Origin: Myxococcales bacterium
GTDB taxonomy: Bacteria > Myxococcota_A > Polyangia > Polyangiales > Polyangiaceae
Assembly (NCBI GenBank): GCA_016794345.1
Contig: JAEUKE010000192.1
Coordinates: 1-64,000 of the forward strand
Direction: 5' to 3'
Length of the DNA stretch: 64,000 nucleotides
In this document: positions 1 to 64,000 of the stretch, piece by piece
How the letters are laid out: each line of letters begins with the position of its first letter
Numbering within the stretch: position 1 is the first letter of the stretch
The notes under the pieces: model-generated
What the model saw: only the letters and a program-made list of their open reading frames with translations
What the model was told of the DNA's origin: nothing
Databases searched by the model: none
Program-made: the position numbers and the translations under genes

Positions 1-50
1 TGTCGCGCCGAGTGGCGGTGGTTCTACCGCATCGCCGCGCCGAATTGACG

Positions 51-56
51 TACGCT
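51..56 (+). promoter_or_regulatory. -10-like hexamer TACGCT
   Basis: TACGCT lies 10 nt before the GTG start of the DUF2254 gene. It fits the TANNNT hexamers found close to many starts in this window. No good -35 is visible at 17 bp, so this is a weak call based on the recurring pattern. Confidence 0.35.
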
Positions 57-66
57 GCGAACCGCC

Positions 67-1677
<1,611 letters not shown>

Positions 1678-1714
1678 AGCGCCCGGCCCAACCGTGATAC
1701 GTTGGCCCGCACAC

Positions 1715-2083
1715 ATGGCGACGAGAGCAGAGCGGTTCAAGGCGGAAGTCGAACGATCTGGCCCCAAGAAGGCTGCGCAGCCGAAACGGAAGGTGACCGA
1801 GAAATCGGCCCCCGCGAAGAAGGCTGGCCGCCGGACGGACGAGGAAGACCACACGGCGACGCGCAACGTGTCGAAGAGCGCGGCGAAGAAGGCGGAGGTC
1901 GCGCTCGAGGACAGCGAGTCGGGCCGGCCCTCGCGCAAGTCGACCCGCAGCTCGGCGAACCGCTCGCTGCCCGCGGGCAACCTCACGCGGCGCGCGAAGA
2001 GCAAGACGGCGACGCCCGAGGCGCGCGCGGCCAAGAGCGCGGCCAAGGCCCAGCGCGGCAAGAAGACGCCGGCGAAGAAGTAG
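1715..2083 (+). CDS. histone H1-like Lys/Ala-rich basic protein
   Basis: A 122-residue, very basic protein made almost wholly of Lys, Ala, Arg, Ser, Thr and Pro, with repeated AAKSAAK/KKTPAKK-type blocks like the C-terminal tails of eukaryotic histone H1 and bacterial H1-like proteins. No folded domain is visible, so it is probably disordered and binds DNA or RNA by charge. I chose the ATG at 1715 over the in-frame GTG at 1694 because a GATACGT hexamer ends about 12 nt before it. Chromatin compaction is an inference from composition only. The 3' end lies within a hairpin shared with the convergent protease gene. Confidence 0.65.
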   Translation: MATRAERFKAEVERSGPKKAAQPKRKVTEKSAPAKKAGRRTDEEDHTATRNVSKSAAKKAEVALEDSESGRPSRKSTRSSANRSLPAGNLTRRAKSKTATPEARAAKSAAKAQRGKKTPAKK

Positions 2084-2091
2084 CCGGCGTC
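2065..2091. terminator. bidirectional hairpin between convergent genes
   Basis: A perfect 9-bp stem (GACGCCGGC/GCCGGCGTC) with a 9-nt loop spans the stop codon of the H1-like gene and ends 8 nt before the end of the convergent protease gene. On the minus strand it is followed by TTCTTGCC, a weak U-rich tail, so it probably terminates the protease operon. It could also act on the plus strand. Confidence 0.5.
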
Positions 2092-2099
2092 GCGCGCTC

Positions 2100-3200
2100 T
2101 CACCTGTTGCGAGCGCGCGCCCAATCCACCGCGGCGCGCGGGCGCAAGATGCCCGCGCCCTGCACCTCGTCGGCCACGTCGCGGAGCTTCGCGGCCGTCT
2201 CACACAGGCCGTGTTTGATGTCCGCCGGCGTGAGCCCGGGCGCGACCTCGAGCATCTGCGCGGCGACGCTCGCCGCGATGGGCGACGCGAACGACGTGCC
2301 GTCCACGTGCTGGTAGTCGGGCGAGATGTACTTCTGCTTCGCGATCCGTCCGCCGACCGCGCGCATGAGCTCGCCGATCTCGGCGCGCTCCGCCGGAGTG
2401 GACAGCGAGTGTCGCTCCGAGAAGCCGTGCTCGGCGCTGAGCTCCTCCAGGATGCTGAGCGTCTGGAAGAGCGGCGCAGCCTCGCGCGCGGTCAGCGTCC
2501 CCGGCAGCATGGGCGCGGGGACCCAGATCGCGGGTGCGAGGAGGTCGGGCTTGCCGACTCCAGTCTTCGAGCCGTGGCTGGAGGGCCAGACACGATCGTT
2601 GTCCGAGTCGGGTGAGAAGCGGTCGTGTTGGCCGCCCACGGTGATCGCGCTGGGCGAAGAGCCCGGCGGGTTCACGTGGCGTCCGGGCACATTGCCGGCC
2701 GCCGCGAACACGGTGATGCCAGCAGCGACGACCTCCTCCACGGCGCGCTCGACGTCGGCGTAAGCCGGGTCACCGTCGTTGACGCCGAGCGAGACGTTCA
2801 AGATGCGGATATTCAGCTCGGGGTACCGGAGCGGGAAGCGGAGCGCGTGTGCGACGTGTTGCCCCATCACGCGCCCGCCGTCGACGCCGGCCTTGATCAG
2901 CACGACCTCCGCATCGCTCGCGATGCCGCGGTAGCTGCCGCCGGAGCGGTACCCGTTCCCGCAGGCGGAGCACGCCGTCATCGTCCCGTGCCAGCTCGAG
3001 GTCTGTGGGCTAAAGAAGTCTCGTCCCTCGGGGACGTCGACGGTCGCGTCGGCGTAGACCTTGATGCGACGCTTCGGGCGCATCAGGTCCGGGTGCGGAT
3101 AGAAGCCCACGTCCACGAACGCCATGACGATGCCCTCGCCCGTGACGTCGGGGTAGGCGTCGAGGCGCTCCGGAATGGAGAGAAGCTGAGGTCGTGCCAA
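2100..3200 (-). CDS. subtilisin-like serine protease (S8 family)
   Basis: A 366-residue subtilase. The catalytic triad is readable: Asp30 in AFVDVGFYPHPDL, His71 in SSWHGT and Ser303 in DGTSFASPIAA, with the oxyanion Asn170 in FAAAGN. There is no signal peptide and no long pro-region before Asp30, so it probably acts in the cytoplasm without the usual inhibitory propeptide. An insert of about 70 residues (about 230-298) precedes the serine block and does not look like the standard core. It is the second gene of a likely two-gene unit, starting 12 nt after the alpha/beta hydrolase upstream. The substrate is unknown. Confidence 0.88.
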   Translation of the reverse strand: MARPQLLSIPERLDAYPDVTGEGIVMAFVDVGFYPHPDLMRPKRRIKVYADATVDVPEGRDFFSPQTSSWHGTMTACSACGNGYRSGGSYRGIASDAEVVLIKAGVDGGRVMGQHVAHALRFPLRYPELNIRILNVSLGVNDGDPAYADVERAVEEVVAAGITVFAAAGNVPGRHVNPPGSSPSAITVGGQHDRFSPDSDNDRVWPSSHGSKTGVGKPDLLAPAIWVPAPMLPGTLTAREAAPLFQTLSILEELSAEHGFSERHSLSTPAERAEIGELMRAVGGRIAKQKYISPDYQHVDGTSFASPIAASVAAQMLEVAPGLTPADIKHGLCETAAKLRDVADEVQGAGILRPRAAVDWARARNR

Positions 3201-3212
3201 GTCGCGGTGCTC

Positions 3213-4115
3213 CTAGTCGGCGGTGCGGGAGGTTGGGGGAAGAAGGGACTCGATGAACGGACGAACCAGCGCGATGCACGCGTCGGCTCGCTCGAGGTGC
3301 GGCGAGTGCTCGGCCTCGATGATCTTCAGCTCGGCGCGGCGCATCCGCGCCGCCGCCTGCATCGCGACCGGCAGCGGGAAGGCGTCGTCCGCCCGACCCC
3401 ACACGAGGAGCGTGGGCGCGTCGATCTCGCCGAGCCGCGCCGCCCGCTCGAACGCTCCGCCGACGAGCGGTACGAGTCGGTCGAACGCCTCCTTCGCCTG
3501 AGGGCGGCCGCCGCGAACCGAGTGGAGCTCGCGGCGCAGCCGATCGATCTCGGACCCTCCCGCGCGTCGCACGAACGACGTCAGGCGGCTGAGGCGCTCG
3601 GGCCCCGCTCGGAGATAGAGCCGCGCGCGCGGCGAGATGACGGGCGAGAGCCCCATCGCCCCGATCAGCACGAGGCCGCGGACGTCCGCGCGACCACGCA
3701 GCGCGGTCTCGATCGCGACGAGCGCGCCAAGCGAGTGACCGACGAGGACCACGGGGCCCTCCGCGATCGCGATCTGCTCGACTGGGTCGGCGAAGAACCG
3801 GAGCCCTGCCTCGACCGAGCCATCCGCGAGCGGTGCGGCGCCCGAGTGACCGAAGCCCGGCAGGTCGACCGCGACCGTACGGGTCAGCGTCGCAAAGGCC
3901 GCGAGCCAGGCCGCCCAGACCGAAGCGGCGTGCCCTCGACCGTGGAGAAAGAGGAGCGCCGGGCGCCCTGCGATCGGCGAGCTCTCGAGGGAGCGCAACG
4001 CGACCCCCGCCGCCAGGCGCGGGCGGACACGAACGGCAGGCTCGAGCCGCCCGAGGATGGCGACCTCGACGGGCCCGGGGCGCGAGACCGCCGTGTAGAT
4101 GATGCCTGACTCCAT
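3213..4115 (-). CDS. alpha/beta hydrolase
   Basis: A 300-residue alpha/beta hydrolase. It shows the oxyanion segment FLHGRGH, the nucleophile elbow GHSLG at about residues 125-129, an acid in the WGRADDAF segment and a late His in EHSPHLER. This set is typical of esterases and haloperoxidase-like enzymes of the family. The first about 50 residues are an N-terminal extension without a signal peptide. It is followed after 12 nt by the subtilase, so the two hydrolases are probably cotranscribed. The substrate cannot be told from the sequence. Confidence 0.85.
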   Translation of the reverse strand: MESGIIYTAVSRPGPVEVAILGRLEPAVRVRPRLAAGVALRSLESSPIAGRPALLFLHGRGHAASVWAAWLAAFATLTRTVAVDLPGFGHSGAAPLADGSVEAGLRFFADPVEQIAIAEGPVVLVGHSLGALVAIETALRGRADVRGLVLIGAMGLSPVISPRARLYLRAGPERLSRLTSFVRRAGGSEIDRLRRELHSVRGGRPQAKEAFDRLVPLVGGAFERAARLGEIDAPTLLVWGRADDAFPLPVAMQAAARMRRAELKIIEAEHSPHLERADACIALVRPFIESLLPPTSRTAD

Positions 4116-4244
4116 GCTCGGCGCTCGAGGAGGCCCTTAGCTGGGTCGCCGCCGCGGAGGCAGAAGAATCCACCGGTACCTGAACATGTGCGCGGCCGCT
4201 TTCCGCCATGAGTCGAACCTGGATCCCGCGCTCGTGCGACGTGG

Positions 4245-4250
4245 TATGGT
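4245..4250 (+). promoter_or_regulatory. -10-like hexamer TATGGT
   Basis: TATGGT is 12 nt before the ATG of the DHH phosphoesterase gene, in the 147-bp divergent gap. It fits the short-leader TANNNT pattern. No convincing -35 is seen. Confidence 0.4.
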
Positions 4251-4262
4251 CGACTCCGTTGC

Positions 4263-5507
4263 ATGGGTACCAACCCTGGCGCCCAAGGCGCCGGCTCCGC
4301 CGCCCGAACGACCTCTGAGTCTGCCATCGTGACTCCGGCACCGGGCGCAGCCTTGGCCGAGGCGCCGAGTCGCGTGACGCACCTGCCTCAACCAGGTGCT
4401 TCGCGTGAGGCGCTCGAGGGCGTGCTCCGTTCCATCTCCGGCGCGCCGACCGTGGTGCTCATCACCGGTCACCCCGACCCGGACGCGCTCGGCAGCGCCC
4501 TCGCTCACCAGCGAATCTGCCAGGAGTTCGGCGTGCCGTGCGCCATCGCCCACGTCCTGCCGGTCTCGCACCGGCAGAACCGCGCGATGGTGAAGCTGCT
4601 CAACATCGACATGCTCCAGGCGACAAAGCCGGAGGACCTGGCTCAGTTCAAGTTCCTCTCCCTGGTCGACACCTCGACGCCGGAGCCGACGCTCGACCTC
4701 CCCGCGGACCTGCGCCTCCTCACCGTCGTCGACCACCACAAGATGGCCGAGGTCGACGCGCCGTTCGTGGACATCCGGCCCCACATGGGGGCATCGAGCT
4801 CGATCTACGCGGAGTACATGGCGGGCGGCCTGGCGCCGCTCGAGAACGCGATGGGCGCGTCGCGCGTCGCGACCGCTCTCCTCTTCGGCATCCAGACCGA
4901 CACCGATCATTTCACGCTCGCCACCGCGGCGGACTTCGCGGCCGCCGCGTACGTCCGGCGCTTCGTCGACAGCGACGTGCTGAAGCGCGTCGGTCGAACG
5001 GTCGTAACGGCCTCTGCGATGGGCGTGCTCGGCCGCGCGCTTGGCGAGCTGCTCGTCGTTCGCGACTTCGCGCTCGCCGGCGTGGGCCACGTGCCCCAGG
5101 GCGATCGCGACGCGATCGCGACCACCGCGGACTTCATCATGCAGCGGGAGGACATCGACACGGTGCTCGTCTACGGCATCGTGGAAGATCGGATCGACGG
5201 CTCGCTCCGCACCGATAGCCCCAGCGTCGAGCCCGCGACGTTCCTGCACACCGTCTTCGGGAAAGACCGCGCGGGCAAGCCGTACGGAGGCGGTCGCGCG
5301 GACAAGGGTGGCTTCCAGATCCCGCTCGGCGTCCTCGCCGAGTGCGAGGACAAAGACGCCCTCTGGAACATCGTGACGCAGATCGTCCGCACCCGACTCG
5401 CCAAGGTCATCCCCGACATCGAGCGCGAGTACGAGCGCAAGCAGAGCGACACGCACCACCACAACGGCCACCACGACGAGACCGGCCGCTACTCGCGCGA
5501 GTTCTGA
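4263..5507 (+). CDS. DHH family phosphoesterase (NrnA-like)
   Basis: A 414-residue protein with the DHH phosphoesterase signature: GHPDPDALGSA at about residues 69-79 (metal ligands), a further Asp in SLVDTS, and DHHK at 157-160. A glycine-rich DHHA1-like motif, GGGRADKGGFQIPLG, lies near residue 345. This architecture is that of nanoRNase/pAp phosphatases, which clear short RNAs or 3'-phosphoadenosine 5'-phosphate using Mn. The first about 40 residues are Ala/Gly/Pro-rich and probably disordered. The His/Asp-rich C-terminal tail is unusual. The protein is soluble. Whether the substrate is nanoRNA, pAp or a cyclic dinucleotide product is not decided by the sequence. Confidence 0.8.
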   Translation: MGTNPGAQGAGSAARTTSESAIVTPAPGAALAEAPSRVTHLPQPGASREALEGVLRSISGAPTVVLITGHPDPDALGSALAHQRICQEFGVPCAIAHVLPVSHRQNRAMVKLLNIDMLQATKPEDLAQFKFLSLVDTSTPEPTLDLPADLRLLTVVDHHKMAEVDAPFVDIRPHMGASSSIYAEYMAGGLAPLENAMGASRVATALLFGIQTDTDHFTLATAADFAAAAYVRRFVDSDVLKRVGRTVVTASAMGVLGRALGELLVVRDFALAGVGHVPQGDRDAIATTADFIMQREDIDTVLVYGIVEDRIDGSLRTDSPSVEPATFLHTVFGKDRAGKPYGGGRADKGGFQIPLGVLAECEDKDALWNIVTQIVRTRLAKVIPDIEREYERKQSDTHHHNGHHDETGRYSREF

Positions 5508-5525
5508 TCGCCCTCGGCGCGGTTC

Positions 5526-5843
5526 ATGGCGCTCGCCTGTCCCGCCTGTCACACCACGCTCCGCGAAGACGCCTTCGCGTGCTTCGCCTGTTAGATCACG
5601 ACCCTCGTGGAGTGGGACTGCACGCCCCACGTTCGCCCCGTCGGAGAGCCGAACACGATCGAGCTCCGGTGTGGTGACACGCTCCTGCAGGTCTTCGTCA
5701 ACGGAGCCCGCGTCAGCTCGATCGTCGACGCCGACCTGGGCTTCGGCGCCTTCGGCTGGCGCGCCATCTCGCTCGGCGCCGCGAGCCGCGTTCTGTTCCA
5801 GAGCATCGAGGTCTGGAGCGTGGGCGCGGCGATGCGCGTCTGA
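5526..5843 (+). pseudogene. broken zinc-ribbon / LamG-like protein
   Basis: An ATG at 5526 opens a reading frame with a CPAC...CFAC zinc-ribbon pattern that stops at TAG 5592-5594 after 22 residues. The same frame then stays open to 5843 and encodes about 80 residues with a jelly-roll/concanavalin-like pattern (VGEPNTIELRCGDTLLQVFVNG...) resembling DUF1080 or LamG domains. The downstream half could start at GTG 5607 without an evident ribosome site. I read this as one gene damaged by a nonsense mutation and probably an internal deletion, since the linker between the two halves is almost absent. The alternative is a short functional second-half protein. Confidence 0.5.
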
Positions 5844-6008
5844 CGCGCACCGCCCTCGTCCTCGGGCCTTCTTGAGCGAAGCGCACGCCTTCGCGACGTT
5901 CGCGCCCCTGTTTGCGTCGTTGTTCTCGCTCTTGCAGGCCGCCTCGAAGGGTTCGCTGGGAAAGACGCAAGCCGAGGAGACAGTCGCCCGAAAAACGTCT
6001 CGCCCCGC
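5844..6008. other. intergenic, no gene seen
   Basis: These 165 bp lie between the broken zinc-ribbon gene and the convergent propeller lipoprotein. I find no supported ORF, RNA gene or repeat. The stretch is less GC-biased at third positions than its neighbours and may be further decayed coding sequence. Confidence 0.3.
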
Positions 6009-7904
6009 TCAAGGCCCCCGGTGGAGCACCACGTGCTCCTCTCCGGCCACCCACAAGTGGCCGCCGGCCCCCGAGAGACGACGAAGCGGGATGGGCGTCA
6101 CGGTCTCCTGCTCGGACCAGACGGTTCCGTCATCGTGATAGACTCGCCCGCTCCCCGGCGCGAGCGCCCACCGATCCGTCGGCCCGCTCCCCCAGACGTG
6201 CAGCAACCCGAAGCCGGGCTCCTCGGACGTCCACGTGGCGCCGTCGAAGCGATGGATGGCAGGCGAGGCTCCCAGGACGTAGACCTCGCTACCAACGGAG
6301 CCCGCGCCGAGGACCGCGTCGAACGCACCGAGATCCGCGGGCCCCCAGCTGCCACCAGAGAGCTGGAGCACCGTGTTCGGCGGGGCGACGGCGATCACGT
6401 TCCCCGAGGCGCCCGCGATCGCGGTGATGGGCTCGCTCGTCCCGGACGGCTGCGACGACCAGCTCGTGCCGTCGTAGTGCAGGATTGTCCCGGCCGCGCC
6501 GGCGGCGAACACGTCGCTCGGCCCCGCTCCCCAGACCGCCAGCAGATCCTCGGTGGTGGAGCTGTCCTGGGTCGTCCAGGTGACGCCGTCGTAATGGCGA
6601 ATGAGACCGCCCTCGGCCACGACGAACACGTCACCCGCGCCGCTCGCCCAGATCGCCGTCGGATCCTGGTTCCCGATGAAGTGGGGCGTCCAGACGAGGC
6701 CGTCGAAATGGAGCACCTCGTTGTTGCCGACGGCCCAGACGTCATCCGCGGCCACTGCGAACACGTCCGCCGCGGTCGACCCCGCGGCGAAGTCTCGGGA
6801 GGAGTCCATCCCGCTCATCCCGTCGTAGTGGCGAAGGAGCCCGTGTCGCCCGACCATCCAGATGTCGTTGGGTCCCTCCCCGAAGAGGGCCTCCGGCGCG
6901 TTGTCGTCCACCACCACCGATAGCTCCCATTGCACGCCGTCGAAATGGGCCAGGTTCGGCTGGTTGGGGGTGCTCTCGTCGATGACGACGTACACGTCGT
7001 TCGGGCCGCTGCCCCAGACATCGAGCAGGTACTCGTCCGTGCCGAGATCGACGAGGCTCCACGTCGAGCCATCGTGGTGAAGCAGGAGCCCGTTCGTTCC
7101 CACGGCCCAGACGTCGTCCGGCGCCGCGGCCCAGATGGCAAGCAGGTCGTAGAGGTTGGGCCCGGTGATGGAGGCGAGGGTCTCGCTCGTCCAGGTCGCG
7201 CCGTCGTGGTGCCAGATGGCGTCGCCAGAGACGGCCCACACGTCGGTCTCGCTGGTGCCCCAGACGTCGAGCACAGACGTGCTCGGCGTCGCCTGCACCG
7301 TCCAGCTCGTCCCGTCGAAGAACAGGATCGTCTCGCCGACAGCCCAGAGGCTCGAGGGGCTCGTGCCCCAGATTGCTTCCAGGTCGAGGGTGGTCGGCGT
7401 CGTCATCGGGACCCACGCCGCGCCGTCGCCTTCGAGGACGAGCCCTTGCTCGCCGACGGCGAACGCTTGCGTGGACGAGAAGCCGAAGACGTCACGCAGG
7501 CGCGCACCAGACGGCACGTCCTCACGTGACCAGGTCTGCCCGTCGAAGCGGAGCAAGGTCTCGTGGTCACCGACCGCGATCGCTTGTCCGTCCCCGACCC
7601 AGACGCCGCGGAGGGCGTGGCCTTGGGGAACCGGGTTGATCCAGCACCAGTCGTCGACCGAGCAGAACCCCTCGCCAGGTATCGATCCACCTGTCCCGCT
7701 CCCGCCGCTCCCGCCGCCGCCATCGTCACCGCCGCCGAGGCCACTGCTCGTGGAGCCCGAGGCTCCGGCGCCGGTCGAAGTGGTCGTCGCCCCGCCTCCG
7801 CCCGTCGACGAGTCGTCGTCGCCGCAGCCGATCGAAGTCATCGAAGTGCCCGCGAGGCAGAGCCCCGCCGTGCACCAACCCCAGAAGCCAAGCCGCATCG
7901 TCAT
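6009..7904 (-). CDS. beta-propeller lipoprotein with repeated VWAVG/FDG.W motifs
   Basis: About 631 residues starting at ATG 7904, or ATG 7898 two codons later. A signal peptide ends in the lipobox SIGC, followed by a Gly/Ser/Thr-rich linker. The rest is a long series of about 45-50-residue repeats, each with a DVWAVG-like strand and an HYDGTTW-like strand, numbering roughly eleven or more. This is typical of large beta-propeller surface proteins of Polyangiales. It is probably anchored in the outer membrane. No catalytic motif is visible and a binding or display role is an inference. TATCAT lies 6 nt before the start. The gene converges on the damaged zinc-ribbon gene. Confidence 0.75.
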   Translation of the reverse strand: MTMRLGFWGWCTAGLCLAGTSMTSIGCGDDDSSTGGGGATTTSTGAGASGSTSSGLGGGDDGGGGSGGSGTGGSIPGEGFCSVDDWCWINPVPQGHALRGVWVGDGQAIAVGDHETLLRFDGQTWSREDVPSGARLRDVFGFSSTQAFAVGEQGLVLEGDGAAWVPMTTPTTLDLEAIWGTSPSSLWAVGETILFFDGTSWTVQATPSTSVLDVWGTSETDVWAVSGDAIWHHDGATWTSETLASITGPNLYDLLAIWAAAPDDVWAVGTNGLLLHHDGSTWSLVDLGTDEYLLDVWGSGPNDVYVVIDESTPNQPNLAHFDGVQWELSVVVDDNAPEALFGEGPNDIWMVGRHGLLRHYDGMSGMDSSRDFAAGSTAADVFAVAADDVWAVGNNEVLHFDGLVWTPHFIGNQDPTAIWASGAGDVFVVAEGGLIRHYDGVTWTTQDSSTTEDLLAVWGAGPSDVFAAGAAGTILHYDGTSWSSQPSGTSEPITAIAGASGNVIAVAPPNTVLQLSGGSWGPADLGAFDAVLGAGSVGSEVYVLGASPAIHRFDGATWTSEEPGFGLLHVWGSGPTDRWALAPGSGRVYHDDGTVWSEQETVTPIPLRRLSGAGGHLWVAGEEHVVLHRGP

Positions 7905-7910
7905 GAGGCG

Positions 7911-7916
7911 ATGATA
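7911..7916 (-). promoter_or_regulatory. -10-like hexamer TATCAT
   Basis: On the minus strand TATCAT lies 6 nt before the ATG of the propeller lipoprotein, implying a leaderless or near-leaderless transcript. No clear -35 is present. Confidence 0.4.
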
Positions 7917-7993
7917 GCGGGACGGCGTCGCGGGACGTCCCACCCGGGCAGGGATTCAGCGGTGGGCGGCAGCGCCCGGTCCATACGCCGCCG

Positions 7994-8251
7994 TCAGCGG
8001 CGGAGCCCACCCAGCTCGCTCGCCGCGAGATACCGATAGAGCGTGCGCAGGCTGATTCCGAGCGCGCTCGCGGCCTTCTTCCGATCTCCTCGGTAGCGGA
8101 TCAGCGTCTCCGCCACGTAAGACCAGGCAAACGCGCGGATCGCCTCGTCGAGGCCCGGCCTCGATGCGCTCCCCGCGCCCAGCGCGCGCTCGCGGCTGAG
8201 TCTCCGGGCCCGATGGGCCCGGAGCAGGCCGATCGTCCCGCGCCGCATCAC
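7994..8251 (-). CDS. stand-alone Fis-type helix-turn-helix protein
   Basis: An 84-85-residue protein whose C-terminal half is a Fis-type HTH (DRKKAASALGISLRTLYRYL), nearly the same as the HTH ending the sigma-54 activator about 1.5 kb upstream (DRQRAADALGISIRSLYRHL). No AAA+ or sensor domain is attached. The start is GTG 8251 or ATG 8248 and overlaps the stop of the upstream lipoprotein gene as GTGATG, so translation is probably coupled. It may be an autonomous DNA-binding regulator or the detached tail of a former enhancer-binding protein. The N-terminal about 40 residues are Arg-rich. Confidence 0.7.
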   Translation of the reverse strand: MMRRGTIGLLRAHRARRLSRERALGAGSASRPGLDEAIRAFAWSYVAETLIRYRGDRKKAASALGISLRTLYRYLAASELGGLRR

Positions 8252-9348
8252 GACCCCTTGAGGATCTTCTCGGCTTCTTTCCGGACGTATTCGTTCTCGT
8301 CCTTGCTCAGCTTCTTCGCGAGTGTCTTTCCGGCCTCGGCGTCACAGGTGGCGACGGCGCGGAGCGCGTCGCTGCGCGACGCGGAGCTCTTGCTCGTGCT
8401 CGCGATCTCGTCCGCCAACTTCTGGGCCTTCGCCTTCTGATCGGCCGAGCCCTTCGAGCAGACCTCGATGAGCGCGCGCGGGTACCAGAACGCGAAGACC
8501 GGCTTGTCGGCTTTCTCCGTGGCGGCGAGCACGGCGTCGAACGTGGACTTGCACTTCGCCGGCGCGCGGTCGAGCGCGGCCTCGACCACCTCGGTCTTCG
8601 GGTCCGCCATGCCCTTCGTCCACGCGGCGCAGACCTTGTCGTTCGGGTCGAAGGAGCCGAGCCCGCGCATGACCGCAGCGCGCAGCGCGTTGTCGCTCGC
8701 GGACGCGGCCGTGAGCGTGAGATCGCGGAGCGCGTCCTCGACGGCCTGATCCTCGCGGTTGTGGTAGCCGACGTTGGAGAAGAACTGCGCGCGCATCTTC
8801 ACGTTCGCGCCGTCTTTCATCAGCTGCTTCACCCGGTCCACCAGCTTCGTCTTGGCGTAGTCGACGCGCGCGAGCGTGCTTCCGAACGCCGCGAGCACGT
8901 ATTCGTCTTTCTCGGCCTCGGCCGCGTCGAAGACCTCGGCGGCGAGCGCGGCGTCCTCCTTGTATTTGTCGCCGTAGCTGCTCAAGGCCTCGGTGGCGAG
9001 GTAACGCATCGCGGGGCGCTCGTCGGTGAGGAGCGAGAGGAGATCGGCGTCCGCCTTGCCTTCGTCGAGGAGGTCGTTCTGCTTCTCGCGCCACTCGTCG
9101 GCGGCCTTGCACTCACCGTCGAACCAGCCCTTTTCCCACTTGCACTCCTTCACGACCTTCTCGGCGAGCTTCACCACCGCGGAGTCTTCGTTCTTCTTTC
9201 GCTTCGGCTTCTTCGGCTTGTCGGCGGAGGCGGCGGCGCTGGCGGACCCCTCGGAGGATTTGTCACCGTCGGCCTTCTTGCAGCCGGCCGTGACGAAGGT
9301 GGACAGGGACAAGACGAGCGCCAGCGGCGCGATCTCTCGCAGCTTCAT
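8248..9348 (-). CDS. HEAT-like repeat lipoprotein
   Basis: A 366-residue lipoprotein starting at ATG 9348. It has a GAAAGG ribosome site and a signal peptide ending in TAGC. A Lys/Ser/Ala-rich linker follows (KKPKRKKNED). The body is helical with repeated Ala/Leu-rich about 40-residue units (ALSSYGDKYKEDAALAAEVF and similar) resembling HEAT or armadillo repeats, which usually bind proteins. Several paired cysteines (CKWEKGWFDGEC) could form disulfides outside the cytoplasm. It overlaps the start of the Fis-type HTH gene by 1-4 nt. No enzyme motif is visible and the role is unknown. Confidence 0.7.
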   Translation of the reverse strand: MKLREIAPLALVLSLSTFVTAGCKKADGDKSSEGSASAAASADKPKKPKRKKNEDSAVVKLAEKVVKECKWEKGWFDGECKAADEWREKQNDLLDEGKADADLLSLLTDERPAMRYLATEALSSYGDKYKEDAALAAEVFDAAEAEKDEYVLAAFGSTLARVDYAKTKLVDRVKQLMKDGANVKMRAQFFSNVGYHNREDQAVEDALRDLTLTAASASDNALRAAVMRGLGSFDPNDKVCAAWTKGMADPKTEVVEAALDRAPAKCKSTFDAVLAATEKADKPVFAFWYPRALIEVCSKGSADQKAKAQKLADEIASTSKSSASRSDALRAVATCDAEAGKTLAKKLSKDENEYVRKEAEKILKGS

Positions 9349-9519
9349 GGTCGTGACCTTTCTCGGGCGCCGTGAGGGAGCGCCCCGTGTGTGCCGGCGG
9401 CCATTGCAACCGGCTTGCCAGCGCGAAAGTCGCGGTGTTTTCGAGGCTGGTGACAGACGTGACACCGCGCGACTGCCAGAGCTGGCAGCACGCTGTCAGC
9501 GCTGTCATCACCGTGCAGG

Positions 9520-11253
9520 TCAGGTCTGACCGAGGTGCCGGTACAGCGAGCGGATGCTGATGCCGAGCGCGTCGGCGGCGCGTTGCCGGTCGCCGCCGCA
9601 CCGGTCGAGCACCGCGCGCACGTAGCGCGTGACGAAGTCACGCTGCGCGTCCTCGAGCGGCCTGTCGAGCAACCCCAGATCGAGCTCCGGGGGCGGGGAG
9701 CTCGGGCTCGCTGCGTGAGCATTGCCCGCCGGCAGCGGCAGCCCCAGGTCGTACGCGTGGATCTCCGAGCCGTCGGCGAGGACCGCGGCGCGCCGCATCG
9801 TCGCGCGGAGCTCGCGGACGTTCCCCGGCCAGTCGTGCGCGGAGAGGGCGCGCTCGGCGGCGGGCGCGATCCGGCGCGGGCCGATGCCGAGATCGCGCTC
9901 GGTCTCGCGGAGGAAGAGCTCGGCGAGCAGGATCACGTCGGAGCCGCGCGCCGCGAGCGGCGGGATTGTGAGCGTCATCTCGGCGACGCGGAACGAGAGA
10001 TCCTGACGGAACCGTCCTTCTCGCACCTCGGCAGGGACATCCCGATGGGTCGCGGAGACGAGGCGGAAGTCGACTCTGCGAGGCACCGTATCGCCCACGC
10101 GGACCACCTCGCGCTGCTCGAGCGCGCGGAGCAGCGCGGCCTGCATGGCCGGAGACATGTCGCCGATCTCGTCGAGGAAGAGCGTGCCGCCGTTCGCCTC
10201 CTCGAGCCGACCCGGGCGGTCGGCGAGCGCGCCGGTGAACGCGCCCTTCTTGTGACCGAAGAGCTCGCTCGCCAAGAGCCCCTCCGGCACCGCAGCGCAG
10301 TTGATGGCGACGAACGGGCCCGCCGCGCGCGAGCCCGCACGGTGGAGCGCCCGCGCCACGACCTCCTTCCCCGAGCCGGTCGGGCCCAACACGAGCACCG
10401 AGAGATCGCTCGGCGCGACCCGCTCGATGACCCGCCGCAGCTCGATCATCGACGGGTGCTCGCCGAAGAGCGCGTCGGTCGGTCGGCTCGGGCCCTGCTG
10501 CCTCTTCCGGAGCTGGACGAGGAGCGGCACCGCCATCCGCGCGACGACCCCGAGATCCGCCGCGAGCCGCCGATCGAGCGGCGCGCCGCCGGCCCGTGCC
10601 CCGAGGAACAACGCGCCGATCGGCGCGCCGTAAGAGACGAGCGGCACACAGGCCACGGAAGCGAGCCGCATGGCCACGACGGAAGGGACCGCCGCGTAAG
10701 CGGCGTCTTTCGTGACGTCGTCGACCGCGAGCGGCGCCATGGTCTCGAGGACACGCCGGACGATCGAGTCCGAGAGCAGCGCCGCCGCGCCGTCGAGCGG
10801 CGCTCCGTCGGCGCGCCTCGCGACCGCCACGCGATAGCCTTCTCCTTCTCGCAACACGAGGGCCCCGCCGTCCGCGCCGGACGCACGGATGACCTCGGCC
10901 ACCAAGGCCTCGAGGGCCTCGGCAGGCCCGTCGACCTCGCCGAGGACGTCCGCCAGCGCGTCGAGAGGGAGCGCGGAGCCCGTCTCGCCCGTAGGAGTCA
11001 CCGCGATGATCGCCTCCCCCAGTCGAACCGGGCGGCTCGGCTCCAGCGTGACCGTCTGCGCGGTCGCCAGGATTCGCGCGTGCCACCGGTCCCCTGCCCG
11101 CGTGACGACCGCCCATTGCGGGGCGACCCCGGGGAGGCAAACGTCCGCGGAGGGGTCGGAGCCGAGCGTGGTCACGAGCCCGGAGAGCTCCGCCCGGACG
11201 GTCGGCGCGCCCGGGCTGGGTGTGACGGCGATCTCGAAAGGACCCTTTTGCAT
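9520..11253 (-). CDS. FHA-GAF sigma-54-dependent transcriptional activator
   Basis: A 577-residue enhancer-binding protein. The N-terminal about 100 residues have an FHA-like pattern (LGSDPSADVCL...), which binds phosphothreonine in the family. Residues of about 110-275 are a GAF-like sensor. The AAA+ domain has the Walker A GPTGSGKE, the sigma-54-contacting GAFTGA at 337-342, Walker B LFLDEIGD and the arginine-finger region. A Fis-type HTH closes the protein. It should therefore activate sigma-54 promoters on a phosphorylation-linked signal. It is divergent from a Ser/Thr kinase gene only 33 bp away, a likely phosphorylation partner by inference. ATG 11253 is chosen because it fits the FHA start and the short divergent gap. 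Confidence 0.92.
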   Translation of the reverse strand: MQKGPFEIAVTPSPGAPTVRAELSGLVTTLGSDPSADVCLPGVAPQWAVVTRAGDRWHARILATAQTVTLEPSRPVRLGEAIIAVTPTGETGSALPLDALADVLGEVDGPAEALEALVAEVIRASGADGGALVLREGEGYRVAVARRADGAPLDGAAALLSDSIVRRVLETMAPLAVDDVTKDAAYAAVPSVVAMRLASVACVPLVSYGAPIGALFLGARAGGAPLDRRLAADLGVVARMAVPLLVQLRKRQQGPSRPTDALFGEHPSMIELRRVIERVAPSDLSVLVLGPTGSGKEVVARALHRAGSRAAGPFVAINCAAVPEGLLASELFGHKKGAFTGALADRPGRLEEANGGTLFLDEIGDMSPAMQAALLRALEQREVVRVGDTVPRRVDFRLVSATHRDVPAEVREGRFRQDLSFRVAEMTLTIPPLAARGSDVILLAELFLRETERDLGIGPRRIAPAAERALSAHDWPGNVRELRATMRRAAVLADGSEIHAYDLGLPLPAGNAHAASPSSPPPELDLGLLDRPLEDAQRDFVTRYVRAVLDRCGGDRQRAADALGISIRSLYRHLGQT

Positions 11254-11267
11254 GCGCGGGCCTCGGC

Positions 11268-11277
11268 AGTGTATCCG
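11268..11277. promoter_or_regulatory. overlapping divergent -10 boxes
   Basis: In the 33-bp gap between the activator and the kinase, TATCCG (plus strand, 11272-11277) ends 9 nt before the kinase ATG, and TACACT (minus strand, 11273-11268) ends 14 nt before the activator ATG. The two hexamers overlap by 2 bp, so polymerases starting each gene would compete. This is deduced from the sequence only. Confidence 0.4.
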
Positions 11278-11286
11278 GTCCGCGAG

Positions 11287-13683
11287 ATGACCACGCCGCA
11301 TCCTTCGCGCATCGGTGACCGGTACGAGGTGACCGGGCCCCTCGGCCAGGGCGGCGTGGCACGTGTGTACCGCGCCCGGGACGTTCATGAGCCGCTCGCT
11401 GCCGAGGTCGCGGTGAAGGTCCTCCGAGGCGTGGAAGAGACGGGAGACCCGGCCGGGATCGCCCGGCTCGCCCGCGAGATCGAGTCGCTCCGGGCGGTCC
11501 GCCATCCGAACGTCGTGGCGCTGCTCGATCACGGCGTCGACGCGTCGCTCGGCCCGTACGTGGTGATGCCGCTGCTCGAGGGCACGACGGTCCGCCAGCT
11601 CCTCGATCGGGAAGGTGCGCTCCTGCCGGAGGTAGGCTGGCCGATCGTCACGCAGATCGCGGACGCGCTCGCCGCGGTGCACGGACACGGCTGGGCGCAC
11701 CGCGACGTGAAGCCCGAGAACGTGATGCTCGCGGCCGATGGCACGATTACCTTGCTCGATTTCGGGTTGGCGCTCGCAGGAAACCGCTCACGCCACACCA
11801 CGCAGGGAATGATCGCCGGCTCGATCCCCTACATGGCGCCCGAGCAGATCGAGGGCAGAGACGTGGGCCCGGCGTGTGACGTCTGGTCGCTCGGGGTCCT
11901 CTTCTGGGAGATCCTCGCGGGCTCGCGCCCGCACACACGCGGCGGTCTACAAGAAGAGGTCGCAGCCATCCTCGCGGGCGCGAGGCCCCCCGCCAAGAAG
12001 CTCGGCGGCAGGCGGATCGACGGCGCGCTCGCTCAGCTGCTCGAAGCCTGCCTCTCGCTCGACCCGAGCGCTCGCCCGACCGCGCTCTCGATCGGCGAGG
12101 CAGGCCGCCGCGCCACGGGCGCAGACTCGAAGGAGGCGCTCGCGTCCGAGCTCGGCCTCTACCTGGCCGCACCGGCCGCGTATCGCACCAGAACGGCCGC
12201 TCGCCGCGCGGCCGAGCTCGCCGCGACGGCGCGGCGAAGGCTCGAGGCCGGAGACTCGTTCGGCGCCCTCGAGGCCGTGGAGATCGGGCTCGCCTACAAA
12301 CCCGAGGACGCCGCGTTGCTCGACCTCTTGAGCGCGGCCGGCTCGCCCAGGCCGACGAGCGCGCCACAGGCGCCCGGGCCACAGGCGCCCGCGCCGGCTG
12401 CGGCCACGTCAGCGGCGGCAACGTCAGCCGTCGCGACCACGCCTGCTCCCGCTCGCCGGCGGCTCGCGCTCCCGATCGCGCTCGGCGCCGCCGCGCTCGC
12501 GCTGGGGCTGGGCGCCTTCGGCTATTCGACGCTCGGCACGCGATCGAACGACGCGCGAGCGCGCAGCACCTCCACCGATCGCGAGGAGGACCCGCCGAAG
12601 AAGCCGGCGAGCGCGACCGCCTCGTCGGGCGGCGTCTCGAGCGCGGCGCCGGCCTCGGGCCCGGCGCTCCCCTTCCCCGAGGTGCCCGCGCTCGCCCTCG
12701 CCGACCTCTCGAACGACGACCCGGCGCGCCCCAAACCGAAGCCCAAGCCCGGTGAGCCGCTGTTCCCTCCGACGATGTTCGAGGATCCAGGCCCCGCCGG
12801 ATGGCTCACGAACTACGAAGAGGCGCTCGCGAAAGATCCGAAAGACACGAGCTCACACATGGGGAAGGCGCTCGCGCTGCTCGCGCTCAATCGAACCCAG
12901 GACGGGCTCTCGTACCTCGACCAGATCGAGAAGCGGTTCCCCGACGACCCGCTCGTCGCGTCGACCCACGGGGTGGTCGCCGGCAAACAAGGAGATCTCG
13001 AGCGAGCGGAGAAGCTCTTCTCGCGCGCCGCCCAGCTCGAGAAGGACGACGCGACCCACCTCCGCAACCTCGGCATCATCCAGAGCCAGCGCGGCAAGAC
13101 ACGCGACGCCTACGTGAGCCTCGTGGCCGCGCTGCAGAAAGACCCCGACGATCTGGAGGCCCTGAAGGAGCTCACCGCGATCTACGGGCGGGTCAATCGC
13201 ACACACGACGCCGCGCCCCTCGCGCGTCGAATCGCGCAGAAGATCCCGCGCGACCCGGACGTCTGGCTGGACGTGTCCATCGCCGAGAGCGACGAAGACA
13301 AGTCGCTCGAGGCGATCCGCCGAGCGCTCGCCCTCGCACCCGAGATGCCCCGCGCACACGAGCGGCTGTGCATCGTGCTGTCGAAGAAGAAGGCGGCGGA
13401 GGCGGTCGGAGCATGTGCCCGCGCCATCGATCTCTCCGGGAAGAAGAGCGAGGAGTCCTTCAATGCGCGGGGCCTCGCCCATTTCGCCGCGGGCAACGAC
13501 ACGCTCGCCCTGCAGGACATCGACGAGGCCATCCGCCTGGATCCGGCCCACGCGAGCTACTACAAGAACCGCTACATCGTCCGCGCTCACGCCGGTCAGC
13601 TCGACGCAGCGAAGAAAGACCTGGCCAAGGCATGCGAGCTGGGCGACCAGGAGGCCTGCGACGAGGCCGCGAAGCAGAAGTGA
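11287..13683 (+). CDS. membrane Ser/Thr protein kinase with periplasmic TPR domain
   Basis: A 798-residue kinase. The glycine loop is GQGGVARVY, AVKVLR carries the Lys, HRDVKPENVM has the catalytic Asp140, DFGLAL has Asp158, and MAPEQIEG is the P+1 region. An Ala/Pro-rich juxtamembrane segment leads to one transmembrane helix at about 392-412. Beyond it are a Pro/Ser-rich stalk and TPR-like repeats from about residue 500 to the end, likely outside the cytoplasmic membrane as a sensing or docking domain. This is the usual layout of myxobacterial STKs. It is divergent from the FHA activator gene. ATG 11287 begins just before the kinase fold. Confidence 0.93.
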   Translation: MTTPHPSRIGDRYEVTGPLGQGGVARVYRARDVHEPLAAEVAVKVLRGVEETGDPAGIARLAREIESLRAVRHPNVVALLDHGVDASLGPYVVMPLLEGTTVRQLLDREGALLPEVGWPIVTQIADALAAVHGHGWAHRDVKPENVMLAADGTITLLDFGLALAGNRSRHTTQGMIAGSIPYMAPEQIEGRDVGPACDVWSLGVLFWEILAGSRPHTRGGLQEEVAAILAGARPPAKKLGGRRIDGALAQLLEACLSLDPSARPTALSIGEAGRRATGADSKEALASELGLYLAAPAAYRTRTAARRAAELAATARRRLEAGDSFGALEAVEIGLAYKPEDAALLDLLSAAGSPRPTSAPQAPGPQAPAPAAATSAAATSAVATTPAPARRRLALPIALGAAALALGLGAFGYSTLGTRSNDARARSTSTDREEDPPKKPASATASSGGVSSAAPASGPALPFPEVPALALADLSNDDPARPKPKPKPGEPLFPPTMFEDPGPAGWLTNYEEALAKDPKDTSSHMGKALALLALNRTQDGLSYLDQIEKRFPDDPLVASTHGVVAGKQGDLERAEKLFSRAAQLEKDDATHLRNLGIIQSQRGKTRDAYVSLVAALQKDPDDLEALKELTAIYGRVNRTHDAAPLARRIAQKIPRDPDVWLDVSIAESDEDKSLEAIRRALALAPEMPRAHERLCIVLSKKKAAEAVGACARAIDLSGKKSEESFNARGLAHFAAGNDTLALQDIDEAIRLDPAHASYYKNRYIVRAHAGQLDAAKKDLAKACELGDQEACDEAAKQK

Positions 13684-13728
13684 GCGCGCGTCGCTCGGAC
13701 GTCGGAGGATGACCGCCGCGCCATGGCG

Positions 13729-13734
13729 TAAGAT
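13729..13734 (+). promoter_or_regulatory. -10-like hexamer TAAGAT
   Basis: TAAGAT lies 6 nt before the GTG start of the zinc-ribbon membrane protein, close to consensus TATAAT. The spacing predicts a leaderless transcript. Confidence 0.45.
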
Positions 13735-13740
13735 GCGATC

Positions 13741-14511
13741 GTGAACGGCAAGTGCCCCCTCTGCGGGAGCTCCCTCGACGACCTTCCGCCCGCCGGCAAA
13801 GACGCGGCGATCTGCTCGTCTTGCGGAGCGGTCACCATCGCGCGTCAAGACGTCCGCCGGCTCGCGCTCGGGGAGGGCATCCAGGACGAGCTGGCGAAGC
13901 TCGCCCCGGACGCGCTCGCGTCGTCACACGCCATCCCGTCGCCCACGGAGCTGGGAAAGATGGCCGGCGGCCCCTGCCCCGGCTGCGGCGGCGTCCTCGA
14001 CCCCTTTCGGTACGGGGGCGGGACGGCGCCGGCGCTCGACTGTCGAGGTTGTGATCTCACGGTCTTTCCCCGAGGCGCTCTGGCCACGGCCCTCGACGAG
14101 CAGCGCCACGGGATCTCGCTCACGGGGAACCAACGCGCCGCGCTCCGCGACGTCCGGTTGGGCTCCACGCTCGGGACCTACCTCCGCGCGAGCGAGATCA
14201 TCCTCGTGCTCGGCCTGGTCTCGATCATCGTGTTGCTCCGGCTCGCGCGGGTGGGGATGCCCGCTTGGGCCTTCGCGGTCGTGGCCGCCGGCGTCGTCGG
14301 CTATGTGATCCGCAGGGCGCGACACGCGGAGCGCCTCGCGAACGAAGCCGAGCAGCGTGCCGACCGCATCGCGGCGGCCGAGGCTGCTCCGGCCGCGGCC
14401 ACGCCGGCGCCGCGCCGGCGCGCGAAGGGCGCGCCGTGTGCCTGGTGCGGTGCGCCGCTCCCGCCGAATGCGACGCGGTGCAACGCCTGCGACAGCGACT
14501 TCGCCTCGTGA
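13741..14511 (+). CDS. multi-zinc-ribbon membrane protein
   Basis: 256 residues from GTG 13741. Three zinc-ribbon-like units are visible: CPLCG...CSSCG at the N-terminus, CPGCGG...CRGCD at about residues 80-102, and CAWCG...CNACDSD at the C-terminus. Two adjacent hydrophobic segments at about 147-185 are likely transmembrane helices. The Ala-rich linker before the last ribbon looks flexible. Such zinc-ribbon membrane proteins are common in Polyangiales and have no assigned role. The gene is convergent with the DUF1552 gene, with a hairpin at its stop codon. Confidence 0.7.
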   Translation: MNGKCPLCGSSLDDLPPAGKDAAICSSCGAVTIARQDVRRLALGEGIQDELAKLAPDALASSHAIPSPTELGKMAGGPCPGCGGVLDPFRYGGGTAPALDCRGCDLTVFPRGALATALDEQRHGISLTGNQRAALRDVRLGSTLGTYLRASEIILVLGLVSIIVLLRLARVGMPAWAFAVVAAGVVGYVIRRARHAERLANEAEQRADRIAAAEAAPAAATPAPRRRAKGAPCAWCGAPLPPNATRCNACDSDFAS

Positions 14512-14521
14512 CTCACGAGGC
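14503..14521. terminator. hairpin between convergent genes
   Basis: A perfect 7-bp stem (GCCTCGT/ACGAGGC) with a 5-nt loop covers the stop codon of the zinc-ribbon gene, 5 nt from the end of the convergent DUF1552 gene. There is no clear U-tract on either strand, so this is a possible bidirectional terminator. Confidence 0.4.
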
Positions 14522-14526
14522 TGTGG

Positions 14527-15912
14527 TCACACCTCGAGCTCGGCGATGGGCTCGTTCGTGAAGCCCGCCTCGTACCCGAACTCGCCGAGCGGCAGGCCCG
14601 CGCCGCGCAGCGCCGTGAGCGCGCCGCGGGTGGTGTTCCCGCCATCCTGACGGAAGTGATAGTTTCCTCTCAGGCGCCCGCTGCCTTTGCCGCAGAGGAG
14701 CATGGGCATGTCGTCCTGCGAGTGCGTCCACCCGTCGCGGTGCTCGGTGCAGCAGAAGATGGACGAGTGATAGAGGAGGTTCTGCGCGCCCTCCGGCGTG
14801 TCCGCCAGCTTCTGGAGGAAATACGCGAGGTGCTCCATCGTGACCTTCATCGCGAGGTGCTGCTTCGTGTAAGGGGCCGGCTCGGTGTGGTTCATGTAGT
14901 GCTGGCCGTCGGTCATGCCGGGCACCATGTGGAAGACCACGCCCGAGCCGCACGTGGAGTACAGGATCGAGAAGGAGCGCGTCAGGCCACACGCGAGCGC
15001 GACCGCCATGAGATCGCTCATCGCGCGGTTCTTCTCGGCCATCTGCTCGTTGGAGTCGATGTCGGGGAAGTCGCCCGGATCTTCGGGCTTGCTGCAGTCG
15101 GCGAGCGGCGCGTTCAGGCGCGCCTCGAGCTCACTGATGCTCGTGAGGTGCTGATCGAGCCGCTGTTTGTCCTTCGCGCCGAGGCGGCCTTCCAGGCTCT
15201 TGATCTGCTCGCCCACCTGGTCGAGCACGCGCGCGCGTGCCTTGCGGAGCAGCGGCTCGGCGGTGCCCTGGTTGAAGAGGCGGTCCCAGAACGCGTGGGG
15301 CGACTCCTCCGACGGGTTCACGTTCGTCTCGCCGCCGACACTTCCGTTATGCGACAGGTACTGGAACGTCGTCCCCTCGTCGGTCCCTCGGAAGCGCGTG
15401 ACGGCCGCCTCCAGCGAACGATACGGGGTCGGCGAGACGCTCATGAAATGCGCCGCCGCGATCTGGTCGATGGAGGGGTACTTGTACGTGGAGACGATGG
15501 TGTCGCGAACGTCCGCCACCTTCAGGTGCGGGCCGCCCGTCACGACCGTCGCGGCGCCGGAGTGGTGTGGGTGACGCGGCGTCTTCACGCTGAGCCCCGA
15601 GATGACGCTGACGTACTCGCGCAGCGGCACGAGCGCCCCGAGCGCGCCGTCCGCGGGAGGCTGCCAGTCCGCGCCCTGGCTCGGCGCCCAGTAGTCGGGG
15701 TGCGTGCCATTGCCCCAGTACCAGAGGCCGAAGCGCGTCGGCAGCGGCTCGCCGTCCGCGTAGGCGTCGCCGTGATCGTTCAACATCAGCTCGAAGAGCG
15801 GGAGGCCGAGCGTGACGCCCAGGGCGCCGCGGAGGAAGAGCCGTCGCGGCGTGCGTGTCGCTCGCTTCGGCTGGGGAACCGGGAGGTGCATGTAGCGCTT
15901 GACGTCGTGCAT
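14527..15912 (-). CDS. DUF1552 secreted protein (Tat-type signal)
   Basis: A 461-residue protein of the DUF1552 family. The N-terminus has a twin-arginine-like signal, RRLFLRGALG, followed by a hydrophobic stretch, so it is probably exported folded. Family features include the GLWYWGNGTHPDYW segment and the later HSQDDMPMLLCG segment. It starts 8 nt after the DUF1592 gene upstream, a pairing seen repeatedly in myxobacteria and planctomycetes. The biochemical role is not established. An extracytoplasmic enzyme or metal/cofactor protein is the usual guess. Confidence 0.85.
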   Translation of the reverse strand: MHDVKRYMHLPVPQPKRATRTPRRLFLRGALGVTLGLPLFELMLNDHGDAYADGEPLPTRFGLWYWGNGTHPDYWAPSQGADWQPPADGALGALVPLREYVSVISGLSVKTPRHPHHSGAATVVTGGPHLKVADVRDTIVSTYKYPSIDQIAAAHFMSVSPTPYRSLEAAVTRFRGTDEGTTFQYLSHNGSVGGETNVNPSEESPHAFWDRLFNQGTAEPLLRKARARVLDQVGEQIKSLEGRLGAKDKQRLDQHLTSISELEARLNAPLADCSKPEDPGDFPDIDSNEQMAEKNRAMSDLMAVALACGLTRSFSILYSTCGSGVVFHMVPGMTDGQHYMNHTEPAPYTKQHLAMKVTMEHLAYFLQKLADTPEGAQNLLYHSSIFCCTEHRDGWTHSQDDMPMLLCGKGSGRLRGNYHFRQDGGNTTRGALTALRGAGLPLGEFGYEAGFTNEPIAELEV

Positions 15913-15920
15913 GGCCTACC

Positions 15921-17567
15921 TCACTGCTCCGCCGAGACGGCGTACCGATAGCCGTCGTTTGTGACGAGGGCGATGACGAGCTCCTTGAACTGGTAGCTCG
16001 TGCCCACGAAGCTCTCGACCAAGGCCTGGACCGCGACCTCCTCGTCGCCCGTCGCGAGGTGCGCGCCGGCGTGCTCGTAGAAGCGGCGGGCGATACACGC
16101 CCCGACCTCCGGGAGCTGCGCGACGAGCTGGCCCATCTCGATGGGCCCGTCGACGGGAGTCTGGTTGAGCTCGGTCACGTCGTCGATCGGGAGGCCCAAT
16201 TCGTCCACCGTGCGATAGGAGCCTATGGCGTCGAAGCCCTCGTACGCGAACCCGATGGGGTCCATCATCATGTGGCAGGAGCGGCACTCGTCCTTCTCGC
16301 GGTGGATCTCGAGCCGCTGACGGAGGGTCTGTGGCTGGCCAGACGTGGGCTCCGGCAAAGACGTGTCGACGCCGGGCGGCGGCGGCGGGATGTCCTGGCA
16401 GAGGAGGTTGAGGCGGACGAAGCGCCCGCGGTGCGTCGGCGAGGTCTGCGTCTTGTGCGAGTTGACGGCGAGGAAGCCGGGCGTCGTCAAGAGGCCCGCC
16501 CGCGGATCGCCCTCCGCGAAGACGTACGGGCGGAAGTCGGGGCCCGTGATCCCCTCGATGCCATAGACCTTCGCGAGCTCCTCGTTGATGTAGGTCTCGC
16601 GCGTCGTGAACATCGTCCGGAAGTCCGCCTCTTCCTCGAACACGATGTTCTCGAACATGCGCTCGATCTCGACGCGCATCGCGGGGCCGAGCGTCGCGCT
16701 GAAGGCGGGGAACTTGTCGGGGCTCTTGTCGAGGTGATCGAGCTTCTGGATCGTCATGAAGTCGCCGAAGAACCGGCCGAGCGCCTTGCGCGCGCGCGGG
16801 TCGTCGACGAGGCGCGCCGCCTGGGCGCGGATGACCTCCGGATCGGTGAGCGTGTCCGCCTCCGCGGCGCTCAGCAGCTCGTCGTCGGGCGGGGCGTCGA
16901 GGATGAGGTACGAGAGGCGGCTGGCCATCTCCCAGCTCGTGAAGCGGAGCATGCCCTCGCGGTCGGGCGCCGGCTCCCCGACCTCCACCCGGAAGAGGAA
17001 GCTCGGCGACTGGAGGATCGACGCGACCGCGAACTTGACGCCCTGCTGGACGTCGCCTCCGAGGTCGGCCGCGACCCCTTCCCCGACGGCGAGCGTGCCG
17101 TCGATCTCGGCCGGGTCGACGGGCCTGCGCCACGCCTTCTTCGCGAGGTCTTCCAGGAAGGAGCGAACACACGCGTCCGAGACCGCGGCCGGCGCGCAGC
17201 CGACGAGCGCGTCGCGGCGCTCCGCGTCTGCCCAGATCTGATCGAGCACGTCGTAGGTCGCGTTCTCGTACTTCTCGGCGTCGAGCGACGAGATTGTCGT
17301 GGCGGCGGCGGCGATGGAAGAGAACCCGTAGAGCAGATCGTCTTTCGGGAGATCGGTCGGGAGGACCAGCGGCTCGCCGAAGAGCGCCAGGTAGGTGTTC
17401 TGGAGCTGCGGGGCGGTCAGCCGATGAATGGTCGGCGGAGAGGGCACGAACGCTTGCGCGTTCGGATCGTCAGGCCCACCCGGCTTGTCGTCACCCGTGC
17501 CGATGTCGCCGACGCAAGCTGCGAGGGCGAGCGCGAGGACCCCAGGTCCCAGTATCGTTCGATGCAT
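15921..17567 (-). CDS. DUF1592-family secreted lipoprotein (DUF1587/1595/1592/1588/1585)
   Basis: 548 residues from ATG 17567. The signal peptide ends in ALAAC, a lipobox. The domain order matches the planctomycete-type family: a DUF1587-like start (IHRLTAPQLQNTYLALFG), a DUF1595-like segment (FLEDLAKKAWRRPVDPAEI), the DUF1592 core (SPSFLFRVEVGE), the DUF1588 segment with HRGRF and CRSCH, and a DUF1585-like end. CRSCH is a CxxCH c-type haem motif, so covalent haem is possible. It is the first gene of a two-gene unit with DUF1552. It may bind polysaccharide or work in surface redox chemistry, but this is inference. Confidence 0.87.
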   Translation of the reverse strand: MHRTILGPGVLALALAACVGDIGTGDDKPGGPDDPNAQAFVPSPPTIHRLTAPQLQNTYLALFGEPLVLPTDLPKDDLLYGFSSIAAAATTISSLDAEKYENATYDVLDQIWADAERRDALVGCAPAAVSDACVRSFLEDLAKKAWRRPVDPAEIDGTLAVGEGVAADLGGDVQQGVKFAVASILQSPSFLFRVEVGEPAPDREGMLRFTSWEMASRLSYLILDAPPDDELLSAAEADTLTDPEVIRAQAARLVDDPRARKALGRFFGDFMTIQKLDHLDKSPDKFPAFSATLGPAMRVEIERMFENIVFEEEADFRTMFTTRETYINEELAKVYGIEGITGPDFRPYVFAEGDPRAGLLTTPGFLAVNSHKTQTSPTHRGRFVRLNLLCQDIPPPPPGVDTSLPEPTSGQPQTLRQRLEIHREKDECRSCHMMMDPIGFAYEGFDAIGSYRTVDELGLPIDDVTELNQTPVDGPIEMGQLVAQLPEVGACIARRFYEHAGAHLATGDEEVAVQALVESFVGTSYQFKELVIALVTNDGYRYAVSAEQ

Positions 17568-17669
17568 CGGACTTCCTCTCCCGCGGAGCGACATTCTAAG
17601 CCATCGCCGCCGCGCGGAGCCTGCCGATCTCCGAGCGTTACCTGGGAAAATTCGATCCAGGAGCCTTGC

Positions 17670-17692
17670 CTACACGACTCGTGGTGTAGCTT
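17670..17692 (+). promoter_or_regulatory. -10-like TAGCTT within a small inverted repeat
   Basis: TAGCTT at 17687-17692 lies 8 nt before the ATG of the next lipoprotein gene. It is overlapped by an inverted repeat, CTACAC (17670-17675) with GTGTAG (17684-17689). The layout could be a promoter with an operator over its -10 box. Confidence 0.35.
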
Positions 17693-17700
17693 TCCCGCCC

Positions 17701-18357
17701 ATGCGTACTGCCCTCCGTCTCCTCGCTGGAACGACAGTCCTTCTCGCCCTCGTTGGTTGCGGTGACAAGGCCGCGCCGGCGGGCGGCTCCGCCTCGGCGG
17801 CAGCGCCTGCCAAGTCCGCAGCACCCAAGGCGGCATCGGCGACACCGGCGACCGCCAGCGCAGCGCCCTCGGCGGCCGCGCTCCCGCCTCGGGACGACTG
17901 CCCGAAAGACTCCGCAGGCGCCGGCACGCTCGAGCAACCCTGCGAGGGGAAGGGCACCGCGCGAATGATGGAGGTCAAATGGACCGGCAAGACGGACGAC
18001 AAGGGCCCGTCTTTCGCGGTCACGAACAAGGCCCCCAAGCCCGTCCTCTACGGCAAGATCGCGGTCTTTTTCTACGACAAGGACGGCAAGCAGCTCGAGG
18101 CGAAGGTCGGCGACAAGAAGATGCCCTACCTCGTCTGCGCCGGCTCGAACCTCTTCAGCGGAATCATGAAGGTCGACGAGAAGGCCACGCTCACCTTCTC
18201 CTGCGTGAAGAAAGACGACGTGCCCGAAGGGACTGCGGCGATCGAGGGCGAGATGGTCACGGTCGGCTTCGCCGACGCGAGCGAGAAGGCGAGCGAGTAC
18301 TTCTGGCGAAACAAGGACCTCGCGCCGGACACCCGCCCCAAGGGCGGCGTGAAGTAG
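17701..18357 (+). CDS. lipoprotein of unknown function
   Basis: A 218-residue lipoprotein. The signal peptide ends in ALVGC, and an Ala/Ser/Pro-rich linker of about 45 residues follows. The mature domain has beta-strand-rich sequence with four cysteines (CPKDS, PCEGKG, VCAGSN, FSCVKK) that could form two disulfides. The pattern VTNKAPKPVLYGKIAVFFYDKDG resembles immunoglobulin-like FxLyD domains that pack on envelopes. It is divergent from the DUF1592 gene. No catalytic motif is visible. Confidence 0.7.
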   Translation: MRTALRLLAGTTVLLALVGCGDKAAPAGGSASAAAPAKSAAPKAASATPATASAAPSAAALPPRDDCPKDSAGAGTLEQPCEGKGTARMMEVKWTGKTDDKGPSFAVTNKAPKPVLYGKIAVFFYDKDGKQLEAKVGDKKMPYLVCAGSNLFSGIMKVDEKATLTFSCVKKDDVPEGTAAIEGEMVTVGFADASEKASEYFWRNKDLAPDTRPKGGVK

Positions 18358-18373
18358 CCGCTCGAGCCAGGCG

Positions 18374-18739
18374 TCAGCGCGGCCTGCGGGCGGCCTCGAC
18401 GAGGATGTTCTCCTCCTTGACGAGGTCGCCGAGGCGGCCGACCAACGTGACCCGCCCGGGCGGGCCGTCGATCACCACCCGGACCCGCACCAGGTTCGTG
18501 CCGGGGTTGAGCGGGACCGACTGCGGGTAGACCCGGTAGGCGGACGGGACCGCCGAGAGCGTGAGCCGCGCCGTCGGCGCGCTCGCCTTCACGTCCGCGA
18601 CCAGCTGGATGGAGCCGCCGGCCTCCATGCGCTTGGGGTTCGCCACCTCGAAGCGCGGGATTGATGCCTCCTCATCCCGCGGGGGGAGGAGGCTCGTGGT
18701 CGAGCTCCGCCGGAAAGGGCTGCGGTTCTGCATGTCCAT
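18374..18739 (-). CDS. small hypothetical protein, beta-rich
   Basis: A 121-residue protein without a signal peptide. The second half alternates hydrophobic and polar residues (TARLTLSAVPSAYRVYP, NLVRVRVVIDGPPGRVTLVGRLGD) as in a single Ig-like beta-sandwich. I do not recognise the family. It lies 133 bp downstream of the FAD oxidoreductase on the same strand, separated by a very stable hairpin. It is convergent with the lipoprotein at 17701, leaving 16 bp between stops. Confidence 0.55.
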   Translation of the reverse strand: MDMQNRSPFRRSSTTSLLPPRDEEASIPRFEVANPKRMEAGGSIQLVADVKASAPTARLTLSAVPSAYRVYPQSVPLNPGTNLVRVRVVIDGPPGRVTLVGRLGDLVKEENILVEAARRPR

Positions 18740-18774
18740 CGGTCACCCTGGGTTGGCGCAGCAGCAGCCGAAGC

Positions 18775-18815
18775 CCTCGGGGCGAGCCCTCCCCAGCTGG
18801 GCTCACGCCCCGAGG
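18775..18815 (-). other. long stable hairpin in the gap
   Basis: A 10-bp perfect outer stem (CCTCGGGGCG/CGCCCCGAGG) and a 5-bp inner stem (AGCCC/GGGCT) are separated by a 2-nt bulge and closed by a 9-nt loop. There is no U-tract after it on either strand. Lying between two minus-strand genes, it may be a processing or stability element, or a non-canonical terminator. Confidence 0.5.
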
Positions 18816-18872
18816 CACCGCCGCTGCGGAAGGGTGGTTGCCGCTGGAGACCGATGTGACGAAGAAAAATGC

Positions 18873-21800
18873 TCAGCCGTGACCGAAGTCCACCCCGGTG
18901 ATGTCCTCCCGCTTCGGGAACCCCGATAGCGCGAGGGAGCAGAGCATGCCGGACATGGTCGCCGACTCCATGGCCCCGACGTTGAGCCCACACCAGGTCC
19001 AGTCGCCGGTCAGGTAGAGATTGGAGAACTCCTCCGGATCGTGGACCTGGAGGCGATACCGGCTGCTCCCCGGGACGCTGAGGACGTAGCGCTCGGTGAG
19101 CGCCACGTTCGCCTTGAAGAATTGGGAGTCGATGCGGTCCTCGCCGACGTGATGCCCGGGGCGCAGATCGACGAGCAGATCCCAGTCGAAGCGGAGCTTG
19201 CCGCCCACCTCGCGCATGGCCTTCGGCCACACGACGCCGATGCCCTCTTCGAGCAGGCGGATCGCGTTCGCGCGCACCTTGGCGGCCTGCGCATCGCAAT
19301 CGAAACAAGGAGGAAGCGGCACCCCGGGCGGCGGCACGTCGTCGTCCGCCATGGTGCTCGTGTAGTAGCCGAGGTTCAGCGGGTACGGATCGGCGGGCCA
19401 CGCCTCGAAGGGGACGATCTCGGTGAGGTCGCCCCACACGTTGAGCCAGCTCTGGTTGTCGTAGTCCCACGACGCGATCGGCCCGCCGACGAACGGAAAG
19501 CCCATCTGCGTCGACGTGGGCTTCAGCCAGAGCTGGAGCGCCTGCGTCCGCACGGTCTTCACGTTCGCCGTCGCCGCTTGCCATTTGGGGCTGGAGGCGA
19601 TCAGCCCGCCGCAGATCCACGGCAGCGCCGCGATGGAGATCCCGAGGACCACGTCGTCGAAGTCACGACCGCGCTCGAGCACCACCTCGCCCGCGTCAAC
19701 AAGCTCCTTGGGCGGGCACTCGAGGTTCACGCCGCTCTGCCGGTATCGCTCCCCTCCGACGATCTGCTCCCAGCGCGGAGCCGCCGGCCAGCACGGCAGC
19801 CCCTTCACGTCGATGAGCGGGTCGTAGCCGCCCTTGTCCTCTTGCTCGGGCGTGATGTCGACCTGGCGGGCGATCCGGATGCGCTTGATGGGCTTGTCCG
19901 GCAGGGTCTCGTCGTGCACGAGCTCGACGACCCGGTGGAAGAACCGGAAGCGGACGCCTCGTTTCTTCATGACGAGGTACATCGGTGCGTAACAGGTGTC
20001 GGCGGTCCCGGCGGCGAAGCGGTAGCCGAACGCCCCCTTGTAAGTGAACAAGGAGCGCACCATCCCGCGGAGAGCGGTGCCCGCCGCGAAGGACTCGTTC
20101 GGCGGATACGTCGCGCCTGGGGGGATGCTCGTGTCGCCGTTCTCGTAAGCGAACGAGGAGTCGTACACGGCGCGAATGACAGGCGAGTCGAGCAGCACGC
20201 CGCCGTCGTCGATGGCGTACTTCTTCACGAAGGCTCGGAAATTGTAATGGTCGAGCACGTCGAACCCGCGCTCGAGCACGCCCTCCTCGAGCATGCCCGT
20301 CAGGTTGGCATAGCCGAAGTTGGCGAGGATCCAGAGGCGGCGCCCCGACGTGTCCGTCATGACGCTCGGCTCGATCTGGCGCCAGAGCCACCGCATGAAC
20401 GCGCCGAGGACGTCACAGACGACGCGCCGCAGCTCCACCTCGACGCCGTCCTTCGCGCGGCGCGCCAGCTCGAGGAGCGCTCCGAACAGATCGTGCCCCG
20501 GCGTCGGGCCATGTTCGGTGGACGCCCCGTGGGAACGCGCCTGCTCGAGCGCCGCGAGGTGCTCCGTCGGATCACCCGCCTCGAGCACGGCGCCCGAGCC
20601 CGCGTGGTCCTTGAACAGCTCGTGAAGCGCCTCGAGCGCCATGAGCACGTACTCCCACAGCGGAAGCAAGAGCCCGCCGCTCCCTGGCACCTCTTCGTTG
20701 GGCGGGTTCTGGATCACCCAGAAGAGGTGCTTGCCTCCGATGTTCTCGGTGAAGACGGCTTCGTTGGCCGGATGGAACGCCTGCTGCCAGGTCGCGAGGG
20801 GCTGATCGGGCGCGCGGCCGAGCTCCGCATAACAGTCGCGCACCTGCCGGAAGCAGTTGTCGTAGAAGCCGAACCAGTTGTGGAGGCCGTGCTCCTCGAT
20901 GCGGTGACCGAGCTCGGGGTTGCGGCCGGTGGCCCCCTTTCCTCCGAGGCGCCAACCGAGCTGATAGACCGTCACGTCCATCTCGGGCGCGCGGGGATTG
21001 TCCGGGTGCGTCAGCTGGAAGGCGGCCGTCATGGCCGATTGCCCGGAGCCCAGCACGACCACGCGGCGCTTCCCCTGGACGGGCCTGGACACCTCGGACG
21101 GTGCGCTCGGCGCGGGCCGCGGGAAGGCGGCGACCATCCGGTCGCGAGGCGGGGGAGAGCCGCTCCGCTCGAGCAGGTCCCGGATGTCGTCCGCGACGCT
21201 CCCTCGTTCGCCGAGCCGCACCAGCTCGATCACCGACGAGACCGGGAACGGCGGACGAGCGATACCGTGAGCGATCTCGGTGACGAACAGATCCATCGCG
21301 CGGATCTCGGTCTCGCGCTGGTGCGCCGGAACCGACGCGAGGCGGGTGGCGTGGCCCCACGCGATCTCGCGCGCGGTCTTCATGCTGAAATCGACGAACG
21401 CGTCCTCCGCGCGCCCGGCGATCCGGTTGATGGCGCGGAGCAGCGGCCAGATCTTCGTCAAATCGTCCATGACGCCGCCGAGCAGCCCGGCGAGCAGGTC
21501 GTTCATCTTGTCGAAATCGGGACGAAACGCGGCCAGGTCGGCGGCGGGCACCGAGTCCGCCACGGCGATGCCGAGGTCGAAATCGATATGAGCGTTCATT
21601 CCCAGGAGGAGGTGCTGCAGGACGATCGGGTCCGCCTGCTGGGCCGTGGAGAACGCGACCTCCCAGCAGCGTGAGCACGGACGCTTCTCCTTCCACGCCT
21701 CGAGCGCGGCCAGGTACCGATTGAAGAAGACGACGTCGAGGCTCTCCATGTGAGCCGGATCGGCGAACTCCCCGTCGGCTATGGCCCAAGCGAACTTCAC

Positions 21801-21917
21801 CGCGACGTGGCGGTAGAGCGCGGTGAAGTAGCCGGTGCGGTCGCTCTCGGCGATCGCACGCGCCGCGAGCTCGTCGATGATGCGGATGACGTCGTGCAGG
21901 TTCTTCGCGGGCCTCAC
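18873..21917 (-). CDS. DUF5995-FAD oxidoreductase fusion
   Basis: 1014 residues from GTG 21917, with AAGGAGG as ribosome site. Residues 1 to about 250 look like DUF5995, including the NAHIDFDL motif at 108-114. A Pro/Ser linker leads to an FAD-binding Rossmann fold, VVVLGSGQSAMTAAFQL at about 286-302, then the amine-oxidase/phytoene-desaturase-type pattern YQLGWRLGGKGATGRN. The C-terminal part keeps a second flavin-contact region (LYLTGDWTWCGLNVGAMESA). The protein is probably cytosolic or peripheral. The substrate is unknown, perhaps a lipid or isoprenoid. It follows the cyclase/AAA gene after 27 nt and may share its transcript. Its size, near 1000 residues, is about twice that of the plain FAD family. 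Confidence 0.8.
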   Translation of the reverse strand: MRPAKNLHDVIRIIDELAARAIAESDRTGYFTALYRHVAVKFAWAIADGEFADPAHMESLDVVFFNRYLAALEAWKEKRPCSRCWEVAFSTAQQADPIVLQHLLLGMNAHIDFDLGIAVADSVPAADLAAFRPDFDKMNDLLAGLLGGVMDDLTKIWPLLRAINRIAGRAEDAFVDFSMKTAREIAWGHATRLASVPAHQRETEIRAMDLFVTEIAHGIARPPFPVSSVIELVRLGERGSVADDIRDLLERSGSPPPRDRMVAAFPRPAPSAPSEVSRPVQGKRRVVVLGSGQSAMTAAFQLTHPDNPRAPEMDVTVYQLGWRLGGKGATGRNPELGHRIEEHGLHNWFGFYDNCFRQVRDCYAELGRAPDQPLATWQQAFHPANEAVFTENIGGKHLFWVIQNPPNEEVPGSGGLLLPLWEYVLMALEALHELFKDHAGSGAVLEAGDPTEHLAALEQARSHGASTEHGPTPGHDLFGALLELARRAKDGVEVELRRVVCDVLGAFMRWLWRQIEPSVMTDTSGRRLWILANFGYANLTGMLEEGVLERGFDVLDHYNFRAFVKKYAIDDGGVLLDSPVIRAVYDSSFAYENGDTSIPPGATYPPNESFAAGTALRGMVRSLFTYKGAFGYRFAAGTADTCYAPMYLVMKKRGVRFRFFHRVVELVHDETLPDKPIKRIRIARQVDITPEQEDKGGYDPLIDVKGLPCWPAAPRWEQIVGGERYRQSGVNLECPPKELVDAGEVVLERGRDFDDVVLGISIAALPWICGGLIASSPKWQAATANVKTVRTQALQLWLKPTSTQMGFPFVGGPIASWDYDNQSWLNVWGDLTEIVPFEAWPADPYPLNLGYYTSTMADDDVPPPGVPLPPCFDCDAQAAKVRANAIRLLEEGIGVVWPKAMREVGGKLRFDWDLLVDLRPGHHVGEDRIDSQFFKANVALTERYVLSVPGSSRYRLQVHDPEEFSNLYLTGDWTWCGLNVGAMESATMSGMLCSLALSGFPKREDITGVDFGHG

Positions 21918-21944
21918 CGTTCGGTCCTCCTTCGAGAGCGTGTC

Positions 21945-24900
21945 TCAGTCTGCCGCGCTCGCTTCGCGCGTATGGATCCGTGCCCCCACCGACTCGAGCT
22001 TGGCCAGGCCGCTCGCGGCGAGACCGGGCGCCTCCTTCGCGGGCGCGACGCTGGCGAGCGCCAGGAGGAGCCGGCCTTCTTCGGTCACCATTCCGAGCTC
22101 GCGAGCCGCGGCGAGCCCCGCCTCGTAGGAGCGCCGCGCGGCGCCCGTCCGGCCGCGACCGCTCGCGAGCCGCCCACCGGCCAAGCAGGCCGCGGGCCTC
22201 GCGATGGGAAACAGACGCCCGAACCCCTCGAGCCACCGGCACGCCTGCTCGGCGCGCGCTCGGGCGCGGCGCGGATCGGCGCCTGCGGCCCGGCCTTCGA
22301 AGGCGGCCGCGAGATACGCGTCCGCTACCGCGACATAACCGTCCAGCGAGATGTGACCGGTCGGTCGCCCCTTCGCGCGCTCGATGAGCTCGAAGGCGCG
22401 ATCGATATGCGACCATCCGGCCGGGTCACCCTGCCGGAGCAGCGCGGCGCCGAGCATGCCCACGCAGCTGATCTCCATCAACCCGACGGTGTTGCGATCC
22501 AGGAGCGCGATCGATCGGGAGAGCAGCCGCACGGCCTCCGGGAGCCTGCCGCGCACCAGCGCAATGGCGCCCAGCCACCCGGTGCCCCAGATCTCCTGGA
22601 CGAATCGGTCGTCGCCCGTTCGCGTGGCGAGCAACGTCTCGAGCGTACGCTCGGCGTCCGCGTAGCGGCTCGCGAGGTATTGGGTCGTGCCGAGCAGCCC
22701 GAGCGCGTCGCGGCGCCTGCCGATCTCACCGAGCTTCTCGAACGTGGCCGCGGCCTCCGTCTCGTCGCGCTCGACCTCGTCGAACTCGCCGAAGGCGGCG
22801 CCAGAGAGAGAGCGCTGGTGGCAGAGCATCGCGCGGGAACGTGGGTTCGCCAGACCGGCCACCACGCCCTCCGAGAGCGCCTCGTACCGGCGGCAGAGCG
22901 AGCGCTGGCCGACGACGCCCGCGATGATCGAGAGGACCGCGTAGGCCTCGGCGAGCTCCTCCGAAGGGCCGGCGCGCTCGGCGACGTTCACCTGCCGGAG
23001 GGCCGCGTAGATGCTCGGGCCCTGCAGCCCGCCCAGGTAGTAGACCTCCGACAGGTTCTGATAGAGCGAGACGGCCGTCCGCATGTCGTCTCGCCTCGAG
23101 CTCGGCGAGGAAATGGCTGCGCGCGAGGGAACGATGCGGTGGGCCACCTGCGTCGCGAGCTCGCCGACGATGCCGGAGACCAGCTTCGCTCCGGCCTTGG
23201 GCACGTCCTTGTCGAAGACCCGCACGGCCTCCTCGGCTCGCTCGGTGCTGCGCGGGAGATCGCCGAGGCGATACCAGGCATTGGCGATGCGCCGCTTGTG
23301 GTGGGCGCGGACGGCCTCCGGCACCGTCGGCGGAGCCAAGGCGAGCGCGCGCTCGAGGAAGACCGTCGTCTCTCGGAAGGCGCCGGCGCGGAGCGCGGCC
23401 TCCCCCGCGGATCCGAAATGGTCGGCGGCGCGCGCGCCGTCCTCCGCGCCCACGTAATGGTAGGCGAGCGTGACGTGCCACGGGCCGAGGTCGGCCGCGT
23501 GCCTTGCGCTGAGGTGCGCGGCTGCGGCGCGGTGCAGCTCGCGCTTCGTCGCGAAGAGGAGCCGACCGTAGGCCACGTCCCGGACGAGCGCGTGACGAAA
23601 GGCGAGCTCGCCGTCCCGCCATTCGAGGAGATCGCGGGCTGTCAGGCGGTCGACCGCGCGTTCGAGCTCGTTCGGCGACGGGGCGCGCTCGCCCGCGACG
23701 ACCGCGGCGAGCGCCTCGGCGTCGAAATGGGCGCCGAGGACGCTCGCCCGCCCGAGCACCGCGAGCTCGCTCGGATCCAGCCGATCGAGGCGTTCGCCGA
23801 TGAGCCCTTCCACGGTGCCGGGCAGATCGATCGTCGCTTCGTCGAACGACTCCGCGAGCGTGCATTCGCTTCCCGCGACCGCGACGTGACCCGACTCGAG
23901 CAGGCTCGCGGTGAGGACGTCCGCCAGGAGCGGGTGCCCCGCGGCCCGCGTGACGAGGAACTGCGCGAGGCGCTCCGGCACGCGCGGCGCGCCGAGCCGC
24001 GCGCACGCGACCGCCAACGTGTCTTGGTCGCTGAGGCCCGAGAGCACGACCCGCGCGGCGCTCGCCTCGAAGAGCTTCGCCTCGTCGTCCGATCGCTCCG
24101 GGTCGCCGCTCTCGCGCGGGCGGGCGAGGACGACGAGGACGACACCTTGGATCTCCTGGATCAGGCGGCGCGCGAGCGCCCACGACGCGGTGTCGATCCA
24201 CTGCGCGTCGTCGAGCAACACGAGGAGCGGCGTCGCGCTGGCCTTCATCGCCGAGGAGAGGAGGCGCACGGCGATCTCGCGGGTGTTGTCGGCGCGAACC
24301 TCGTCGGTCATCCAGCGCACGAGCTCGTTCTCGGGCAGCGCGAGGCCCACGACCGGCCCGAGGAGCGGCATTCGATCCGCCATGTCCGGCGCGATCTCCG
24401 CCGCGCGCGCCAGGGTGTGCGCGGCGGCGTTCGCGTCTCCGGGCTCGATCGCGAGCAGCTCGTGGAACGGGCCGCGCCACGCGCGGAAGGGGTTGTCGCG
24501 CTCCACGGCGTCTCCAGCGCCGGAGAGGGTCCGCGCGCCTTCGGCGCGGGCGCGCGAGAGCATCGCCGCGGCGAGCTTGGTCTTGCCCATGCCGGCGGCC
24601 GCCTCGACGAAGAAGACACCGCTGTGCCCGGCTCGGGCGTCTCGAATCATCGCGTCGAGCTTGCCGATCTCGGCCGCTCGACCGACGAACGTCGCTCCGC
24701 TCGGCGCGGGTGCGGCGAGGCTCTGCGCGCGCGCTTCGAGCGAGAACACCGAGACGGGCGCGGGCTTTCCCTTGATCGCGAGCTCCCCTCTGGAGGCCGT
24801 CCCCACCTCGGGCGCCGCGGCGGAGAAGGCCGAGCTGACGAGGACCTCGCCCGGTGCGGCGGCTTGCATGAGCCGAGCCGCGAAGTTCACGACGTCCCCC

Positions 24901-25991
24901 ATGACGGCGTACGCGGCCCGCTCGGACGACCCGATCACGCCGCTCCACGCGCGGCCGTAGGTCATGCCCAGGCGGAGCGGGCTCGGAGCGATGGCAGCGG
25001 GCAGCGCGCGGAGCTCCCGCGCGACGGCCGCTGCGCGGCGGACCGCGTCGGGCTGTGCGACCGGGGCGCCGACGACGCCATACAGGTAGCTGCCTTTGTC
25101 GCCGATCGTGAGGTCGAGGAGGGAGCCGCCGCTCCGATCGAACACGGCTTGGACGGCACGAACGAGTCGATCGAGCGTCCGACCGGCGTCGGGATCGTCG
25201 TCGTAGTCGATGCCTTCGAACGCAACGAAGACAGGCACCACCGAGCGGAGGTCCGCAAAGCTCGGCTCGCTCCGGAGCCGAGCACCAAGCGCGCTCGGCA
25301 CCCAGCTCTCCAGCGCGTGAGCATCGAACGTGGGCTCGTCCGCCGCCGGCCACGGCGTCTCACCGGGCAGCACGTCGAGGCCATCGAGGACGAAGAGCTC
25401 ACCGCGATCGTCCTTCGGGCTCGTGGGTCTCCCGCCGACCTGCTCCGCGACCTCGCGGGTGACGACGACCTCGCCGGCAGCGGCGTGCCGCTCGGCGCGC
25501 GCCATGTTTGCGATCGTGCGACCGGCGAGCGTGTCGACGAGTCGGACCTTGGGATCGCCGATCAGCAGGCGCCGCGCGGCTCCGGACGCGACGGCGACCT
25601 TGAGGGACATCACCTCGGGCTCGCTCGCGCCGCCGGCGAAGCCGCGCTGCATCGCGAGCCCACACGCGACGGCGCGCCGGGCACCGCTCGCCTGGACGGC
25701 GTGCTCGAACGGCAGGTCATCGAACCAACACGTCACCGAGTCGCCGGCGAAGGCGATGACGCTCCCCGCGTACGCATGCACCTGTCTCACGAGGATCGAG
25801 TGGACCCGGTTGATGCGGACGAGCAGCTCCTCGGCCGCGCGCTTGGGACCAAACGCCTCTTCGAGACGGGACGCGAGACCGGAGAAGCCCGTCACGTCCG
25901 CGAAGAGCGCCGCGCCCTGGCAACGCTCCGGGAGCGCCGTCCCGCGGGCGATCGCGCGGCGGCGGTCGATGGGAACGTGCGCTGCGAACAC
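21945..25991 (-). CDS. adenylate/guanylate cyclase - AAA ATPase - TPR regulatory protein
   Basis: About 1348 residues from GTG 25991; a TTG at 26030 is the alternative. Two class III cyclase-like domains come first. The first keeps likely metal Asp residues (ALFADVTGFSG and AFAGDSVTCWF). The second (VFVAFEGIDYDD, LTIGDKGSYLYGVVG) looks partly degenerate. A P-loop ATPase follows (EAAAGMGKTKLAAAML), then a Walker-B-like LLVLLDDAQW and a long helical TPR-like region. Such proteins are large ATP-switch regulators. The start was chosen because TATCTT lies 8 nt upstream. It is divergent from a kinase with a cyclic-nucleotide-binding domain, a possible receptor for its product. Confidence 0.87.
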   Translation of the reverse strand: MFAAHVPIDRRRAIARGTALPERCQGAALFADVTGFSGLASRLEEAFGPKRAAEELLVRINRVHSILVRQVHAYAGSVIAFAGDSVTCWFDDLPFEHAVQASGARRAVACGLAMQRGFAGGASEPEVMSLKVAVASGAARRLLIGDPKVRLVDTLAGRTIANMARAERHAAAGEVVVTREVAEQVGGRPTSPKDDRGELFVLDGLDVLPGETPWPAADEPTFDAHALESWVPSALGARLRSEPSFADLRSVVPVFVAFEGIDYDDDPDAGRTLDRLVRAVQAVFDRSGGSLLDLTIGDKGSYLYGVVGAPVAQPDAVRRAAAVARELRALPAAIAPSPLRLGMTYGRAWSGVIGSSERAAYAVMGDVVNFAARLMQAAAPGEVLVSSAFSAAAPEVGTASRGELAIKGKPAPVSVFSLEARAQSLAAPAPSGATFVGRAAEIGKLDAMIRDARAGHSGVFFVEAAAGMGKTKLAAAMLSRARAEGARTLSGAGDAVERDNPFRAWRGPFHELLAIEPGDANAAAHTLARAAEIAPDMADRMPLLGPVVGLALPENELVRWMTDEVRADNTREIAVRLLSSAMKASATPLLVLLDDAQWIDTASWALARRLIQEIQGVVLVVLARPRESGDPERSDDEAKLFEASAARVVLSGLSDQDTLAVACARLGAPRVPERLAQFLVTRAAGHPLLADVLTASLLESGHVAVAGSECTLAESFDEATIDLPGTVEGLIGERLDRLDPSELAVLGRASVLGAHFDAEALAAVVAGERAPSPNELERAVDRLTARDLLEWRDGELAFRHALVRDVAYGRLLFATKRELHRAAAAHLSARHAADLGPWHVTLAYHYVGAEDGARAADHFGSAGEAALRAGAFRETTVFLERALALAPPTVPEAVRAHHKRRIANAWYRLGDLPRSTERAEEAVRVFDKDVPKAGAKLVSGIVGELATQVAHRIVPSRAAISSPSSRRDDMRTAVSLYQNLSEVYYLGGLQGPSIYAALRQVNVAERAGPSEELAEAYAVLSIIAGVVGQRSLCRRYEALSEGVVAGLANPRSRAMLCHQRSLSGAAFGEFDEVERDETEAAATFEKLGEIGRRRDALGLLGTTQYLASRYADAERTLETLLATRTGDDRFVQEIWGTGWLGAIALVRGRLPEAVRLLSRSIALLDRNTVGLMEISCVGMLGAALLRQGDPAGWSHIDRAFELIERAKGRPTGHISLDGYVAVADAYLAAAFEGRAAGADPRRARARAEQACRWLEGFGRLFPIARPAACLAGGRLASGRGRTGAARRSYEAGLAAARELGMVTEEGRLLLALASVAPAKEAPGLAASGLAKLESVGARIHTREASAAD

Positions 25992-25999
25992 TGCCGCGC

Positions 26000-26005
26000 A
26001 AGATA
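26000..26005 (-). promoter_or_regulatory. -10-like hexamer TATCTT
   Basis: On the minus strand TATCTT lies 8 nt before the GTG at 25991. It supports that start and a short-leader transcript for the cyclase gene. Confidence 0.35.
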
Positions 26006-26063
26006 CGCCACCCTCTCGGGCTTGAGGCAAGTCGTGGTACGGTTCCGACCTGAGGTTCTGCTG

Positions 26064-27551
26064 TTGAGCGGCGATTCGTCAGGGCGTGAGCCCAAGCCGG
26101 CGGTGACCACCGTGAAGTGCTCGATCCCCGAGAGCATCGCCAACCTGATTCCGCCCGCCCTCCGCCGCGACGAACGGGAGGTGCCGACCGTGGAGGAAGA
26201 GGTCCCCGCGGAGATCCCGCTCTTCCTCTCCGTGAAGGCCCCGAGCAGCCAGGACACGCCCGCGCCTCCCCCCGAGAGCGGCGTGTCCCCGCGGCCGAGC
26301 GAGCCTCCCGGCGACGGCCGCGTCCACGAGCGCTTGCGAGAGATCGCCGCCCTCTCGCAGCCCGATCGCTACGCTTACCTCGATCTGCTCGGCCGCGGAG
26401 GCATGGGCGTCGTCCATCGCGTCGCCGACCGCGTCCTCGGGCGCGAGGCGGCCATGAAGCTGCTCGAGGGCCCGCTCGGCGATCGCCCGGTCGAGGTGCT
26501 GCGGTTCCTGGAGGAGGCGCAAATCACCGGCCAGCTCGATCATCCGGGCATCGTCCCCGTCCACGACTTCGGCATCGGCGCCGACGGCTCACGCGCCTAC
26601 TTCACGATGAAGCTCGTCCGAGGCGACACGCTGGCGCGGCTCATCTCCACGCACCGAGCGCTCGGTCTCGAGGGCCGCACCCTCGAGCGGCTCTTGCGGG
26701 CGTTCGTGCGGGTCTGCGAAGCGGTCTCCTTCGCCCACGCCCGGCGTGTGGTCCACCGCGACCTGAAGCCCGACAACATCCTCCTCGGCAGCCACGGCGA
26801 GGTCTACGTGATGGACTGGGGCCTCGCGCGCGTCGTCGAAGGGGGTCGCCCCTCCGAGAGGGCGGTGACCCGCGGGCCAGTCGCGGGGACCCCCGCCTAC
26901 ATGGCGCCCGAGCAAGCGCAGGGCCGCAACGAGGACATCGATCAGCGGTCCGACGTGTTCGGCCTCGGCGGCATCCTCTACGCCATCCTCGTCGGTCGCG
27001 GCCCCTTCCAGGCCGACAAGCCCGAGAAGTCGCTGCTCATGGCGCAGCGCTACGAGCTCGAGCGGATCGACGACCAGCGGGAGAACGTTCCCCCCGAGCT
27101 CGCGCGGATCGCCATGAAGGCGCTCGCCGAGCATCCCGACGACCGCTACCCGACGGTGGAGGAGCTCGCTCGGGACGTGGAGGAGTTCCTGCGCGGCGGA
27201 GGCTGGTTCGTCACCCGGAAGTACGAGCCCGGCACGACGATCATCGAAGAGGGCGAGCCCGGCAGCGCGGCGTACGTCCTCGTCGAGGGGACGTGTGAGG
27301 TGATGAAGATGGTGGACGGCCACCGCATCAAGCTGCGTACCCTCGGCCCCGGAGACGTCTTCGGCGAGACGGCCGTCTTCACGGCCAAGCCGAGGAGCGC
27401 GACCGTCATCGCGGTCGATCACGTCACCGTGAAGGTCGTGACGCGCGAGTCCCTCGAGCGCGAGCTCGACCGGAGCCCCTGGATGGGCGCCTTCGTCCGC
27501 GCGGTCGCCGAGCGCTTCCGCGAGGCAGACGAGAAGCTCTCGAAGCGTTGA
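26064..27551 (+). CDS. Ser/Thr protein kinase fused to a cyclic-nucleotide-binding domain
   Basis: About 495 residues. The kinase core has GRGGMGVVH, the Lys in AAMKLL, HRDLKPDNIL with Asp233, and DWGLAR in place of DFG (Asp251). After it comes a cNMP-binding fold with the phosphate-binding cassette FGETAVFTAKPRSATV (Gly434, Glu435, Arg444), so it resembles a bacterial cyclic-nucleotide-regulated kinase. There is no transmembrane helix. The start is uncertain: TTG 26064 has GAGG 8 nt upstream and TACGGT at 26038, but GTG 26034, 26103 and 26112 are in frame. It is divergent from the cyclase gene. Confidence 0.88.
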   Translation: MSGDSSGREPKPAVTTVKCSIPESIANLIPPALRRDEREVPTVEEEVPAEIPLFLSVKAPSSQDTPAPPPESGVSPRPSEPPGDGRVHERLREIAALSQPDRYAYLDLLGRGGMGVVHRVADRVLGREAAMKLLEGPLGDRPVEVLRFLEEAQITGQLDHPGIVPVHDFGIGADGSRAYFTMKLVRGDTLARLISTHRALGLEGRTLERLLRAFVRVCEAVSFAHARRVVHRDLKPDNILLGSHGEVYVMDWGLARVVEGGRPSERAVTRGPVAGTPAYMAPEQAQGRNEDIDQRSDVFGLGGILYAILVGRGPFQADKPEKSLLMAQRYELERIDDQRENVPPELARIAMKALAEHPDDRYPTVEELARDVEEFLRGGGWFVTRKYEPGTTIIEEGEPGSAAYVLVEGTCEVMKMVDGHRIKLRTLGPGDVFGETAVFTAKPRSATVIAVDHVTVKVVTRESLERELDRSPWMGAFVRAVAERFREADEKLSKR

Positions 27552-27576
27552 GCGCGAACCGAGCCGCGGAGCGGTG

Positions 27577-27582
27577 TACCAT
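27577..27582 (+). promoter_or_regulatory. -10-like hexamer TACCAT
   Basis: TACCAT lies 10 nt before the ATG of the next lipoprotein gene. It supports ATG 27593 over the upstream in-frame TTG that overlaps the kinase stop. Confidence 0.35.
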
Positions 27583-27592
27583 CGCGCGACCC

Positions 27593-28066
27593 ATGTGCGG
27601 TCGCTCCGTCATCCTCCGTGTCTCGGCCGTCTGTCTGCTCCTGCCGGTCGTCGCGACGTGTGGCTCCGGCTTCCCGAAGACGGTCCGCACCTCGAGCGGG
27701 ATGTGGAGCTCGGTGTGCCCTTCCGAGCTGGCGGACGTCGAGCAAGGCGCACACTGCGCGCCGCCAGGCGCCTTCGCCGACGCGCCCGACACGCGCCCCG
27801 TCTGCGACTACCCCGAGGGCTACTGCGGCTGTGAGCCCCGCGGCAGAGGCGGCGAATACGTCTGGGTCTGCACCCCGGATCCGGCGGCGGTGGTATGCCC
27901 GTTCGATCGACACGAGCGTCCCGTCGACGACGGAGATGCGTGTGATCAGCTCGGCAAGATCTGCTCGTACGACGAGGGGGAGGGTTGTTTCCGCAGCTAC
28001 ACCTGTCGTGCTGGTCGCTGGCGCGCGGGCGCGCTCAGCTGTCATGAGCCGCTTGCCTCTCCCTGA
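27593..28066 (+). CDS. cysteine-rich lipoprotein
   Basis: 157 residues with a signal peptide ending in the lipobox-like VATC. The mature part is rich in cysteines (VCPSE, HCAPP, VCDYPEGYCGCEP, VCTPD, VCPFD, ACDQLGKICSYDEGEGCFRSYTC), arranged like small disulfide-bonded extracytoplasmic modules. No enzyme motif is visible. Similar short Cys-rich lipoproteins of unknown role are common in Polyangiales. It follows the kinase-cNMP gene by 41 bp and has its own -10-like box. Confidence 0.65.
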   Translation: MCGRSVILRVSAVCLLLPVVATCGSGFPKTVRTSSGMWSSVCPSELADVEQGAHCAPPGAFADAPDTRPVCDYPEGYCGCEPRGRGGEYVWVCTPDPAAVVCPFDRHERPVDDGDACDQLGKICSYDEGEGCFRSYTCRAGRWRAGALSCHEPLASP

Positions 28067-28205
28067 GAGAAAGCTCCACGTGGCGGGCCGCGGCTCCCAT
28101 TCGAGGCGCGCTGCCGCGGTGACCGTTGTCACGCCCGAAGATCCTGCCTGATTGGGCGACGTTCGCGTCGTCGTGGCTCGGCATACAAGGTGCTCGACGC
28201 CACGC

Positions 28206-29354
28206 ATGCGACTCTCCCAACCGTCTCGTCGTCATCTCCCGTGGGTGCTCGCCTGCGGCGGGCTCCTCTGGCTTGGCTGCAGCGACGACGCAGCGCAGGC
28301 CACCGACGGAAGTGGCAACGGCGGGGTCGGCGCCGGCAACAGCACGGGCCCGGGCTCCGGCGGCGGCTCCACCGTCCCGCCGCTCGTCGATCAGATCGAG
28401 GGCGTGAGCGTGGCCACCATCGCCGGCTCCGCCGACCCGGGTGACAGCGACACGCCGCCCGGCAGCTTCAACAACCCCGCCAACCTCACCGTCGACGAAG
28501 ACGGTACGGTCATCATTGCGGACTTCGACAACGGCATGATCCGCACGCTCGCGGCCGACGGTACGCCGGGCACGTTGACGAGCCAGACGGGCTTTCGCAG
28601 GCCGTTCGGGCTCGCCCTCACCGACGACGGAAAGATCGTCGCGCAGACGGACTGGACCGCCACAGGCGACAACGGCGGCGCCACGGGAGGGGTCCTCTGG
28701 CTCGTCGATCGCACGACCGGCGCGGCCGAGGTCCTGGCCCCGGACGTGGGTCGCCCGCGTGGGCTCACGCGGGTCGACGCGTCGCGGCTGGTCGTCTCCG
28801 ACGTGGAGCGCCACGACGTGCGGCTCTTCGACCTGTCCACCAGCGCGATGACGGCGCTCGCCGGCAAGACGGGCGAAAAGGGCTACGTGGACGGCGTCGG
28901 CGAGGCCGCTCGGTTCGACCGCCCCTACGGCTCGGTCCGCCTCCCCTCCGGGGACGTCGCGATCGCCGACCAAGGCAACCACGTGATCCGCCTCGTCTCT
29001 CTTGACGGTACCGTCAGCACGCTCGCCGGCACCGGGACGGCCGGCATGGTCGACGGTCCTGCCGCCGACGCGCGCTTCGATCGTCCGCAGGACCTCGCGG
29101 TCGACGCGGCCGGCAACATCTACGTCTCGGACATCGGCAACCATCGGATTCGCAGGATCTCCGCTGACGGGAAGGTCCAGACGGTCGCCGGCGACGGCAC
29201 GGCCGGGTTCAGGGACGGCTCCGGCAGCGAGGCCCAGTTCTTCGGGCAGGAAGGCATCGATCTGAGCCCCGATGGGAGGACCCTTTACGTAGCGGACGGC
29301 ACGAACGGGGAGGTCGAGCCGTACCACCGGATCCGCGCCGTGGCCCTGCCCTGA
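28206..29354 (+). CDS. NHL-repeat beta-propeller lipoprotein
   Basis: 382 residues. The signal peptide ends in WLGC (lipobox), with a Gly/Ser/Thr linker. The body carries NHL-type repeats (NPANLTVDEDGTVIIADFDNGMIR, RPQDLAVDAAGNIYVSDIGNHRIRR), about six blades of a propeller. NHL propellers usually bind protein or carbohydrate ligands, and no catalytic residues are evident. It is likely anchored on the cell surface. A strong terminator follows 11 nt after the stop, so it is a single-gene transcript. Confidence 0.82.
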   Translation: MRLSQPSRRHLPWVLACGGLLWLGCSDDAAQATDGSGNGGVGAGNSTGPGSGGGSTVPPLVDQIEGVSVATIAGSADPGDSDTPPGSFNNPANLTVDEDGTVIIADFDNGMIRTLAADGTPGTLTSQTGFRRPFGLALTDDGKIVAQTDWTATGDNGGATGGVLWLVDRTTGAAEVLAPDVGRPRGLTRVDASRLVVSDVERHDVRLFDLSTSAMTALAGKTGEKGYVDGVGEAARFDRPYGSVRLPSGDVAIADQGNHVIRLVSLDGTVSTLAGTGTAGMVDGPAADARFDRPQDLAVDAAGNIYVSDIGNHRIRRISADGKVQTVAGDGTAGFRDGSGSEAQFFGQEGIDLSPDGRTLYVADGTNGEVEPYHRIRAVALP

Positions 29355-29365
29355 CCCACCTCGGC

Positions 29366-29397
29366 GGCGCCCGTTCTGTGACGGGCGCCGTTGTTGT
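29366..29397 (+). terminator. intrinsic terminator
   Basis: A perfect 9-bp stem, GGCGCCCGT/ACGGGCGCC, with a 6-nt loop is followed by GTTGTTGT. This is a good Rho-independent terminator for the NHL lipoprotein gene. The TACCCT promoter hexamer of the sigma gene abuts its tail. Confidence 0.75.
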
Positions 29398-29402
29398 ACC
29401 CT
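29397..29402 (+). promoter_or_regulatory. -10-like hexamer TACCCT
   Basis: TACCCT lies 9 nt before the ATG of the sigma factor gene and overlaps the end of the preceding terminator, so the sigma-kinase pair has its own short-leader promoter. Confidence 0.35.
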
Positions 29403-29411
29403 TCGCCTTCC

Positions 29412-30077
29412 ATGTCGCTCGATGGAGCCGCGGAGAGCGTCGAGACGGTCGAGTCGCGAGCCTTGCTCGCGCTCGCCGCCGGCGACCGCGAGCAGGCGGC
29501 GACCCTGATGCTCCGCGAGCACGGGCCGGAGGTGTCGCGTTTCCTCGCCGCGCTCCACCGCGACCCGGACGACGCCGCCGAGGTCTTCTCCGCGTTTGCG
29601 GAGGCCCTCTGGAAGTCGGTCGCGAGCTTCGAAGGGCGCAGCTCGGTGCGGACGTGGATGTTCGCGGTCGCCCGGCGCGTCTCGCTCCGCTACCGCCGCG
29701 ACGAGCGCCGGCGCCGCAAGCGCTTCCAGCCCCTCCCCGAGGGCTCCGCGCTCCTCGCGGTGGAAGCCCAGCTGCGGACGGCGACGCTCTCCTTCTTGAA
29801 GACCGAGCGACGCTCCAAGCTCACCGCCTTGCGCGAGTCGCTCCCGGTGGAAGACCAGATGCTCCTCATGCTGCGCGTCGACCGGAAGCTCGCCTGGAAC
29901 GAGCTCGCCGTCGTCCTCAGCGAAGCGGAAGGCGACGACGACGTGAGAGCGGCGCTCGCCGAGGACGCGCAGAAGCGCGAGGCCGCGCGGCTCCGGAAGA
30001 AATTCCAGCTGCTCAAGGAGCGGCTGCGTGAGCTGGGCCGGCGCGAAGGCCTCATCGGCGGCGACGACACGCAATGA
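29412..30077 (+). CDS. ECF-type sigma-70 family sigma factor
   Basis: A 221-residue sigma factor of ECF size. Region 2 is readable (PDDAAEVFSAFAEALWKSVASF, then RSSVRTWMFAVARRVSLRYRR), and region 4 covers LTALRESLPVEDQMLLMLRVDRKLAWNELAVVL. Region 4 is followed by an acidic/Ala insert before a basic helix (RLRKKFQLLKERLRELG), which is unusual. No anti-sigma factor is next to it. Instead it overlaps by 4 bp (ATGA) a soluble Ser/Thr kinase gene, as in known phosphorylation-controlled ECF groups. It probably directs polymerase to stress or developmental genes. Its promoters are unknown. Confidence 0.82.
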   Translation: MSLDGAAESVETVESRALLALAAGDREQAATLMLREHGPEVSRFLAALHRDPDDAAEVFSAFAEALWKSVASFEGRSSVRTWMFAVARRVSLRYRRDERRRRKRFQPLPEGSALLAVEAQLRTATLSFLKTERRSKLTALRESLPVEDQMLLMLRVDRKLAWNELAVVLSEAEGDDDVRAALAEDAQKREAARLRKKFQLLKERLRELGRREGLIGGDDTQ

Positions 30078-32470
30078 CCAACGCGGCCGACGTCGAGAGC
30101 GTCGACTCCTTCCTCGCCGAGCTCGCGCGCATCTCGACGATCTCGCCCGCCGTTCCGCTGCCTTCCTTCGAGCCCGGGTTCGTCCTCGCTCGACGGTACG
30201 AGCTGAAGCGCGCGATCGGTCGCGGCGCGCACGGGGTCGTCTGGACCGCCGCGGACGCGCTCACGAGCTCGGACGTCGCCATCAAGCTCCTCCGCACCAG
30301 CGAAAAGACCGAGGCGGCTCGCGTCTGCGCAGAGGTCGCGACGCTTCGGCGCCTCAACCTGCCGGGCGTGGTCCACCTCGTGGACGACGGCATGGAGCAG
30401 GGGTCCTTGTTCCTGGTGATGCCGCTCGTCGACGGACAGCCCTTCCCCGGCTTCGACACGCCGGCGGATTGGGCGGCGCTGAAGGGCCCGCTCTCCGCGC
30501 TCCTCTCCAGCCTCGCACACGTGCACGCCGCGGGGATGGTCCACCGGGATCTCAAGCCCGCCAACGTCCTCGTCGATCGGGCCGGGCACCCGACCATCCT
30601 GGACTTCGGCCTCGTGCGAGCGCTCACGTTCGAAGACCTGCTCGGCTCCGGCATGATCGCCGGCACGCCTGCTTATCTCGCGCCCGAGCAGGCCTCGGGA
30701 GCCAACATCGGCCCGACGGCCGATCTCTACGCGGTAGGTGTGATGGCCTACGCCGCGCTCGCGGGCCGCTTCCCCCATCAGGCGCCCGACCTCCGGCTGC
30801 TCCTCGCCGCAAAGCGAACGCGCCCGCCACCGCTCGCCACGGTCGCTCCCGGTGTGCCGCGAGAGGTCGCGGCGGCGATCGATGCCATGCTGGCGCCGAG
30901 GCCCGACAAGCGACCCGCGACCGCAGACGACGCGCTCGCGAGGCTCGATCCCACGTCGGCCGGTCGGGCGGGTTGGGCCAGCGCGCGAACGGCGCGCCTC
31001 GAGGTCCGCGATCCGGTCACGGTGGAGGGCCTGGAGCAGCTGTTCGAGAGCCAGCTGCCGTGGACCAGGAGAGACGCCGCCAAGCTCCTCTTCGATCGAG
31101 CGGGCGCGAGCGCGTCCGGCGTGCGGAACGAGGTCGAAGCCTGGGTGCGCGCCGGGTGGTGCCGCCAGAACGCAGGCGCATCGCCGAAGCTCTTCGTCGA
31201 CGACGAGACGATCGACAAGCTCGCGATCGGTTTCGCGTTCGGCATGCCCGAGAGCTCGCTGGCCTTTGCCCAGGAAGCGATCGAGCTGGCGCGAAGGGCA
31301 GCCGAGAGCGGACAGCTCGGCCGAGCGACGGCGCTCTTGCAAGAGTCCCTCTCTGCGCTCCGCCACGCGCCGTCGGCGCCCGAGGCGCTCGTCCTCCGCG
31401 CGCTCAGCCTCCAGGTCGAGGTCGCGGTGGCGATGGGGACGCCGGGCGCGCTGGACCACGTCCTCTACGAGATCTGCCGGGTCGACGGCGTCACGTCGCC
31501 ACTCCTCGGCCAGCTCGAGGCGCTCGTGCGCGCGGCCCTCGCCGTCGGCGCGTGGACCGAGCGCGCCCTGGATCTCGCCGACGCGCTCCCCCCGTTCGAA
31601 GACGAGGCGCTCGAGCGCCTGCGCAACGGCGTCCGCGTCCTCGCGGCGCGTCGCGTCTCGCTCGAGCGCGAGGAGACACTCATCGAACGGCTCTCGAGGG
31701 AGGCCAGCCCCGAAGCATCGGCGATGACACGCGCGGCGATGGCGCAATGGAAGGGGCGCTTGCGATACCGACAGGGGCGCTTCGAAGAAGCGGCCCTGTG
31801 CCACGGCGAGGCCGCCGAGGCCGCAACCTGGGCGACGGAGCGCGCGGTCGCGCTCGGCAGCCAGGCGTCCGCCCTGATGGAGGCGTTTGCGTTCGACGAG
31901 GCCGCCAAGATCGCGCCGCTCGCGGTGGAGGCCGCCGTCGCCTGTCGGCACGCCTACGGCTGGGCTCGTGCGCTCTGGGCCCAGCGGATGAACGCCTACC
32001 GCCGCGAGGAGCGCGTCTCACCCGATCTCGGGTTCGTCGAGGCCGTCGCCTCGCTCCGCATGACGGAGCTCCACTCGCTCGTGTGCCTCTCCGAGGCTGC
32101 GTTCGCCTGGCGGCTCGGGAGCACAGCGGCCGCGCTCGAGCTCGCGACACGAGCCAGACAAGGATGGACCTCGGTCGGTGAGCGCGGCGGCGGGCTGCTC
32201 CTCGCCTCCGCGCTCACGGTCGCGTGCTCGCCGGAGGCCCCCGACGACACGGCGGTGCGGGATCTCCTCGGCGGGGCGGCCCGCTGCAACGTGCCCGGCA
32301 TCGGGATCCAGGTGTTCGGGCTCGTCGCGCCCAGGCTCCGCGAGCTCGGCGTGGAGGACGCCACGATTTCCTCGCTGGCGGCCCAGATCGACAGGCGGCA
32401 CTGGGGCTACCGGATCGACGTGCTCTCCGTCGACGAGTCGCTGCAGCGGCTCAGCTGCAGACCGCCGTGA
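30074..32470 (+). CDS. soluble Ser/Thr protein kinase with C-terminal helical repeats
   Basis: 798 residues without a transmembrane segment. The kinase has GRGAHGVVW, the Lys in AIKLLR, HRDLKPANVL with Asp159 and DFGLVRAL with Asp177, then APEQASG. From about residue 300 the sequence is a long helical TPR-like solenoid as in PknK-type or MalT-like regulators. It overlaps the sigma factor gene by 4 bp, so translation is coupled and the sigma factor is a probable partner or substrate. The 3' end overlaps the convergent basic-tail gene by 20 bp. ATG 30074 is fixed by the overlap. Confidence 0.9.
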   Translation: MTNAADVESVDSFLAELARISTISPAVPLPSFEPGFVLARRYELKRAIGRGAHGVVWTAADALTSSDVAIKLLRTSEKTEAARVCAEVATLRRLNLPGVVHLVDDGMEQGSLFLVMPLVDGQPFPGFDTPADWAALKGPLSALLSSLAHVHAAGMVHRDLKPANVLVDRAGHPTILDFGLVRALTFEDLLGSGMIAGTPAYLAPEQASGANIGPTADLYAVGVMAYAALAGRFPHQAPDLRLLLAAKRTRPPPLATVAPGVPREVAAAIDAMLAPRPDKRPATADDALARLDPTSAGRAGWASARTARLEVRDPVTVEGLEQLFESQLPWTRRDAAKLLFDRAGASASGVRNEVEAWVRAGWCRQNAGASPKLFVDDETIDKLAIGFAFGMPESSLAFAQEAIELARRAAESGQLGRATALLQESLSALRHAPSAPEALVLRALSLQVEVAVAMGTPGALDHVLYEICRVDGVTSPLLGQLEALVRAALAVGAWTERALDLADALPPFEDEALERLRNGVRVLAARRVSLEREETLIERLSREASPEASAMTRAAMAQWKGRLRYRQGRFEEAALCHGEAAEAATWATERAVALGSQASALMEAFAFDEAAKIAPLAVEAAVACRHAYGWARALWAQRMNAYRREERVSPDLGFVEAVASLRMTELHSLVCLSEAAFAWRLGSTAAALELATRARQGWTSVGERGGGLLLASALTVACSPEAPDDTAVRDLLGGAARCNVPGIGIQVFGLVAPRLRELGVEDATISSLAAQIDRRHWGYRIDVLSVDESLQRLSCRPP

Positions 32471-32933
32471 CGGTCTGGTATTGCGTCGCGTTCAGCCCGG
32501 ACGGAGCGAGCACGGCCTCGCGCGTGCCGATGTAGATGTAGCGCGTGGTCACGTCCGTGCTCTCGCCGGTGCGATTCTGGAAGCTCGGGAAGGTGTAATA
32601 CCCGCGACGGAGGCCGTTGTAGCCGGTGCCCACGCCGGCCGCCGACGTGTTGTAGAGCTGCCACGTCTCGGTGCAGTTCCTGGCCCCGGTGCCCTTCACG
32701 TAGACCAGCCCCGCTTCGTTGCCGTTCTGGACGAGCTGGTAAAATGCGAAGAGGTTCGGGTTGGGCGTGTAGGGCGAGACCTGTTTGAGCTCCATCGACT
32801 GCGCGGTGCGGCGCGGAGCCTTTTTCGCTGACGCCTTCTTCAGCGACGGCTTTTGCGCCTTCTTCGCGGGCGCGTTCTTCTTCGGGGACGGCTTTGTGGG
32901 CGTCTTGGAGCTCGCTGCTCGCTTCGTGGCCAT
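32451..32933 (-). CDS. H1-like basic tail fused to unknown domain
   Basis: 160 residues from ATG 32933. Residues of about 1-45 are Lys/Ala/Pro/Ser-rich with AKKA-type repeats (KKNAPAKKAQKPSLKKAS), like a histone H1 tail. The following about 110 residues form a beta-rich domain with aromatic and Gly-rich strands (NLFAFYQLVQNGNEAGLVYVK, GYYTFPSF, RYIYIGTREAVLAPSG) that I do not recognise. There is no signal peptide. The gene is convergent with the kinase gene and overlaps it by 20 bp. It may bring the basic tail to nucleic acid, but this is speculation. Confidence 0.6.
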   Translation of the reverse strand: MATKRAASSKTPTKPSPKKNAPAKKAQKPSLKKASAKKAPRRTAQSMELKQVSPYTPNPNLFAFYQLVQNGNEAGLVYVKGTGARNCTETWQLYNTSAAGVGTGYNGLRRGYYTFPSFQNRTGESTDVTTRYIYIGTREAVLAPSGLNATQYQTVTAVCS

Positions 32934-32987
32934 ACCCAATTGGTAACCCACCGGCCGGTTTGTGAGCGCAAATTCTCGCGTCGGCCT

Positions 32988-33839
32988 TCACTTCTTCCGA
33001 TCGATCACCCGCTCGTACACCGTGCGCTTCGGCAGGCCGAGCTCGAGCGAGACGATCTCGGCGACCTCCTTCGCGCGGCGGCCCTCCGCGAGGAGCGCGT
33101 CGATGCGCGCGTCGAGCGAGGCGTCGTCGACGGCGGCGGGGGCGCGGCCCTCGTAGGGGCCGAGGACGACGGTCAGCTCGCCGATCCACTCTCGCGAGCC
33201 CTCGGCCCGAAAGAGCGCGGCCGCCGTGCCTCGCAGGAGCTCCTCGTGCAGCTTCGTGAGCTCCCGCGCGACGAGCACGTCGCGCTCGGGCATGACACGC
33301 GCCAGCTCCTCCAGCGTCTCGGCCATGCGCTGGGGCGCCTCGAAGAAGACGATGATGTCAGGATCGTCCGCCAGCTTGGCGAGCGCCTCCAGGCGCTCCT
33401 TGTGCGCGCGCGGCAAGAAGCCCACGAACCGGAACGCCGTCGCGGCGAAGCCGGAGACGCTCACGGCCGCGACCACCGCGCTCGCGCCCGGGATCGCCTC
33501 CACAGCGCCGCCGCGCGCCGCGACCGCGCGGACGAGCGAGCTTCCCGGGTCGCTCACCGCCGGCGTCCCCGCGTCGGTCACGAGGGCGACCGATTCCCCG
33601 GCGACCACCCGATCGGCGAGCCGCTCGATCTCGGCCTCGGAGGCGTGTGCGTCCAGCCGGACCAACGGCTTGCCCGACACGCCGAGGTGCGACAGGAGGT
33701 TCCGCGCGCGGCGCGTGTCCTCCGCCGCGATCACCTGGGCCTCGGCGAGGACGCGGCGGGCCCGCTCGGTGAGGTCGGCGAGGTTGCCGATCGGGGTGCC
33801 GACGACGAAGAGGCGCCCCTCAGCCGGAGCCGACGGCAT
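32988..33839 (-). CDS. rsmI: 16S rRNA (cytidine-1402 2'-O) methyltransferase RsmI
   Basis: A 283-residue enzyme of the tetrapyrrole-methylase fold. The N-terminus GTPIGNLADLTERA, the AAEDTRRARNLL segment, DAGTPAVSDPGSSLV and FFEAPQRMAETL are the RsmI signatures. With SAM it methylates the 2'-OH of C1402 in 16S rRNA, helping decoding fidelity. ATG 33839 overlaps the end of the rpoH gene by 20 bp, so the two are cotranscribed and translationally linked. Length and motifs are normal for the family. Confidence 0.93.
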   Translation of the reverse strand: MPSAPAEGRLFVVGTPIGNLADLTERARRVLAEAQVIAAEDTRRARNLLSHLGVSGKPLVRLDAHASEAEIERLADRVVAGESVALVTDAGTPAVSDPGSSLVRAVAARGGAVEAIPGASAVVAAVSVSGFAATAFRFVGFLPRAHKERLEALAKLADDPDIIVFFEAPQRMAETLEELARVMPERDVLVARELTKLHEELLRGTAAALFRAEGSREWIGELTVVLGPYEGRAPAAVDDASLDARIDALLAEGRRAKEVAEIVSLELGLPKRTVYERVIDRKK

Positions 33840-34959
33840 CGCCCAGCTCGGCCTTGAGGAAGTCGCGCAGCTTGGACGTGAGGCGCGCCTCCAGCTGGCG
33901 CACGCGCTCGCGCGAGATGCCGAACTCGTCACCCAGCTCTTGCAGCGTCAGCGGCTCGTCCGCCGCCATGCGCTTGTCGAAGATGATGACGTCTTTGCCC
34001 TTCAGGGTGTCGCGGAACTCGCGCAGGCGCTCCTGGACCATGCGGTCCATCTGCTGGCGCTCGAGGAGGACCTCCGGGCCGCTGGTCGCCGACGGGAGCA
34101 GATCGACACGCGAGACGCTGCGGCCCTCCGCGTCGCCCACGGGCGCGTCGAGGCTCGCCTCGGCGGATGCGAGGCGCCGATCCATCTCGACGACCTCCTT
34201 CTCTTCCACCCCGAGGCGCTCGGCGATCACGTCCGCCGTGGCGTCGATGCCCATCGCCGCGAGCTTCGCCTTCTCCTTGTTGAGATTGAAGAAGAGCTTG
34301 CGCTGCGCCTGCGTGGTCCCGAGCTTCACGAGGCGCCAGTTGTTGAGGATGAAGCGAAGGATGTACGCGCGGATCCACCAGGCGGCGTAGGAAGAGAGCT
34401 TGACCCCGCGGTAGGGGTCATAGCGCTTCACGGCCTGCATCAGGCCGATGTTCCCCTCCTGGATGAGGTCCATGATGTTCTTGTAGGCGCGCCGGTACTC
34501 GTAGGCGAGCTTCACCACGAGCCGCAGGTTGGCGGTCACCAGGCGCGCGGCCGTGTTGACGTCCTGCGTCTCCTGGTAGTGGCGCGTGAGGCGCTGCTCC
34601 TCCTCGTGGGTGAGGAGCGGGTGGCGCTGGATCTCGCGGAGGTAGGCCTGGAGCGGATCGCGACGCGAGAGCGCACCGTCCGTCGACGCGGGCGCGGCGC
34701 TCTCGGGCGGGAGGTCGACGCTGATCTCGTCGTCGACGACCTCACCCGCGACCTCGATGGGCTCGCCCTCGCCGGCGTCGCCGGTCTCGACCTCGGTGTC
34801 CGACTCTTCTTCCTCCGCGCCCCGACCAGAGGACGGCGGCGGCTCCGATGCGGGAGCCGAACGAGACCCGTAAGACGTGGCCGAGCGCGCGGCCTTGGCC
34901 GCACGCTTCTTGGGCGCTGCTTTGGGCTCTGCGGAGGGGTCCTGCTTCTTGCGGGGCAC
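33820..34959 (-). CDS. rpoH: sigma-32 type RNA polymerase sigma factor with long N-terminal extension
   Basis: 379 residues from GTG 34959, with an excellent AGAGGAGA ribosome site. Sigma regions begin at about residue 101 (DPLQAYLREIQRHPLLTHEEE). Region 2 has IMDLIQEGNIGLMQAVKRYDPYRG and SSYAAWWIRAYILRFI, then the RpoH-box-like QRKLFFNL. Region 4 ends with SRERVRQLEARLTSKLRDFL. Canonical RpoH proteins are about 285 residues, so this one has about 100 extra N-terminal residues, first Lys/Ala-rich then acidic. It should direct heat-shock or related stress transcription. It heads an operon with rsmI. Confidence 0.88.
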   Translation of the reverse strand: MPRKKQDPSAEPKAAPKKRAAKAARSATSYGSRSAPASEPPPSSGRGAEEEESDTEVETGDAGEGEPIEVAGEVVDDEISVDLPPESAAPASTDGALSRRDPLQAYLREIQRHPLLTHEEEQRLTRHYQETQDVNTAARLVTANLRLVVKLAYEYRRAYKNIMDLIQEGNIGLMQAVKRYDPYRGVKLSSYAAWWIRAYILRFILNNWRLVKLGTTQAQRKLFFNLNKEKAKLAAMGIDATADVIAERLGVEEKEVVEMDRRLASAEASLDAPVGDAEGRSVSRVDLLPSATSGPEVLLERQQMDRMVQERLREFRDTLKGKDVIIFDKRMAADEPLTLQELGDEFGISRERVRQLEARLTSKLRDFLKAELGDAVGSG

Positions 34960-35038
34960 GAGTTCTCCTCTGTATGTCAGATTGTGGAGCGGGGGGGTAG
35001 TGCTCTCGCTTTCCCGACGTGCTACGCCCCTCCTCGCA

Positions 35039-35692
35039 GTGAGTGTGGGCGGTCCGTCGCAAGCCGAGCGGGTGCGGAGCCTGCGACCCTGGTTCCTGGT
35101 CGCCGCCATGATTCTCACGTGGCTGATGGGCGTCCGCGGTGTCACCACGGGGTGCGAGAACGCGCTCTTCCTCCGGAACGGGGCCATGCCGGACGACGTC
35201 GCCGCCCTCGAGGCCGCCCAGTCCACCCGGGACGATCGTGCGCGGTCGGAGTACCTCGCGGTCATCCGGACCCGTGCCATCGCGGAGCACCGCGAGCGCA
35301 CCCTCCCGCTCGCCGTGGGGCGCACCCTCTTGTCGTTCTTGCTCGTCGTGGCGAGCGCGATGGTCCTGTCCGGACGAACAGGCGCGAGATCGTTTGCCGT
35401 CCAAGCGCTCTCGGCGAACGCGGTGCTCGCCCTGGTGGACTATTTCGTCACAAAACCGGTGCGCACGCAGTGGTTCGAGGAGTGGTCCCGGTCGGGCGTG
35501 CTGATGGACGATCCCTACGTCGCGCCCCTCGTGTCCCCCGCGGCGCTGGAGTGGTGGAGCGGCGTCGGCCTCGCGTTCGAGACGGGCATCCCTCTCGTCG
35601 CGCTCTTCGCCGTGCTCTCGCGGAAGAGCCAGACGTTTTTCGTGGCCGCGGCGCAGGCCGAGCAGGGCCGCGAGCGCGAAGACGAGCCGTGA
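35039..35692 (+). CDS. hypothetical membrane protein
   Basis: 217 residues from GTG 35039; GTG 35045 or GTG 35072 are alternatives. Four hydrophobic segments are likely membrane helices (PWFLVAAMILTWLMGV, VGRTLLSFLLVVASAMVL, FAVQALSANAVLALVDYFV and WWSGVGLAFETGIPLVALFAVL). I do not recognise the family. The stop overlaps the start of mutL as GTGA, so the genes are coupled, though there is no obvious functional link. It is divergent from rpoH with 79 bp between starts. Confidence 0.6.
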   Translation: MSVGGPSQAERVRSLRPWFLVAAMILTWLMGVRGVTTGCENALFLRNGAMPDDVAALEAAQSTRDDRARSEYLAVIRTRAIAEHRERTLPLAVGRTLLSFLLVVASAMVLSGRTGARSFAVQALSANAVLALVDYFVTKPVRTQWFEEWSRSGVLMDDPYVAPLVSPAALEWWSGVGLAFETGIPLVALFAVLSRKSQTFFVAAAQAEQGREREDEP

Positions 35693-37461
35693 GCGACACG
35701 GGCCCCGGTCGCGTACGCGTCCTCCCCGAGAGCCTCGCAAACCAGATCGCTGCAGGGGAGGTGGTCGAGCGACCGGCCAGCGTCGTCAAGGAGCTGTGTG
35801 AAAACGCGCTCGACGCCGGAGCGACGAAGATCGTGGTCGAGATCGAGGGTGGCGGCGTGACGCTCTGCCGCGTGACGGACGACGGCTGGGGCATGGACCA
35901 GGAGGACGCGGTCACCTGCCTGCAGCGCCACGCCACCAGCAAGCTGTGGACCCTCGAGGATCTCGAGGCCATCCGCTCCTTCGGCTTCCGCGGCGAGGCC
36001 CTCCCCAGCATCGCGTCGGTCAGCCACTTCTCGCTCGAGACCCGCAGGCGGGGCGAGCCCGAGGGCGTCCGGGTCACGGTGGAGGGAGGTGGGCCGGCGC
36101 TGGTGGAGCCCTGCGGCGCACCGACCGGCACGCGGATCGAGGTGCGCGAGCTCTTCTACAACGTCCCCGCGCGCCGCAAGTTCCTCCGCGCGTTCGCGAC
36201 CGAGTCGGCGCACGTCACCGAGGTGGTCGAGGCCATCGCGCTGACAAAACCGTCTCTCTCCATCGCGCTCGAGCGCGACGGCCGCAAGGTCCGCGAGCAC
36301 CTGCGCGCGGTCTCCCGGGAGGAGCGCGTGCGCGACGTCTTCCCCGGCTGGGACCTCGTGGGCTGCAAGGGCGCGCGCGGGCCGCTCTCGGTCGAGGCGT
36401 ACCTCTCGCGCCCCGAGCGTGCGCGCGCCGGCGCGACTGCGCTCCGCATCTTCGTCAACGGCCGCCCGGTCCGCGATCGCGCCCTCGCGCGGGCCGTCGC
36501 CTTCGGGTACGGCAGCGTGCTCGAGCCGGGGAAATACCCGGTCGGCGTCGTGTACCTCGAGGTCCCCCACGAGACGGTGGACGTGAACGTCCACCCGCAG
36601 AAGAGCGAGGTGCGTTTCTCCGAGGGCCGCGCCGTGATGGACGCGGTCTATCGCATCGTCGAGAGCACGATCGCCCCGGCGCTCGGCGGCCAGGCGAGCC
36701 TGGGCATCCCGAGCGGCCGCCCCGCGAGCGCCGTCATGCTCGACGCGCCCCCGGACAAGGTGCGCCCCGAAGGAGAGACCCCCGGCTGTGGCGCAGTCTG
36801 GAGCGGCAGCGGCGAGCTCGCGCCTCCGGCCGTCCCCTACCCGGCGCGCGACGGTCTCCCGCTCGCGACGACCGAAGCGGCGCTCCCCGCCTCCGTCACC
36901 TTCCTCGCGCAGGTGCGGCGCATGTTCCTCCTCTGCGAGACGGACGACGCCCTGCTCGTGGTCGACCAACACGCCGCCGCCGAGCGCGTCACCTTCGATC
37001 GCCTGAAGCGCGCGTTTTCGGACCGCGCCGTCGCCATGCAGGCGCTCCTCGTCCCCGAGGTGATCGACGTGGACGCGAGCGCGGTCGCGCTCGTGGAGGA
37101 GGCGCACGAGGACATCCTCGGCATGGGGATGGACGTGCGCCCGGCCGGACCGAGCCGCGTGGCCGTGCACGCCGTCCCGCAGATCCTCTCGCGCGCCACG
37201 CCCGCCGAGCTCGTCTCGTCGTTGCTCGGGGAGCTGTCGCGCAGCGGCACACGCGGCTACTCCGGCGCGATCGATCTCGTGCTCGCCACCCTTGCCTGCC
37301 ACGGCTCCGTTCGCGCGGGTGATCGGGTCAGCCCCGAGCAAGCGCGTGAGCTGCTCACCGCGCTCGCGTCGATCGACCTCGGCGGCTACTGTCCGCATGG
37401 GCGCCCGGTGGTCATGCGCCTGCCCTTCCGCGATCTCGAGCACCGCGTGGGCCGCCGTTGA
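35689..37461 (+). CDS. mutL: DNA mismatch repair protein MutL
   Basis: A 590-residue GHKL-ATPase. The ATP motifs are ENALDAGAT, DDGWGM and GFRGEALPSI, and the switch-loop region and HPQKSEVRF follow. The C-terminal dimerisation domain has DQHAAAERVTFD at 426-437, ACHGS and CPHGRP, corresponding to the endonuclease motif set of MutL proteins in bacteria lacking MutH. One position differs from the consensus DQHA-x2-E-x4-E, with Asp437 for Glu. It couples MutS mismatch recognition to strand incision. GTG 35689 overlaps the preceding stop by 4 bp. miaA follows with overlap, the conserved mutL-miaA order. Confidence 0.95.
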   Translation: MSDTGPGRVRVLPESLANQIAAGEVVERPASVVKELCENALDAGATKIVVEIEGGGVTLCRVTDDGWGMDQEDAVTCLQRHATSKLWTLEDLEAIRSFGFRGEALPSIASVSHFSLETRRRGEPEGVRVTVEGGGPALVEPCGAPTGTRIEVRELFYNVPARRKFLRAFATESAHVTEVVEAIALTKPSLSIALERDGRKVREHLRAVSREERVRDVFPGWDLVGCKGARGPLSVEAYLSRPERARAGATALRIFVNGRPVRDRALARAVAFGYGSVLEPGKYPVGVVYLEVPHETVDVNVHPQKSEVRFSEGRAVMDAVYRIVESTIAPALGGQASLGIPSGRPASAVMLDAPPDKVRPEGETPGCGAVWSGSGELAPPAVPYPARDGLPLATTEAALPASVTFLAQVRRMFLLCETDDALLVVDQHAAAERVTFDRLKRAFSDRAVAMQALLVPEVIDVDASAVALVEEAHEDILGMGMDVRPAGPSRVAVHAVPQILSRATPAELVSSLLGELSRSGTRGYSGAIDLVLATLACHGSVRAGDRVSPEQARELLTALASIDLGGYCPHGRPVVMRLPFRDLEHRVGRR

Positions 37462-38363
37462 GCTCCGCGGCCGTTGCTCCCCCCGAGGGCGACGAGCTCC
37501 TCGTCGTCGTCGGCCCGACCGCCACGGGCAAGACGGAGCTCGCGATATCGCTCTGCGAGCGGTTCGGCGGCGAGATCGTCAGCGCCGACAGCGTCCAGAT
37601 CTACCGCGGGTTCGACGTCGGCTCGGGCAAGCCGACGGAGGCCGAGCGAGCGCGCGCGCCGCACCACCTGGTGGACGCGCTCGAGCCGCTCGACCCGATG
37701 GACGCGGGACGATTCGTCGCGATGGCGGACGAAGCCATCGCTTCCATCCGCGCGCGCGGGCGCGTACCCGTCGTCTGTGGCGGCACGTTCCTCTGGGTGA
37801 AGGCGCTCGTCCGCGGCCTCGCAGAGGCGGCGCCACGAGACGAGGTGATCCGCGCGCGGCACAAGGCCGAAGCAGAGGCGGCCGGTCGCGCCGCCTTGCA
37901 CGCCAGGCTGAAAGACCTCGACCCGCCCATGGCCGCGCGGCTCGCGCCCAACGATCTCGTCCGCGTCAGCCGCGCGCTCGAGGTGTTCGAGCTCACCGGG
38001 CGGCCTCTCTCCGCTTGGCAGGCCGAGCACGGCTTCGCGAAGGAGCGCTACCGAGCGCGCCTCCTCGGCGTCGAGCGCGACCGGAGCGAGCTCGACGCGC
38101 GCATCGCCGCTCGCGCGAAGGTGTGGCTCGAGTCGGGCTGGGTCGACGAGGTCGAGCGGCTCGTCGCGGCCGGCTTCGGCGCGGCGCGTGCGATGGGCTC
38201 GGTCGGCTACAAAGAGGTCCTCGCCTTCACCCGAGGCGAGCTCCCCGAGTCGGAGCTCCTCGGCGCCGTGGTCCGCGCGACCCGCGTCTTCGTCAGGCGG
38301 CAGCGGACCTGGCTCCGGGATGAGCCGGTCACCTGGCTCGCGCCCGAAGTCGCCTCCAGGTGA
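37458..38363 (+). CDS. miaA: tRNA dimethylallyltransferase MiaA
   Basis: A 301-residue enzyme. The P-loop is GPTATGKTELA, followed by SADSVQIYRGFDVGSGKP and the Arg-rich DLVRVSRALEVFELTGRP. It transfers a dimethylallyl group to N6 of A37 in tRNAs reading UNN codons. The start is a TTG at 37458 overlapping the mutL stop by 4 nt. The length is typical. It ends just before a hairpin that may terminate the rpoH-divergent operon. Confidence 0.94.
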   Translation: MSSAAVAPPEGDELLVVVGPTATGKTELAISLCERFGGEIVSADSVQIYRGFDVGSGKPTEAERARAPHHLVDALEPLDPMDAGRFVAMADEAIASIRARGRVPVVCGGTFLWVKALVRGLAEAAPRDEVIRARHKAEAEAAGRAALHARLKDLDPPMAARLAPNDLVRVSRALEVFELTGRPLSAWQAEHGFAKERYRARLLGVERDRSELDARIAARAKVWLESGWVDEVERLVAAGFGAARAMGSVGYKEVLAFTRGELPESELLGAVVRATRVFVRRQRTWLRDEPVTWLAPEVASR

Positions 38364-38365
38364 CA

Positions 38366-38383
38366 GGTCGCCTGAAGGCGACC
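38366..38383 (+). terminator. hairpin after miaA
   Basis: A perfect 7-bp stem GGTCGCC/GGCGACC with a TGAA tetraloop begins 3 nt after the miaA stop. It has no U-run after it. Further GC-rich inverted segments and CCCCGAAAAACTCCGGGG follow up to about 38417, so the region probably ends the transcript. Confidence 0.45.
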
Positions 38384-38464
38384 CCCGGCTGGGGCCCGGC
38401 CCCGAAAAACTCCGGGGATTCACCGCCTCACACGCCGGCACTCCGGTTGCAAAGGCGACACCCC

Positions 38465-40186
38465 ATGCGACGACATGCCGCTCCGTGGGTCCTGTCCCTC
38501 GCGCTGCCCCTCCTCTTCGCCTGCTCGGACGACACCACGGAGACCGAGCCGGAGCCGACCGAGCCCAAGCCGACCGTTCGGTACCTCGCGCCGACCGACC
38601 ACCTCGTCCGCGCCTCGATGGTGCTCCGCGGTAAGCGCCCGAGCCTCGACGAGCTCGCGGCCGTCGAGGCAGACCCCGACGCCATCGAGGGCATCGTGGA
38701 CGGCTACCTCGCGTCGGAGGATTTCGGCCGCACCATCCGCGACCTCCACAACGAGGCGCTCCTGCTTCGCCCGGACTGGGCCTACTACCCGGCCGGCTTC
38801 CCGCGTGTCGCGCCGCTCACCGGCTACGACCAGGCCAAGATCAACGGCTCGGTGCAGGAGGCGCCGCTCAAGCTGATCGAACACGTCGTCCTGAACGACA
38901 GGCCGTATTCGGAGATCGTCACGGCCGACTACACCCTCGCCGACCCGATCGTCGCCACAGTGTGGGACCTGACCTACGACCCGAGCGGGCCGGAGTGGCA
39001 ACAGACGAAATGGGAGGACGGCCGCGGGAACGCCGGCATCCTCACCGACTCGTGGCTCTACGTCCGGTGGCAGAGCACGCCGTCGAACGCGAACCGCGGG
39101 CGCGCCAACGCGCTCTCACGCGGGCTGCTCTGTTACGACTTCCTCTCGCGCGACGTGGAGCTCGACACCTCCGTCAACGTCGCCGACCCGAACGCGGTGC
39201 AGAGCGCCGTCGTCGGCAACCCGGCCTGCGCGAGCTGCCACCAGGCCCTCGACCCGCTCGCGTCGTTCATGAAGGACATCTACCCCATCACGGTCGTCGC
39301 CGACACGGAGCAGTACCCGACCTACCCGAGCCAGAACATGTGGCTCCCGGGCGCCTTCGAGACCTACCTCCAGATCGAGATGCGCCAGCCGGCCTTCTTC
39401 GGGCGCCCCGGCGAGACACTCCAGGATCTCGGACGATTCATCGCCGAAGACCCTCGTTTCTCGCTCTGCGCCGCGAAGCGCTTCTACGCCTATTTCAACC
39501 ACGTCGACCTGGAGGCCGTCCCCGACGAGCGCGCGGCCGAGCTGCAGGAGACCTTCCTCGACTCGGGCATGAACGCGAAGGTCCTCGCCAAGGCGGTCGT
39601 CCTCTCGGACGAGTTCCGGGTCTCGCACGCCGCGAGCGAAGACGGGGCCGACGACGTCGTGGGGATGCGGCGCGCGCGCCCCGACGAGCTCGCGGCCATG
39701 ATCGAAGACCTCACCGGGTTCGTCTGGGCGACCGATCTGACGACAATCACGAGCGGCGACATCGGGCGCATCGAGCTGCCCCGCGACAGCATCCTCGGCT
39801 ACCGCGTCATCGGCGGCGGGATGGATTCGCAATACGTCACGCAATCGGGGTTCACCGACAGCGCCACGACGAGCCTCTTCTTGCGCGCCTTTGCCGAGGA
39901 GGCAGCCTCCTACGTCGTCGAGAAGGACTTCGCGCAGCCCGACCGCGCCTCGCGCCGCCTCCTCACCGAGGTCGACGAAGGCGCGACGGACGAGGCGGCG
40001 GTGCGCGCCCAGATCGCCGCCCTCTTCGGGCGGATCTTCGGTGAGCTCGTGGACGCCGACTCGGAGGAGGTCTCGCAGGCGCTCGCGCTCTGGCAGTCGT
40101 CCCTCGCCTCGAGCCAGAGCGCGAAGCGAGCTTACAAGACGCTCCTCACCGCGATGATGCAGGACGTGCGGGTCGCTTATTACTGA
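38465..40186 (+). CDS. DUF1549/DUF1588-like lipoprotein with CxxCH motif
   Basis: 573 residues from ATG 38465. The signal peptide ends in LFAC (lipobox). The N-terminal half is DUF1549-like (PTDHLVRASMVLRGKRPSLDELAAVE), and the middle has a DUF1588-like segment, GRANALSRGLLCYDFLSRD, followed by CASCHQALDPL, a possible c-type haem site. The C-terminal half resembles the family's helical end. It is the first gene of a three-gene unit with a DUF1501 protein and a small CxxCH lipoprotein. It probably works at the cell surface; substrate and redox role are unknown. Confidence 0.78.
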   Translation: MRRHAAPWVLSLALPLLFACSDDTTETEPEPTEPKPTVRYLAPTDHLVRASMVLRGKRPSLDELAAVEADPDAIEGIVDGYLASEDFGRTIRDLHNEALLLRPDWAYYPAGFPRVAPLTGYDQAKINGSVQEAPLKLIEHVVLNDRPYSEIVTADYTLADPIVATVWDLTYDPSGPEWQQTKWEDGRGNAGILTDSWLYVRWQSTPSNANRGRANALSRGLLCYDFLSRDVELDTSVNVADPNAVQSAVVGNPACASCHQALDPLASFMKDIYPITVVADTEQYPTYPSQNMWLPGAFETYLQIEMRQPAFFGRPGETLQDLGRFIAEDPRFSLCAAKRFYAYFNHVDLEAVPDERAAELQETFLDSGMNAKVLAKAVVLSDEFRVSHAASEDGADDVVGMRRARPDELAAMIEDLTGFVWATDLTTITSGDIGRIELPRDSILGYRVIGGGMDSQYVTQSGFTDSATTSLFLRAFAEEAASYVVEKDFAQPDRASRRLLTEVDEGATDEAAVRAQIAALFGRIFGELVDADSEEVSQALALWQSSLASSQSAKRAYKTLLTAMMQDVRVAYY

Positions 40187-40212
40187 TGGCTTCGGAGCTC
40201 GGAGGAACCTCG

Positions 40213-41490
40213 ATGGCACTCTCTCGCAGAAACCTGATGATGGGCGGCCTCGGCGCGATGACCGCGGGCCTCTTCTCCGCGTCGCGAACGGTGAGCGCCG
40301 AAGCGACTCGCCCGCCGAAGAACCTGATCCTGGTCCTGGTCTATGGCGGGTGGGACGTCACCTACCTCTTCGACCCGAAACCCGGCCTCGCCAGCGTGGA
40401 CGTCGCGCCCGGCACACGCGAGACCGTCGGTGGAATTCCGATCTTCACCCATGCCAGCCGCCCCAACGCACGAGCCTTCTTCGAGGCGTATGGTCAGAAC
40501 GCGACCGTGGTCAATGGCATCCAGGTGCAATCGATCAACCACCCCGATTGCACGAAGCGCATCCTCACCGGGACGGCGTCGGAGACGAACCCCGACGTGG
40601 GGGCCATCGCCGCTTACGAGCTCGCGGCGGATCTTCCCGCGCCGTACCTGGTGCTCGGCCCGACGGCGTACACCGGCCCGCTCGCGTCGATCGCGGCGCG
40701 CACCGGAACGCTCACGCAGGTCAAGGGGCTCATGGATCCCGCGCTCGCCCTGCCACGAGCCGACTCCAGCTATCCGCGGTTCACGCCCGACGCGACCGAG
40801 GCGTCGCTCATCACCGATTTCGTCAAGGCGCGCGCCGAGCGCGAGCGCGCGACACGTGGCGCGGCCGGCTACAACGCGCGCCGCATCGACGACTTCGTCC
40901 GCTCGATCGATCGCGGCGAGTCGCTCAAGGGGTTCGCGGGCGCCTTCGGGAACGACTTCTCGTTCACGCTCGATCTCCGCGTCCAGATCGATATCGCGCT
41001 GCGCGCCATTCAGGACGGCCTGAGCCAATCCGTGCACCTCGAGGCGACGTTTGCGCCGTGGGACACCCACACGAGCAACGACCTCCAGGCCGTGCTCTTC
41101 GAAGACCTGATGAGCGCGCTGAAGCTCCTCGCGGACGAGCTCACGGCGCGCCCCGGGAAGCAGGCCGGCTCGAAGATGATCGACGAGACGGTGGTCGCTG
41201 TCGTCTCGGAGATGAGCCGCACGCCGAAGCTCAACGAAGCGATGGGCAAGGACCATTGGCCCGTCACGAGCGCGCTGTTCTTCGGCGGCGGCTTGCCGGG
41301 TGGGCGCGTGCTCGGCGCGACCGGCGACGACCTCGAGGCCCTCCCCGTCGACTTCGCGTCCGGCGCCCCGGCGGGTGACGGCACCATCCTCCAGTATTCG
41401 AACCTCGTCTCGAGCCTGCTCGGCGCCGTCGGCGTCGACGCGACCTCTTACCTTCCCAACGCGGAGCCGTTTCATGCGCTTCTCGGCTGA
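40213..41490 (+). CDS. DUF1501-family secreted protein
   Basis: 425 residues from ATG 40213, chosen because GGAGGA lies about 7 nt upstream; ATG 40186 overlaps the previous stop but has no such site. A Tat-like signal SRRNLMMGGLGAMTAG precedes the DUF1501 core (LILVLVYGGWDVTYLFDP, HASRPNARAF, HPDCTKRILTG). The family is sulfatase/phosphatase-fold related, and its activity is not established. It lies between the DUF1549-like lipoprotein and the small haem-motif lipoprotein, an order seen in planctomycetes and myxobacteria. Confidence 0.84.
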   Translation: MALSRRNLMMGGLGAMTAGLFSASRTVSAEATRPPKNLILVLVYGGWDVTYLFDPKPGLASVDVAPGTRETVGGIPIFTHASRPNARAFFEAYGQNATVVNGIQVQSINHPDCTKRILTGTASETNPDVGAIAAYELAADLPAPYLVLGPTAYTGPLASIAARTGTLTQVKGLMDPALALPRADSSYPRFTPDATEASLITDFVKARAERERATRGAAGYNARRIDDFVRSIDRGESLKGFAGAFGNDFSFTLDLRVQIDIALRAIQDGLSQSVHLEATFAPWDTHTSNDLQAVLFEDLMSALKLLADELTARPGKQAGSKMIDETVVAVVSEMSRTPKLNEAMGKDHWPVTSALFFGGGLPGGRVLGATGDDLEALPVDFASGAPAGDGTILQYSNLVSSLLGAVGVDATSYLPNAEPFHALLG

Positions 41491-41914
41491 GCTCAGGGCT
41501 GCCGTGCTCGTCCTCGCGGCTGCCGCTGCGGCGTGTGGGAGCGACGACCAATCGACCGACCTCGGCGAGGGCGGGGCCCCCCCGGTCGATACGGAGTATG
41601 AGACCTTCAACGAGCGCCCGTGCCCGGACGACAGCTATCTCTCGTTCGAGAGCTTCGGCGGCCCGTTCCTCATCACGTGGTGCAATGGTTGCCACGCGGT
41701 CGGGCTACCGGAGGCGGAGCGCCAGGGCGCACCGCTCGGAGTGGACTTCGACGACATCGGTCTCATCCGCGCACAGGCCGAGCGAATCTGGGCCCGCTCG
41801 GGCGACCACAACCTGACGATGCCTCCCGTCGCCGGACCTGAAGACGACGAGCGAGCGATGCTCGGCGAGTGGCTGGCGTGCGGCGCGCCGACCGCGGCGG
41901 ACATGGAAGAGTGA
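41474..41914 (+). CDS. small c-type-haem lipoprotein
   Basis: A 146-residue protein. The signal peptide ends in AAAAC, a lipobox. The motif CNGCH at about residue 70 and a later Met in the NLTMPP segment (likely axial ligand) are those of a mono-haem c-type cytochrome domain; NLTMPPVAGPEDDERAMLGEWLACG matches the planctomycete cytochrome pattern. It overlaps the DUF1501 gene by 17 bp. It is likely the electron-transfer partner of the two preceding proteins, by inference. Confidence 0.8.
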   Translation: MRFSAELRAAVLVLAAAAAACGSDDQSTDLGEGGAPPVDTEYETFNERPCPDDSYLSFESFGGPFLITWCNGCHAVGLPEAERQGAPLGVDFDDIGLIRAQAERIWARSGDHNLTMPPVAGPEDDERAMLGEWLACGAPTAADMEE

Positions 41915-41924
41915 CTCCCGCAGA

Positions 41925-43064
41925 TCATGGCGCCGGAGCAGGCGCAGGAACCAGCACCGATTCCGGGAGATAGAAGGAGAGCCCTTCCGGCGGCTCGATC
42001 GTGCTCTTGATGACGACCTTGGCCATCCCCGACTCGCGTGAGACAACGATGACCTCGGTGCCCTTCGCGATCGAGAGCGCCTCCGAGGTGCGTGGCTTGC
42101 CGCTCTTGCCGAGCGCGAGGGCGGTGTCCTCCGACACGATCGCGCGCTCCGTCGACGCGTGCCTTGCCGACCCGAATCGACAGGTGGGACCGATGCCCCC
42201 TCTCGCACCGACGCCGGCGTTCGGATCGATCGACGCGCTGGGGACCCAGGCGTCGAAGCGCACGAACGACGTCTGAAACCGGACGCGGGTCCAATCGCCG
42301 AGCGCCTCGACGACACCGACCGAGAGCATGAGCGCGCCGCCGTCCCCTTCGGATAGCGTGGCGAAGGCTCGCTCGTTCGGACCCACGCTGAGGCGGAGCT
42401 GGTTTCCACGCGGGACGGCGCGGCGTCCAGATCCGGAGAAGCCTCCCAGGGATACCGTGCGCCGGGGCAGCGGGTCGTACCCGATCACGTCACAGGCGAC
42501 CGGGAGCTCGAGGGCGCCGACACCTTCGACCATGTCATCGGTCACCGTTACCATGACGGAACCGTCGTCTTTTGCCCGACGGATCCGAACGGGCGCCTCG
42601 TCGAGGATCCAGACGTGCCCCGTCACCGCCGGCACCTCCCCGCGAATCGAGAACCGCTCGCTCTCGAGGCTCGTGAACCCCGTGAGCGACACACCGCCGT
42701 CTTCGGCGTGCACCCACGCGCGGCTCCCTCTCTGGAAGATCCCCCAGGTGATGCTCGTGCGCTCGGGCCGGACGGAGGCGACCACCCGGAGGCCCGCGCG
42801 GTCGCTCGAGACGGCGATGGCCCCGCGGCAGCCGGAAGAAGGTCGCCCGGTGCCACGCACGACACAAGCGACCTCCTCGGGGGGGCTCGGCGTTCGGTCG
42901 GGAGGCTCCGCCGCGATCTCGGCTCGTGTGGTGAAGGCACGCTGCGTGGCAGAGGCCTCGTCGACCGTGGGGCCCGCGGGCCGAGCCGGGGCCGCCGATT
43001 GCGGGCGCGCGCCGCCACAGCCGGCCAGAGCCAGCACGAAGAGGACTGCGCGGACGAGAGACAT
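41925..43064 (-). CDS. lipoprotein, possible SH3-like domains
   Basis: 379 residues from ATG 43064. The signal peptide ends in LAGC. The mature part begins with a Pro/Ala-rich linker and continues as beta-rich sequence with conserved Trp/Arg positions (ITWGIFQRGSRAWVHAEDG, LELPVACDVIGYDP, TRVRFQTSFVRFDAWVPS). The last part (ALSIAKGTEVIVVSRESGMAKVVI) resembles a bacterial SH3 domain that binds cell-wall peptides. I do not recognise a specific family. It is downstream of the radical SAM gene on the same strand by 64 bp. Confidence 0.6.
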   Translation of the reverse strand: MSLVRAVLFVLALAGCGGARPQSAAPARPAGPTVDEASATQRAFTTRAEIAAEPPDRTPSPPEEVACVVRGTGRPSSGCRGAIAVSSDRAGLRVVASVRPERTSITWGIFQRGSRAWVHAEDGGVSLTGFTSLESERFSIRGEVPAVTGHVWILDEAPVRIRRAKDDGSVMVTVTDDMVEGVGALELPVACDVIGYDPLPRRTVSLGGFSGSGRRAVPRGNQLRLSVGPNERAFATLSEGDGGALMLSVGVVEALGDWTRVRFQTSFVRFDAWVPSASIDPNAGVGARGGIGPTCRFGSARHASTERAIVSEDTALALGKSGKPRTSEALSIAKGTEVIVVSRESGMAKVVIKSTIEPPEGLSFYLPESVLVPAPAPAP

Positions 43065-43128
43065 CGCTGCTTGGTGGCTCGTCTGGCGCCGAAGTTCCCG
43101 AGCAACCGCCCCGGCATTGCGAGCCGGC

Positions 43129-43980
43129 TCAGATCGAGACGCGGGCCTCCAGCCCGAGCGCTCGGACCCGCGCGGCAAGGGCCTGCATCCACGCGGAGTC
43201 GAGCGCGGCCAGCTCCGGGGCCTCCGGCTGGTAAGAAGGCCGAGCCAGGGTGTAGAGGTGCACGCCGCACAAGGGGACGCCGTCGCGCACGAGCCCGGCG
43301 ATGGCTTCGAGCCACGGCGCGAGCTCCGACTCGGCGGGGGGAGCCCCGCGCCTCGCGAAGAAACAGGCCTGGATCCACGTCGGGCAGACGGCCGCACAGG
43401 CGGCGAGGCGCTCGAGGTGGCGCTCCGGCGAGACCGGCGTCCCGTTGGTGTCGCGCAGACCTTCGCGGGTCGCGCGATCCAGCTTGAACCACACGACCCC
43501 CCCCTGGCTCGCGAGCGTCTTCAGCGCGGACTGGATGCGCGGACTGCCCGCGCGGGTTCCGTTCGTGATGAGGATGATGGGCACCCGGAGCCCCGCCTTG
43601 GCGAGCGCACGCGCGACCACCTCGACGGCCGCGCCGAAGTCAGGCGAGGTCGTGGGCTCGCCGTCGCCGGAGAACGCGACGTCCACCACGGGCGGGACCG
43701 GCCCGGCGCCGTCGAAGAGCTCGCCCGAGCCTGCGGCGGCGATGACGCTGTCGAGCTCGGCCTCGAGCTTGGCGAGATCGACCGGCGGGCCCTTGCCCCG
43801 CACGAGCCCCGGGACCTGGCAATACACGCAGCGCCAGTTGCACGCCTTGTTCGTGCTGAGGTTCACCCCGATGGAGACGCCGCCCGCGCGGCGCGACAGC
43901 ACCGCATAGACGTAGGTGAGCCCTGCCTCCGCAGAGTCGTGCGTCTTCGTCGTCAGGTGGACGCGGCGAGGCTTCGGCAT
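43129..43980 (-). CDS. radical SAM enzyme (COG0731-like)
   Basis: 283 residues from ATG 43980. The CxxxCxxC cluster motif is CNWRCVYCQ (Cys47, 51, 54). FSGDGEPTTSPDF is a GGE-type SAM-binding motif and ITNGT follows. The pattern resembles COG0731 Fe-S oxidoreductases, a group that includes wybutosine-related enzymes but whose bacterial members mostly lack assigned substrates. It is cytosolic. It is divergent from the lipoprotein hydrolase gene with 46 bp between starts, and upstream of the SH3-like lipoprotein. Confidence 0.82.
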   Translation of the reverse strand: MPKPRRVHLTTKTHDSAEAGLTYVYAVLSRRAGGVSIGVNLSTNKACNWRCVYCQVPGLVRGKGPPVDLAKLEAELDSVIAAAGSGELFDGAGPVPPVVDVAFSGDGEPTTSPDFGAAVEVVARALAKAGLRVPIILITNGTRAGSPRIQSALKTLASQGGVVWFKLDRATREGLRDTNGTPVSPERHLERLAACAAVCPTWIQACFFARRGAPPAESELAPWLEAIAGLVRDGVPLCGVHLYTLARPSYQPEAPELAALDSAWMQALAARVRALGLEARVSI

Positions 43981-44026
43981 CGGGCGCGCGCACTGTAACC
44001 TGCCGTCCTCCCGGGAGAGCGAGCCG

Positions 44027-45166
44027 ATGTCGAATGTCACGCAAGATCACGGTCGCGCAAGGACGCGAGCAGCAGCACACCCGAAGCTCCTGCTCTTTGC
44101 ATCCATCCTGGTGGCGACCGCCTGCGACGACGAAGGCCGGGGCGAGAGCGGAGCGGGCGCCGGGACCGCGGCGAACGGTGGGGCCGACTCCACCGGTCAG
44201 GGACCGGGGACCAGCCAGGGCAGCACGACCGGGCAGGGCGGCACGACCTCGCAAGGGAGCACGACCGGCCAGGGCGGCAGCTCGACCTCGAGCGCCGGCT
44301 CGGGCGGGGGTGGAGGGCCCGACATCCAGGACCCCGGCACGATGACGTCGGATTCGAGGATCTACACGACCGACGGGACCGAATACGTGATCGACGAGGT
44401 CGGGGATGCGTTCGCGCATGCGGCGGCGAGCGCCACCGATAACCTCGTGTTTTACGTCCATGGTCGCGGCTGTGGCGGCGGTGGCGAACCGCAGAAATCG
44501 CTCTCCGAGGCGATGCCCGAGCTCGAGAGCGACTACGGCTCGCGAGCAATCCTCTTCAACTGGCAGGGCTCCGACGTCGGCTGTCCGCTCGGCTTCCCCG
44601 AGGATCAGGCGCGCGCGGCTGGTCCGGCGTTCGCCCACACGCTCCACAAGCTCGCGTTCTACAAGGCGACCCACCCGGGCGCGTTCACGGGGCTGAAGCT
44701 GACGCTCATCACCCACAGCATGGGGAGCTTCCTCCTGGAGGAGGCCATGCTGACCAACGCGACGCCGCTTCCCGCCACGCTCTTCGACACCGCCATGATC
44801 GGGTCGGCCGCGTCGGCGCGCGCCACGCACGCTGCGTGGGTGTCACAGGTGGCGCTCTCACCTGTCCTCTACGTCAGCCTGAACGCCGGTGACAACGTCC
44901 TCACGGCCGCGTCGGCGCTCGGCGGCGTGCGCCTCGGCAAGAACGTCGACGGCGAGCCCCTCGCGGCGAACGCGCTCTACGTGGACTTCTCCGCGTCGTC
45001 GGTGAACCACGCCTACTACCTGCACGGCGGCCAAGACGGCGCCCACATGACAGCCTTCTACGACACGATCATGAACGGCCTGGTCTTCGACTTCCAGTCG
45101 GCCGCCGGCATCGCGTCGGTGGAGGCGCGCGACGGAACCTTCGTCTACCACTTCGACGGACAGTGA
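44027..45166 (+). CDS. alpha/beta-hydrolase lipoprotein
   Basis: 379 residues from ATG 44027. The signal peptide ends in VATAC (lipobox), followed by a Gly/Ser/Thr/Gln linker with a near-repeat (GSTTGQGGTTSQGSTTGQGG). The mature domain contains VFYVHGRGCG and the nucleophile elbow THSMGS, as in DUF900-like and lipase-type alpha/beta hydrolases. It is probably an outer-membrane-anchored esterase or thioesterase, substrate unknown. TAACCT at 43996 is a -10-like hexamer about 25 nt upstream. Confidence 0.75.
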   Translation: MSNVTQDHGRARTRAAAHPKLLLFASILVATACDDEGRGESGAGAGTAANGGADSTGQGPGTSQGSTTGQGGTTSQGSTTGQGGSSTSSAGSGGGGGPDIQDPGTMTSDSRIYTTDGTEYVIDEVGDAFAHAAASATDNLVFYVHGRGCGGGGEPQKSLSEAMPELESDYGSRAILFNWQGSDVGCPLGFPEDQARAAGPAFAHTLHKLAFYKATHPGAFTGLKLTLITHSMGSFLLEEAMLTNATPLPATLFDTAMIGSAASARATHAAWVSQVALSPVLYVSLNAGDNVLTAASALGGVRLGKNVDGEPLAANALYVDFSASSVNHAYYLHGGQDGAHMTAFYDTIMNGLVFDFQSAAGIASVEARDGTFVYHFDGQ

Positions 45167-45306
45167 GTCAGCCTCGCCGCCGCGCCCCTCCTCTGGAGGA
45201 CGGCGAGGCCGTCCCCGGCTTCACCGAGCGTGCCTACCACGACGAGCTCCTCGCGCACGGCTCGCCCGCCCCGCGTTACCTGCGCATGCTCGCGCCGGAG
45301 CGCTGA
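45163..45306 (+). pseudogene. short C-terminal fragment, DUF885-like
   Basis: A 47-residue frame from GTG 45163, overlapping the previous stop as GTGA. Its second half, FTERAYHDELLAHGSPAPRYLRM, resembles the extreme C-terminus of DUF885 peptidase-like proteins (helix ending in FHDxLLxxGSPP). All upstream domains are missing, so it looks like the remnant of a deleted gene. It could still be translated by coupling. Confidence 0.4.
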
Positions 45307-45315
45307 GCACGGCGG

Positions 45316-45693
45316 TCACCGCGCCTTCAGGCCATCGAGCACGAGGCCCCAGAACGGCGGCGTCTCTCCGTTCGAGAAGCGCCACCCGACGTGGGTCGAG
45401 CAGCCGGCGCACACGACGACGAGCCATCGGTGCCGCGGGAACCAGGGGAACTCGTCGCTCTCGGCGCCGACGCCGCGCGCGCCGTCGGCCCGGGCGAAGC
45501 AGCCGATGCGGAAAGGGAACCCCGCCGGGTTGACCCGATCGTGGACGTGTGTGCCGAACCGCTCGACGCGGTCGCGCTCCCGGGTGATCGCCGCGCCGCA
45601 ACGCGCGCAGACGAGCGTGTCGTCCTCCGCGGCGGTCGCGTCGTGAATGGGCGCTGCGTCGTGAGTGCTCGCCGGCTTCTCGTCTTCGAGCAC
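45316..45693 (-). CDS. stand-alone CULT-domain protein (cereblon-like)
   Basis: 125 residues from GTG 45693. After a disordered Asp/Ala-rich start it is one compact domain with CARC (Cys29, 32) and CAGC (Cys95, 98) zinc ligands and three tryptophans, W84, W90 and W104, spaced 6 and 14 residues. Human cereblon's thalidomide-binding cage (W380, W386, W400; zinc Cys 323, 326, 391, 394) has the same spacing, and the zinc-to-Trp spacing also agrees. The size and layout resemble the single-domain Magnetospirillum CULT protein. It should bind uracil- or glutarimide-like ligands. The cellular role is unknown. It lies 18 nt after a GNAT gene. Confidence 0.85.
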   Translation of the reverse strand: MLEDEKPASTHDAAPIHDATAAEDDTLVCARCGAAITRERDRVERFGTHVHDRVNPAGFPFRIGCFARADGARGVGAESDEFPWFPRHRWLVVVCAGCSTHVGWRFSNGETPPFWGLVLDGLKAR

Positions 45694-45711
45694 GCTGACC
45701 TCGAGGCCCGC

Positions 45712-46203
45712 TCACGCGATGGGCTTGAACATCTCGATCGCGGCCTCGCCGTTGACGTAGCTATCCGGCATTCGAATGACCGGCAGGTAGCCCGTGCGCG
45801 AGAAGAGGCGGCGACCGCGGGCGTTGCCCTCGGCGGTCATGAGCGTCATCACCACGGCGCCCTCCTCCCGCGCGATGGCCTCCGCCCGGCGCGTGAGCGC
45901 GCGACCGACCCCCGCGCCCTGCTCGCGCGGGGAGACGGCGATCGCGTCGAGACGAGCGACGGCCGGCGCCTTCCACGGACCAAACGGACGAGGCAGCCTC
46001 TCGAAGGTGACGATGGCGAAGCCGATCGGCGAACCGTCGCGCTCGACGATCTCCGCGCGAGCGCCCTTGGAGGCGAGCATCGAGCCGAGCGACCGGGCAG
46101 GATCACGCGACCATCGCGCGAACACGCGCCGCCCGATGGAGAGCATGAAGCCGTCGTCTTCTGGCGTGCGGGGCCGAAACCGGAGGCGCTGAGCGAGCCG
46201 CAT
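45712..46203 (-). CDS. GNAT family N-acetyltransferase
   Basis: 163 residues with the acetyl-CoA motif A LDAIAVSPREQGAGVGRAL (Q/RxxGxG/A) and a following helix (RAEAIAREEGAVVMTLMT). The N-terminus FRPRTPEDDGFMLSIGR is normal for single-domain GNATs. The substrate is unknown. It is followed 18 nt later by the CULT gene on the same strand, suggesting a shared transcript; a link between the acetylated product and the CULT ligand pocket is speculation. TAGGCT sits 9 nt before the ATG. Confidence 0.85.
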   Translation of the reverse strand: MRLAQRLRFRPRTPEDDGFMLSIGRRVFARWSRDPARSLGSMLASKGARAEIVERDGSPIGFAIVTFERLPRPFGPWKAPAVARLDAIAVSPREQGAGVGRALTRRAEAIAREEGAVVMTLMTAEGNARGRRLFSRTGYLPVIRMPDSYVNGEAAIEMFKPIA

Positions 46204-46267
46204 GAAGCTCGAAGCCTAGCAGCTGCGCGGCGAAGGGAAACCGAACCGGGCGCGGCGTGGGCAGGCG

Positions 46268-47578
46268 CTACTCGCCGAGCGAGAGCGCTCGATCGAGGAG
46301 CTCGCCGAACGTGGTGATCTCGCGCGGCCCCGCCCCACTGAACGCCGCGACGTCGACCGCGGGCGGCGGCGGGCGCTCCACGATCTGCGGCGCACCGAAG
46401 GAGAGGAGATCGGCGGGCGCGCCCCGTGACAGAGGCGGCGGCGTGGGCGCCTCGTCGACGTCGGGCTCGGCGATGCGCTCCACGCTCACCTCGTCCACGA
46501 TGGGTGCGGCGCTGGCCGGGTAACGCTGGCTCTCCACCTCGCCCGACTCGGGAGGCGGCTCGTCCACGCCTTCGAGGACGTCGTCGAGCGGGCGATCCAC
46601 CTCGCGCTTCTGTCGCTGGGACTCGGGGAGGACGTCGGTCGCGACGGGCGCAGGGGGCGGGATCTCGACCGGAGCGGACGCGGGCTCCGAGGGCTGCGGC
46701 GCGACGGCCTCGGGTGCCACCGACGCGCGCTCCTCGATCTCGGCGAGCGAGCTCCGATCGACGAACCCGGCGTGGTCGGTCCGGGGTCCGCGGTCGTCCT
46801 CGTCCGCACCGATTGCGGCGTCGAAGGCGGCCTGCATCGGCTCCGGAGGCAGCGAGCTCAGATCGGCCTCGTCCAGCTCGATGACAGCATCGTCATCGAG
46901 CAGCTCTCCATCCGGCTCCTGCCCGGTCGGGGGCGGGGGCTCGGAGAGGTACCGAGGAGGCGCGGTGACGAACGCGGGCGGCTCGGCCTCGAACGAGGTC
47001 GGCTCGGCGTACGGCTGCGCAGCGACGAACGCGGGAGGGGGTGGCTCGTACGCCGGCGGCGGGTAGATCGGCGGGGGCGGGAGCGGTGGCAGGGTGATGG
47101 GCCGCGGCGCTTCGGACGGGCTGGGGGCCGGCGCGCCCAGCGAGTCGAGATCGTCGAGCTCGAGCCGGCCGCCTTCCGCGGGGCCGGCAGGCGGGATCGT
47201 GCTGGGGCCGTCGAGCGGCTCCTCCTCTTCCCCGCGAGCTGCAGCCTCCGCGGCGGCGACCTCGGCCAGGACGAGCGCCTCGATCTGGTCCGCGTCCCCG
47301 GTCGAGGTCTGCTCCTCCTCGAACTCGAATCGAACCAGCGGGCGGGGCGCCGCGGGCGTCGGCGGCGCGACCTCGTCCACGATGGGCGGCGCGACCTCCT
47401 CGACCACGTGAGGAGCGACCGCTTCGTCGAAGGCGGGCGCCATCGCGGCGCCGTTCGAAGCCATCACGGTCTCCTCGTCGAGCGGCGGCGGCGCCGCCGA
47501 CTGGGGTCGGTTGGCGGCGTTCCGGCGGACTCGCTCGAGCAGCTGCTCGAGCACCTCGCGGCGCTCGTCGGGGCTCAC
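46268..47578 (-). CDS. disordered Pro/acidic-rich protein
   Basis: 436 residues from GTG 47578. Short helices are predicted at the ends (VSPDERREVLEQLLERVRRN and ITTFGELLDRALSLGE), with about 390 residues of Pro/Glu/Asp/Ala/Ser sequence between, including PPPPIYPPPAYEPPPP and repeats of VVEEVAPP/IVDEVAPP. There is no signal peptide and no folded domain. It overlaps the upstream gene by 4 bp (GTGA), so the pair is translated together. It looks like a flexible scaffold or linker protein. I do not recognise the family. Confidence 0.6.
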   Translation of the reverse strand: MSPDERREVLEQLLERVRRNAANRPQSAAPPPLDEETVMASNGAAMAPAFDEAVAPHVVEEVAPPIVDEVAPPTPAAPRPLVRFEFEEEQTSTGDADQIEALVLAEVAAAEAAARGEEEEPLDGPSTIPPAGPAEGGRLELDDLDSLGAPAPSPSEAPRPITLPPLPPPPIYPPPAYEPPPPAFVAAQPYAEPTSFEAEPPAFVTAPPRYLSEPPPPTGQEPDGELLDDDAVIELDEADLSSLPPEPMQAAFDAAIGADEDDRGPRTDHAGFVDRSSLAEIEERASVAPEAVAPQPSEPASAPVEIPPPAPVATDVLPESQRQKREVDRPLDDVLEGVDEPPPESGEVESQRYPASAAPIVDEVSVERIAEPDVDEAPTPPPLSRGAPADLLSFGAPQIVERPPPPAVDVAAFSGAGPREITTFGELLDRALSLGE

Positions 47579-48198
47579 GGTCGCTCCTCGTCTCGCGAGA
47601 CGGCCTCCGACATCGAGTGGAGCGATCGCAAGATGTCCGTGAAGAACATGCCCTGCTCGAACCGCTCGAGCGCGAAGGCGATGGCGCGCGGATTGCCGAC
47701 GAGGATTCGGGCGCTGCGCCCGGACCGATCGACGACGGCGGCTCCCATTTCGCGCGCGGTCGCCGTGGACAGCGCGCCCTCGACGAAGCCGAGCACGAGG
47801 TCGTCGGCGCGAGCGTCCACGCCGCAGGGGTCGAGGACGAAGATCATCGCGTAGCCCCACCGCTCGAGCCGCAGGCTCCCCAGGCCCAACACGGCGATCT
47901 CACCCCCGAGCAGCTCGACGAGCTCGTCGACCGAGGCTCGCCGCAACGACTCGCCCATGGGAGCGCTCGGAGGCATCGTGCCGGAGTCGCCGGCGGGGAT
48001 CCCGAGGCGCCGCGCGACGCGGCCTGCGGCCTTCACCCCCATCGCTCGCCCGAGCCCACGTGCGTCCGTCTGGCCGGCCGCGAGCGCGGCGAGCGCGGAC
48101 GCGGGAACCATCACGTAAGGATCGCCGTCAGAGAGACCGATGCGCCCGAGCCCGAGATCGAATGCCACCGCGCGTGAAGGGTCGAACGAATGTGCCAT
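47575..48198 (-). CDS. hypothetical protein, possible V4R-like fold
   Basis: 207 residues from ATG 48198. The second half (VDELVELLGGEIAVLGLGS, LDPCGVDARADDLVLGFVEGAL, GRSARILVGNPRAIAFALERF) has the strand-helix rhythm of V4R or heme-NO-binding-like ligand folds, but the resemblance is weak. There is no signal peptide. It overlaps the disordered Pro-rich protein gene by 4 bp. It is divergent from the secreted protein at 48316. The function is unknown. Confidence 0.5.
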   Translation of the reverse strand: MAHSFDPSRAVAFDLGLGRIGLSDGDPYVMVPASALAALAAGQTDARGLGRAMGVKAAGRVARRLGIPAGDSGTMPPSAPMGESLRRASVDELVELLGGEIAVLGLGSLRLERWGYAMIFVLDPCGVDARADDLVLGFVEGALSTATAREMGAAVVDRSGRSARILVGNPRAIAFALERFEQGMFFTDILRSLHSMSEAVSRDEERP

Positions 48199-48315
48199 GG
48201 TGAGTGGGGGCTCGGCGCCCCGAGCGTAAGAGAAAATCGTGACGGTGGCCTCACAAACGTGGGGGCAAAAATGCAAGGCCGTGAGTCCTCCTCGACCCTG
48301 GTAAAACCCAGTCCG

Positions 48316-49629
48316 ATGCGGCGTCAGACCGGAACAGCCCTCGCCCTCTCGGGAGCGATCGTGCTCCGGGCGTCGCTTGGCGCAGCGGCGCCCGGCGTCG
48401 ACGAGCGCGTTCCCCACGTCGAGGCCTCGTTTGCGAACGTGGGCCTCCGGCCGGAAGGAACATTTTCACGCGTCTGCGCGGCCGAGGCGGACGTCTGCGT
48501 GCATTTCGCGGCCCCGACCAACCGGGACGCGGCGTCCGAGGTCCTCGCGGCGGGCGCACGCGCGCTCCAGGGCCTCGCGGCGCTGCGCTTGCCGGGCCCG
48601 CTGCCCGACACGCCGCGCGGCGGAGACGGCGGCCTCGACATCTATCTCGTGGGCGATGCGCCCGCGGTCGCACACGGGGACGCGGGCGCGACCGGGACGG
48701 GGTTCGACCGAGCGAGCGCGTTCGTCGTCGCACCGGCACACGGGATCGTCAGCTGCGTCGAGGCGCAGCAGCTCGCCTCCGCGATCGGCGCGGCCGCCTT
48801 GCTCGGACGAGACGCAGCGCTCGACCCGAGCTCCCTCGCCATGCTCGCCGATCACACGGGCACCCTGCTCGAGCCTTGCACCCTCCGCGAGATGGAGGAG
48901 ATCGATCTCGCCCAGCGCGCACCGAACCGCACCTTCGTCGGCCCGCTCGGCTCAGGGGCGCCCGGCAGCTTCTTGTTCCCGCGGCTGCTCGAGGAGAAAT
49001 ACGGAACGGGAGAGCCCGGGAAGCTCACCTTCGCGCTCGCGTCGATCGCGGCCCAGAAGTCGCCCACGCTCGTCGACGAGCCCGACCCGTTCGACTCGCT
49101 GCGGATCACGCAGAAGGCGAACCGGTCGTCGCTCGCCGACAACGTCCTCGAGCTGATGGTCGCGCGCGCCTTCCTCGGCGATCGGAGCGACGAGACCCAG
49201 CTCGCGGACGTCGCGAAGTACGGCTCGTTCGGGCGCGTGCGCTTCGAGTGGGCGGTGCCACACGCGAGCCTGCCTCGGCGGCTCGCCCAGACTCGCCCGG
49301 TGGAGCCGCTCGGCGCGGCCTACATCTGGCTCGATCTCGCCGGCGCGTCGCCGGACGCGGAGCTCACCTTCCTCGCGGAGTGGGAGGAGCCGGTCGCGTT
49401 CCGGTGGGCGCTCGTGAAGGTGGACGACAAGGGCTCACCCCTCGCGACGCTCGAGGTGGTGCCCGTGCTCGGGCAGACGAAGATCGAGAAGACCGTGCGC
49501 GATCTCTCCGGTGCCCGAGGCGTCGTCATCGTCGGCGTGAACGAGGGCGAATCGCGTCGCGACGACCCCTTCGATCCTGGCCAGCCGCGCGAGCCGGGGC
49601 ACGGCTGGGTCGTCAGCCTCTATCGTTGA
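48316..49629 (+). CDS. secreted protein of unknown function
   Basis: 437 residues with an N-terminal signal peptide (TALALSGAIVLRASLGAAAPG). The mature protein has paired cysteines (RVCAAEADVCVHF) and an acidic/hydrophobic rhythm. The middle (LALLADHT-like SLAMLADHTGTLLEP, EEKYGTGEPGKLTFALASIAAQKS) recalls the active-site-side helices of metallopeptidase-like proteins, but no HExxH is visible. I do not recognise the family. Its 3' end overlaps the TetR gene by 17 bp on the opposite strand. Confidence 0.6.
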   Translation: MRRQTGTALALSGAIVLRASLGAAAPGVDERVPHVEASFANVGLRPEGTFSRVCAAEADVCVHFAAPTNRDAASEVLAAGARALQGLAALRLPGPLPDTPRGGDGGLDIYLVGDAPAVAHGDAGATGTGFDRASAFVVAPAHGIVSCVEAQQLASAIGAAALLGRDAALDPSSLAMLADHTGTLLEPCTLREMEEIDLAQRAPNRTFVGPLGSGAPGSFLFPRLLEEKYGTGEPGKLTFALASIAAQKSPTLVDEPDPFDSLRITQKANRSSLADNVLELMVARAFLGDRSDETQLADVAKYGSFGRVRFEWAVPHASLPRRLAQTRPVEPLGAAYIWLDLAGASPDAELTFLAEWEEPVAFRWALVKVDDKGSPLATLEVVPVLGQTKIEKTVRDLSGARGVVIVGVNEGESRRDDPFDPGQPREPGHGWVVSLYR

Positions 49630-50305
49630 GCACCGCCTCCAAGTACGCCCGAGCCATGACCTTCGTCTCGGCCACGAGCCGCTTGGCCTCGGAATCCTTC
49701 CGGCGGACCGCCACGAAGAGCAGCGCCGAGATCATCTCGACGAGCGCGGACGCGACGACGACGCGGCGCGCGGGCGAGACGTTCGGAGCGATGAAGCCGA
49801 TGAACTCGGCGCCCCGCGCCGCCATCACCTGGTTCAGCTTGTCGCCCGCGTCGAGCATCTCTGCCGTGATCGACTGGTGGACCCACACGGCGCGAAAGCC
49901 GGGCAGATCGCAGTGGAAGCGCCAGAACGCCTCGATGAGCTCGTCGAGCAAAACCGGCCAGGGCCGCTCGAGCGCGCCCGCAGCGAGCAAGGTCTCGAGG
50001 AGCCCCTGCGCGCGATCCAGGTACCGCGTGCGGAGCGCGGCGAAGAGCGCCTTCTTGTTGGGGAAGAACTGGTAGAGGCTGCCGATCGAGGTCTCCGCTC
50101 GCGCGGCGATCTCCTCCATTGTCGCGGCGTCGTACCCCATCGCCGCGAAGACCGTGTCCGCCACGTCGAGGATCCGCTCGAGCCGCGCCTTGCTCCGCTC
50201 CTGGGTCGGGACGCGCCGGAGATCGGCCTTTCTTCGCGAGCGCCCTGCAGGACTCTTCGCGGACTTTCTGAGGCTCGGGCGGACCGGCACGTGTGGGTCC
50301 GTCAT
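49613..50305 (-). CDS. TetR family transcriptional regulator
   Basis: A 230-residue regulator with an N-terminal basic extension of about 30 residues. The HTH TMEEIAARAETSIGSLYQFF is a typical TetR recognition helix ending in YxxF. The C-terminal helical part has the TetR ligand-binding/dimer shape. It is divergent from a cytochrome P450 gene, and the 96-bp gap contains a 20-bp palindrome likely to be its operator. It is probably a repressor released by a P450 substrate or product, and may control its own gene too. Confidence 0.9.
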   Translation of the reverse strand: MTDPHVPVRPSLRKSAKSPAGRSRRKADLRRVPTQERSKARLERILDVADTVFAAMGYDAATMEEIAARAETSIGSLYQFFPNKKALFAALRTRYLDRAQGLLETLLAAGALERPWPVLLDELIEAFWRFHCDLPGFRAVWVHQSITAEMLDAGDKLNQVMAARGAEFIGFIAPNVSPARRVVVASALVEMISALLFVAVRRKDSEAKRLVAETKVMARAYLEAVLNDRG

Positions 50306-50323
50306 ACAGCGGAACGGGCGCCC

Positions 50324-50329
50324 TTGACA
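50324..50329 (+). promoter_or_regulatory. -35 box TTGACA of the P450 gene
   Basis: A perfect TTGACA lies before the P450 gene. With an 18-bp spacer, CATTCT at 50348-50353 is a weak -10 box (3 of 6 matches). Transcription would begin near the TetR-type palindrome. Confidence 0.45.
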
Positions 50330-50342
50330 AACATGAGCCTTG

Positions 50343-50382
50343 CCTCACATTCTTGGCTCCCGATGTGAGGGCAGCCTCACAT
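50343..50382. promoter_or_regulatory. TetR operator palindrome with an extra half-site
   Basis: ATGTGAGGGCAGCCTCACAT at 50363-50382 has two perfect 8-bp arms around a 4-bp centre, the size of a TetR-family operator. A further CCTCACAT half-site at 50343-50350 repeats the same arm and overlaps the candidate -10 box. The regulator gene is divergent 58 bp away, so it is the natural binder. Confidence 0.7.
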
Positions 50383-50401
50383 TCGCTCCGAGGAGGCACG
50401 T

Positions 50402-51769
50402 TTGGTCACGACCGCGCTCGTCGCACCCGCCGGCCGCAAGGCCACAGGCCCCAAGGGCCTGCCGCTCATCGGCAGCCTGCTCGACGCCTGGGCCGATCCG
50501 CTCACGCTCATGACGCGGAGCGCGCGCGAGCACGGGGACGTGGCCAAGCTCCGCTTCGCATGGCTCGACTATCACCTGCTGAACGCGCCCGCGGCCGCTC
50601 ACAGGGTCCTGGTCGAGAACGCGAAGGCCTACCACAAGAGCCCCAACTACCAGGGCCTCAAGATCATGCTGGGTCAGGGGCTGCTCACCAGCGAAGGAGA
50701 CTTCTGGCGCAAGCAGCGCCGGCTCGCCCAGCCGGCCTTCCACCGCGACAAGATCGCAGGCTTCGTGAGCACGATGGCCGCCTGCACGACGGACATGCTG
50801 GATCGCTGGGACCGCGAGCGGCCCGCCACGCTGGACGTCCACGCCGAGATGATGCGACTCACCTTCCGCATCGTCGGCAAGACGCTGCTCTCCGCCGACC
50901 TCGAGGCGGACGCCAAGCAGTTCGGGCAAGCGCTCGACGTCGCGATCAAGTGGGCCAACCAATACGTCGAGTCGATCGTCCGGATCCCGCCGTCGATCCC
51001 CACCCCGAAGAACGTCCGCTTCCGGCGAGCGCAGCGGGTCATCGAGAGCGTGGTCATGCGTGTGGTGGAGGAGCGACGCCGGTCCGGGAAAGACGAGCCG
51101 GATCTCCTGTCGATGCTCATGGGCGCGACGGACGAGGCGACGGGCGACGGCATGAGCGACAAGCAGCTGAAGGACGAGCTCCTCACGCTCACGCTCGCCG
51201 GCCACGAGACCACTGCAAATGCTCTCTCGTTCACGTTCTACCTGCTCTCACGCCACCCGGAGGTGCTGCGGCGGCTCCGGGTGGAGGCGCGCACGGTGCT
51301 CGCCGGAAGAGACCCCGCCCTCGAAGACCTCCCTCGCATGCCGTACACCAAGGCTGTCATCGAGGAGGCGCTGCGCCTCTATCCTCCGGCCTGGGTCTTC
51401 GAGCGCATCGCCTTGGAGGACGACGAGGTGCTCGGCTACACGATCCCCAAGGGCGCCATCGTGGCGGTCTCGCCGTGGGTCATGCACCGCTCGCCCGAGC
51501 TGTGGCCCAACCCCGAGGGGTTCGATCCGGCGCGCTTCCTCGAGCCCGATCCGAACCGCCACAAGCTCGCGTACTTGCCCTTCGGCGCGGGTCCTCGCAC
51601 CTGCATCGGCAACGTGTTCGCGCTCACTGAAATGCAGATCATCTTGCCCATCATCGTGCAGCGCGTCGCGCTCGAGCTCGTGCCCGGCACGGAGATCGCG
51701 CTCGATCCGTCGATCACCCTGCGGCCCAAGACGGGCGTACCAATGACGTTGCGCGCCGACGTTCCGTAA
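50402..51769 (+). CDS. cytochrome P450
   Basis: 455 residues from TTG 50402, with AGGAGG 5 nt upstream deciding the start. The I-helix oxygen-binding AGHETT is at 266-271, the K-helix ExxR is E322-A-L-R325, and the haem-binding FGAGPRTCIGN has Cys401. The sequence resembles CYP102-like/fatty-acid-type bacterial P450s (RLYPPAWVFER, MHRSPELWPNPEGFDPARF), so a fatty acid or lipid substrate is plausible. There is no signal peptide. No ferredoxin or reductase gene lies beside it, so redox partners are encoded elsewhere. The divergent TetR gene and operator imply ligand-induced expression. Confidence 0.95.
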   Translation: MVTTALVAPAGRKATGPKGLPLIGSLLDAWADPLTLMTRSAREHGDVAKLRFAWLDYHLLNAPAAAHRVLVENAKAYHKSPNYQGLKIMLGQGLLTSEGDFWRKQRRLAQPAFHRDKIAGFVSTMAACTTDMLDRWDRERPATLDVHAEMMRLTFRIVGKTLLSADLEADAKQFGQALDVAIKWANQYVESIVRIPPSIPTPKNVRFRRAQRVIESVVMRVVEERRRSGKDEPDLLSMLMGATDEATGDGMSDKQLKDELLTLTLAGHETTANALSFTFYLLSRHPEVLRRLRVEARTVLAGRDPALEDLPRMPYTKAVIEEALRLYPPAWVFERIALEDDEVLGYTIPKGAIVAVSPWVMHRSPELWPNPEGFDPARFLEPDPNRHKLAYLPFGAGPRTCIGNVFALTEMQIILPIIVQRVALELVPGTEIALDPSITLRPKTGVPMTLRADVP

Positions 51770-51883
51770 GGTCTCGGGCTCGACGGCCAGCAAACGGAGC
51801 GACGCGTTCCGGCGCTCCGGCGAGGCGCCGTGCGCACGAAATGCGCTGCCACGGAGTGAATCACAACGTGGCCGCGACCGTGG

Positions 51884-51889
51884 TAGGGT
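51884..51889 (+). promoter_or_regulatory. -10-like hexamer TAGGGT
   Basis: TAGGGT lies 11 nt before the GTG at 51901 of the next lipoprotein gene, supporting that start over the upstream ATG 51841. Confidence 0.35.
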
Positions 51890-51900
51890 GCGCCGCCACC

Positions 51901-52809
51901 GTGGGACACCGACGAACAAACCGGCTCCGAGCGTCGCTCTTGCTCTCTTTCGTCTTCGCCTGCGGAGGCGGCAAGGACGACAAGACCCTCAAAGAGACGG
52001 CAGAGATCAAGGCAGCCTGCGAGAAGCTCGTCGCGTTCCAGGAGAGCGAGGCGGGCCTGCTGACGGACCTTCGCTCGCTCACCGAGGTGCTCGGCTCAGG
52101 CGCCCCGTCGACGGTCCCCGCGCAGACTCGCTGCGCGGCCGATCTGCACCTCTACCGCGCAGCGAGCCCGACCGGCTACGCCTGCATCGAGGGCTGCGCG
52201 GGTCAGAGCGGCTACGCCGCCGTGAAGGCCTGCTTCGACAAGTGTGTGGCGGATGACGAGCCGCTGGAGAAGGCGCGCCGTGAGTCGCGCAAGCAGCGCG
52301 AGGTGAACGCGCGCAACTGGCTCGGCGCTGCGTCCAGCCAGGCGACCACGAACGTGACGAGCAAGGTCTCCGACGGCAAGGGCCGCGAATGGCTCCTCGG
52401 GGTCGACCTACCCGACCAACCCCAGTCGGACGGGCCCGGCCAGTGGCGCATCGAAAAGACGAGCGCGCTCGTGGCGCCCACCGTCAACATCACCCTGCGC
52501 GACACGGCGGGCACCCCGCAGGAGGCGGCGCTCGCCGTCGAAAAGGGCGAAGGCCTCTCGGAGCTGAAGCAGCAAGACAAGAAGGGTCGGTTCCTCCTCG
52601 TGCGCGTCGGCCCCGACGCGAAGATGTCGCGCGCCGGCACGGCCTCGCAGAACCGCGACCGGCTCGTCGCCCAGGTCGTCTACGACAAGGACGACGTCCG
52701 CGTGGTGTGCACGGTGCAGGCGCGCCTCATCGATCTCGACGACGGCCTCATCAACGCCGCCACGGTCTGGACCGAGAACCTCTGCAACTCGGTCGGGCTG
52801 AAGCCCTGA
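51901..52809 (+). CDS. lipoprotein with Cys-rich first half
   Basis: 302 residues from GTG 51901. A short signal peptide ends in FAC (lipobox), and GGGKDDK follows. The first about 110 mature residues are helical with four Cys (ACEKLV, RCAADLH, ACIEGCAG, ACFDKCVADD), like a disulfide-bonded helical bundle. The second half is beta-rich with no known motif. It is convergent with the M3 peptidase gene, with 22 bp between the stops. The function is unknown. Confidence 0.65.
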   Translation: MGHRRTNRLRASLLLSFVFACGGGKDDKTLKETAEIKAACEKLVAFQESEAGLLTDLRSLTEVLGSGAPSTVPAQTRCAADLHLYRAASPTGYACIEGCAGQSGYAAVKACFDKCVADDEPLEKARRESRKQREVNARNWLGAASSQATTNVTSKVSDGKGREWLLGVDLPDQPQSDGPGQWRIEKTSALVAPTVNITLRDTAGTPQEAALAVEKGEGLSELKQQDKKGRFLLVRVGPDAKMSRAGTASQNRDRLVAQVVYDKDDVRVVCTVQARLIDLDDGLINAATVWTENLCNSVGLKP

Positions 52810-52831
52810 CCGAGTTGCAGCGCCCGGTCGG

Positions 52832-55042
52832 TCAGCCGCCGGTCGGGAAACCGCGCTTGCGCAGCAGCGCCTTCACGTCCGGGTCGCGCCCGCGGAACTG
52901 GCGGTAGGCCTCGGCGCGGTCTGTGGAGTTGCCGGGCGCGAGGATGAACTTGCGCATCTTGTCCGCGGTGGTCTTGTCGAAGACGTCCCCCGCGCTCGTG
53001 AAGGCGTCGCGCGTGTCCGCGTCCATCACCTCCGACCAGAGGTAGCTGTAGTAGCCCGCCGAATAGGAGTCGCTGGTGAAGAGGTGGTTGAACTGCGGGA
53101 GCCGATGCCGCATCACGACCTCGGTGGGGGCGCCGATTCGCTTCAGCGTGTCGCGCTCGAATGCGTCGGGGTCGACCACGCCGTCAGCGAGGGTGTGGAG
53201 CTCCATGTCGACGATGGCCGCGGAGAGATACTCGACCGTCGCATAGCCCTGGTTGAACGTGCTCGACTTCATGATCTTGTCGACGAGCGCTTGTGGCATC
53301 GGCTTGCCCGTCTTCGCGTGTTTCGCGAAGCGGTCGAGGATGGGCCTGGTCAGCACCCACATCTCGTGGACCTGCGAGGGGTATTCGACGAAGTCGCGCG
53401 GGGTCACGGCGAGGCCGGGGTAGCTCACCTCCGAGAGCAGGCCGTGCAGCGCGTGGCCGAACTCGTGGAAGAGCGTCTGCGCGTCGTCGAGCGAGATGAG
53501 CACGGGCTCACCCTTCGCGCCCTTGACGAAGTTGTTGTTGTTCGAGACGAGCGGCGTGCGCACCGTGCCCGTGAAGGTCTCGCGCCCCCGATAGTAGGTG
53601 GCCCAGGCGCCCGACCGCTTGTTCGCGCGCGCGAAATAGTCCCCATAAAAGAGGCCGACGTGTTTCCCGGCCTTGTCTTTGACCTCCCAGACGCGCACGC
53701 CCTCGAAGAACGTGGGGACCGTCCCGGTGATCTCGGTGAAGGTCAGGCCGTAGAGCTGCTCGGCCATGAAAAACGCCCCCGCGATCATGTTGTCGAGCTC
53801 GAAGTACGGCTTGATCTCGGATTGATCGAGGTCGTACTTCTTCTTGCGGACCTTGTCCGCGTAATGGAGGTAGTCCCACGGCTCGAACGCCGCGGCCTTG
53901 CCCGCGTCCTTCTCGAGGAGCGGCTTCATGTCGGCCACCTCCTCCTTCACGCGCAGGACGGCCGCCGGCCAGACCTTCATCATCAGCTCGCGCGCCTTGG
54001 CCGGGTCCTTCGCCATGGTGTCGGACATGCGCCAATGCGCATGGGACGCGTACCCGAGGAGCTTGGCGCGCTCGGCGCGGAGCTTCACGATCTTGGCGAT
54101 GATGGCATTGGTGTCGTTCGCGCCGCCGTTGTCGCCGCGGCTCTTGAATGCCTTCCAGACCTTCTCGCGGAGATCGCGGCGCGAAGACGCCGCGAGGAAC
54201 GGATCGACGCTCGACCGTGTGTTGGAGACGACCCATTTCCCTTCCAGGCCCTTCTCCTTGGCCGCGGCGGCGTAGCTCGCCTTGAGCGAGTCGGGCAGGC
54301 CCGCCAGGTCCTCCTTCTTCTCGAGGACGACCCAGGTGTTCTCGTCCGCGAGGACCTTGTTGCCGAAGTCCGAGAAGGCCACCGCGAGCTCCTGGTTGAT
54401 CTCGCCCAGGCGCTTCTTCTGGTCGGCGTCGAGCTTCGCGCCGGCGCGCACGAAGGCGTCGTACGTCCGCTCGACGAGGCGCTTCTTCTCGGCGTCGAGC
54501 GAGGCGCGAGCCTCGTACACCGCCGCCACGCGAGCGAAGAGCGGGCCGTTGAAGACGATCTTGTCGCGGGCCTCGGCGATCTTCGGCGACCACTCGCGAT
54601 CGACGGCCTGCACGTCCGGCGTGTTGAGGTTCGACGTGAGCACACCGAAGAGCGTCTCGGCGCGGTCCTGGTGGCGGCCCGAGTCCTCGAGCGGAACGAT
54701 CGTGTTGTCGAACGTCGCCGGCTCCGGGTTCGTGGCGATGACGTCGATCTCCGCCAGCATGACCGCGAGCCCGGCCTCGAACGCCTTGGGGAACGGCTCC
54801 GCCTTGACGCCGGCCCACGGGGGCACGCCGCCGAACGGGCCGCTCCAGACCGCGAGGGTGGGGTTCTTGTCCGCCGCCTCGCGCAGGCGGGCCACCTCCG
54901 ACTTGGCGGCGGCGTGACGCGCGGCCGCGTCCTCCGCGGGCTTGGCCGAGGACGGCGTGGCGGTGGGCTGGGTGGTGGCGGAGGGAGAGGCCGAGCAGGC
55001 CAGAAGGACGACGCCGAGCGTCGCGGTCACGATCGTGCGCAT
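52832..55042 (-). CDS. M3-family metallopeptidase lipoprotein
   Basis: A 736-residue oligopeptidase. The zinc motif HEFGH has His526, Glu527 and His530, with the further Glu ligand in the FVEYPSQVHE segment. The overall pattern is that of M3 oligopeptidases (thimet oligopeptidase/Dcp type). The N-terminus is a signal peptide ending in LLAC (lipobox), so unlike the cytosolic OpdA/Dcp it is probably anchored in the periplasm or outer membrane and degrades short peptides there. It is on the same strand as the EamA gene 31 bp upstream. The length is normal. Confidence 0.92.
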   Translation of the reverse strand: MRTIVTATLGVVLLACSASPSATTQPTATPSSAKPAEDAAARHAAAKSEVARLREAADKNPTLAVWSGPFGGVPPWAGVKAEPFPKAFEAGLAVMLAEIDVIATNPEPATFDNTIVPLEDSGRHQDRAETLFGVLTSNLNTPDVQAVDREWSPKIAEARDKIVFNGPLFARVAAVYEARASLDAEKKRLVERTYDAFVRAGAKLDADQKKRLGEINQELAVAFSDFGNKVLADENTWVVLEKKEDLAGLPDSLKASYAAAAKEKGLEGKWVVSNTRSSVDPFLAASSRRDLREKVWKAFKSRGDNGGANDTNAIIAKIVKLRAERAKLLGYASHAHWRMSDTMAKDPAKARELMMKVWPAAVLRVKEEVADMKPLLEKDAGKAAAFEPWDYLHYADKVRKKKYDLDQSEIKPYFELDNMIAGAFFMAEQLYGLTFTEITGTVPTFFEGVRVWEVKDKAGKHVGLFYGDYFARANKRSGAWATYYRGRETFTGTVRTPLVSNNNNFVKGAKGEPVLISLDDAQTLFHEFGHALHGLLSEVSYPGLAVTPRDFVEYPSQVHEMWVLTRPILDRFAKHAKTGKPMPQALVDKIMKSSTFNQGYATVEYLSAAIVDMELHTLADGVVDPDAFERDTLKRIGAPTEVVMRHRLPQFNHLFTSDSYSAGYYSYLWSEVMDADTRDAFTSAGDVFDKTTADKMRKFILAPGNSTDRAEAYRQFRGRDPDVKALLRKRGFPTGG

Positions 55043-55073
55043 GCCGCTCTCTTTTCCGCGCGCTGCTCCGCCG

Positions 55074-55979
55074 TCAAGCGCGGGCGGCCCGCGCGCCCGC
55101 GCTGGCGGAAGAGACCGCGAGCACGGTGCCCGCGCCGATGACCAGGACCGAGCCGACGATCTGCGGCAAATCAGGCCTTTCGTGGAGGAAGACGACCGAC
55201 CCGACGAACCCCATCACCGTCCCGATGTAGCCGACCGCGCCGAGCCTCGCCGCCTCCGTGAGGGCGTACGCGCGCGTCATGGCGAGCTGCGCGACACCCC
55301 CTGACAGTCCCGTCACCAAGAGCCAGCCCGCGTCCTCGAGCGTGGGAACGCGGAACGAGAAGACGCCGAGCACCGCGTGCGCGACGAACGCGACGAGACC
55401 AAAGTGGAGCGCGATGGCCTCCGCGCTCTCCGGGGTGCCGCCCTCGCTACCGCTCCGCATCATGCGGAGGAACATCATCGCCAGAGCGGAGAACACCGCG
55501 GCCAGGAGCGCGCAGATGGCCGGCCACGCAGCCACGTCGAGGTGGGTGCCCGCCACGAGCACCACGCCGGAGAAAGCCACGAGGAGGACCCCCCAGAGCA
55601 CGCGCCCCGGCTCCTCACCCAGGATGCGCGGCGAGAGGAGCGCGATGAAGAGCGGCGCGGTCGCGAAGAGCGTGACCGCGGTGCTCACGCCGAGCTCGGG
55701 GGACGACACGGCATAGAAGGTCGAGAGCATGGCGCCGGTGCCCAGGAGGGAACGCGCCCACGAGAGTCCGCGGCGCTTGGTCTTGAGCGGCGAACGGCGA
55801 TGGAGCGCGACCAAGAGCGCGACACAGGCCCCGACCAGCGCGCGCGTGCCGCCGACGGTCGTCCACGAGGCGGAGCGCGAAGCCAGGCGCGCCGCGATCG
55901 TCATCACGGCGAAGAGAGTGTTGGCGAACGTGACCCAAGCGAGGCCGCGCAGCGCCGACGAGCGACTTGGGGTCGGCAC
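55074..55979 (-). CDS. EamA/DMT family transporter
   Basis: A 301-residue protein with about ten hydrophobic segments in two similar halves, the EamA (drug/metabolite transporter) layout. The segments LSTFYAVSSPELGVSTAVTLFATAPLFIALLSP and LLVTGLSGGVAQLAMTRAYALTEAARLG are the family-typical helix pairs. It probably exports amino acids or other small metabolites. It starts 38 bp after the last his gene on the same strand and may be read from it, but nothing shows a histidine substrate. Confidence 0.85.
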   Translation of the reverse strand: MPTPSRSSALRGLAWVTFANTLFAVMTIAARLASRSASWTTVGGTRALVGACVALLVALHRRSPLKTKRRGLSWARSLLGTGAMLSTFYAVSSPELGVSTAVTLFATAPLFIALLSPRILGEEPGRVLWGVLLVAFSGVVLVAGTHLDVAAWPAICALLAAVFSALAMMFLRMMRSGSEGGTPESAEAIALHFGLVAFVAHAVLGVFSFRVPTLEDAGWLLVTGLSGGVAQLAMTRAYALTEAARLGAVGYIGTVMGFVGSVVFLHERPDLPQIVGSVLVIGAGTVLAVSSASAGARAARA

Positions 55980-56017
55980 GCCGACCAGGTAGCACGGATG
56001 AAACCGTGCGCAACGCG

Positions 56018-56623
56018 TCAGCTCTTCGCGCGCGCCTCGAGCACCTTGCGCACCTCGTCGAAGCCTATGCCGGCCGCGCGGAGCGCCACCATGACGTGAT
56101 AGACGACGTCCGCTGCCTCTTCCGCGGCGCGCGCCTGGTCGCCGTCCGCCAAGGCAACCACGAGCTCGCTCGCCTCCTCGCCGATCTTCTTCAGCCGGAG
56201 GTTGCGGTCGGCGAGCAACCGGCGCGTGTACGACGGCCTGGCCGCGCCGTCCTCCGGAGCTGCGGCGCGCGCCGCGATTGTCGCGTCCAGCGCTCGGAGC
56301 GCGTCGAGGGGCGGGTCACCGAAGCAGGTGACCTGCCCGGTGTGACACGCGGGGCCCGCGGGCTCCACGCGCGCGAGGATCGCGTCGGAGTCACAGTCCG
56401 CCGAGAGGTCGACGACGCGCATGACGTTCCCGCTCGTCTCGCCCTTCTTCCAGAGACCCCGCCGGCGTGAGAAGAAATGGAGCTCGCCGGTCGCCAGCGT
56501 CCTCTCGATGGCCTCCCGATTGGCGAAGGCCACCATGAGCACCGCGCCTGTCGACGCGCCCTGCGCGACGACGCTGACGAGGCCGTTACCCTTCTCGAAG
56601 TCGATCGTCTCGATGTCGATCAC
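56018..56623 (-). CDS. hisIE: bifunctional phosphoribosyl-AMP cyclohydrolase/phosphoribosyl-ATP pyrophosphatase
   Basis: A 201-residue fusion from GTG 56623 with a GAGGG ribosome site. The HisI half has CDSDAILARVEPAGPACHTGQVTCF, holding the zinc and metal cysteines (CHTG...C). The HisE half has RLKKIGEEASELVVAL and the acidic EEAADVVYHVMV. Together they do the second and third steps of histidine synthesis. It is the last gene of the his operon and overlaps hisN by 4 bp. Confidence 0.95.
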   Translation of the reverse strand: MIDIETIDFEKGNGLVSVVAQGASTGAVLMVAFANREAIERTLATGELHFFSRRRGLWKKGETSGNVMRVVDLSADCDSDAILARVEPAGPACHTGQVTCFGDPPLDALRALDATIAARAAAPEDGAARPSYTRRLLADRNLRLKKIGEEASELVVALADGDQARAAEEAADVVYHVMVALRAAGIGFDEVRKVLEARAKS

Positions 56624-57414
56624 GTTTCCCTCTGCACCGGCACACCCAGGATCTCGCGTGCGGCACCGGCCACCGCACGATTGGTCGCGACGAGGCCGCG
56701 GCCGAACCCGGTCCGCTTGCCGTCCCAGTCCGTGATGACGCCCCCCGCCTCCTCGATGATGGGAATGAAACACGCGGCGTCCCAGGGGCTGAGCCGCCCG
56801 TCCGTCATCAGCTCGGCGCGGCCGGTGGCGACGAGGTAATAGCCGAAGCAGTCGCCCCAGGTCCGCGCGAGCCGCGCGGCGCCTGCCAGCGAACGCCACG
56901 GCGCTGCGCACTCGGGCGCGTCCAGGAATCGCTCGTCCGTCGTCAGCACGAGCGCATCGGCGACGCTGCTGACGCTGGAGACGCCCGCGCGCCCGCCCTC
57001 CACCACGACGCCCGCGCCGGGGGCCGCCGCGATGGCCTCTGCCGTGACGGGGAACCGCGCCGCGCCGGCGAGGACGGTGTCGCCTTCCACGAGGGCCACG
57101 AGCGATCCCCAGAGCGGCGCGCCGGCGAGGAACGACTTGGTGCCGTCGATCGGGTCGATGCACCACTTGCGCTTGGCGTCCGGCCGCGTCTCGCCGAGCT
57201 CCTCGCCGAGCACGCCGTCCTCGGGGAAATAACGCTGGAGGAACGCACGGGCCGCCTGCTCCGAGGCACGGTCGGCGTGGGAGACGGGGGAGCCGTCCGC
57301 CTTGGTCTCGATGCGCAGCCGCTCGCCGCGCACGTGGGCCTTGTAATACGAGAGGGCGACGTCGCCGGTGAGCTTGGCGACCTCGATGGCTGCTTCCAGG
57401 AGGGATTGGGTCAT
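56620..57414 (-). CDS. hisN: histidinol-phosphatase, inositol-monophosphatase type
   Basis: A 264-residue member of the inositol monophosphatase superfamily. The metal-binding motifs GEELGE, DPIDGT and [15 protein letters not shown] are intact. In an operon with all other his genes, and with HisB here lacking the N-terminal phosphatase, its role is histidinol-phosphate phosphatase (HisN), as in actinobacteria. ATG 57414 overlaps hisF by 4 bp and the stop overlaps hisIE by 4 bp. The assignment of substrate rests on context. Confidence 0.9.
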
Positions 57415-58202
57415 GTCGTCGACTCTCCGCGAATGGGGACGCCTCGTGCCCGCGCTTCCATCTTGATGGATGAGACCGTCGTGCGCCCGTCGTGGACGAT
57501 CCCCGCGACGAGCGCTGCGTCCGCGCCCGTGCGGACGAGGGCCTCGGCGACGTGGGCGGGGCTCCCGGCGCCGCCCGACGCGACGACGGGTACGCTGACT
57601 GCAGAGGAGACCGCGCTCGTCAGCTCGAGCTCGTAGCCGGTCTGACTGCCGTCTCGATCGATGCTGGTGAGGAGGATCTCGCCTGCGCCGAGGGACACAC
57701 CGCGCTTCGCCCATTCGATCGCGTCGAGCTCGGTGGCGCGGCGGCCGCCGTGGGTGAAGACGCGGTACCCGGAGGGCACCGCGTCGCTCGGCGATTCGCG
57801 CTTCGCGTCGATGCTGAGGACGACACACTGGGCGCCGAAGCGCAGGGAGGCGCGCGTGAGCAGGTCGGGATCGGCGACGGCTGCCGTGTTCACGGCGACC
57901 TTGTCCGCCCCGGCGCGGAGGACACGCGCCACGTCCTCCACGGTGCGCACGCCGCCCCCCACCGTGAGCGGCACGAACAGGACCTCCGCGGTGCGCCTCA
58001 CGACGTCGAGCATGGTATCGCGGCCCTCGTTGCTCGCCGAGACGTCGAGGAACACGACCTCGTCGGCGCCCTCCGCCTCGTACCGCGCCGCGAGAGCGAC
58101 GGGATCCCCGACGTCGCGCAGACCTTCGAACCGAACGCCCTTCACGACTCGACCGCGGTCGACGTCGAGGCAGACGACGATCCGTCGCAACAGGGCGCTC
58201 AC
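57411..58202 (-). CDS. hisF: imidazole glycerol phosphate synthase cyclase subunit
   Basis: A 263-residue beta/alpha barrel. The catalytic Asp11 is in [12 protein letters not shown], and the second acid is in LSIDAKR. The phosphate loops GGGVRT and SGGAGS are present. With HisH it makes imidazole glycerol phosphate and AICAR from PRFAR and ammonia. GTG 58202 overlaps hisB by 4 bp (GTGA). Confidence 0.97.
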
Positions 58203-58762
58203 GGCACGTCCTCCTCCACGAGCTCGACGGCGCCCTTGGTGCTGAAGATCTCGCCCCCCGTGTCGGCGAGCGCCTGACGCAGGGCGAGCCCGGTCGCCTT
58301 GAACGCGGCCTCGATGACGTGGTGACGGTCCTTGCCTCGCAGCACGCGGACATGCAGGCTCGCGCCGAGCGAGTCCGCGAGGGACCGCAGCACGTGGGTG
58401 TAGAGCCGGTTCGGGAGCTCGCCCTCGAAGTAGGAGCGTCCCCCCACGTCGATGACCGCCTGCACCAGCGCGTCGTCCATCGGGATCGTCCGCTCACCAT
58501 AACGCGCGGCGGCGGCCGGAGTGATGCTGCGCACCGCTCGACCCAGCGCTATCGCCACGTCTTCCATGATGTGGTGACGAAGATCGCCCTCCGCACGCAG
58601 CCTGAGATCGAGGCCGCCATAACGAGCGAGCGCGGTCAACATGTGATCGAAGAACGGGAGCGTCGTCGACACCTCGACGTGACCGAGCCCGCGCTCCGCG
58701 CTGCGCCCGACGACGATTTCGATCTGCGTCTCCTTCGACCTCCGGACGATCTTCTTCTTCAT
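58199..58762 (-). CDS. hisB: imidazoleglycerol-phosphate dehydratase
   Basis: A 187-residue monofunctional dehydratase with the manganese-binding motifs [12 protein letters not shown] and [10 protein letters not shown] and the FFDHML start segment. There is no HAD phosphatase domain, consistent with a separate hisN. It converts imidazole glycerol phosphate to imidazole acetol phosphate. ATG 58762 overlaps hisA by 4 bp. Confidence 0.97.
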
Positions 58763-59493
58763 GATTGCAGCTCCCCAGATGCCGATCCGTACCTCGCGGC
58801 GACGCGCTCGAGGTCGAGCGCGCCGGTGTAGAGCGCCATTCCGATCACGGCGCCGACGCAGCCGGCAGCCTCCAGCTCCTCCAGGTCCGCGAGGGAGCGG
58901 ATGCCACCCGAAGCGAAGAGCGGCGCGGCCGTGACGTCGCGCAGCTCCTGGTACAGCTTCACGTCCGGTCCGCCGAGCGCACCTTCCAGGTGCACGGCCG
59001 TGACGAGGAGACCGGCGAGCGGCAACGTCGCGAGCTCCTTCGCGAGGTCGGTCACGTGCCGGCCGGCTCCCTCCGCCCAGCCGCGAACGAGCACCTCCCG
59101 CTCGCGAACGTCGATCGCCACGACGACGCGCCCGGGCCGGCGCGCGGCGAGCTCCGCTCGGAATGTGGGGTCCTCCACCGCACGCGTCCCGACGACGACG
59201 CGCTCGGCGCCGAGATCGAGCAGCGCCTCGGCGCGCTCGATCGTGCGAACGCCGCCGCCCACCTGCACGACGAGCCCGCTCTCGCGGACCAACCGATCGA
59301 CGAGGCCGGTGTTGTCGCCGCGGCCCGTGGCCGCGTCCAGATCCACGACGTGGAGGGAGGAAAACCCCGCGTCGCGAAAGCGCCTCGCCTGACCGAGGAC
59401 GTCCGTGATCCTGACGCGCTCGGCGTCGTATTCGCCGCCGACGAGCTGGACACACGCGCCCTCCCGGAGATCGATCGCGGGCAGGGCGATCAT
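58759..59493 (-). CDS. hisA: ProFAR isomerase
   Basis: A 244-residue beta/alpha barrel. PAIDLREGACVQLVGG carries the first catalytic Asp. GGGVRT and SGGIRS are the two phosphate-binding loops. It isomerises ProFAR to PRFAR in the fourth step of the pathway. It overlaps hisH and hisB by 4 bp each. Confidence 0.97.
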   Translation of the reverse strand: MIALPAIDLREGACVQLVGGEYDAERVRITDVLGQARRFRDAGFSSLHVVDLDAATGRGDNTGLVDRLVRESGLVVQVGGGVRTIERAEALLDLGAERVVVGTRAVEDPTFRAELAARRPGRVVVAIDVREREVLVRGWAEGAGRHVTDLAKELATLPLAGLLVTAVHLEGALGGPDVKLYQELRDVTAAPLFASGGIRSLADLEELEAAGCVGAVIGMALYTGALDLERVAARYGSASGELQS

Positions 59494-60086
59494 GTCGTCA
59501 CCTCACGCACGATCGTGCCCAAGAGCGCGACTCCCTCCGCCGAGCTCTTCTCGGGGTGGAACTGGCAGCCCACCGTGTTCGCGTGCCGAACGACGGCGGG
59601 GAACGTGTCCCCTTCCAACGTGGTCGTCGCCAGGACGTCCTCCTGCCGCTCCGCGCGGCAGGCGAACGAATGGGCGTAGTAGACGGCCCGCGGCCAGGGC
59701 CACGCGGGAGCGTGCGGCGCCGGACGGACGGGGCTCCACCCCATGTGTGGGGTGCGCGCCGTCGCGAGCTTGGTCACGCGGCCGGGGACGAGGCCGATTC
59801 CGTCGCCCTCCCCTTCTTCGCTGCTCTCGAAGAGGAGCTGCATCCCGAGGCAGACCCCGATGCACGGGAAGCCGTCCGCCAGGGCCTTGCGGATCTCCCC
59901 ACGAAACGAGGCGAGCCGCGTGGCCGCAGGCGTGAATGCGCCGACGCCTGGCAACACGACGAGCTCGCCGTCGAGCGCGCGCGACACGTCGGTCTCGACG
60001 ACGACCTCGGCATTCGTCGCGGCGGCGAGCGCCTTCTCGAGCGAGTGCAGGTTGCCCACGCCGAGATCGAGGAGGGTGATTCGCAT
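59490..60086 (-). CDS. hisH: imidazole glycerol phosphate synthase amidotransferase subunit
   Basis: A 198-residue class I glutamine amidotransferase. The nucleophile is Cys79 in GVCLGMQLLF and the partner acids are His177 and Glu179 in FHPEKS. It supplies ammonia to HisF. ATG 60086 shares one base with the hisC stop (TGATG). Confidence 0.97.
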   Translation of the reverse strand: MRITLLDLGVGNLHSLEKALAAATNAEVVVETDVSRALDGELVVLPGVGAFTPAATRLASFRGEIRKALADGFPCIGVCLGMQLLFESSEEGEGDGIGLVPGRVTKLATARTPHMGWSPVRPAPHAPAWPWPRAVYYAHSFACRAERQEDVLATTTLEGDTFPAVVRHANTVGCQFHPEKSSAEGVALLGTIVREVTT

Positions 60087-61153
60087 CAGAGCACCTCGCG
60101 AAGCGCGGCGACCGCGGGCGCCATGAGCTCCCACGGGCCGATCGAGATGCGGAGGGCGTCGCCGATTCCGGCCAGGCCTTCGAATGGTCGAACCGCCACG
60201 CCCTTCTCCCGGAGCGCGGCCGCCTTGGCCTTGGCGCCCGAGATCGGGACGAGCACGAAGTTCGACGACGTCGGCAAGGGCGCCAGCCCGAGCTCCTCGA
60301 GCGCGCGAATGAATGGATCACGCGCCGCGACGACCTCCGCGATGCCCCGCTCGACCCAGGCCCGATCGTGATCGATGGCGGCGACGGCCATTCGCTCGGC
60401 GAGCCCGGTGACCTTGTAGGGACCGCGCGACTTCTCGACCTCCGCCACGAGCTCGGGCGCGCCGACCGCGTACCCCACGCGCAGACCGGCCATTCCGAAG
60501 GCCTTGGAGAGGGTACGCGCGACGAGGAGCCGGCCCTCGCCCTTGGCGCGGCGAACCAGAGACTCCCCCGCGTATTCGACGTAGGCCTCGTCGACGATCA
60601 CGAGCCCCGGCGCCGCCTGGATGACGTGTTCGATCGCCTCCCGCGAGGCGAGCGTGCCGGTCGGGTTGTTCGGCGTACAGACGTAGATGATCTTGGCCTT
60701 CGTCGCGAGGAGCCCCTCCGCGTCGATATCGTACCCGCGGTCCGAGCCGAGCAGCGGCACGGGCTTCGGCACGAGGCCGTTCATGTGCCCGAAATACGGG
60801 AGCATCGCGAAGGTCGGCTCGGGGAAAGCGAGCGCGTCACCCGTCTCGGCGAACGCGCGGATCGCCGAGTCGAGCACGTCGTCGCTGCCGCAGCCGGTCA
60901 CGATCTCGTCCGGGCCCACACCCAGCCAATCCGACAGGGCTCGCTTGAGATCGGCGCCATAGTGGCTCGGGTAACGCGCGTAGATCTCCGGGCCGGCGTC
61001 TCGAGCGACGGCGAGCGCGGCAGGCGGGACGCCGCGCTGGTTCGTGTTGTCGGAGAGGTCGAGGGCGACCGGAGCCCGCACCGACGTGTAGAGGCTCATC
61101 CGGCGGTAGCTCGGCCGGACGAGGTCGGCCGCGCGAGGTTTGTCTGCGGTCAT
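60086..61153 (-). CDS. hisC: histidinol-phosphate aminotransferase
   Basis: A 355-residue fold-type I PLP enzyme. Lys217 in RTLSKAFGMAGLRVG binds PLP. NPTG, VDEAYVEYAG and LSDNTNQ are the family motifs. It transaminates imidazole acetol phosphate to histidinol phosphate. It overlaps hisD by 4 bp. Confidence 0.96.
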   Translation of the reverse strand: MTADKPRAADLVRPSYRRMSLYTSVRAPVALDLSDNTNQRGVPPAALAVARDAGPEIYARYPSHYGADLKRALSDWLGVGPDEIVTGCGSDDVLDSAIRAFAETGDALAFPEPTFAMLPYFGHMNGLVPKPVPLLGSDRGYDIDAEGLLATKAKIIYVCTPNNPTGTLASREAIEHVIQAAPGLVIVDEAYVEYAGESLVRRAKGEGRLLVARTLSKAFGMAGLRVGYAVGAPELVAEVEKSRGPYKVTGLAERMAVAAIDHDRAWVERGIAEVVAARDPFIRALEELGLAPLPTSSNFVLVPISGAKAKAAALREKGVAVRPFEGLAGIGDALRISIGPWELMAPAVAALREVL

Positions 61154-62454
61154 CGTCGAGCTCCTTCCTCGGTGAACGCGGCGGCGGCGGCGGCGTGCGC
61201 CGGCAGGCCCTCGGCGCGCGCGAGGAGGGCGACGTCACCCGCCATGGTGGCGGCGGCGGCGCGGTCGACGCGCTGGTAGGTCGTCCACCTCACGAAGTCC
61301 TGCGTCGAGAGCCCCGAGAAGCTCCGCGCCGCGCCGGCCGTCGGGAGCACGTGGTTGCCGCCTGTCATGTAGTCACCGAAGGCGACCGACGACCCGTCAC
61401 CATAAAACACGGTCCCGGCGTGGAGCACCCGATCGAGGACCGAAGCGGGATCGCGCACGGCGAGGAGCAGGTGCTCGGCGGCGTACGCGGCGGCGAAGGG
61501 CCAGGCCTCGTCGAGCGAGCGAATCGACAGGATCGCCCCGCGAGAGCCGAGCGCCGCCGCCACGACCTCACGTTTCTCGGGCTCGGAGGCGGCGAGCGCC
61601 CGAGCCACCCGCGAGGCGAGGTCGTCGCCCACGACGAGCGCGACGCAGCTCGCGTCCGGGTCGTGCTCGGCCTGGGCGAGCATCTCACGAGCGAGGTGCT
61701 CGGGGTCCGCGCCCTCGTCGGCGATGACGAGGATCTCGCTGGGCCCCGCGGGCGCGTCGATCCCGACGGAGCCCGCGACCTGACGCTTGGCCTCGGCGAC
61801 GTACGCGTTCCCGGGCCCGACGATGCGATCGACCTTCGGAACCGTGGCGGTGCCGAAGGCGAGCGCGGCGACGGCCTGCGCGCCGCCGATCGCGAAGACC
61901 CGGGTCGCCCCCGCGATGGCGGCGGCGGCGAGCACGACGTCCGACGGGAGCCCGTTTGGCCCGGGCGGGCTGCAGACGACGATGTCGCGGACCCCGGCGA
62001 CGCGCGCAGGGACGACACCCATGAGCACGCTGCTCGGGTAGGCGGCGCGCCCGCCCGGCGCATAGACCCCGACGGCCGCGAGCGGATCGGGGCGGCGACC
62101 GACGAGCACGCCGGGCTCCACCTCGACCTCGGTCCGCGCCGGGAGAAACGCCCGGTGCACCGTCTCGAGGTTCCTCTTCGCACGCTCGAGCGCGCGGACG
62201 ATGCTCGGGTCCAGCCCGCCGACGGCGCGGGCCATCTCGGAGCGCGACACCTCGAGCGCGCGGAGCTCGACGCGGTCGAAGTCCTTCGTGAACGCGACGA
62301 GCGCGTCGTCCCCTTCGGCTCGGACGCGTTCGATGACGCGGCGAACGGAGTCGGCGACACGCGCCTCCGCGTCGGGGAGCGCGCGCTGGAGGATCGCGGC
62401 GCGCGCGGAGCTCGTCAGTTCGGCCAGCGGCCCGGTGAAGGCGACGGCGATCAT
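61150..62454 (-). CDS. hisD: histidinol dehydrogenase
   Basis: A 434-residue zinc enzyme. VGVYAPGGRAAYPSSVLM, GPGNAYVAEAK, AGPSEILVIAD and the QAEHDPDA metal/catalytic segment are all present, as is GGNHVLPT near the C-terminus. It performs the last two steps, histidinol to histidine with 2 NAD. ATG 62454 overlaps the hisG stop by 4 bp. Confidence 0.97.
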   Translation of the reverse strand: MIAVAFTGPLAELTSSARAAILQRALPDAEARVADSVRRVIERVRAEGDDALVAFTKDFDRVELRALEVSRSEMARAVGGLDPSIVRALERAKRNLETVHRAFLPARTEVEVEPGVLVGRRPDPLAAVGVYAPGGRAAYPSSVLMGVVPARVAGVRDIVVCSPPGPNGLPSDVVLAAAAIAGATRVFAIGGAQAVAALAFGTATVPKVDRIVGPGNAYVAEAKRQVAGSVGIDAPAGPSEILVIADEGADPEHLAREMLAQAEHDPDASCVALVVGDDLASRVARALAASEPEKREVVAAALGSRGAILSIRSLDEAWPFAAAYAAEHLLLAVRDPASVLDRVLHAGTVFYGDGSSVAFGDYMTGGNHVLPTAGAARSFSGLSTQDFVRWTTYQRVDRAAAATMAGDVALLARAEGLPAHAAAAAAFTEEGARR

Positions 62455-63350
62455 GGCACGAGCCTCTCGATGCGGGTCACGAGGATGCCTTCGCAGCCGA
62501 TCGCCTTCAGCCTCGCCACGATGCGGTAGATCTGCGCCTGCGGGACGACCGCGTGAACGGCCACGACCTCGCTGCTCGATCCGCCCACGTCGACCACCGT
62601 AGGGCCGGAGATGCCGGGCAACACCTCACGCACGGCGTCGAGCGCGCGGCGGGGGACGTTCGCCATCAGGTAACGTTGACCACGCGCGCGGACCACGCTC
62701 TCGAGGGCCATGCCGAGCTCGTCCACCGCCGCGGCGACGGCGGGATCGAGCGAGGCTCGCGGGCGGGTGACGAGGCGCGCAGAGGACTCGAGCACGGTGG
62801 CCACTTCGGTCAGGCCGTTCACGCGGAGCGTGCTGCCGGTCGAGACGAGGTCCACGATGGTGTCCGCGATGCCGAGGTGCGGCGCCACCTCCGCTGCGCC
62901 GCTCACGGGCACGACCTGCACCGATCGACCGCGGGCCTCGAAGAACTCCCGTGTCATCCGCGGGAACGCGGTGGCGACGCGCGCGCCGTCCGGGATCGAC
63001 TCGAGGCTCGGCTCGCCTTCCCGCAAACGCATCGCGACGACGAGACGGCAGCGGCCCATGCCCAGGTCGACGACGGAGTCGAGCGCGCGGCCGGACTCCG
63101 CGACGCAATCCCAGCCGGTGATGCCGGCGTCGGCGGCGCCGTCCGCCACGAACTCGGGGATGTCCTGCGCGCGCACGAAGAGCGCGGAGAACTCACCCCC
63201 GAGCGAGGCGACGAGGGCGCGGTCGTTTGACGCCCGGACCTCGAGGCCGGCGTCAGCCAGCGCGCTGCGCACGTCCTCCACGAGCCTTCCTTTGTTGGGC
63301 AAGGCGATCCGCGCTCGAGAGGGCACGACTGTCGATTCGTTTTTGCTCAC
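62451..63350 (-). CDS. hisG: ATP phosphoribosyltransferase, long form
   Basis: 299 residues from GTG 63350 with GAGGA 5 nt upstream. The catalytic domain shows IALPNKGRL, the DAGITGWD phosphoribose segment and DLVSTGSTLRVNGL. A C-terminal about 80-residue regulatory domain (QRYLMANVP...IYRIVARLKAIGCEGILV) is present, so this is the hexameric, histidine-inhibited long form that needs no HisZ. It commits PRPP and ATP to histidine. It is the first structural gene, behind a His-rich leader ORF. Confidence 0.97.
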   Translation of the reverse strand: MSKNESTVVPSRARIALPNKGRLVEDVRSALADAGLEVRASNDRALVASLGGEFSALFVRAQDIPEFVADGAADAGITGWDCVAESGRALDSVVDLGMGRCRLVVAMRLREGEPSLESIPDGARVATAFPRMTREFFEARGRSVQVVPVSGAAEVAPHLGIADTIVDLVSTGSTLRVNGLTEVATVLESSARLVTRPRASLDPAVAAAVDELGMALESVVRARGQRYLMANVPRRALDAVREVLPGISGPTVVDVGGSSSEVVAVHAVVPQAQIYRIVARLKAIGCEGILVTRIERLVP

Positions 63351-63373
63351 GTTGTCCTCGTCACCTGGAAAGA

Positions 63374-63408
63374 CAGAGTCGGCTGCGAAGCCGCAGGGTC
63401 CGCCGCAG
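63374..63408 (-). promoter_or_regulatory. candidate attenuator hairpins before hisG
   Basis: On the minus strand CTGCGGC occurs twice (63408-63402 and 63396-63390), and both copies begin with CTGCG, which can pair with CGCAG at 63387-63383. The nearer pairing gives a 5-bp stem with a GCTT loop followed by GACTCTGTCTTT, a weak terminator; the farther pairing would exclude it. This mutually exclusive pairing suits attenuation, but the U-tract is poor. Confidence 0.4.
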
Positions 63409-63466
63409 AGGGCGCCACCCAGCTGCCAAGACGTTTCCGGGCGAATCTCGAGGAGGGGTGAGGCCC

Positions 63467-63553
63467 TCAGCTCGTACCGTGGCGCGCCGACTCGCCCGAA
63501 AGGAGCGCGCCCCGGCAGCGATGATGCTGGTGATGGGCGACGCAGGCGAGCAT
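63467..63553 (-). CDS. hisL: his operon leader peptide (HHQHH)
   Basis: A 28-residue ORF from ATG 63553 to TGA 63467, not previously called. Residues 7-11 are HHQHH, four His codons in five, followed by an Arg/Ala/Ser tail with one more His. A ribosome site GAAGG lies 5 nt before the ATG. A consensus-like promoter (TTGACG-17-TAGCCT) ends 10 nt upstream. A 7-bp hairpin (63505-63511 with 63481-63487) begins 9 nt after the His codons, where a stalled ribosome would mask it. The ORF is 116 bp before hisG. This is the design of enterobacterial hisL, here in a myxobacterium-like genome. Confidence 0.75.
   Translation of the reverse strand: MLACVAHHQHHRCRGALLSGESARHGTS
63481..63511 (-). promoter_or_regulatory. 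pause-type hairpin inside the his leader
   Basis: Arms GGCGCGC and GCGCGCC (7 bp perfect) enclose a 17-nt loop and start 9 nt after the last of the clustered His codons. A ribosome stalled on these codons would cover or abut the 5' arm. Confidence 0.5.
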
Positions 63554-63563
63554 GACGGCCTTC

Positions 63564-63592
63564 AGGCTAGGAGGCGGAGCGCCCTCCGTCAA
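63564..63592 (-). promoter_or_regulatory. his operon promoter
   Basis: On the minus strand TTGACG (63592-63587) and TAGCCT (63569-63564) are separated by exactly 17 bp, a good sigma-70 promoter. It ends 10 nt before the leader-peptide ATG, so the transcript has a very short 5' leader. Confidence 0.7.
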
Positions 63593-63613
63593 GCACAGCC
63601 CCGAGCTCGGCGC

Positions 63614-64000
63614 TCAGTACAGACGCACGCGGCCGTCGAGCAAGGCGGCGCGCAGGCGAGGCAGCGCGCGCATCTCGTCGTCGAAGATGGCTCGCACGAC
63701 GGGCTCGAGCGCGTGGGTCGAGCCGATCGTCTGCCCGCAGATCTTCACGTGGACCGCGCGTGGATCCGTGATGCGACGGCCGATGCAGGAGACGAGGGTG
63801 ACCGCGACGTCGAGGGCGGTGTCGATCTCCGCAGCCGTGCGCGCGGCGATGCGCTCCGCCAGCAGACTGTAGAGCTTGCCGACGTGGCTCACCGGGTTCT
63901 TGCCGGCGGCTGCCTCCATGCACATGGGCCGGTACGGCGTGATCAAGCCGCTCGCGCGGTTGCCGCGGCCCACCTCGCCGTCGTCGCCCGACTCGGCCGA
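63614..64000 (-). CDS. archaeal-type S-adenosylmethionine synthetase (3' part)
   Basis: The C-terminal about 129 residues of a gene running off the window end. The sequence reads [33 protein letters not shown], then [12 protein letters not shown]. These are the conserved blocks of the archaeal-type methionine adenosyltransferase family (PF01941), not of bacterial MetK. It makes SAM from methionine and ATP. The his promoter begins 22 bp after its stop. An in-frame GTG at 63973 is inside the VGRGNR block and is not a start. Confidence 0.88.

Follow-up and report, generated by a model that had tools for sequence, protein, structure and literature searches.

The cyclase gene and the divergent kinase gene in the analysed stretch of DNA (64,000 nucleotides; the window) probably belong to a local cyclic-nucleotide signalling module, in which a cyclase-to-kinase circuit is coupled to a flavin enzyme, perhaps one of isoprenoid metabolism. 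The pairing recurs in distant relatives, often together with a flavin enzyme, and therefore probably reflects a real signalling circuit. The observations behind this reading are domain content, fold, conserved catalytic residues and recurrent gene linkage.

The window comes from a 9.66 Mb genome in 321 contigs (G000); among relatives whose contigs carry names, the nearest belong to Polyangiaceae and Sandaracinaceae. Gene calls are heuristic and GC-frame based. The gene for a tandem class III cyclase resembling soluble adenylyl cyclase (sAC) and carrying a STAND ATPase occupies 21945-26030 on the minus strand, as delimited by its open reading frame, Pfam matches (AAA_16, Guanylate_cyc) and relatives, and the gene for a kinase carrying a cNMP-binding (CNB) domain, KC, occupies 26112-27551 on the plus strand by reading frame, Pfam and family alignment. 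Both lie where the initial annotation had placed a divergent cyclase and kinase-CNB pair, and the match scores exclude chance. The cyclase reading frame, 26030-21945, has 1361 codons counted from TTG 26030; a start at GTG 25991 is more likely, since it coincides with the beginning of a relative (L108, genome G038), with TTG 26030 also open. The mechanical reading frame of KC is 21750-27551 on the plus strand, its Pkinase and cNMP_binding matches share one frame to 27551, and the most likely start is GTG 26112. Taking the starts as GTG 25991 and GTG 26112, the two genes are separated by ~120 bp (25992-26111), in which neither a CRP-like site nor a sigma-70-type promoter was found above chance. 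A closer neighbor of the cyclase than KC, absent from the initial annotation, begins 27 bp downstream: an oxidoreductase gene, OXR (18873-21917, minus strand), with DUF5995 and FAD/NAD-binding amine-oxidase-like parts, delimited by Pfam and conserved adjacency. Elsewhere in the window, at 29412-32470, an ECF-type sigma factor gene overlaps by 4 bp the gene of another Ser/Thr kinase, whose C-terminal region is long; these likely form another small signalling operon.

The cyclase contains two tandem cyclase domains followed by an ATPase. Pfam identifies AAA_16 (E 2e-18) and one strong Guanylate_cyc stretch (E 2e-13), and the best match in a PDB sequence search, human sAC, spans both C1 and C2. 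C1 (~residues 36-215; 25386-25925, minus strand) is defined by alignment to human sAC 39-189 and carries the metal Asp residues D45 and D97; C2 (~residues 258-432; 24735-25259, minus strand), defined by Pfam, the sAC alignment and a structural model, carries N382, R386 and the base-reading positions D306 and A375. The AAA_16/STAND domain follows at residues 447-628 (24147-24692, minus strand; Pfam E 1.9e-18) with the P-loop GMGKT. The annotation's "class III cyclase/AAA/TPR" architecture holds for the cyclase, as two tandem domains, and for the AAA_16 domain; no Pfam TPR family matches the window protein at E 0.01, and TPR_12 matches four of seven cyclase relatives. An AlphaFold model of residues 1-439, built from 24 homologs, has a pLDDT of 89 and a pTM of 0.90, and matches human sAC across both domains (Foldseek E 1e-28; Z 38.6 across 420 residues). 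D45, D97, N382 and R386, corresponding to sAC D47, D99, N412 and R416, are invariant in 24/24 relatives drawn from Polyangiales, Chloroflexi, Cyanobacteria, Gemmatimonadetes and Verrucomicrobia. Judged by sequence and model, the cyclase core appears catalytic.

The residues that read the base are unusual. At the position of sAC K334 the window cyclase has D306 and the 24-member family has Gln in 17, Asp in three, Glu in two and His in two; at that of sAC T405 it has A375, and the family has Gly in 14, Ala in four, Ser in three, Thr in two and Met in one. K312 was considered as the counterpart of K334 (an "AC-type Lys") and rejected; in the ungapped alignment K312 falls on K340 and D306 on K334. 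A large cross-phylum sAC-like family mostly has Gln/Gly where human sAC has its adenine-reading Lys/Thr. The bicarbonate site of sAC is formed by Lys95/Arg176 (PMC12250328); the window cyclase has A93 and A174 there, and neither position is conserved in the 24-relative alignment. With both base-reading positions nonstandard and the bicarbonate residues absent, these residues do not specify the substrate or product of the cyclase. The default guess stays cAMP, given that Rv0386 of Mycobacterium tuberculosis has Gln at the Lys position and is nonetheless a cAMP-producing cyclase.

KC combines a PknB-like Ser/Thr kinase domain (26373-27164, plus strand; Pfam Pkinase E 7e-39; motifs AMK, HRDLKPDN, DWG and APE), whose top structural match is PknB, with a C-terminal CNB domain (27216-27473, plus strand; Pfam cNMP_binding E 1.3e-22). 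The phosphate-binding cassette with its Arg, FGETAVFTAKPRSATV, is present as previously described. The catalytic Lys, HRD Asp, Asn and DxG Asp of Hanks-type Ser/Thr kinases are kept in 58/58 family members, and the cassette retains its Gly and its Glu in all 58 of them and its Arg in 56; from the sequence, the kinase domain looks active and the cassette looks canonical. The suggestion that the Ser after the cassette Arg favors cGMP is not borne out: across the 58 members this position holds Thr 29 times, Ala 17 times and Ser 10 times, and CRP, a cAMP receptor, also carries Ser there. A literature search, with most subscription journals outside its range, found no paper on kinase-CNB fusions in bacteria.

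Comparison of KC loci provides evidence that the pairing is not peculiar to this genome. When 58 KC loci of the order were gathered and their flanks, some cut by contig ends, were scanned with a local cyclase HMM, a cyclase was found within 2 kb in seven (the window genome, G002, G056, G019, G045, G035 and G066) and within 7 kb in nine (the same seven plus G029 and G040). The expected number within 2 kb is 0.16 at 0.75 cyclase domains per Mb; because the local HMM, built partly from the window cyclase family, differs from Pfam's in sensitivity, the rate was also doubled as a check, giving 0.32. After likely shared ancestry is collapsed to five events, the Poisson P for at least five is ~8e-7 to 2e-5, from small counts and with this first enrichment test being post hoc. 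For comparison, 39 control Ser/Thr kinases, drawn from many of the same genomes, were scanned as well, and none of them has a cyclase inside the 7 kb flanks (Fisher P 0.023 at 2 kb and 0.007 at 7 kb). On the KC tree, cyclase pairing needs seven changes, at least four of them forced by well-supported branches. The partners are themselves diverse: sAC-like tandem cyclases (G000, G002, G056, G029), an AAA-GAF-cyclase (G019), a Pkinase-AAA-GAF-cyclase (G040), response-regulator-cyclases (G035, G066) and a single-domain cyclase (G045). Divergent, tandem and convergent orientations all occur, a variety that a single inherited arrangement would not account for.

A second set of 16 KC loci, taken from orders and classes elsewhere in the phylum, collected after the pattern was seen and given here as a raw count, contains two with a cyclase within 2 kb. 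In G189 this is a response-regulator-cyclase, with a CNB protein encoded between it and KC. At L306:10710-11642 a gene flanked by a KC gene and a response-regulator-cyclase gene encodes a fusion of a DUF4395 membrane domain and a CNB domain. In G132 a stand-alone tandem cyclase related to that of the window (27% identity across 402 aa, E 4e-22) is encoded upstream of KC in the same orientation, with a gap of 88 bp to the start of KC, and the two genes form a cyclase-kinase operon. Conservation of the pair in relatives, one of the checks that the initial annotation had proposed, turns out positive in both sets. The pair is conserved, yet it is a minority arrangement: ~85% of the 58 KC genes are without a cyclase within 7 kb, G001 of the same genus has a KC at 62% identity without a cyclase ortholog, and in G038, G041 and G053 the cyclase is present but has no KC beside it. 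The window genome encodes ~25 CNB domains and at least six cyclase domains, so cross-talk is possible. Small non-kinase CNB proteins are also encoded within ~600 bp of sAC-like cyclases at Chloroflexi-type and Trueperaceae loci (L114, L131, L132, L170); the raw count for CNB genes within 600 bp of Chloroflexi cyclases, ~5/80 loci, is only suggestive of enrichment.

OXR is a steadier neighbor of the cyclase than KC and should count as a third member. Its Pfam matches are DUF5995 (E 3e-63) and NAD_binding_8 (E 3e-6), and it has no relative among PDB sequences at E 0.01. The protein carries the motif GWRLGGKGA..EEHGLH.WFGFYDN, and at L108 (G038) DUF5995 and the oxidoreductase are separate adjacent genes rather than a fusion. 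OXR lies within 7 kb of seven of the 58 KC genes, some of them in other families, and of none of the 39 control kinases. KC, OXR and an AAA-containing cyclase cluster in G000, G002, G056, G008, G046, G048 and G063, the last four within spans of 8-13 kb. Cyclase and OXR are adjacent in G000, G002, G038, G056 and G041, and also in Sandaracinaceae (L113), Anaerolineae of the Chloroflexi (L119), Gemmatimonadetes (L121) and Bacteroidetes (L123); G038, G041, L119, L121 and L123 have this adjacency without KC. A window-like layout made of unrelated parts occurs in G040 (L107:1599-10805), where KC is divergent from the giant Pkinase-AAA-GAF-cyclase gene, itself overlapped by 14 bp by a downstream amine-oxidase-family gene encoding a different enzyme from OXR. 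Isoprenoid-type neighbors comprise a polyprenyl synthetase in G008 (with a homolog in G046 by clustering), a CrtC-type lipocalin in G056 and a Pyr4-like terpene cyclase in G029. Such genes near KC and cyclase genes (L247, L248, L098, L105) suggest regulated isoprenoid clusters.

Recurrent linkage gives real support to a cyclase-to-kinase circuit, for which we infer cyclase activity, its product, CNB binding, the direction of the kinase response and the target. The complete circuit suggested by the initial annotation stays hypothetical in view of the unusual base-reading residues, the minority status of the pair and the KC of G001 without a cyclase ortholog. It is plausible that the cyclase senses a cue through its STAND-ATPase/helical-repeat part, which gates the sAC-like C1/C2 core, and that this core would produce a 3',5'-cyclic nucleotide, with cAMP as the likeliest. 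This messenger would bind the C-terminal CNB domain of KC and change the activity of the PknB-like kinase, and KC may then phosphorylate local targets, plausibly the OXR encoded downstream of the cyclase or regulators of OXR. A more specific version, which we think unlikely, is a three-part module of STAND-gated tandem cyclase, cNMP-gated Hanks kinase and flavin oxidoreductase whose messenger is not set by the customary Lys/Thr base readers; the product of the Q/G-type cyclase could then be cGMP, a pyrimidine cNMP or some mixture, read by the partner kinase and controlling isoprenoid-type metabolism.

Other readings divide the locus differently. The cyclase and OXR could be the functional unit, with KC merely a frequent neighbor that reads a cell-wide cNMP pool from other cyclases. 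Cyclase-OXR adjacency is the widest linkage, extending over several phyla and tightened to 27 bp in the window, and the six or more cyclase domains of the genome could feed such a pool; however, KC pairs with other cyclase types where no OXR is detected within 7 kb (G019, G045, G035, G066), and G132 joins cyclase and kinase in an operon. We give this reading a modest chance of being right. The pairing could also be a coincidence in a genome where signalling genes are abundant enough to cluster by chance: it has more than 300 kinase-like first-look candidates, and the minority status of the pair fits that view. The control kinases, the Poisson estimate and the repetition of the pairing outside the order all argue against coincidence, which is disfavored and which we regard as highly improbable.

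The last alternative concerns the cyclase itself, whose core may now make no messenger and act instead as a nucleotide-binding regulatory dimer on the STAND ATPase, KC being regulated otherwise. The departure of both D306 and A375 from sAC is consistent with this, as is the presence among the structural matches of PDB 6yii, a Pseudomonas class III cyclase-like ATP-binding protein. Invariance of the catalytic Asp, Asp, Asn and Arg and the repeated linkage to CNB proteins speak against a non-catalytic core, and we consider it quite improbable.

Bacterial cyclic nucleotides are known to act mainly via CRP-type transcription factors. If the cyclase-to-kinase circuit is real, the recurrently linked cyclase and cNMP-gated Ser/Thr kinase would parallel the cAMP/PKA and cGMP/PKG circuits of eukaryotes but have evolved independently, with a PknB-like kinase as its basis and a candidate metabolic target adjoining. 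The defined cyclase-KC pairs, including the two-gene operon of G132, offer a direct test ground for the unusual base-reading residues of the cross-phylum sAC-like family.

Similar to sAC (ADCY10), the window cyclase has a tandem C1-C2 core of the same fold with the same Asp/Asp/Asn/Arg set, followed by an ATPase and helical repeats. Unlike sAC, it has D/A, and its relatives mostly Q/G, in place of the base-reading K334/T405, it is without the bicarbonate residues K95/R176, and it is genetically tied to an oxidoreductase. The C2 cyclase and ATPase region also aligns with the TOMM system kinase/cyclase fusion TIGR03903, although the kinase at the window locus is encoded by a separate gene. Membership in that family was rejected (134 bits against a cut-off of 706, with no kinase part aligned), and no TOMM genes were recognised among the tested neighbors. 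The description of KC as PKG-like stands as an analogy, in that kinase and CNB share one chain and the best PDB matches of the CNB domain are apicomplexan and mammalian PKG and PKA regulatory subunits. It fails in detail: the KC kinase is PknB-like rather than AGC, and its single CNB domain is C-terminal, whereas PKG has tandem N-terminal CNB domains. The myxobacterial PP2C phosphatases Mxan4398, sce2855 and sce6950 (PMC2887360) are, like KC, signalling enzymes with a C-terminal cNMP domain, with a phosphatase in place of the kinase.

Follow-up and report, generated by a model that had tools for sequence, protein, structure and literature searches.

The window, that is, the whole 64,000-nucleotide stretch of DNA analysed here, encodes on its reverse strand a stand-alone CULT-domain protein of 125 amino acids (45316..45693; GTG start at 45693, TGA stop at 45318-45316). 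The translation contains a first zinc motif, C29-A-R-C32 (CxxC, codons 29-32; 45598..45609, reverse strand), and, across codons 84-106 (45376..45444, reverse strand), the aromatic cage together with a second zinc motif, comprising W84, W90, C95, C98, W104, and F106. Residues 1 to about 25 form a disordered N-terminal tail, and residues 26-125 the beta-tent domain. A GNAT acetyltransferase gene (163 aa; 45712..46203, reverse strand; PF00583, E = 4e-12) lies 18 nt upstream in the same direction, a spacing that would be compatible with co-transcription of the two genes. A promoter and terminator scan gave no hit, and in particular no terminator-like site in the gap, although such a scan is uninformative in a GC-rich genome. 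Downstream, a 416-aa open reading frame on the forward strand without a Pfam family (43916..45166) runs towards CULT and ends about 150 nt short of its stop codon, so that no further gene follows CULT in its unit. Elsewhere in the window are a radical SAM protein (43129-44040, reverse strand; PF04055, E = 7e-11), of which one other genome has a relative no more than 8 kb from its CULT gene (L085), and, judged from the translations, a cytochrome P450-like reading frame (50402-51769, forward strand) beside a divergent TetR-type regulator (49613-50305, reverse strand). The P450-like protein likewise has a relative within 8 kb of a CULT gene at one other locus (L145).

Sequence and predicted structure both show the gene product to be a true stand-alone CULT protein whose cage is intact. 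Among PDB chains, phmmer matched it to the Magnetospirillum gryphiswaldense protein MsCI4 (MGR_0879; 4v2y/4v32) with E-values of 6e-22 to 3e-22 and alignments free of gaps across the cage, and to animal cereblon with E-values of 4e-10 to 5e-7. The sole Pfam-A match was a sub-threshold hit to Yippee-Mis18, with no CULT family match, as is expected for the beta-tent/CULT fold (PMC4287342). An AlphaFold2 model built from a three-sequence alignment reached a pLDDT of 78.5 overall and about 75-93 across the domain. Its best structural match was MsCI4 (4v2y, VIA-align Z 16.9, 1.7 Å over 102 residues), and human CRBN (8tnp) superposed about as closely (Z about 16, 1.7 Å over 103 residues). The identity proposed by the first-pass annotation is thus backed by both the phmmer match and the model, including the cage and the likeness to the Magnetospirillum protein. 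MsCI4, about 39% identical to the window protein, shares its size, single-domain architecture, zinc site, three tryptophans, E81/F82, and NPxG motif. The thalidomide-binding domain of human CRBN shares the fold, the aromatic cage, and a phenylalanine floor at 28% identity, but the window protein, with only its disordered tail of about 25 residues ahead of the domain, lacks the LON-like N-terminal domain of cereblon proper as well as the DDB1-binding region, and bacteria lack the ubiquitin ligase. Bacterial CULT proteins that stand alone had been described before, and this is a new protein within a known family.

The residues that define the ligand site are strongly conserved. Across 70 homologues, the cage tryptophans were retained in 69 (W84), 70 (W90), and 69 (W104) sequences, and each of the zinc cysteines C29/C32 and C95/C98 in 69-70, so that the loss of tryptophans considered in the initial reading is not seen. 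The exceptions are confined to two divergent or degenerate copies: L108 (G424), in which phenylalanine replaces the first cage tryptophan, and L109 (G517), which lacks the third cage tryptophan and, in frame, the first zinc pair. N55, P56, G58, F85, H101, and G103 were nearly as stable as the tryptophans. The spacing of the latter, W-x5-W-x13-W (6 and 14 residues), equals that of human W380/W386/W400, as first proposed. The same claim for the zinc pairs was slightly overstated: C95/C98 is in the human register, whereas C29/C32 lies two residues nearer the cage than its human counterpart.

Further known cage residues are also present, namely N55 and P56 (within the NPxG motif N55-P56-A57-G58), E81, F82, and F106, and among the ligand-contact residues F82, W84, W90, and W104 are in place. 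At the cage floor, F106 corresponds to human F402, whereas MsCI4 has Tyr101, which contributes an extra hydrogen bond to glutarimide (PMC8900816). Human H378 is replaced by F82, G383 by R87, and Y384 by H88; where the window protein has R87-H88, MsCI4 has Gly-Tyr83, and most relatives have glycine followed by tyrosine or another aromatic residue. Arginine and histidine occur at these two positions in only 2 and 8 of the 70 homologues, respectively, and P83, which also departs from most relatives, in 7. Human Y384 (MsCI4 Y83) aids folding of the site, and a Y/W double mutant fails to bind (PMC4449219). Because H88 takes the place of this tyrosine, ligand affinity may be altered in the window protein, and R87 and H88 together might shift its ligand preference.

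Stand-alone bacterial CULT proteins were described in 2015, chiefly from delta-proteobacteria (PMC4287342). We found CULT in 52 of 317 genomes of the class, in 31 of 377 genomes sampled from the phylum, and, by way of locus L002, in 44 of 195 genomes of another phylum-level group. Two of the three members of the window's genus carry the gene. An origin from mobile elements was rejected, as searches of phages, plasmids, and viral contigs returned no CULT relative.

The neighbouring GNAT had been taken as a clue to function, pointing to a modified-metabolite or degron-like role. On this reading CULT and the acetyltransferase would be a functional pair, with CULT binding, for example, a metabolite or protein that the GNAT has N-acetylated or otherwise modified. 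The 18-nt gap and common direction in the window speak for it, as does an Eis-like GNAT about 50 bp after CULT in several large-genome relatives. Yet the association is not conserved. In G002, the one other member of the genus that carries CULT, this gene lies on contig C50, far from the contig ends, while the GNAT orthologue (49% identity) is on contig C22; the third member yielded no homologue of either. Of 83 scanned same-direction genes adjoining CULT, five encode a GNAT domain: the window's and four Eis-like proteins from one large-genome group. GNATs therefore adjoin CULT in 2 of about 71 CULT lineages, and the two differ in type. The number expected by chance is about one lineage, a rough figure resting on a GNAT gene share that we took to be 0.7%. 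Since the two genes are apart in G002 and the recurrence of the pairing is roughly at chance level, it provides no evidence of function; we dropped the GNAT as a clue and consider a functional pair very unlikely. The gene order in the large-genome relatives is FHA-domain protein (about 180 aa), CULT, and Eis-like GNAT with an SCP2 domain (about 394 aa), found at loci L116, L123, L124, L127, and L129 (genomes G702, G716, G722, G712, and G728).

A different association emerged from a survey of 113 CULT loci, in which genes were called in both flanks, each of at most 8 kb, and all neighbours were clustered without prior choice of families. CULT genes are recurrently linked to clpS and clpA. Counting CULT lineages as clusters at 62% identity (71 in total), the most recurrent neighbour was clpA, found in six lineages plus, as a fragment at a contig end, in L002 (G590), for a total of seven; clpS came second, and every other neighbour family occurred in at most three. 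Two arrangements were seen. In G017, G025, and G134, CULT stands in tandem upstream of clpS and clpA on the same strand, clpS starting 12, 21, and 23 bp, respectively, after the CULT stop, and in G017 an oppositely oriented gene lies between clpS and clpA. At the other four loci CULT is convergent with clpA, at a distance of 12 bp between stops in G591, and of 1.4 kb in G590, 2.3 kb in G595, and 3.3 kb in G593. Pfam searches confirmed ClpS in the three tandem copies (E = 2e-32, 2e-32, and 4e-30) and the ClpA-type combination Clp_N, AAA_2, and D2-small at L041, L054, and L110. The clpS and clpA neighbours were also confirmed by tblastn, from which the G017 clpS derives, the remaining gene calls being GC3-based. 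Searching the whole genomes for ClpS led to the same linkage, with a single ClpS detected in each of the tandem genomes.

Most CULT genes are not near clpS, the linked loci being 7 of 113. In the window's own genome (G000), ClpS is on contig C203 and CULT on C246, and the two are not adjacent; in G419, the two genes share a contig but are 13 kb apart, and this genome was left out of the count. The linkage nevertheless exceeds chance expectation. Assuming 8-kb flanks and about 1.2 ClpS per 8.3-Mb genome, chance would give 0.26 linked loci in 113, or 0.16 when the 71 lineages are counted instead, compared with the seven seen (P about 1e-8 or lower if the loci are taken as independent). In the CULT tree, the convergent loci form a moderately supported group and the branching of the tandem loci is not resolved, giving at least two clades overall, and we therefore also made a conservative count of two independent events, for which P is about 0.01. 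Co-occurrence of CULT and ClpS across genomes of the class was weak (49 of 52 versus 224 of 265, two-sided p = 0.08), and we did not use it as support. Nor did we count ClpB, which lies 5 kb from CULT in G038 and G314, both of one genus. Lon substrate-binding genes served as a control, suggested by cereblon's own LON domain and present in one to seven copies per genome; none lay near CULT among the matches listed. The CULT-clpSA linkage appears to be previously unreported, no report having been found in a literature search whose incompleteness precludes proof of novelty.

Bacterial CULT proteins have served since 2014 as crystallographic stand-ins for the thalidomide target, and our literature search found no established biological role for them. 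Human cereblon is described as reading C-terminal cyclic imides derived from Asn or Gln as a degron (PMC12117711, citing Ichikawa 2022), and in human cells PCMT1 forms cyclic-imide ends on C-terminal Asn (PMC11974815). Because human cereblon reads such ends as degrons, we propose that bacterial CULT proteins may do so as well. The window protein would then be a small protein of the cytoplasm that reads cyclic-imide rings by means of its CULT domain. Like human cereblon, it would hold in its three-tryptophan cage the aspartimide or glutarimide ring that arises at the C-terminal end when proteins age or are cleaved. It would act as a substrate adaptor in protein quality control, passing these proteins to a Clp protease, of which ClpAP is the likeliest, and would work beside ClpS, the N-degron adaptor. 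This is the simplest model joining the cage, the fold, the disordered tail, and the gene linkage. From these features we infer a cyclic-imide ligand, a contact with ClpA, and degradation of the bound protein, and we hold this reading of CULT, although tentatively, at somewhat short of an even chance. Copies encoded far from clpSA would share the Clp role by extrapolation; that of the window is one of these, and homology is what would connect it to Clp. A little less probable still is the more general proposal that bacterial CULT proteins are C-degron adaptors delivering C-terminal cyclic imides, on damaged or PCMT-processed proteins, to ClpAP, the cereblon degron pathway being older than ubiquitin and first coupled to an AAA+ protease.

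The comparison with ClpS concerns mode of action alone, as the two folds are unrelated. ClpS, too, is small, has one domain and a disordered tail at its N-terminus, and is encoded beside clpA; CULT adjoins these genes in some of the relatives examined. ClpS hands substrates to ClpAP via its disordered N-terminal extension, residues 2-26 (PMC9663308), and the likeness of the two tails is suggestive only. Whereas ClpS reads the N-terminal residue, CULT would read a chemically modified C-terminus.

Two other readings of CULT, each doubtful though far from negligible, bear on the meaning of the linkage itself. CULT could be a small-molecule sensor, its cage binding uracil, uridine, dihydrouracil, hydantoin, or a similar cyclic imide or ureide, with ligand-induced folding signalling to a partner and the clp linkage being incidental or regulatory. 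MsCI4 does hold uridine or deoxyuridine in its cage, with low micromolar affinity, and binding makes it fold (PMC4449219), RutR holds uracil in a similar cage (PMC4287342), and the neighbours of CULT are otherwise diverse. The ligands reported for bacterial CULT proteins in the literature examined are of the uridine and thalidomide families and not peptides (PMC4449219), which counts against the reading of peptide ends. However, no biological context was found for uridine recognition (PMC4449219), and among the neighbours listed clpSA recurs, but no family belonging to a pyrimidine or hydantoin pathway. The linkage could equally be an inherited or accidental position, in which an ancestral CULT gene stood by clpSA, two clades kept the placement, and CULT works elsewhere. 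With 7 of 113 loci linked, as few as two clades involved, and a poorly resolved tree, such an origin would be in keeping with the data. Against it, two distinct arrangements (tandem upstream and convergent downstream) surround the same gene pair in two phylum-level groups, the CULT proteins concerned are less than 62% identical, and the seven loci have almost no other gene in common beyond CULT, clpS, and clpA.

An enzymatic role is the least probable of the readings considered, and we give it very little weight. CULT would in this case act on cyclic imides or oxidised groups, for instance as a cyclic-imide hydrolase repairing protein ends, and the beta-tent fold does include the enzymes MsrB and GFA (PMC4287342). 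The residues conserved among the 70 homologues, however, are those of the cage and the structural zinc site, with no further conserved catalytic residue evident, and many MsCI4 crystals carry glutarimide compounds in the cage. While the degron-like role originally suggested loses its basis in the GNAT, it gains support from a separate source, the recurrent linkage to clpS-clpA.

Together with the cyclic-imide degron of human cereblon (2022), this linkage makes a role for CULT in tagging damaged proteins for degradation directly testable. If the adaptor reading is true, bacteria would have a code for C-terminal damage, read by an adaptor parallel to ClpS. The degron reading of cereblon would then have originated in ATP-dependent proteolysis, before ubiquitin, and bacteria would offer a route of targeted degradation under the control of glutarimide compounds.

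One further neighbour fits the cyclic-imide model. In G539 (L099), a PCMT-family gene (PF01135, E = 3e-65; 2714-3520, reverse strand, in raw locus coordinates) lies directly upstream of CULT. A tblastn search across the CULT loci gave no other PCMT next to CULT, and we keep this single case as a lead. The L099 protein, an isoaspartate methyltransferase of the PCMT family, carries a lipoprotein-like signal. Among the remaining neighbours, an RNB-domain exoribonuclease follows CULT at L052, L058, and L069 (G105, G103, and G104), all from one genus.

Follow-up and report, generated by a model that had tools for sequence, protein, structure and literature searches.

A predicted histidine-sensing leader ahead of the his operon in a myxobacterium and its relatives

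The locus described here raises the question of whether a myxobacterium adjusts histidine biosynthesis by means of a leader peptide whose translation would report on the supply of histidine. The window, i.e. the whole stretch of 64,000 nucleotides that was analysed, belongs to a member of the Polyangiaceae and carries on its minus strand a his operon that starts with hisG (62,451..63,350), encoding a long-form HisG of 299 aa with the Pfam families PF01634 and PF08029. The genes hisD, hisC, hisH, hisA, hisB, hisF, an inositol-monophosphatase-like gene in the place of hisN, and hisIE follow on the same strand (56,018..62,454), and the place of hisC is taken by a class I/II aminotransferase according to Pfam. 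Thus, the Pfam assignments from hisG to hisIE bear out the first-pass annotation, which had placed a complete his operon after a leader. Just upstream of the leader, the minus strand encodes an AdoMet synthetase of the Pfam family PF01941 (63,614-64,000). This family of AdoMet synthetases is known mainly in archaea.

Directly upstream of hisG, a short open reading frame of 28 codons (63,467..63,553, minus strand, ATG at 63,553) encodes the putative leader peptide MLACVAHHQHHRCRGALLSGESARHGTS, followed by the stop codon. It contains the cluster CAT CAC CAG CAT CAT (HHQHH; 63,521..63,535), which is the proposed stalling site. The predicted promoter consists of the -35 box TTGACG (63,592-63,587) and the -10 box TAGCCT (63,569-63,564), which are separated by a 17-nt spacer, and the motif GAAGG (63,563-63,559) lies 5 nt before the ATG. 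A hairpin with a 7-bp stem formed by GGCGCGC (63,511-63,505) and GCGCGCC (63,487-63,481) spans 63,481..63,511; its 5' arm begins 9 nt past the last His codon, and CTGCG/CGCAG repeats are located further downstream on the minus strand. All of these elements had been listed by the first-pass annotation and were found in the sequence at their positions. Moreover, in the six frames of the 64-kb window no other open reading frame of 8-60 aa has four or more His residues within five codons.

Conservation of the leader in relatives had been named beforehand as a comparison that could refute the proposal, and its outcome depends on which loci are compared. In a first survey of hisG loci in 116 genomes of the order to which the window belongs, His-rich leaders were almost absent. 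This early negative result is explained by the fact that the surveyed loci carry a different HisG type, which is only about 40% identical to the HisG of the window. A valid comparison is therefore limited to loci with the window's HisG type, which share 62-76% identity. This type is present in the window's own genus (G489 and G490), in the three genomes G471-G473 of the genus g270 (76% identity) and, at 62-68% identity, in the Hyalangium versicolor family, where 71 of 96 genomes have it. Each of the 69 Myxococcaceae loci retrieved with this HisG type has an open reading frame with a His cluster ahead of hisG, as exemplified by the Hyalangium leader MRLCSIHHHHAHHRLGPDGTARRAHAWMNV. It is also present in five of the six Polyangiaceae genomes with this HisG type, namely in the window, the three g270 genomes (for instance MPRHPHHVHHHHHHHWVRGALRVDWLAHPGT) and G490 (MLACVVRIARSRRGEHDGHHHGDRGVR). 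The flanks of the His clusters are variable. Within the Polyangiaceae, the stretch HRCRGAL..SARHGTS of the window leader is similar to HRCRGAL..SAHPGTS of g270, and its start MLACV is identical to that of the G490 leader. The sixth genome, G489 from the window's genus, has no His leader, and another gene directly precedes its hisG (loci L138 and L032); to judge from the sequence, the regulatory region has been lost or replaced within one genus.

The codons themselves were compared in 54 distinct Myxococcaceae leaders that were aligned on the block HHHHAHH. His was found at 303 of the 324 codons of the six aligned His columns, with CAC as well as CAT being used in each of these columns. Judged by these columns, the His codons of the Myxococcaceae leaders are under selection. 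The window itself is a member of the sister group to the Myxococcaceae and has its own His clusters. For other HisG types, a similar filter matched only two of 135 loci, and a His leader is missing from 19 of 20 further genomes of the class, Anaeromyxobacter-like ones among them, whose HisG proteins are different again. Hence, the short open reading frame with a run of His codons that the first-pass annotation had recognised ahead of the biosynthetic operon is not confined to the window, and its conservation in relatives came out as anticipated.

The promoter is also kept at a fixed distance from the leader. The motif TTGAC is present before 66 of the 69 Myxococcaceae leaders, in 65 of these 66 at 35-38 nt from the start codon, and lies 36-39 nt before the start codon of all five Polyangiaceae leaders. 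A -10-like hexamer is found at the same place in relatives, such as CATAAT in g270 and TACTCA-like sequences in Myxococcaceae. Together with the usual sigma-70 spacing, the distance from TTGAC to the start codon indicates that transcription would begin at the leader start codon or within about three bases of it, and the leader peptide is therefore predicted to be leaderless or nearly so. The GAAGG of the window follows the -10 box but precedes the predicted transcription start, so that it is probably not part of the RNA. As a candidate for a conserved Shine-Dalgarno site it was rejected, since it has no counterpart in the relatives. Thus, of the ribosome-binding site proposed by the first-pass annotation the sequence is present, its role is not retained, and the promoter-to-start distance replaces the Shine-Dalgarno-started leader by a predicted leaderless one. 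A precedent is trpL of Sinorhizobium meliloti, whose attenuator RNA begins at the ATG of the leader open reading frame (PMC7298713). Like the trpL leader peptide, the myxobacterial one would be leaderless; the S. meliloti system senses tryptophan and was shown experimentally (PMC7298713), whereas the myxobacterial leader carries His codons and its start is predicted.

The RNA switch is most readily recognised in the Myxococcaceae. In 66 of the 69 leaders, a spacing of 6-12 nt separates the last His codon from GACGGG, and a terminator of the form CCCGTC..GACGGG with a T-run follows. The GACGGG of the leader is identical to the 3' arm of the terminator and can therefore pair with the 5' arm of the terminator instead. 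In ribosome-free folds, GACGGG is part of a hairpin with CATGCGCA..TGCGCATG as its outer stem, and this stem takes in His codons; a ribosome residing on these codons would release GACGGG. Furthermore, L171, L191 and L200, whose terminator hairpins differ in sequence from this motif, have different strands A and B (the leader strand and its partner), which are still complementary (-21 to -27 kcal/mol). As far as can be read from these loci, the Myxococcaceae leaders follow a textbook attenuation architecture, and the predicted permissive and repressive structures are clearly mutually exclusive.

For the lineage of the window, three strands on the minus strand are proposed to form the corresponding switch. 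Strand A (TTTCGGGCGAGTC; 63,489..63,501) lies inside the leader open reading frame, is enclosed by the 7-bp hairpin and can form 13 bp with strand B (TCCTCGAGATTCGCCCGGAAA; 63,434..63,454). Strand B may alternatively pair with strand C (TTTCCAGGTGACGAGGA; 63,355..63,371), a model element that contains the hisG ribosome-binding site CGAGGA. The hairpin would act as a protector of strand A, a role that is assigned by analogy with the arrangement in Myxococcaceae. Pairing energies suggest balanced alternatives in the window (A:B -23.1 vs B:C -21.4 kcal/mol) and in the related locus L136 (-21.6 vs -21.7 kcal/mol); the values are -21.6 and -19.2 kcal/mol in L137 and -15.6 and -21.3 kcal/mol in L135. 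In the locus of G490 (L139), which belongs to the window's genus, strands A and B form a perfect 12-bp pair that shuffled sequences reached in 2 of 300 and 7 of 300 cases, and strand B can also form 7 bp with a segment close to the start of hisG. By contrast, in the very GC-rich window neither A:B nor B:C was better than shuffled sequence, as evaluated with RNAduplex and a helix-only dynamic programme. Folding of the leader RNA with and without a ribosome footprint, a check that had been suggested at the outset, gave no clear change in the exposure of the hisG ribosome-binding site at equilibrium.

The A:B pair of L135 (GGACTGGT:ACCAGTCC) differs in both strands from that of L136 (GACGGGTC:GACCTGTC), with the pairing being kept. 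When the strands were swapped, strand A of L135 with strand B of L136 was weaker than both matched pairs, the reciprocal combination of L136 A with L135 B (-16.1) was not weaker than the matched L135 pair (-15.6), and one swapped B:C pair was stronger than the matched ones. Because the swap energies are mixed, compensation between L135 and L136 is not proven. The CTGCG/CGCAG repeats, for which alternative pairings had been proposed in the first-pass annotation, do exist; as a switch they were rejected, since they are not kept in the nearest relatives and strands A, B and C fit better.

How the switch would act on hisG in the window can be explained in different ways. A search for an intrinsic terminator, i.e. 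a G+C-rich hairpin with a T-run before hisG, yielded no convincing candidate in the window or in L135-L137. In the model that we prefer, pairing of strand B with strand C hides the hisG ribosome-binding site and the output is translational; for the window and its nearest relatives, our confidence in this model is evenly balanced. Its main rival retains the histidine-sensing leader and assigns the output to Rho-dependent termination, which would occur where the RNA is untranslated past the stop codon of the leader. Such an output would be in line with two observations: neither the window nor L135-L137 has a U-tract terminator, and the sequestration helix lacks statistical support in the window. 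However, L135, L136, L137 and the window all allow helices that cover the hisG Shine-Dalgarno sequence, and we consider Rho-dependent termination possible, though rather unlikely. Hence, the earlier suggestion that the mechanism may differ, being either translation-coupled or Rho-linked, holds for the window insofar as a convincing terminator is missing; of its two branches, translational coupling is the preferred one.

Termination could also be brought about in the window by a non-canonical intrinsic terminator, with a hairpin formed by CTGCGGCTTCGCAG or CGGCTTCGCAGCCG and followed by ACTCTGTCTTTCC. The 5-bp hairpin with its mildly T-rich tail is situated about 30-45 nt before hisG, and the homologous leaders of the Myxococcaceae do end in a terminator. 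The weak stem, the interrupted T-run, the fact that the element is not kept in L135-L137 and the lack of obvious complementarity to the leader open reading frame make this explanation, which had been put forward in the first-pass annotation, improbable. It is far less probable still that the His-rich open reading frame is a chance frame with no regulatory role. Short open reading frames are indeed common and the RNA structures of the window are not significant; yet the frame is unique of its kind in the window, 73 relatives have His-cluster leaders at this place with a fixed distance to the promoter, and only 2 of 135 loci with other HisG types pass a similar filter. We give a chance origin almost no credence.

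Irrespective of the type of output, it is very likely that the leader belongs to the class of histidine-sensing attenuators. The relatives' leaders, together with the terminators and antiterminators of the Myxococcaceae, support the first-pass claim of an attenuation-type leader ahead of hisG in a myxobacterium. According to the preferred mechanism, RNA polymerase would start at the leader start codon or within a few bases of it, and the ribosome would load at the 5' end of the RNA. When histidine is plentiful, the ribosome would pass the His codons, the protector hairpin would form and strand B would pair with strand C, so that the operon is switched off. If charged His-tRNA is scarce, the ribosome would instead stall on the His codons and mask this hairpin's 5' half. 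Strand A in the leader open reading frame could then capture strand B, thereby leaving strand C free and allowing expression of hisGDCHABFN-IE. In the Myxococcaceae, strand C would correspond to the 3' arm of the intrinsic terminator.

The HisG of the window is 62-68% identical to that of Myxococcaceae vs about 40% to that of most members of its own order, and in the HisG tree one branch with moderate support (94/87) parts the window group from the Myxococcaceae group. Since the HisG of the window is nearer to that of the Myxococcaceae than to that of its own order, transfer of the his operon may have taken place, or a few Polyangiaceae may have retained an old copy. Several large Myxococcaceae genomes have no PF01634 match at all, among them G501, G502 and G513 (8.8-10.5 Mb), although most of the family have HisG; these bacteria are possibly histidine auxotrophs, or the assemblies have gaps.

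His leaders were also observed outside this HisG lineage. Locus L233 (G637), with a 34% identical HisG, has the His leader MFGTLQHHRHHHP, whose His codons lie around locus position 990. It is followed by a 12-bp A:B pair of GGGGTCGGTGTC with GACACCGGCCCC and a strong terminator (ACCGGCC..GGCCGGT plus a T-run). Locus L101 (G067), whose HisG falls into another branch of the tree than that of the window, has the His leader MFRCSAYRHHHHHDSGR with His codons at locus position 976 and, before hisG, a 10-bp hairpin of AACGCCGGCC..GGTCGGCGTT plus a short T-run. These sequences suggest that the leaders of L233 and L101 have separate origins. Taken together, we tentatively propose, with somewhat less than even confidence, that a leaderless histidine attenuator is ancestral to the HisG lineage of the Myxococcaceae and some Polyangiaceae, that the sensor was preserved in this lineage, its output having changed between transcription termination and sequestration of the ribosome-binding site, and that at least one further HisG lineage (L233, perhaps L101) gained the sensor separately.

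On sequence grounds, the leader would work like the enterobacterial his attenuator and is a known kind of system. It shares with the enterobacterial hisL (RF00514) a short leader open reading frame that precedes hisG and carries a run of His codons, and the alternative RNA pairings set by the position of the ribosome, and in the Myxococcaceae members also the terminator output. In contrast to hisL, the myxobacterial leader has no Rfam match, is predicted to be leaderless and has the antiterminator strand inside the leader open reading frame, and the lineage of the window seems to lack the terminator. Indeed, positions 54,000-64,000 of the window gave no match to Rfam families, including RF00514 (His_leader), at the gathering threshold, and the loci L001, L135, L139, L165 and L184 gave none at E values up to 5.

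The view that such attenuation is known mainly in gammaproteobacteria proved too narrow. His-leader attenuators have been reported in Firmicutes, namely in the Bacillus cereus group, Peptostreptococcaceae and Erysipelotrichales (PMC9413887), and ahead of hisS and hisZ in bacilli (PMC2965389). As described there, the Firmicutes leaders resemble those of the myxobacteria in having leader-peptide His codons followed by alternative hairpins, which were predicted by comparative genomics; they differ in belonging to another phylum, in having three to five consecutive His codons vs up to seven in myxobacteria, and in that a leaderless start is not described in the passages concerned (PMC9413887; PMC2965389). 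In this comparison by description, no sequence relation was seen between the two groups of leaders. Attenuators in which the structure that forms late occludes the ribosome-binding site, which is the output proposed for the lineage of the window, are mentioned in general in one survey, though not for his genes of Myxococcota (PMC9413887). The His leaders covered by three surveys are from gammaproteobacteria and Firmicutes (PMC9413887; PMC2965389; PMC3766115); neither these surveys nor a full-text literature search yielded a His leader in Myxococcota, and older surveys may mention one.

One survey took the view that amino acid attenuators probably originated within the gammaproteobacteria and were transferred very few times (PMC3766115); Firmicutes were added by later work. 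The presence of a His leader matching no Rfam family across the Myxococcaceae and part of the Polyangiaceae supports a repeated origin of attenuators, which agrees with the initial suggestion that histidine-sensing attenuation is more widespread or was reinvented. Some of the relatives are laboratory organisms. Moreover, since the leader is predicted to be leaderless and its output apparently changed while the sensor remained homologous, it would provide a natural series for studying the evolution of attenuators.
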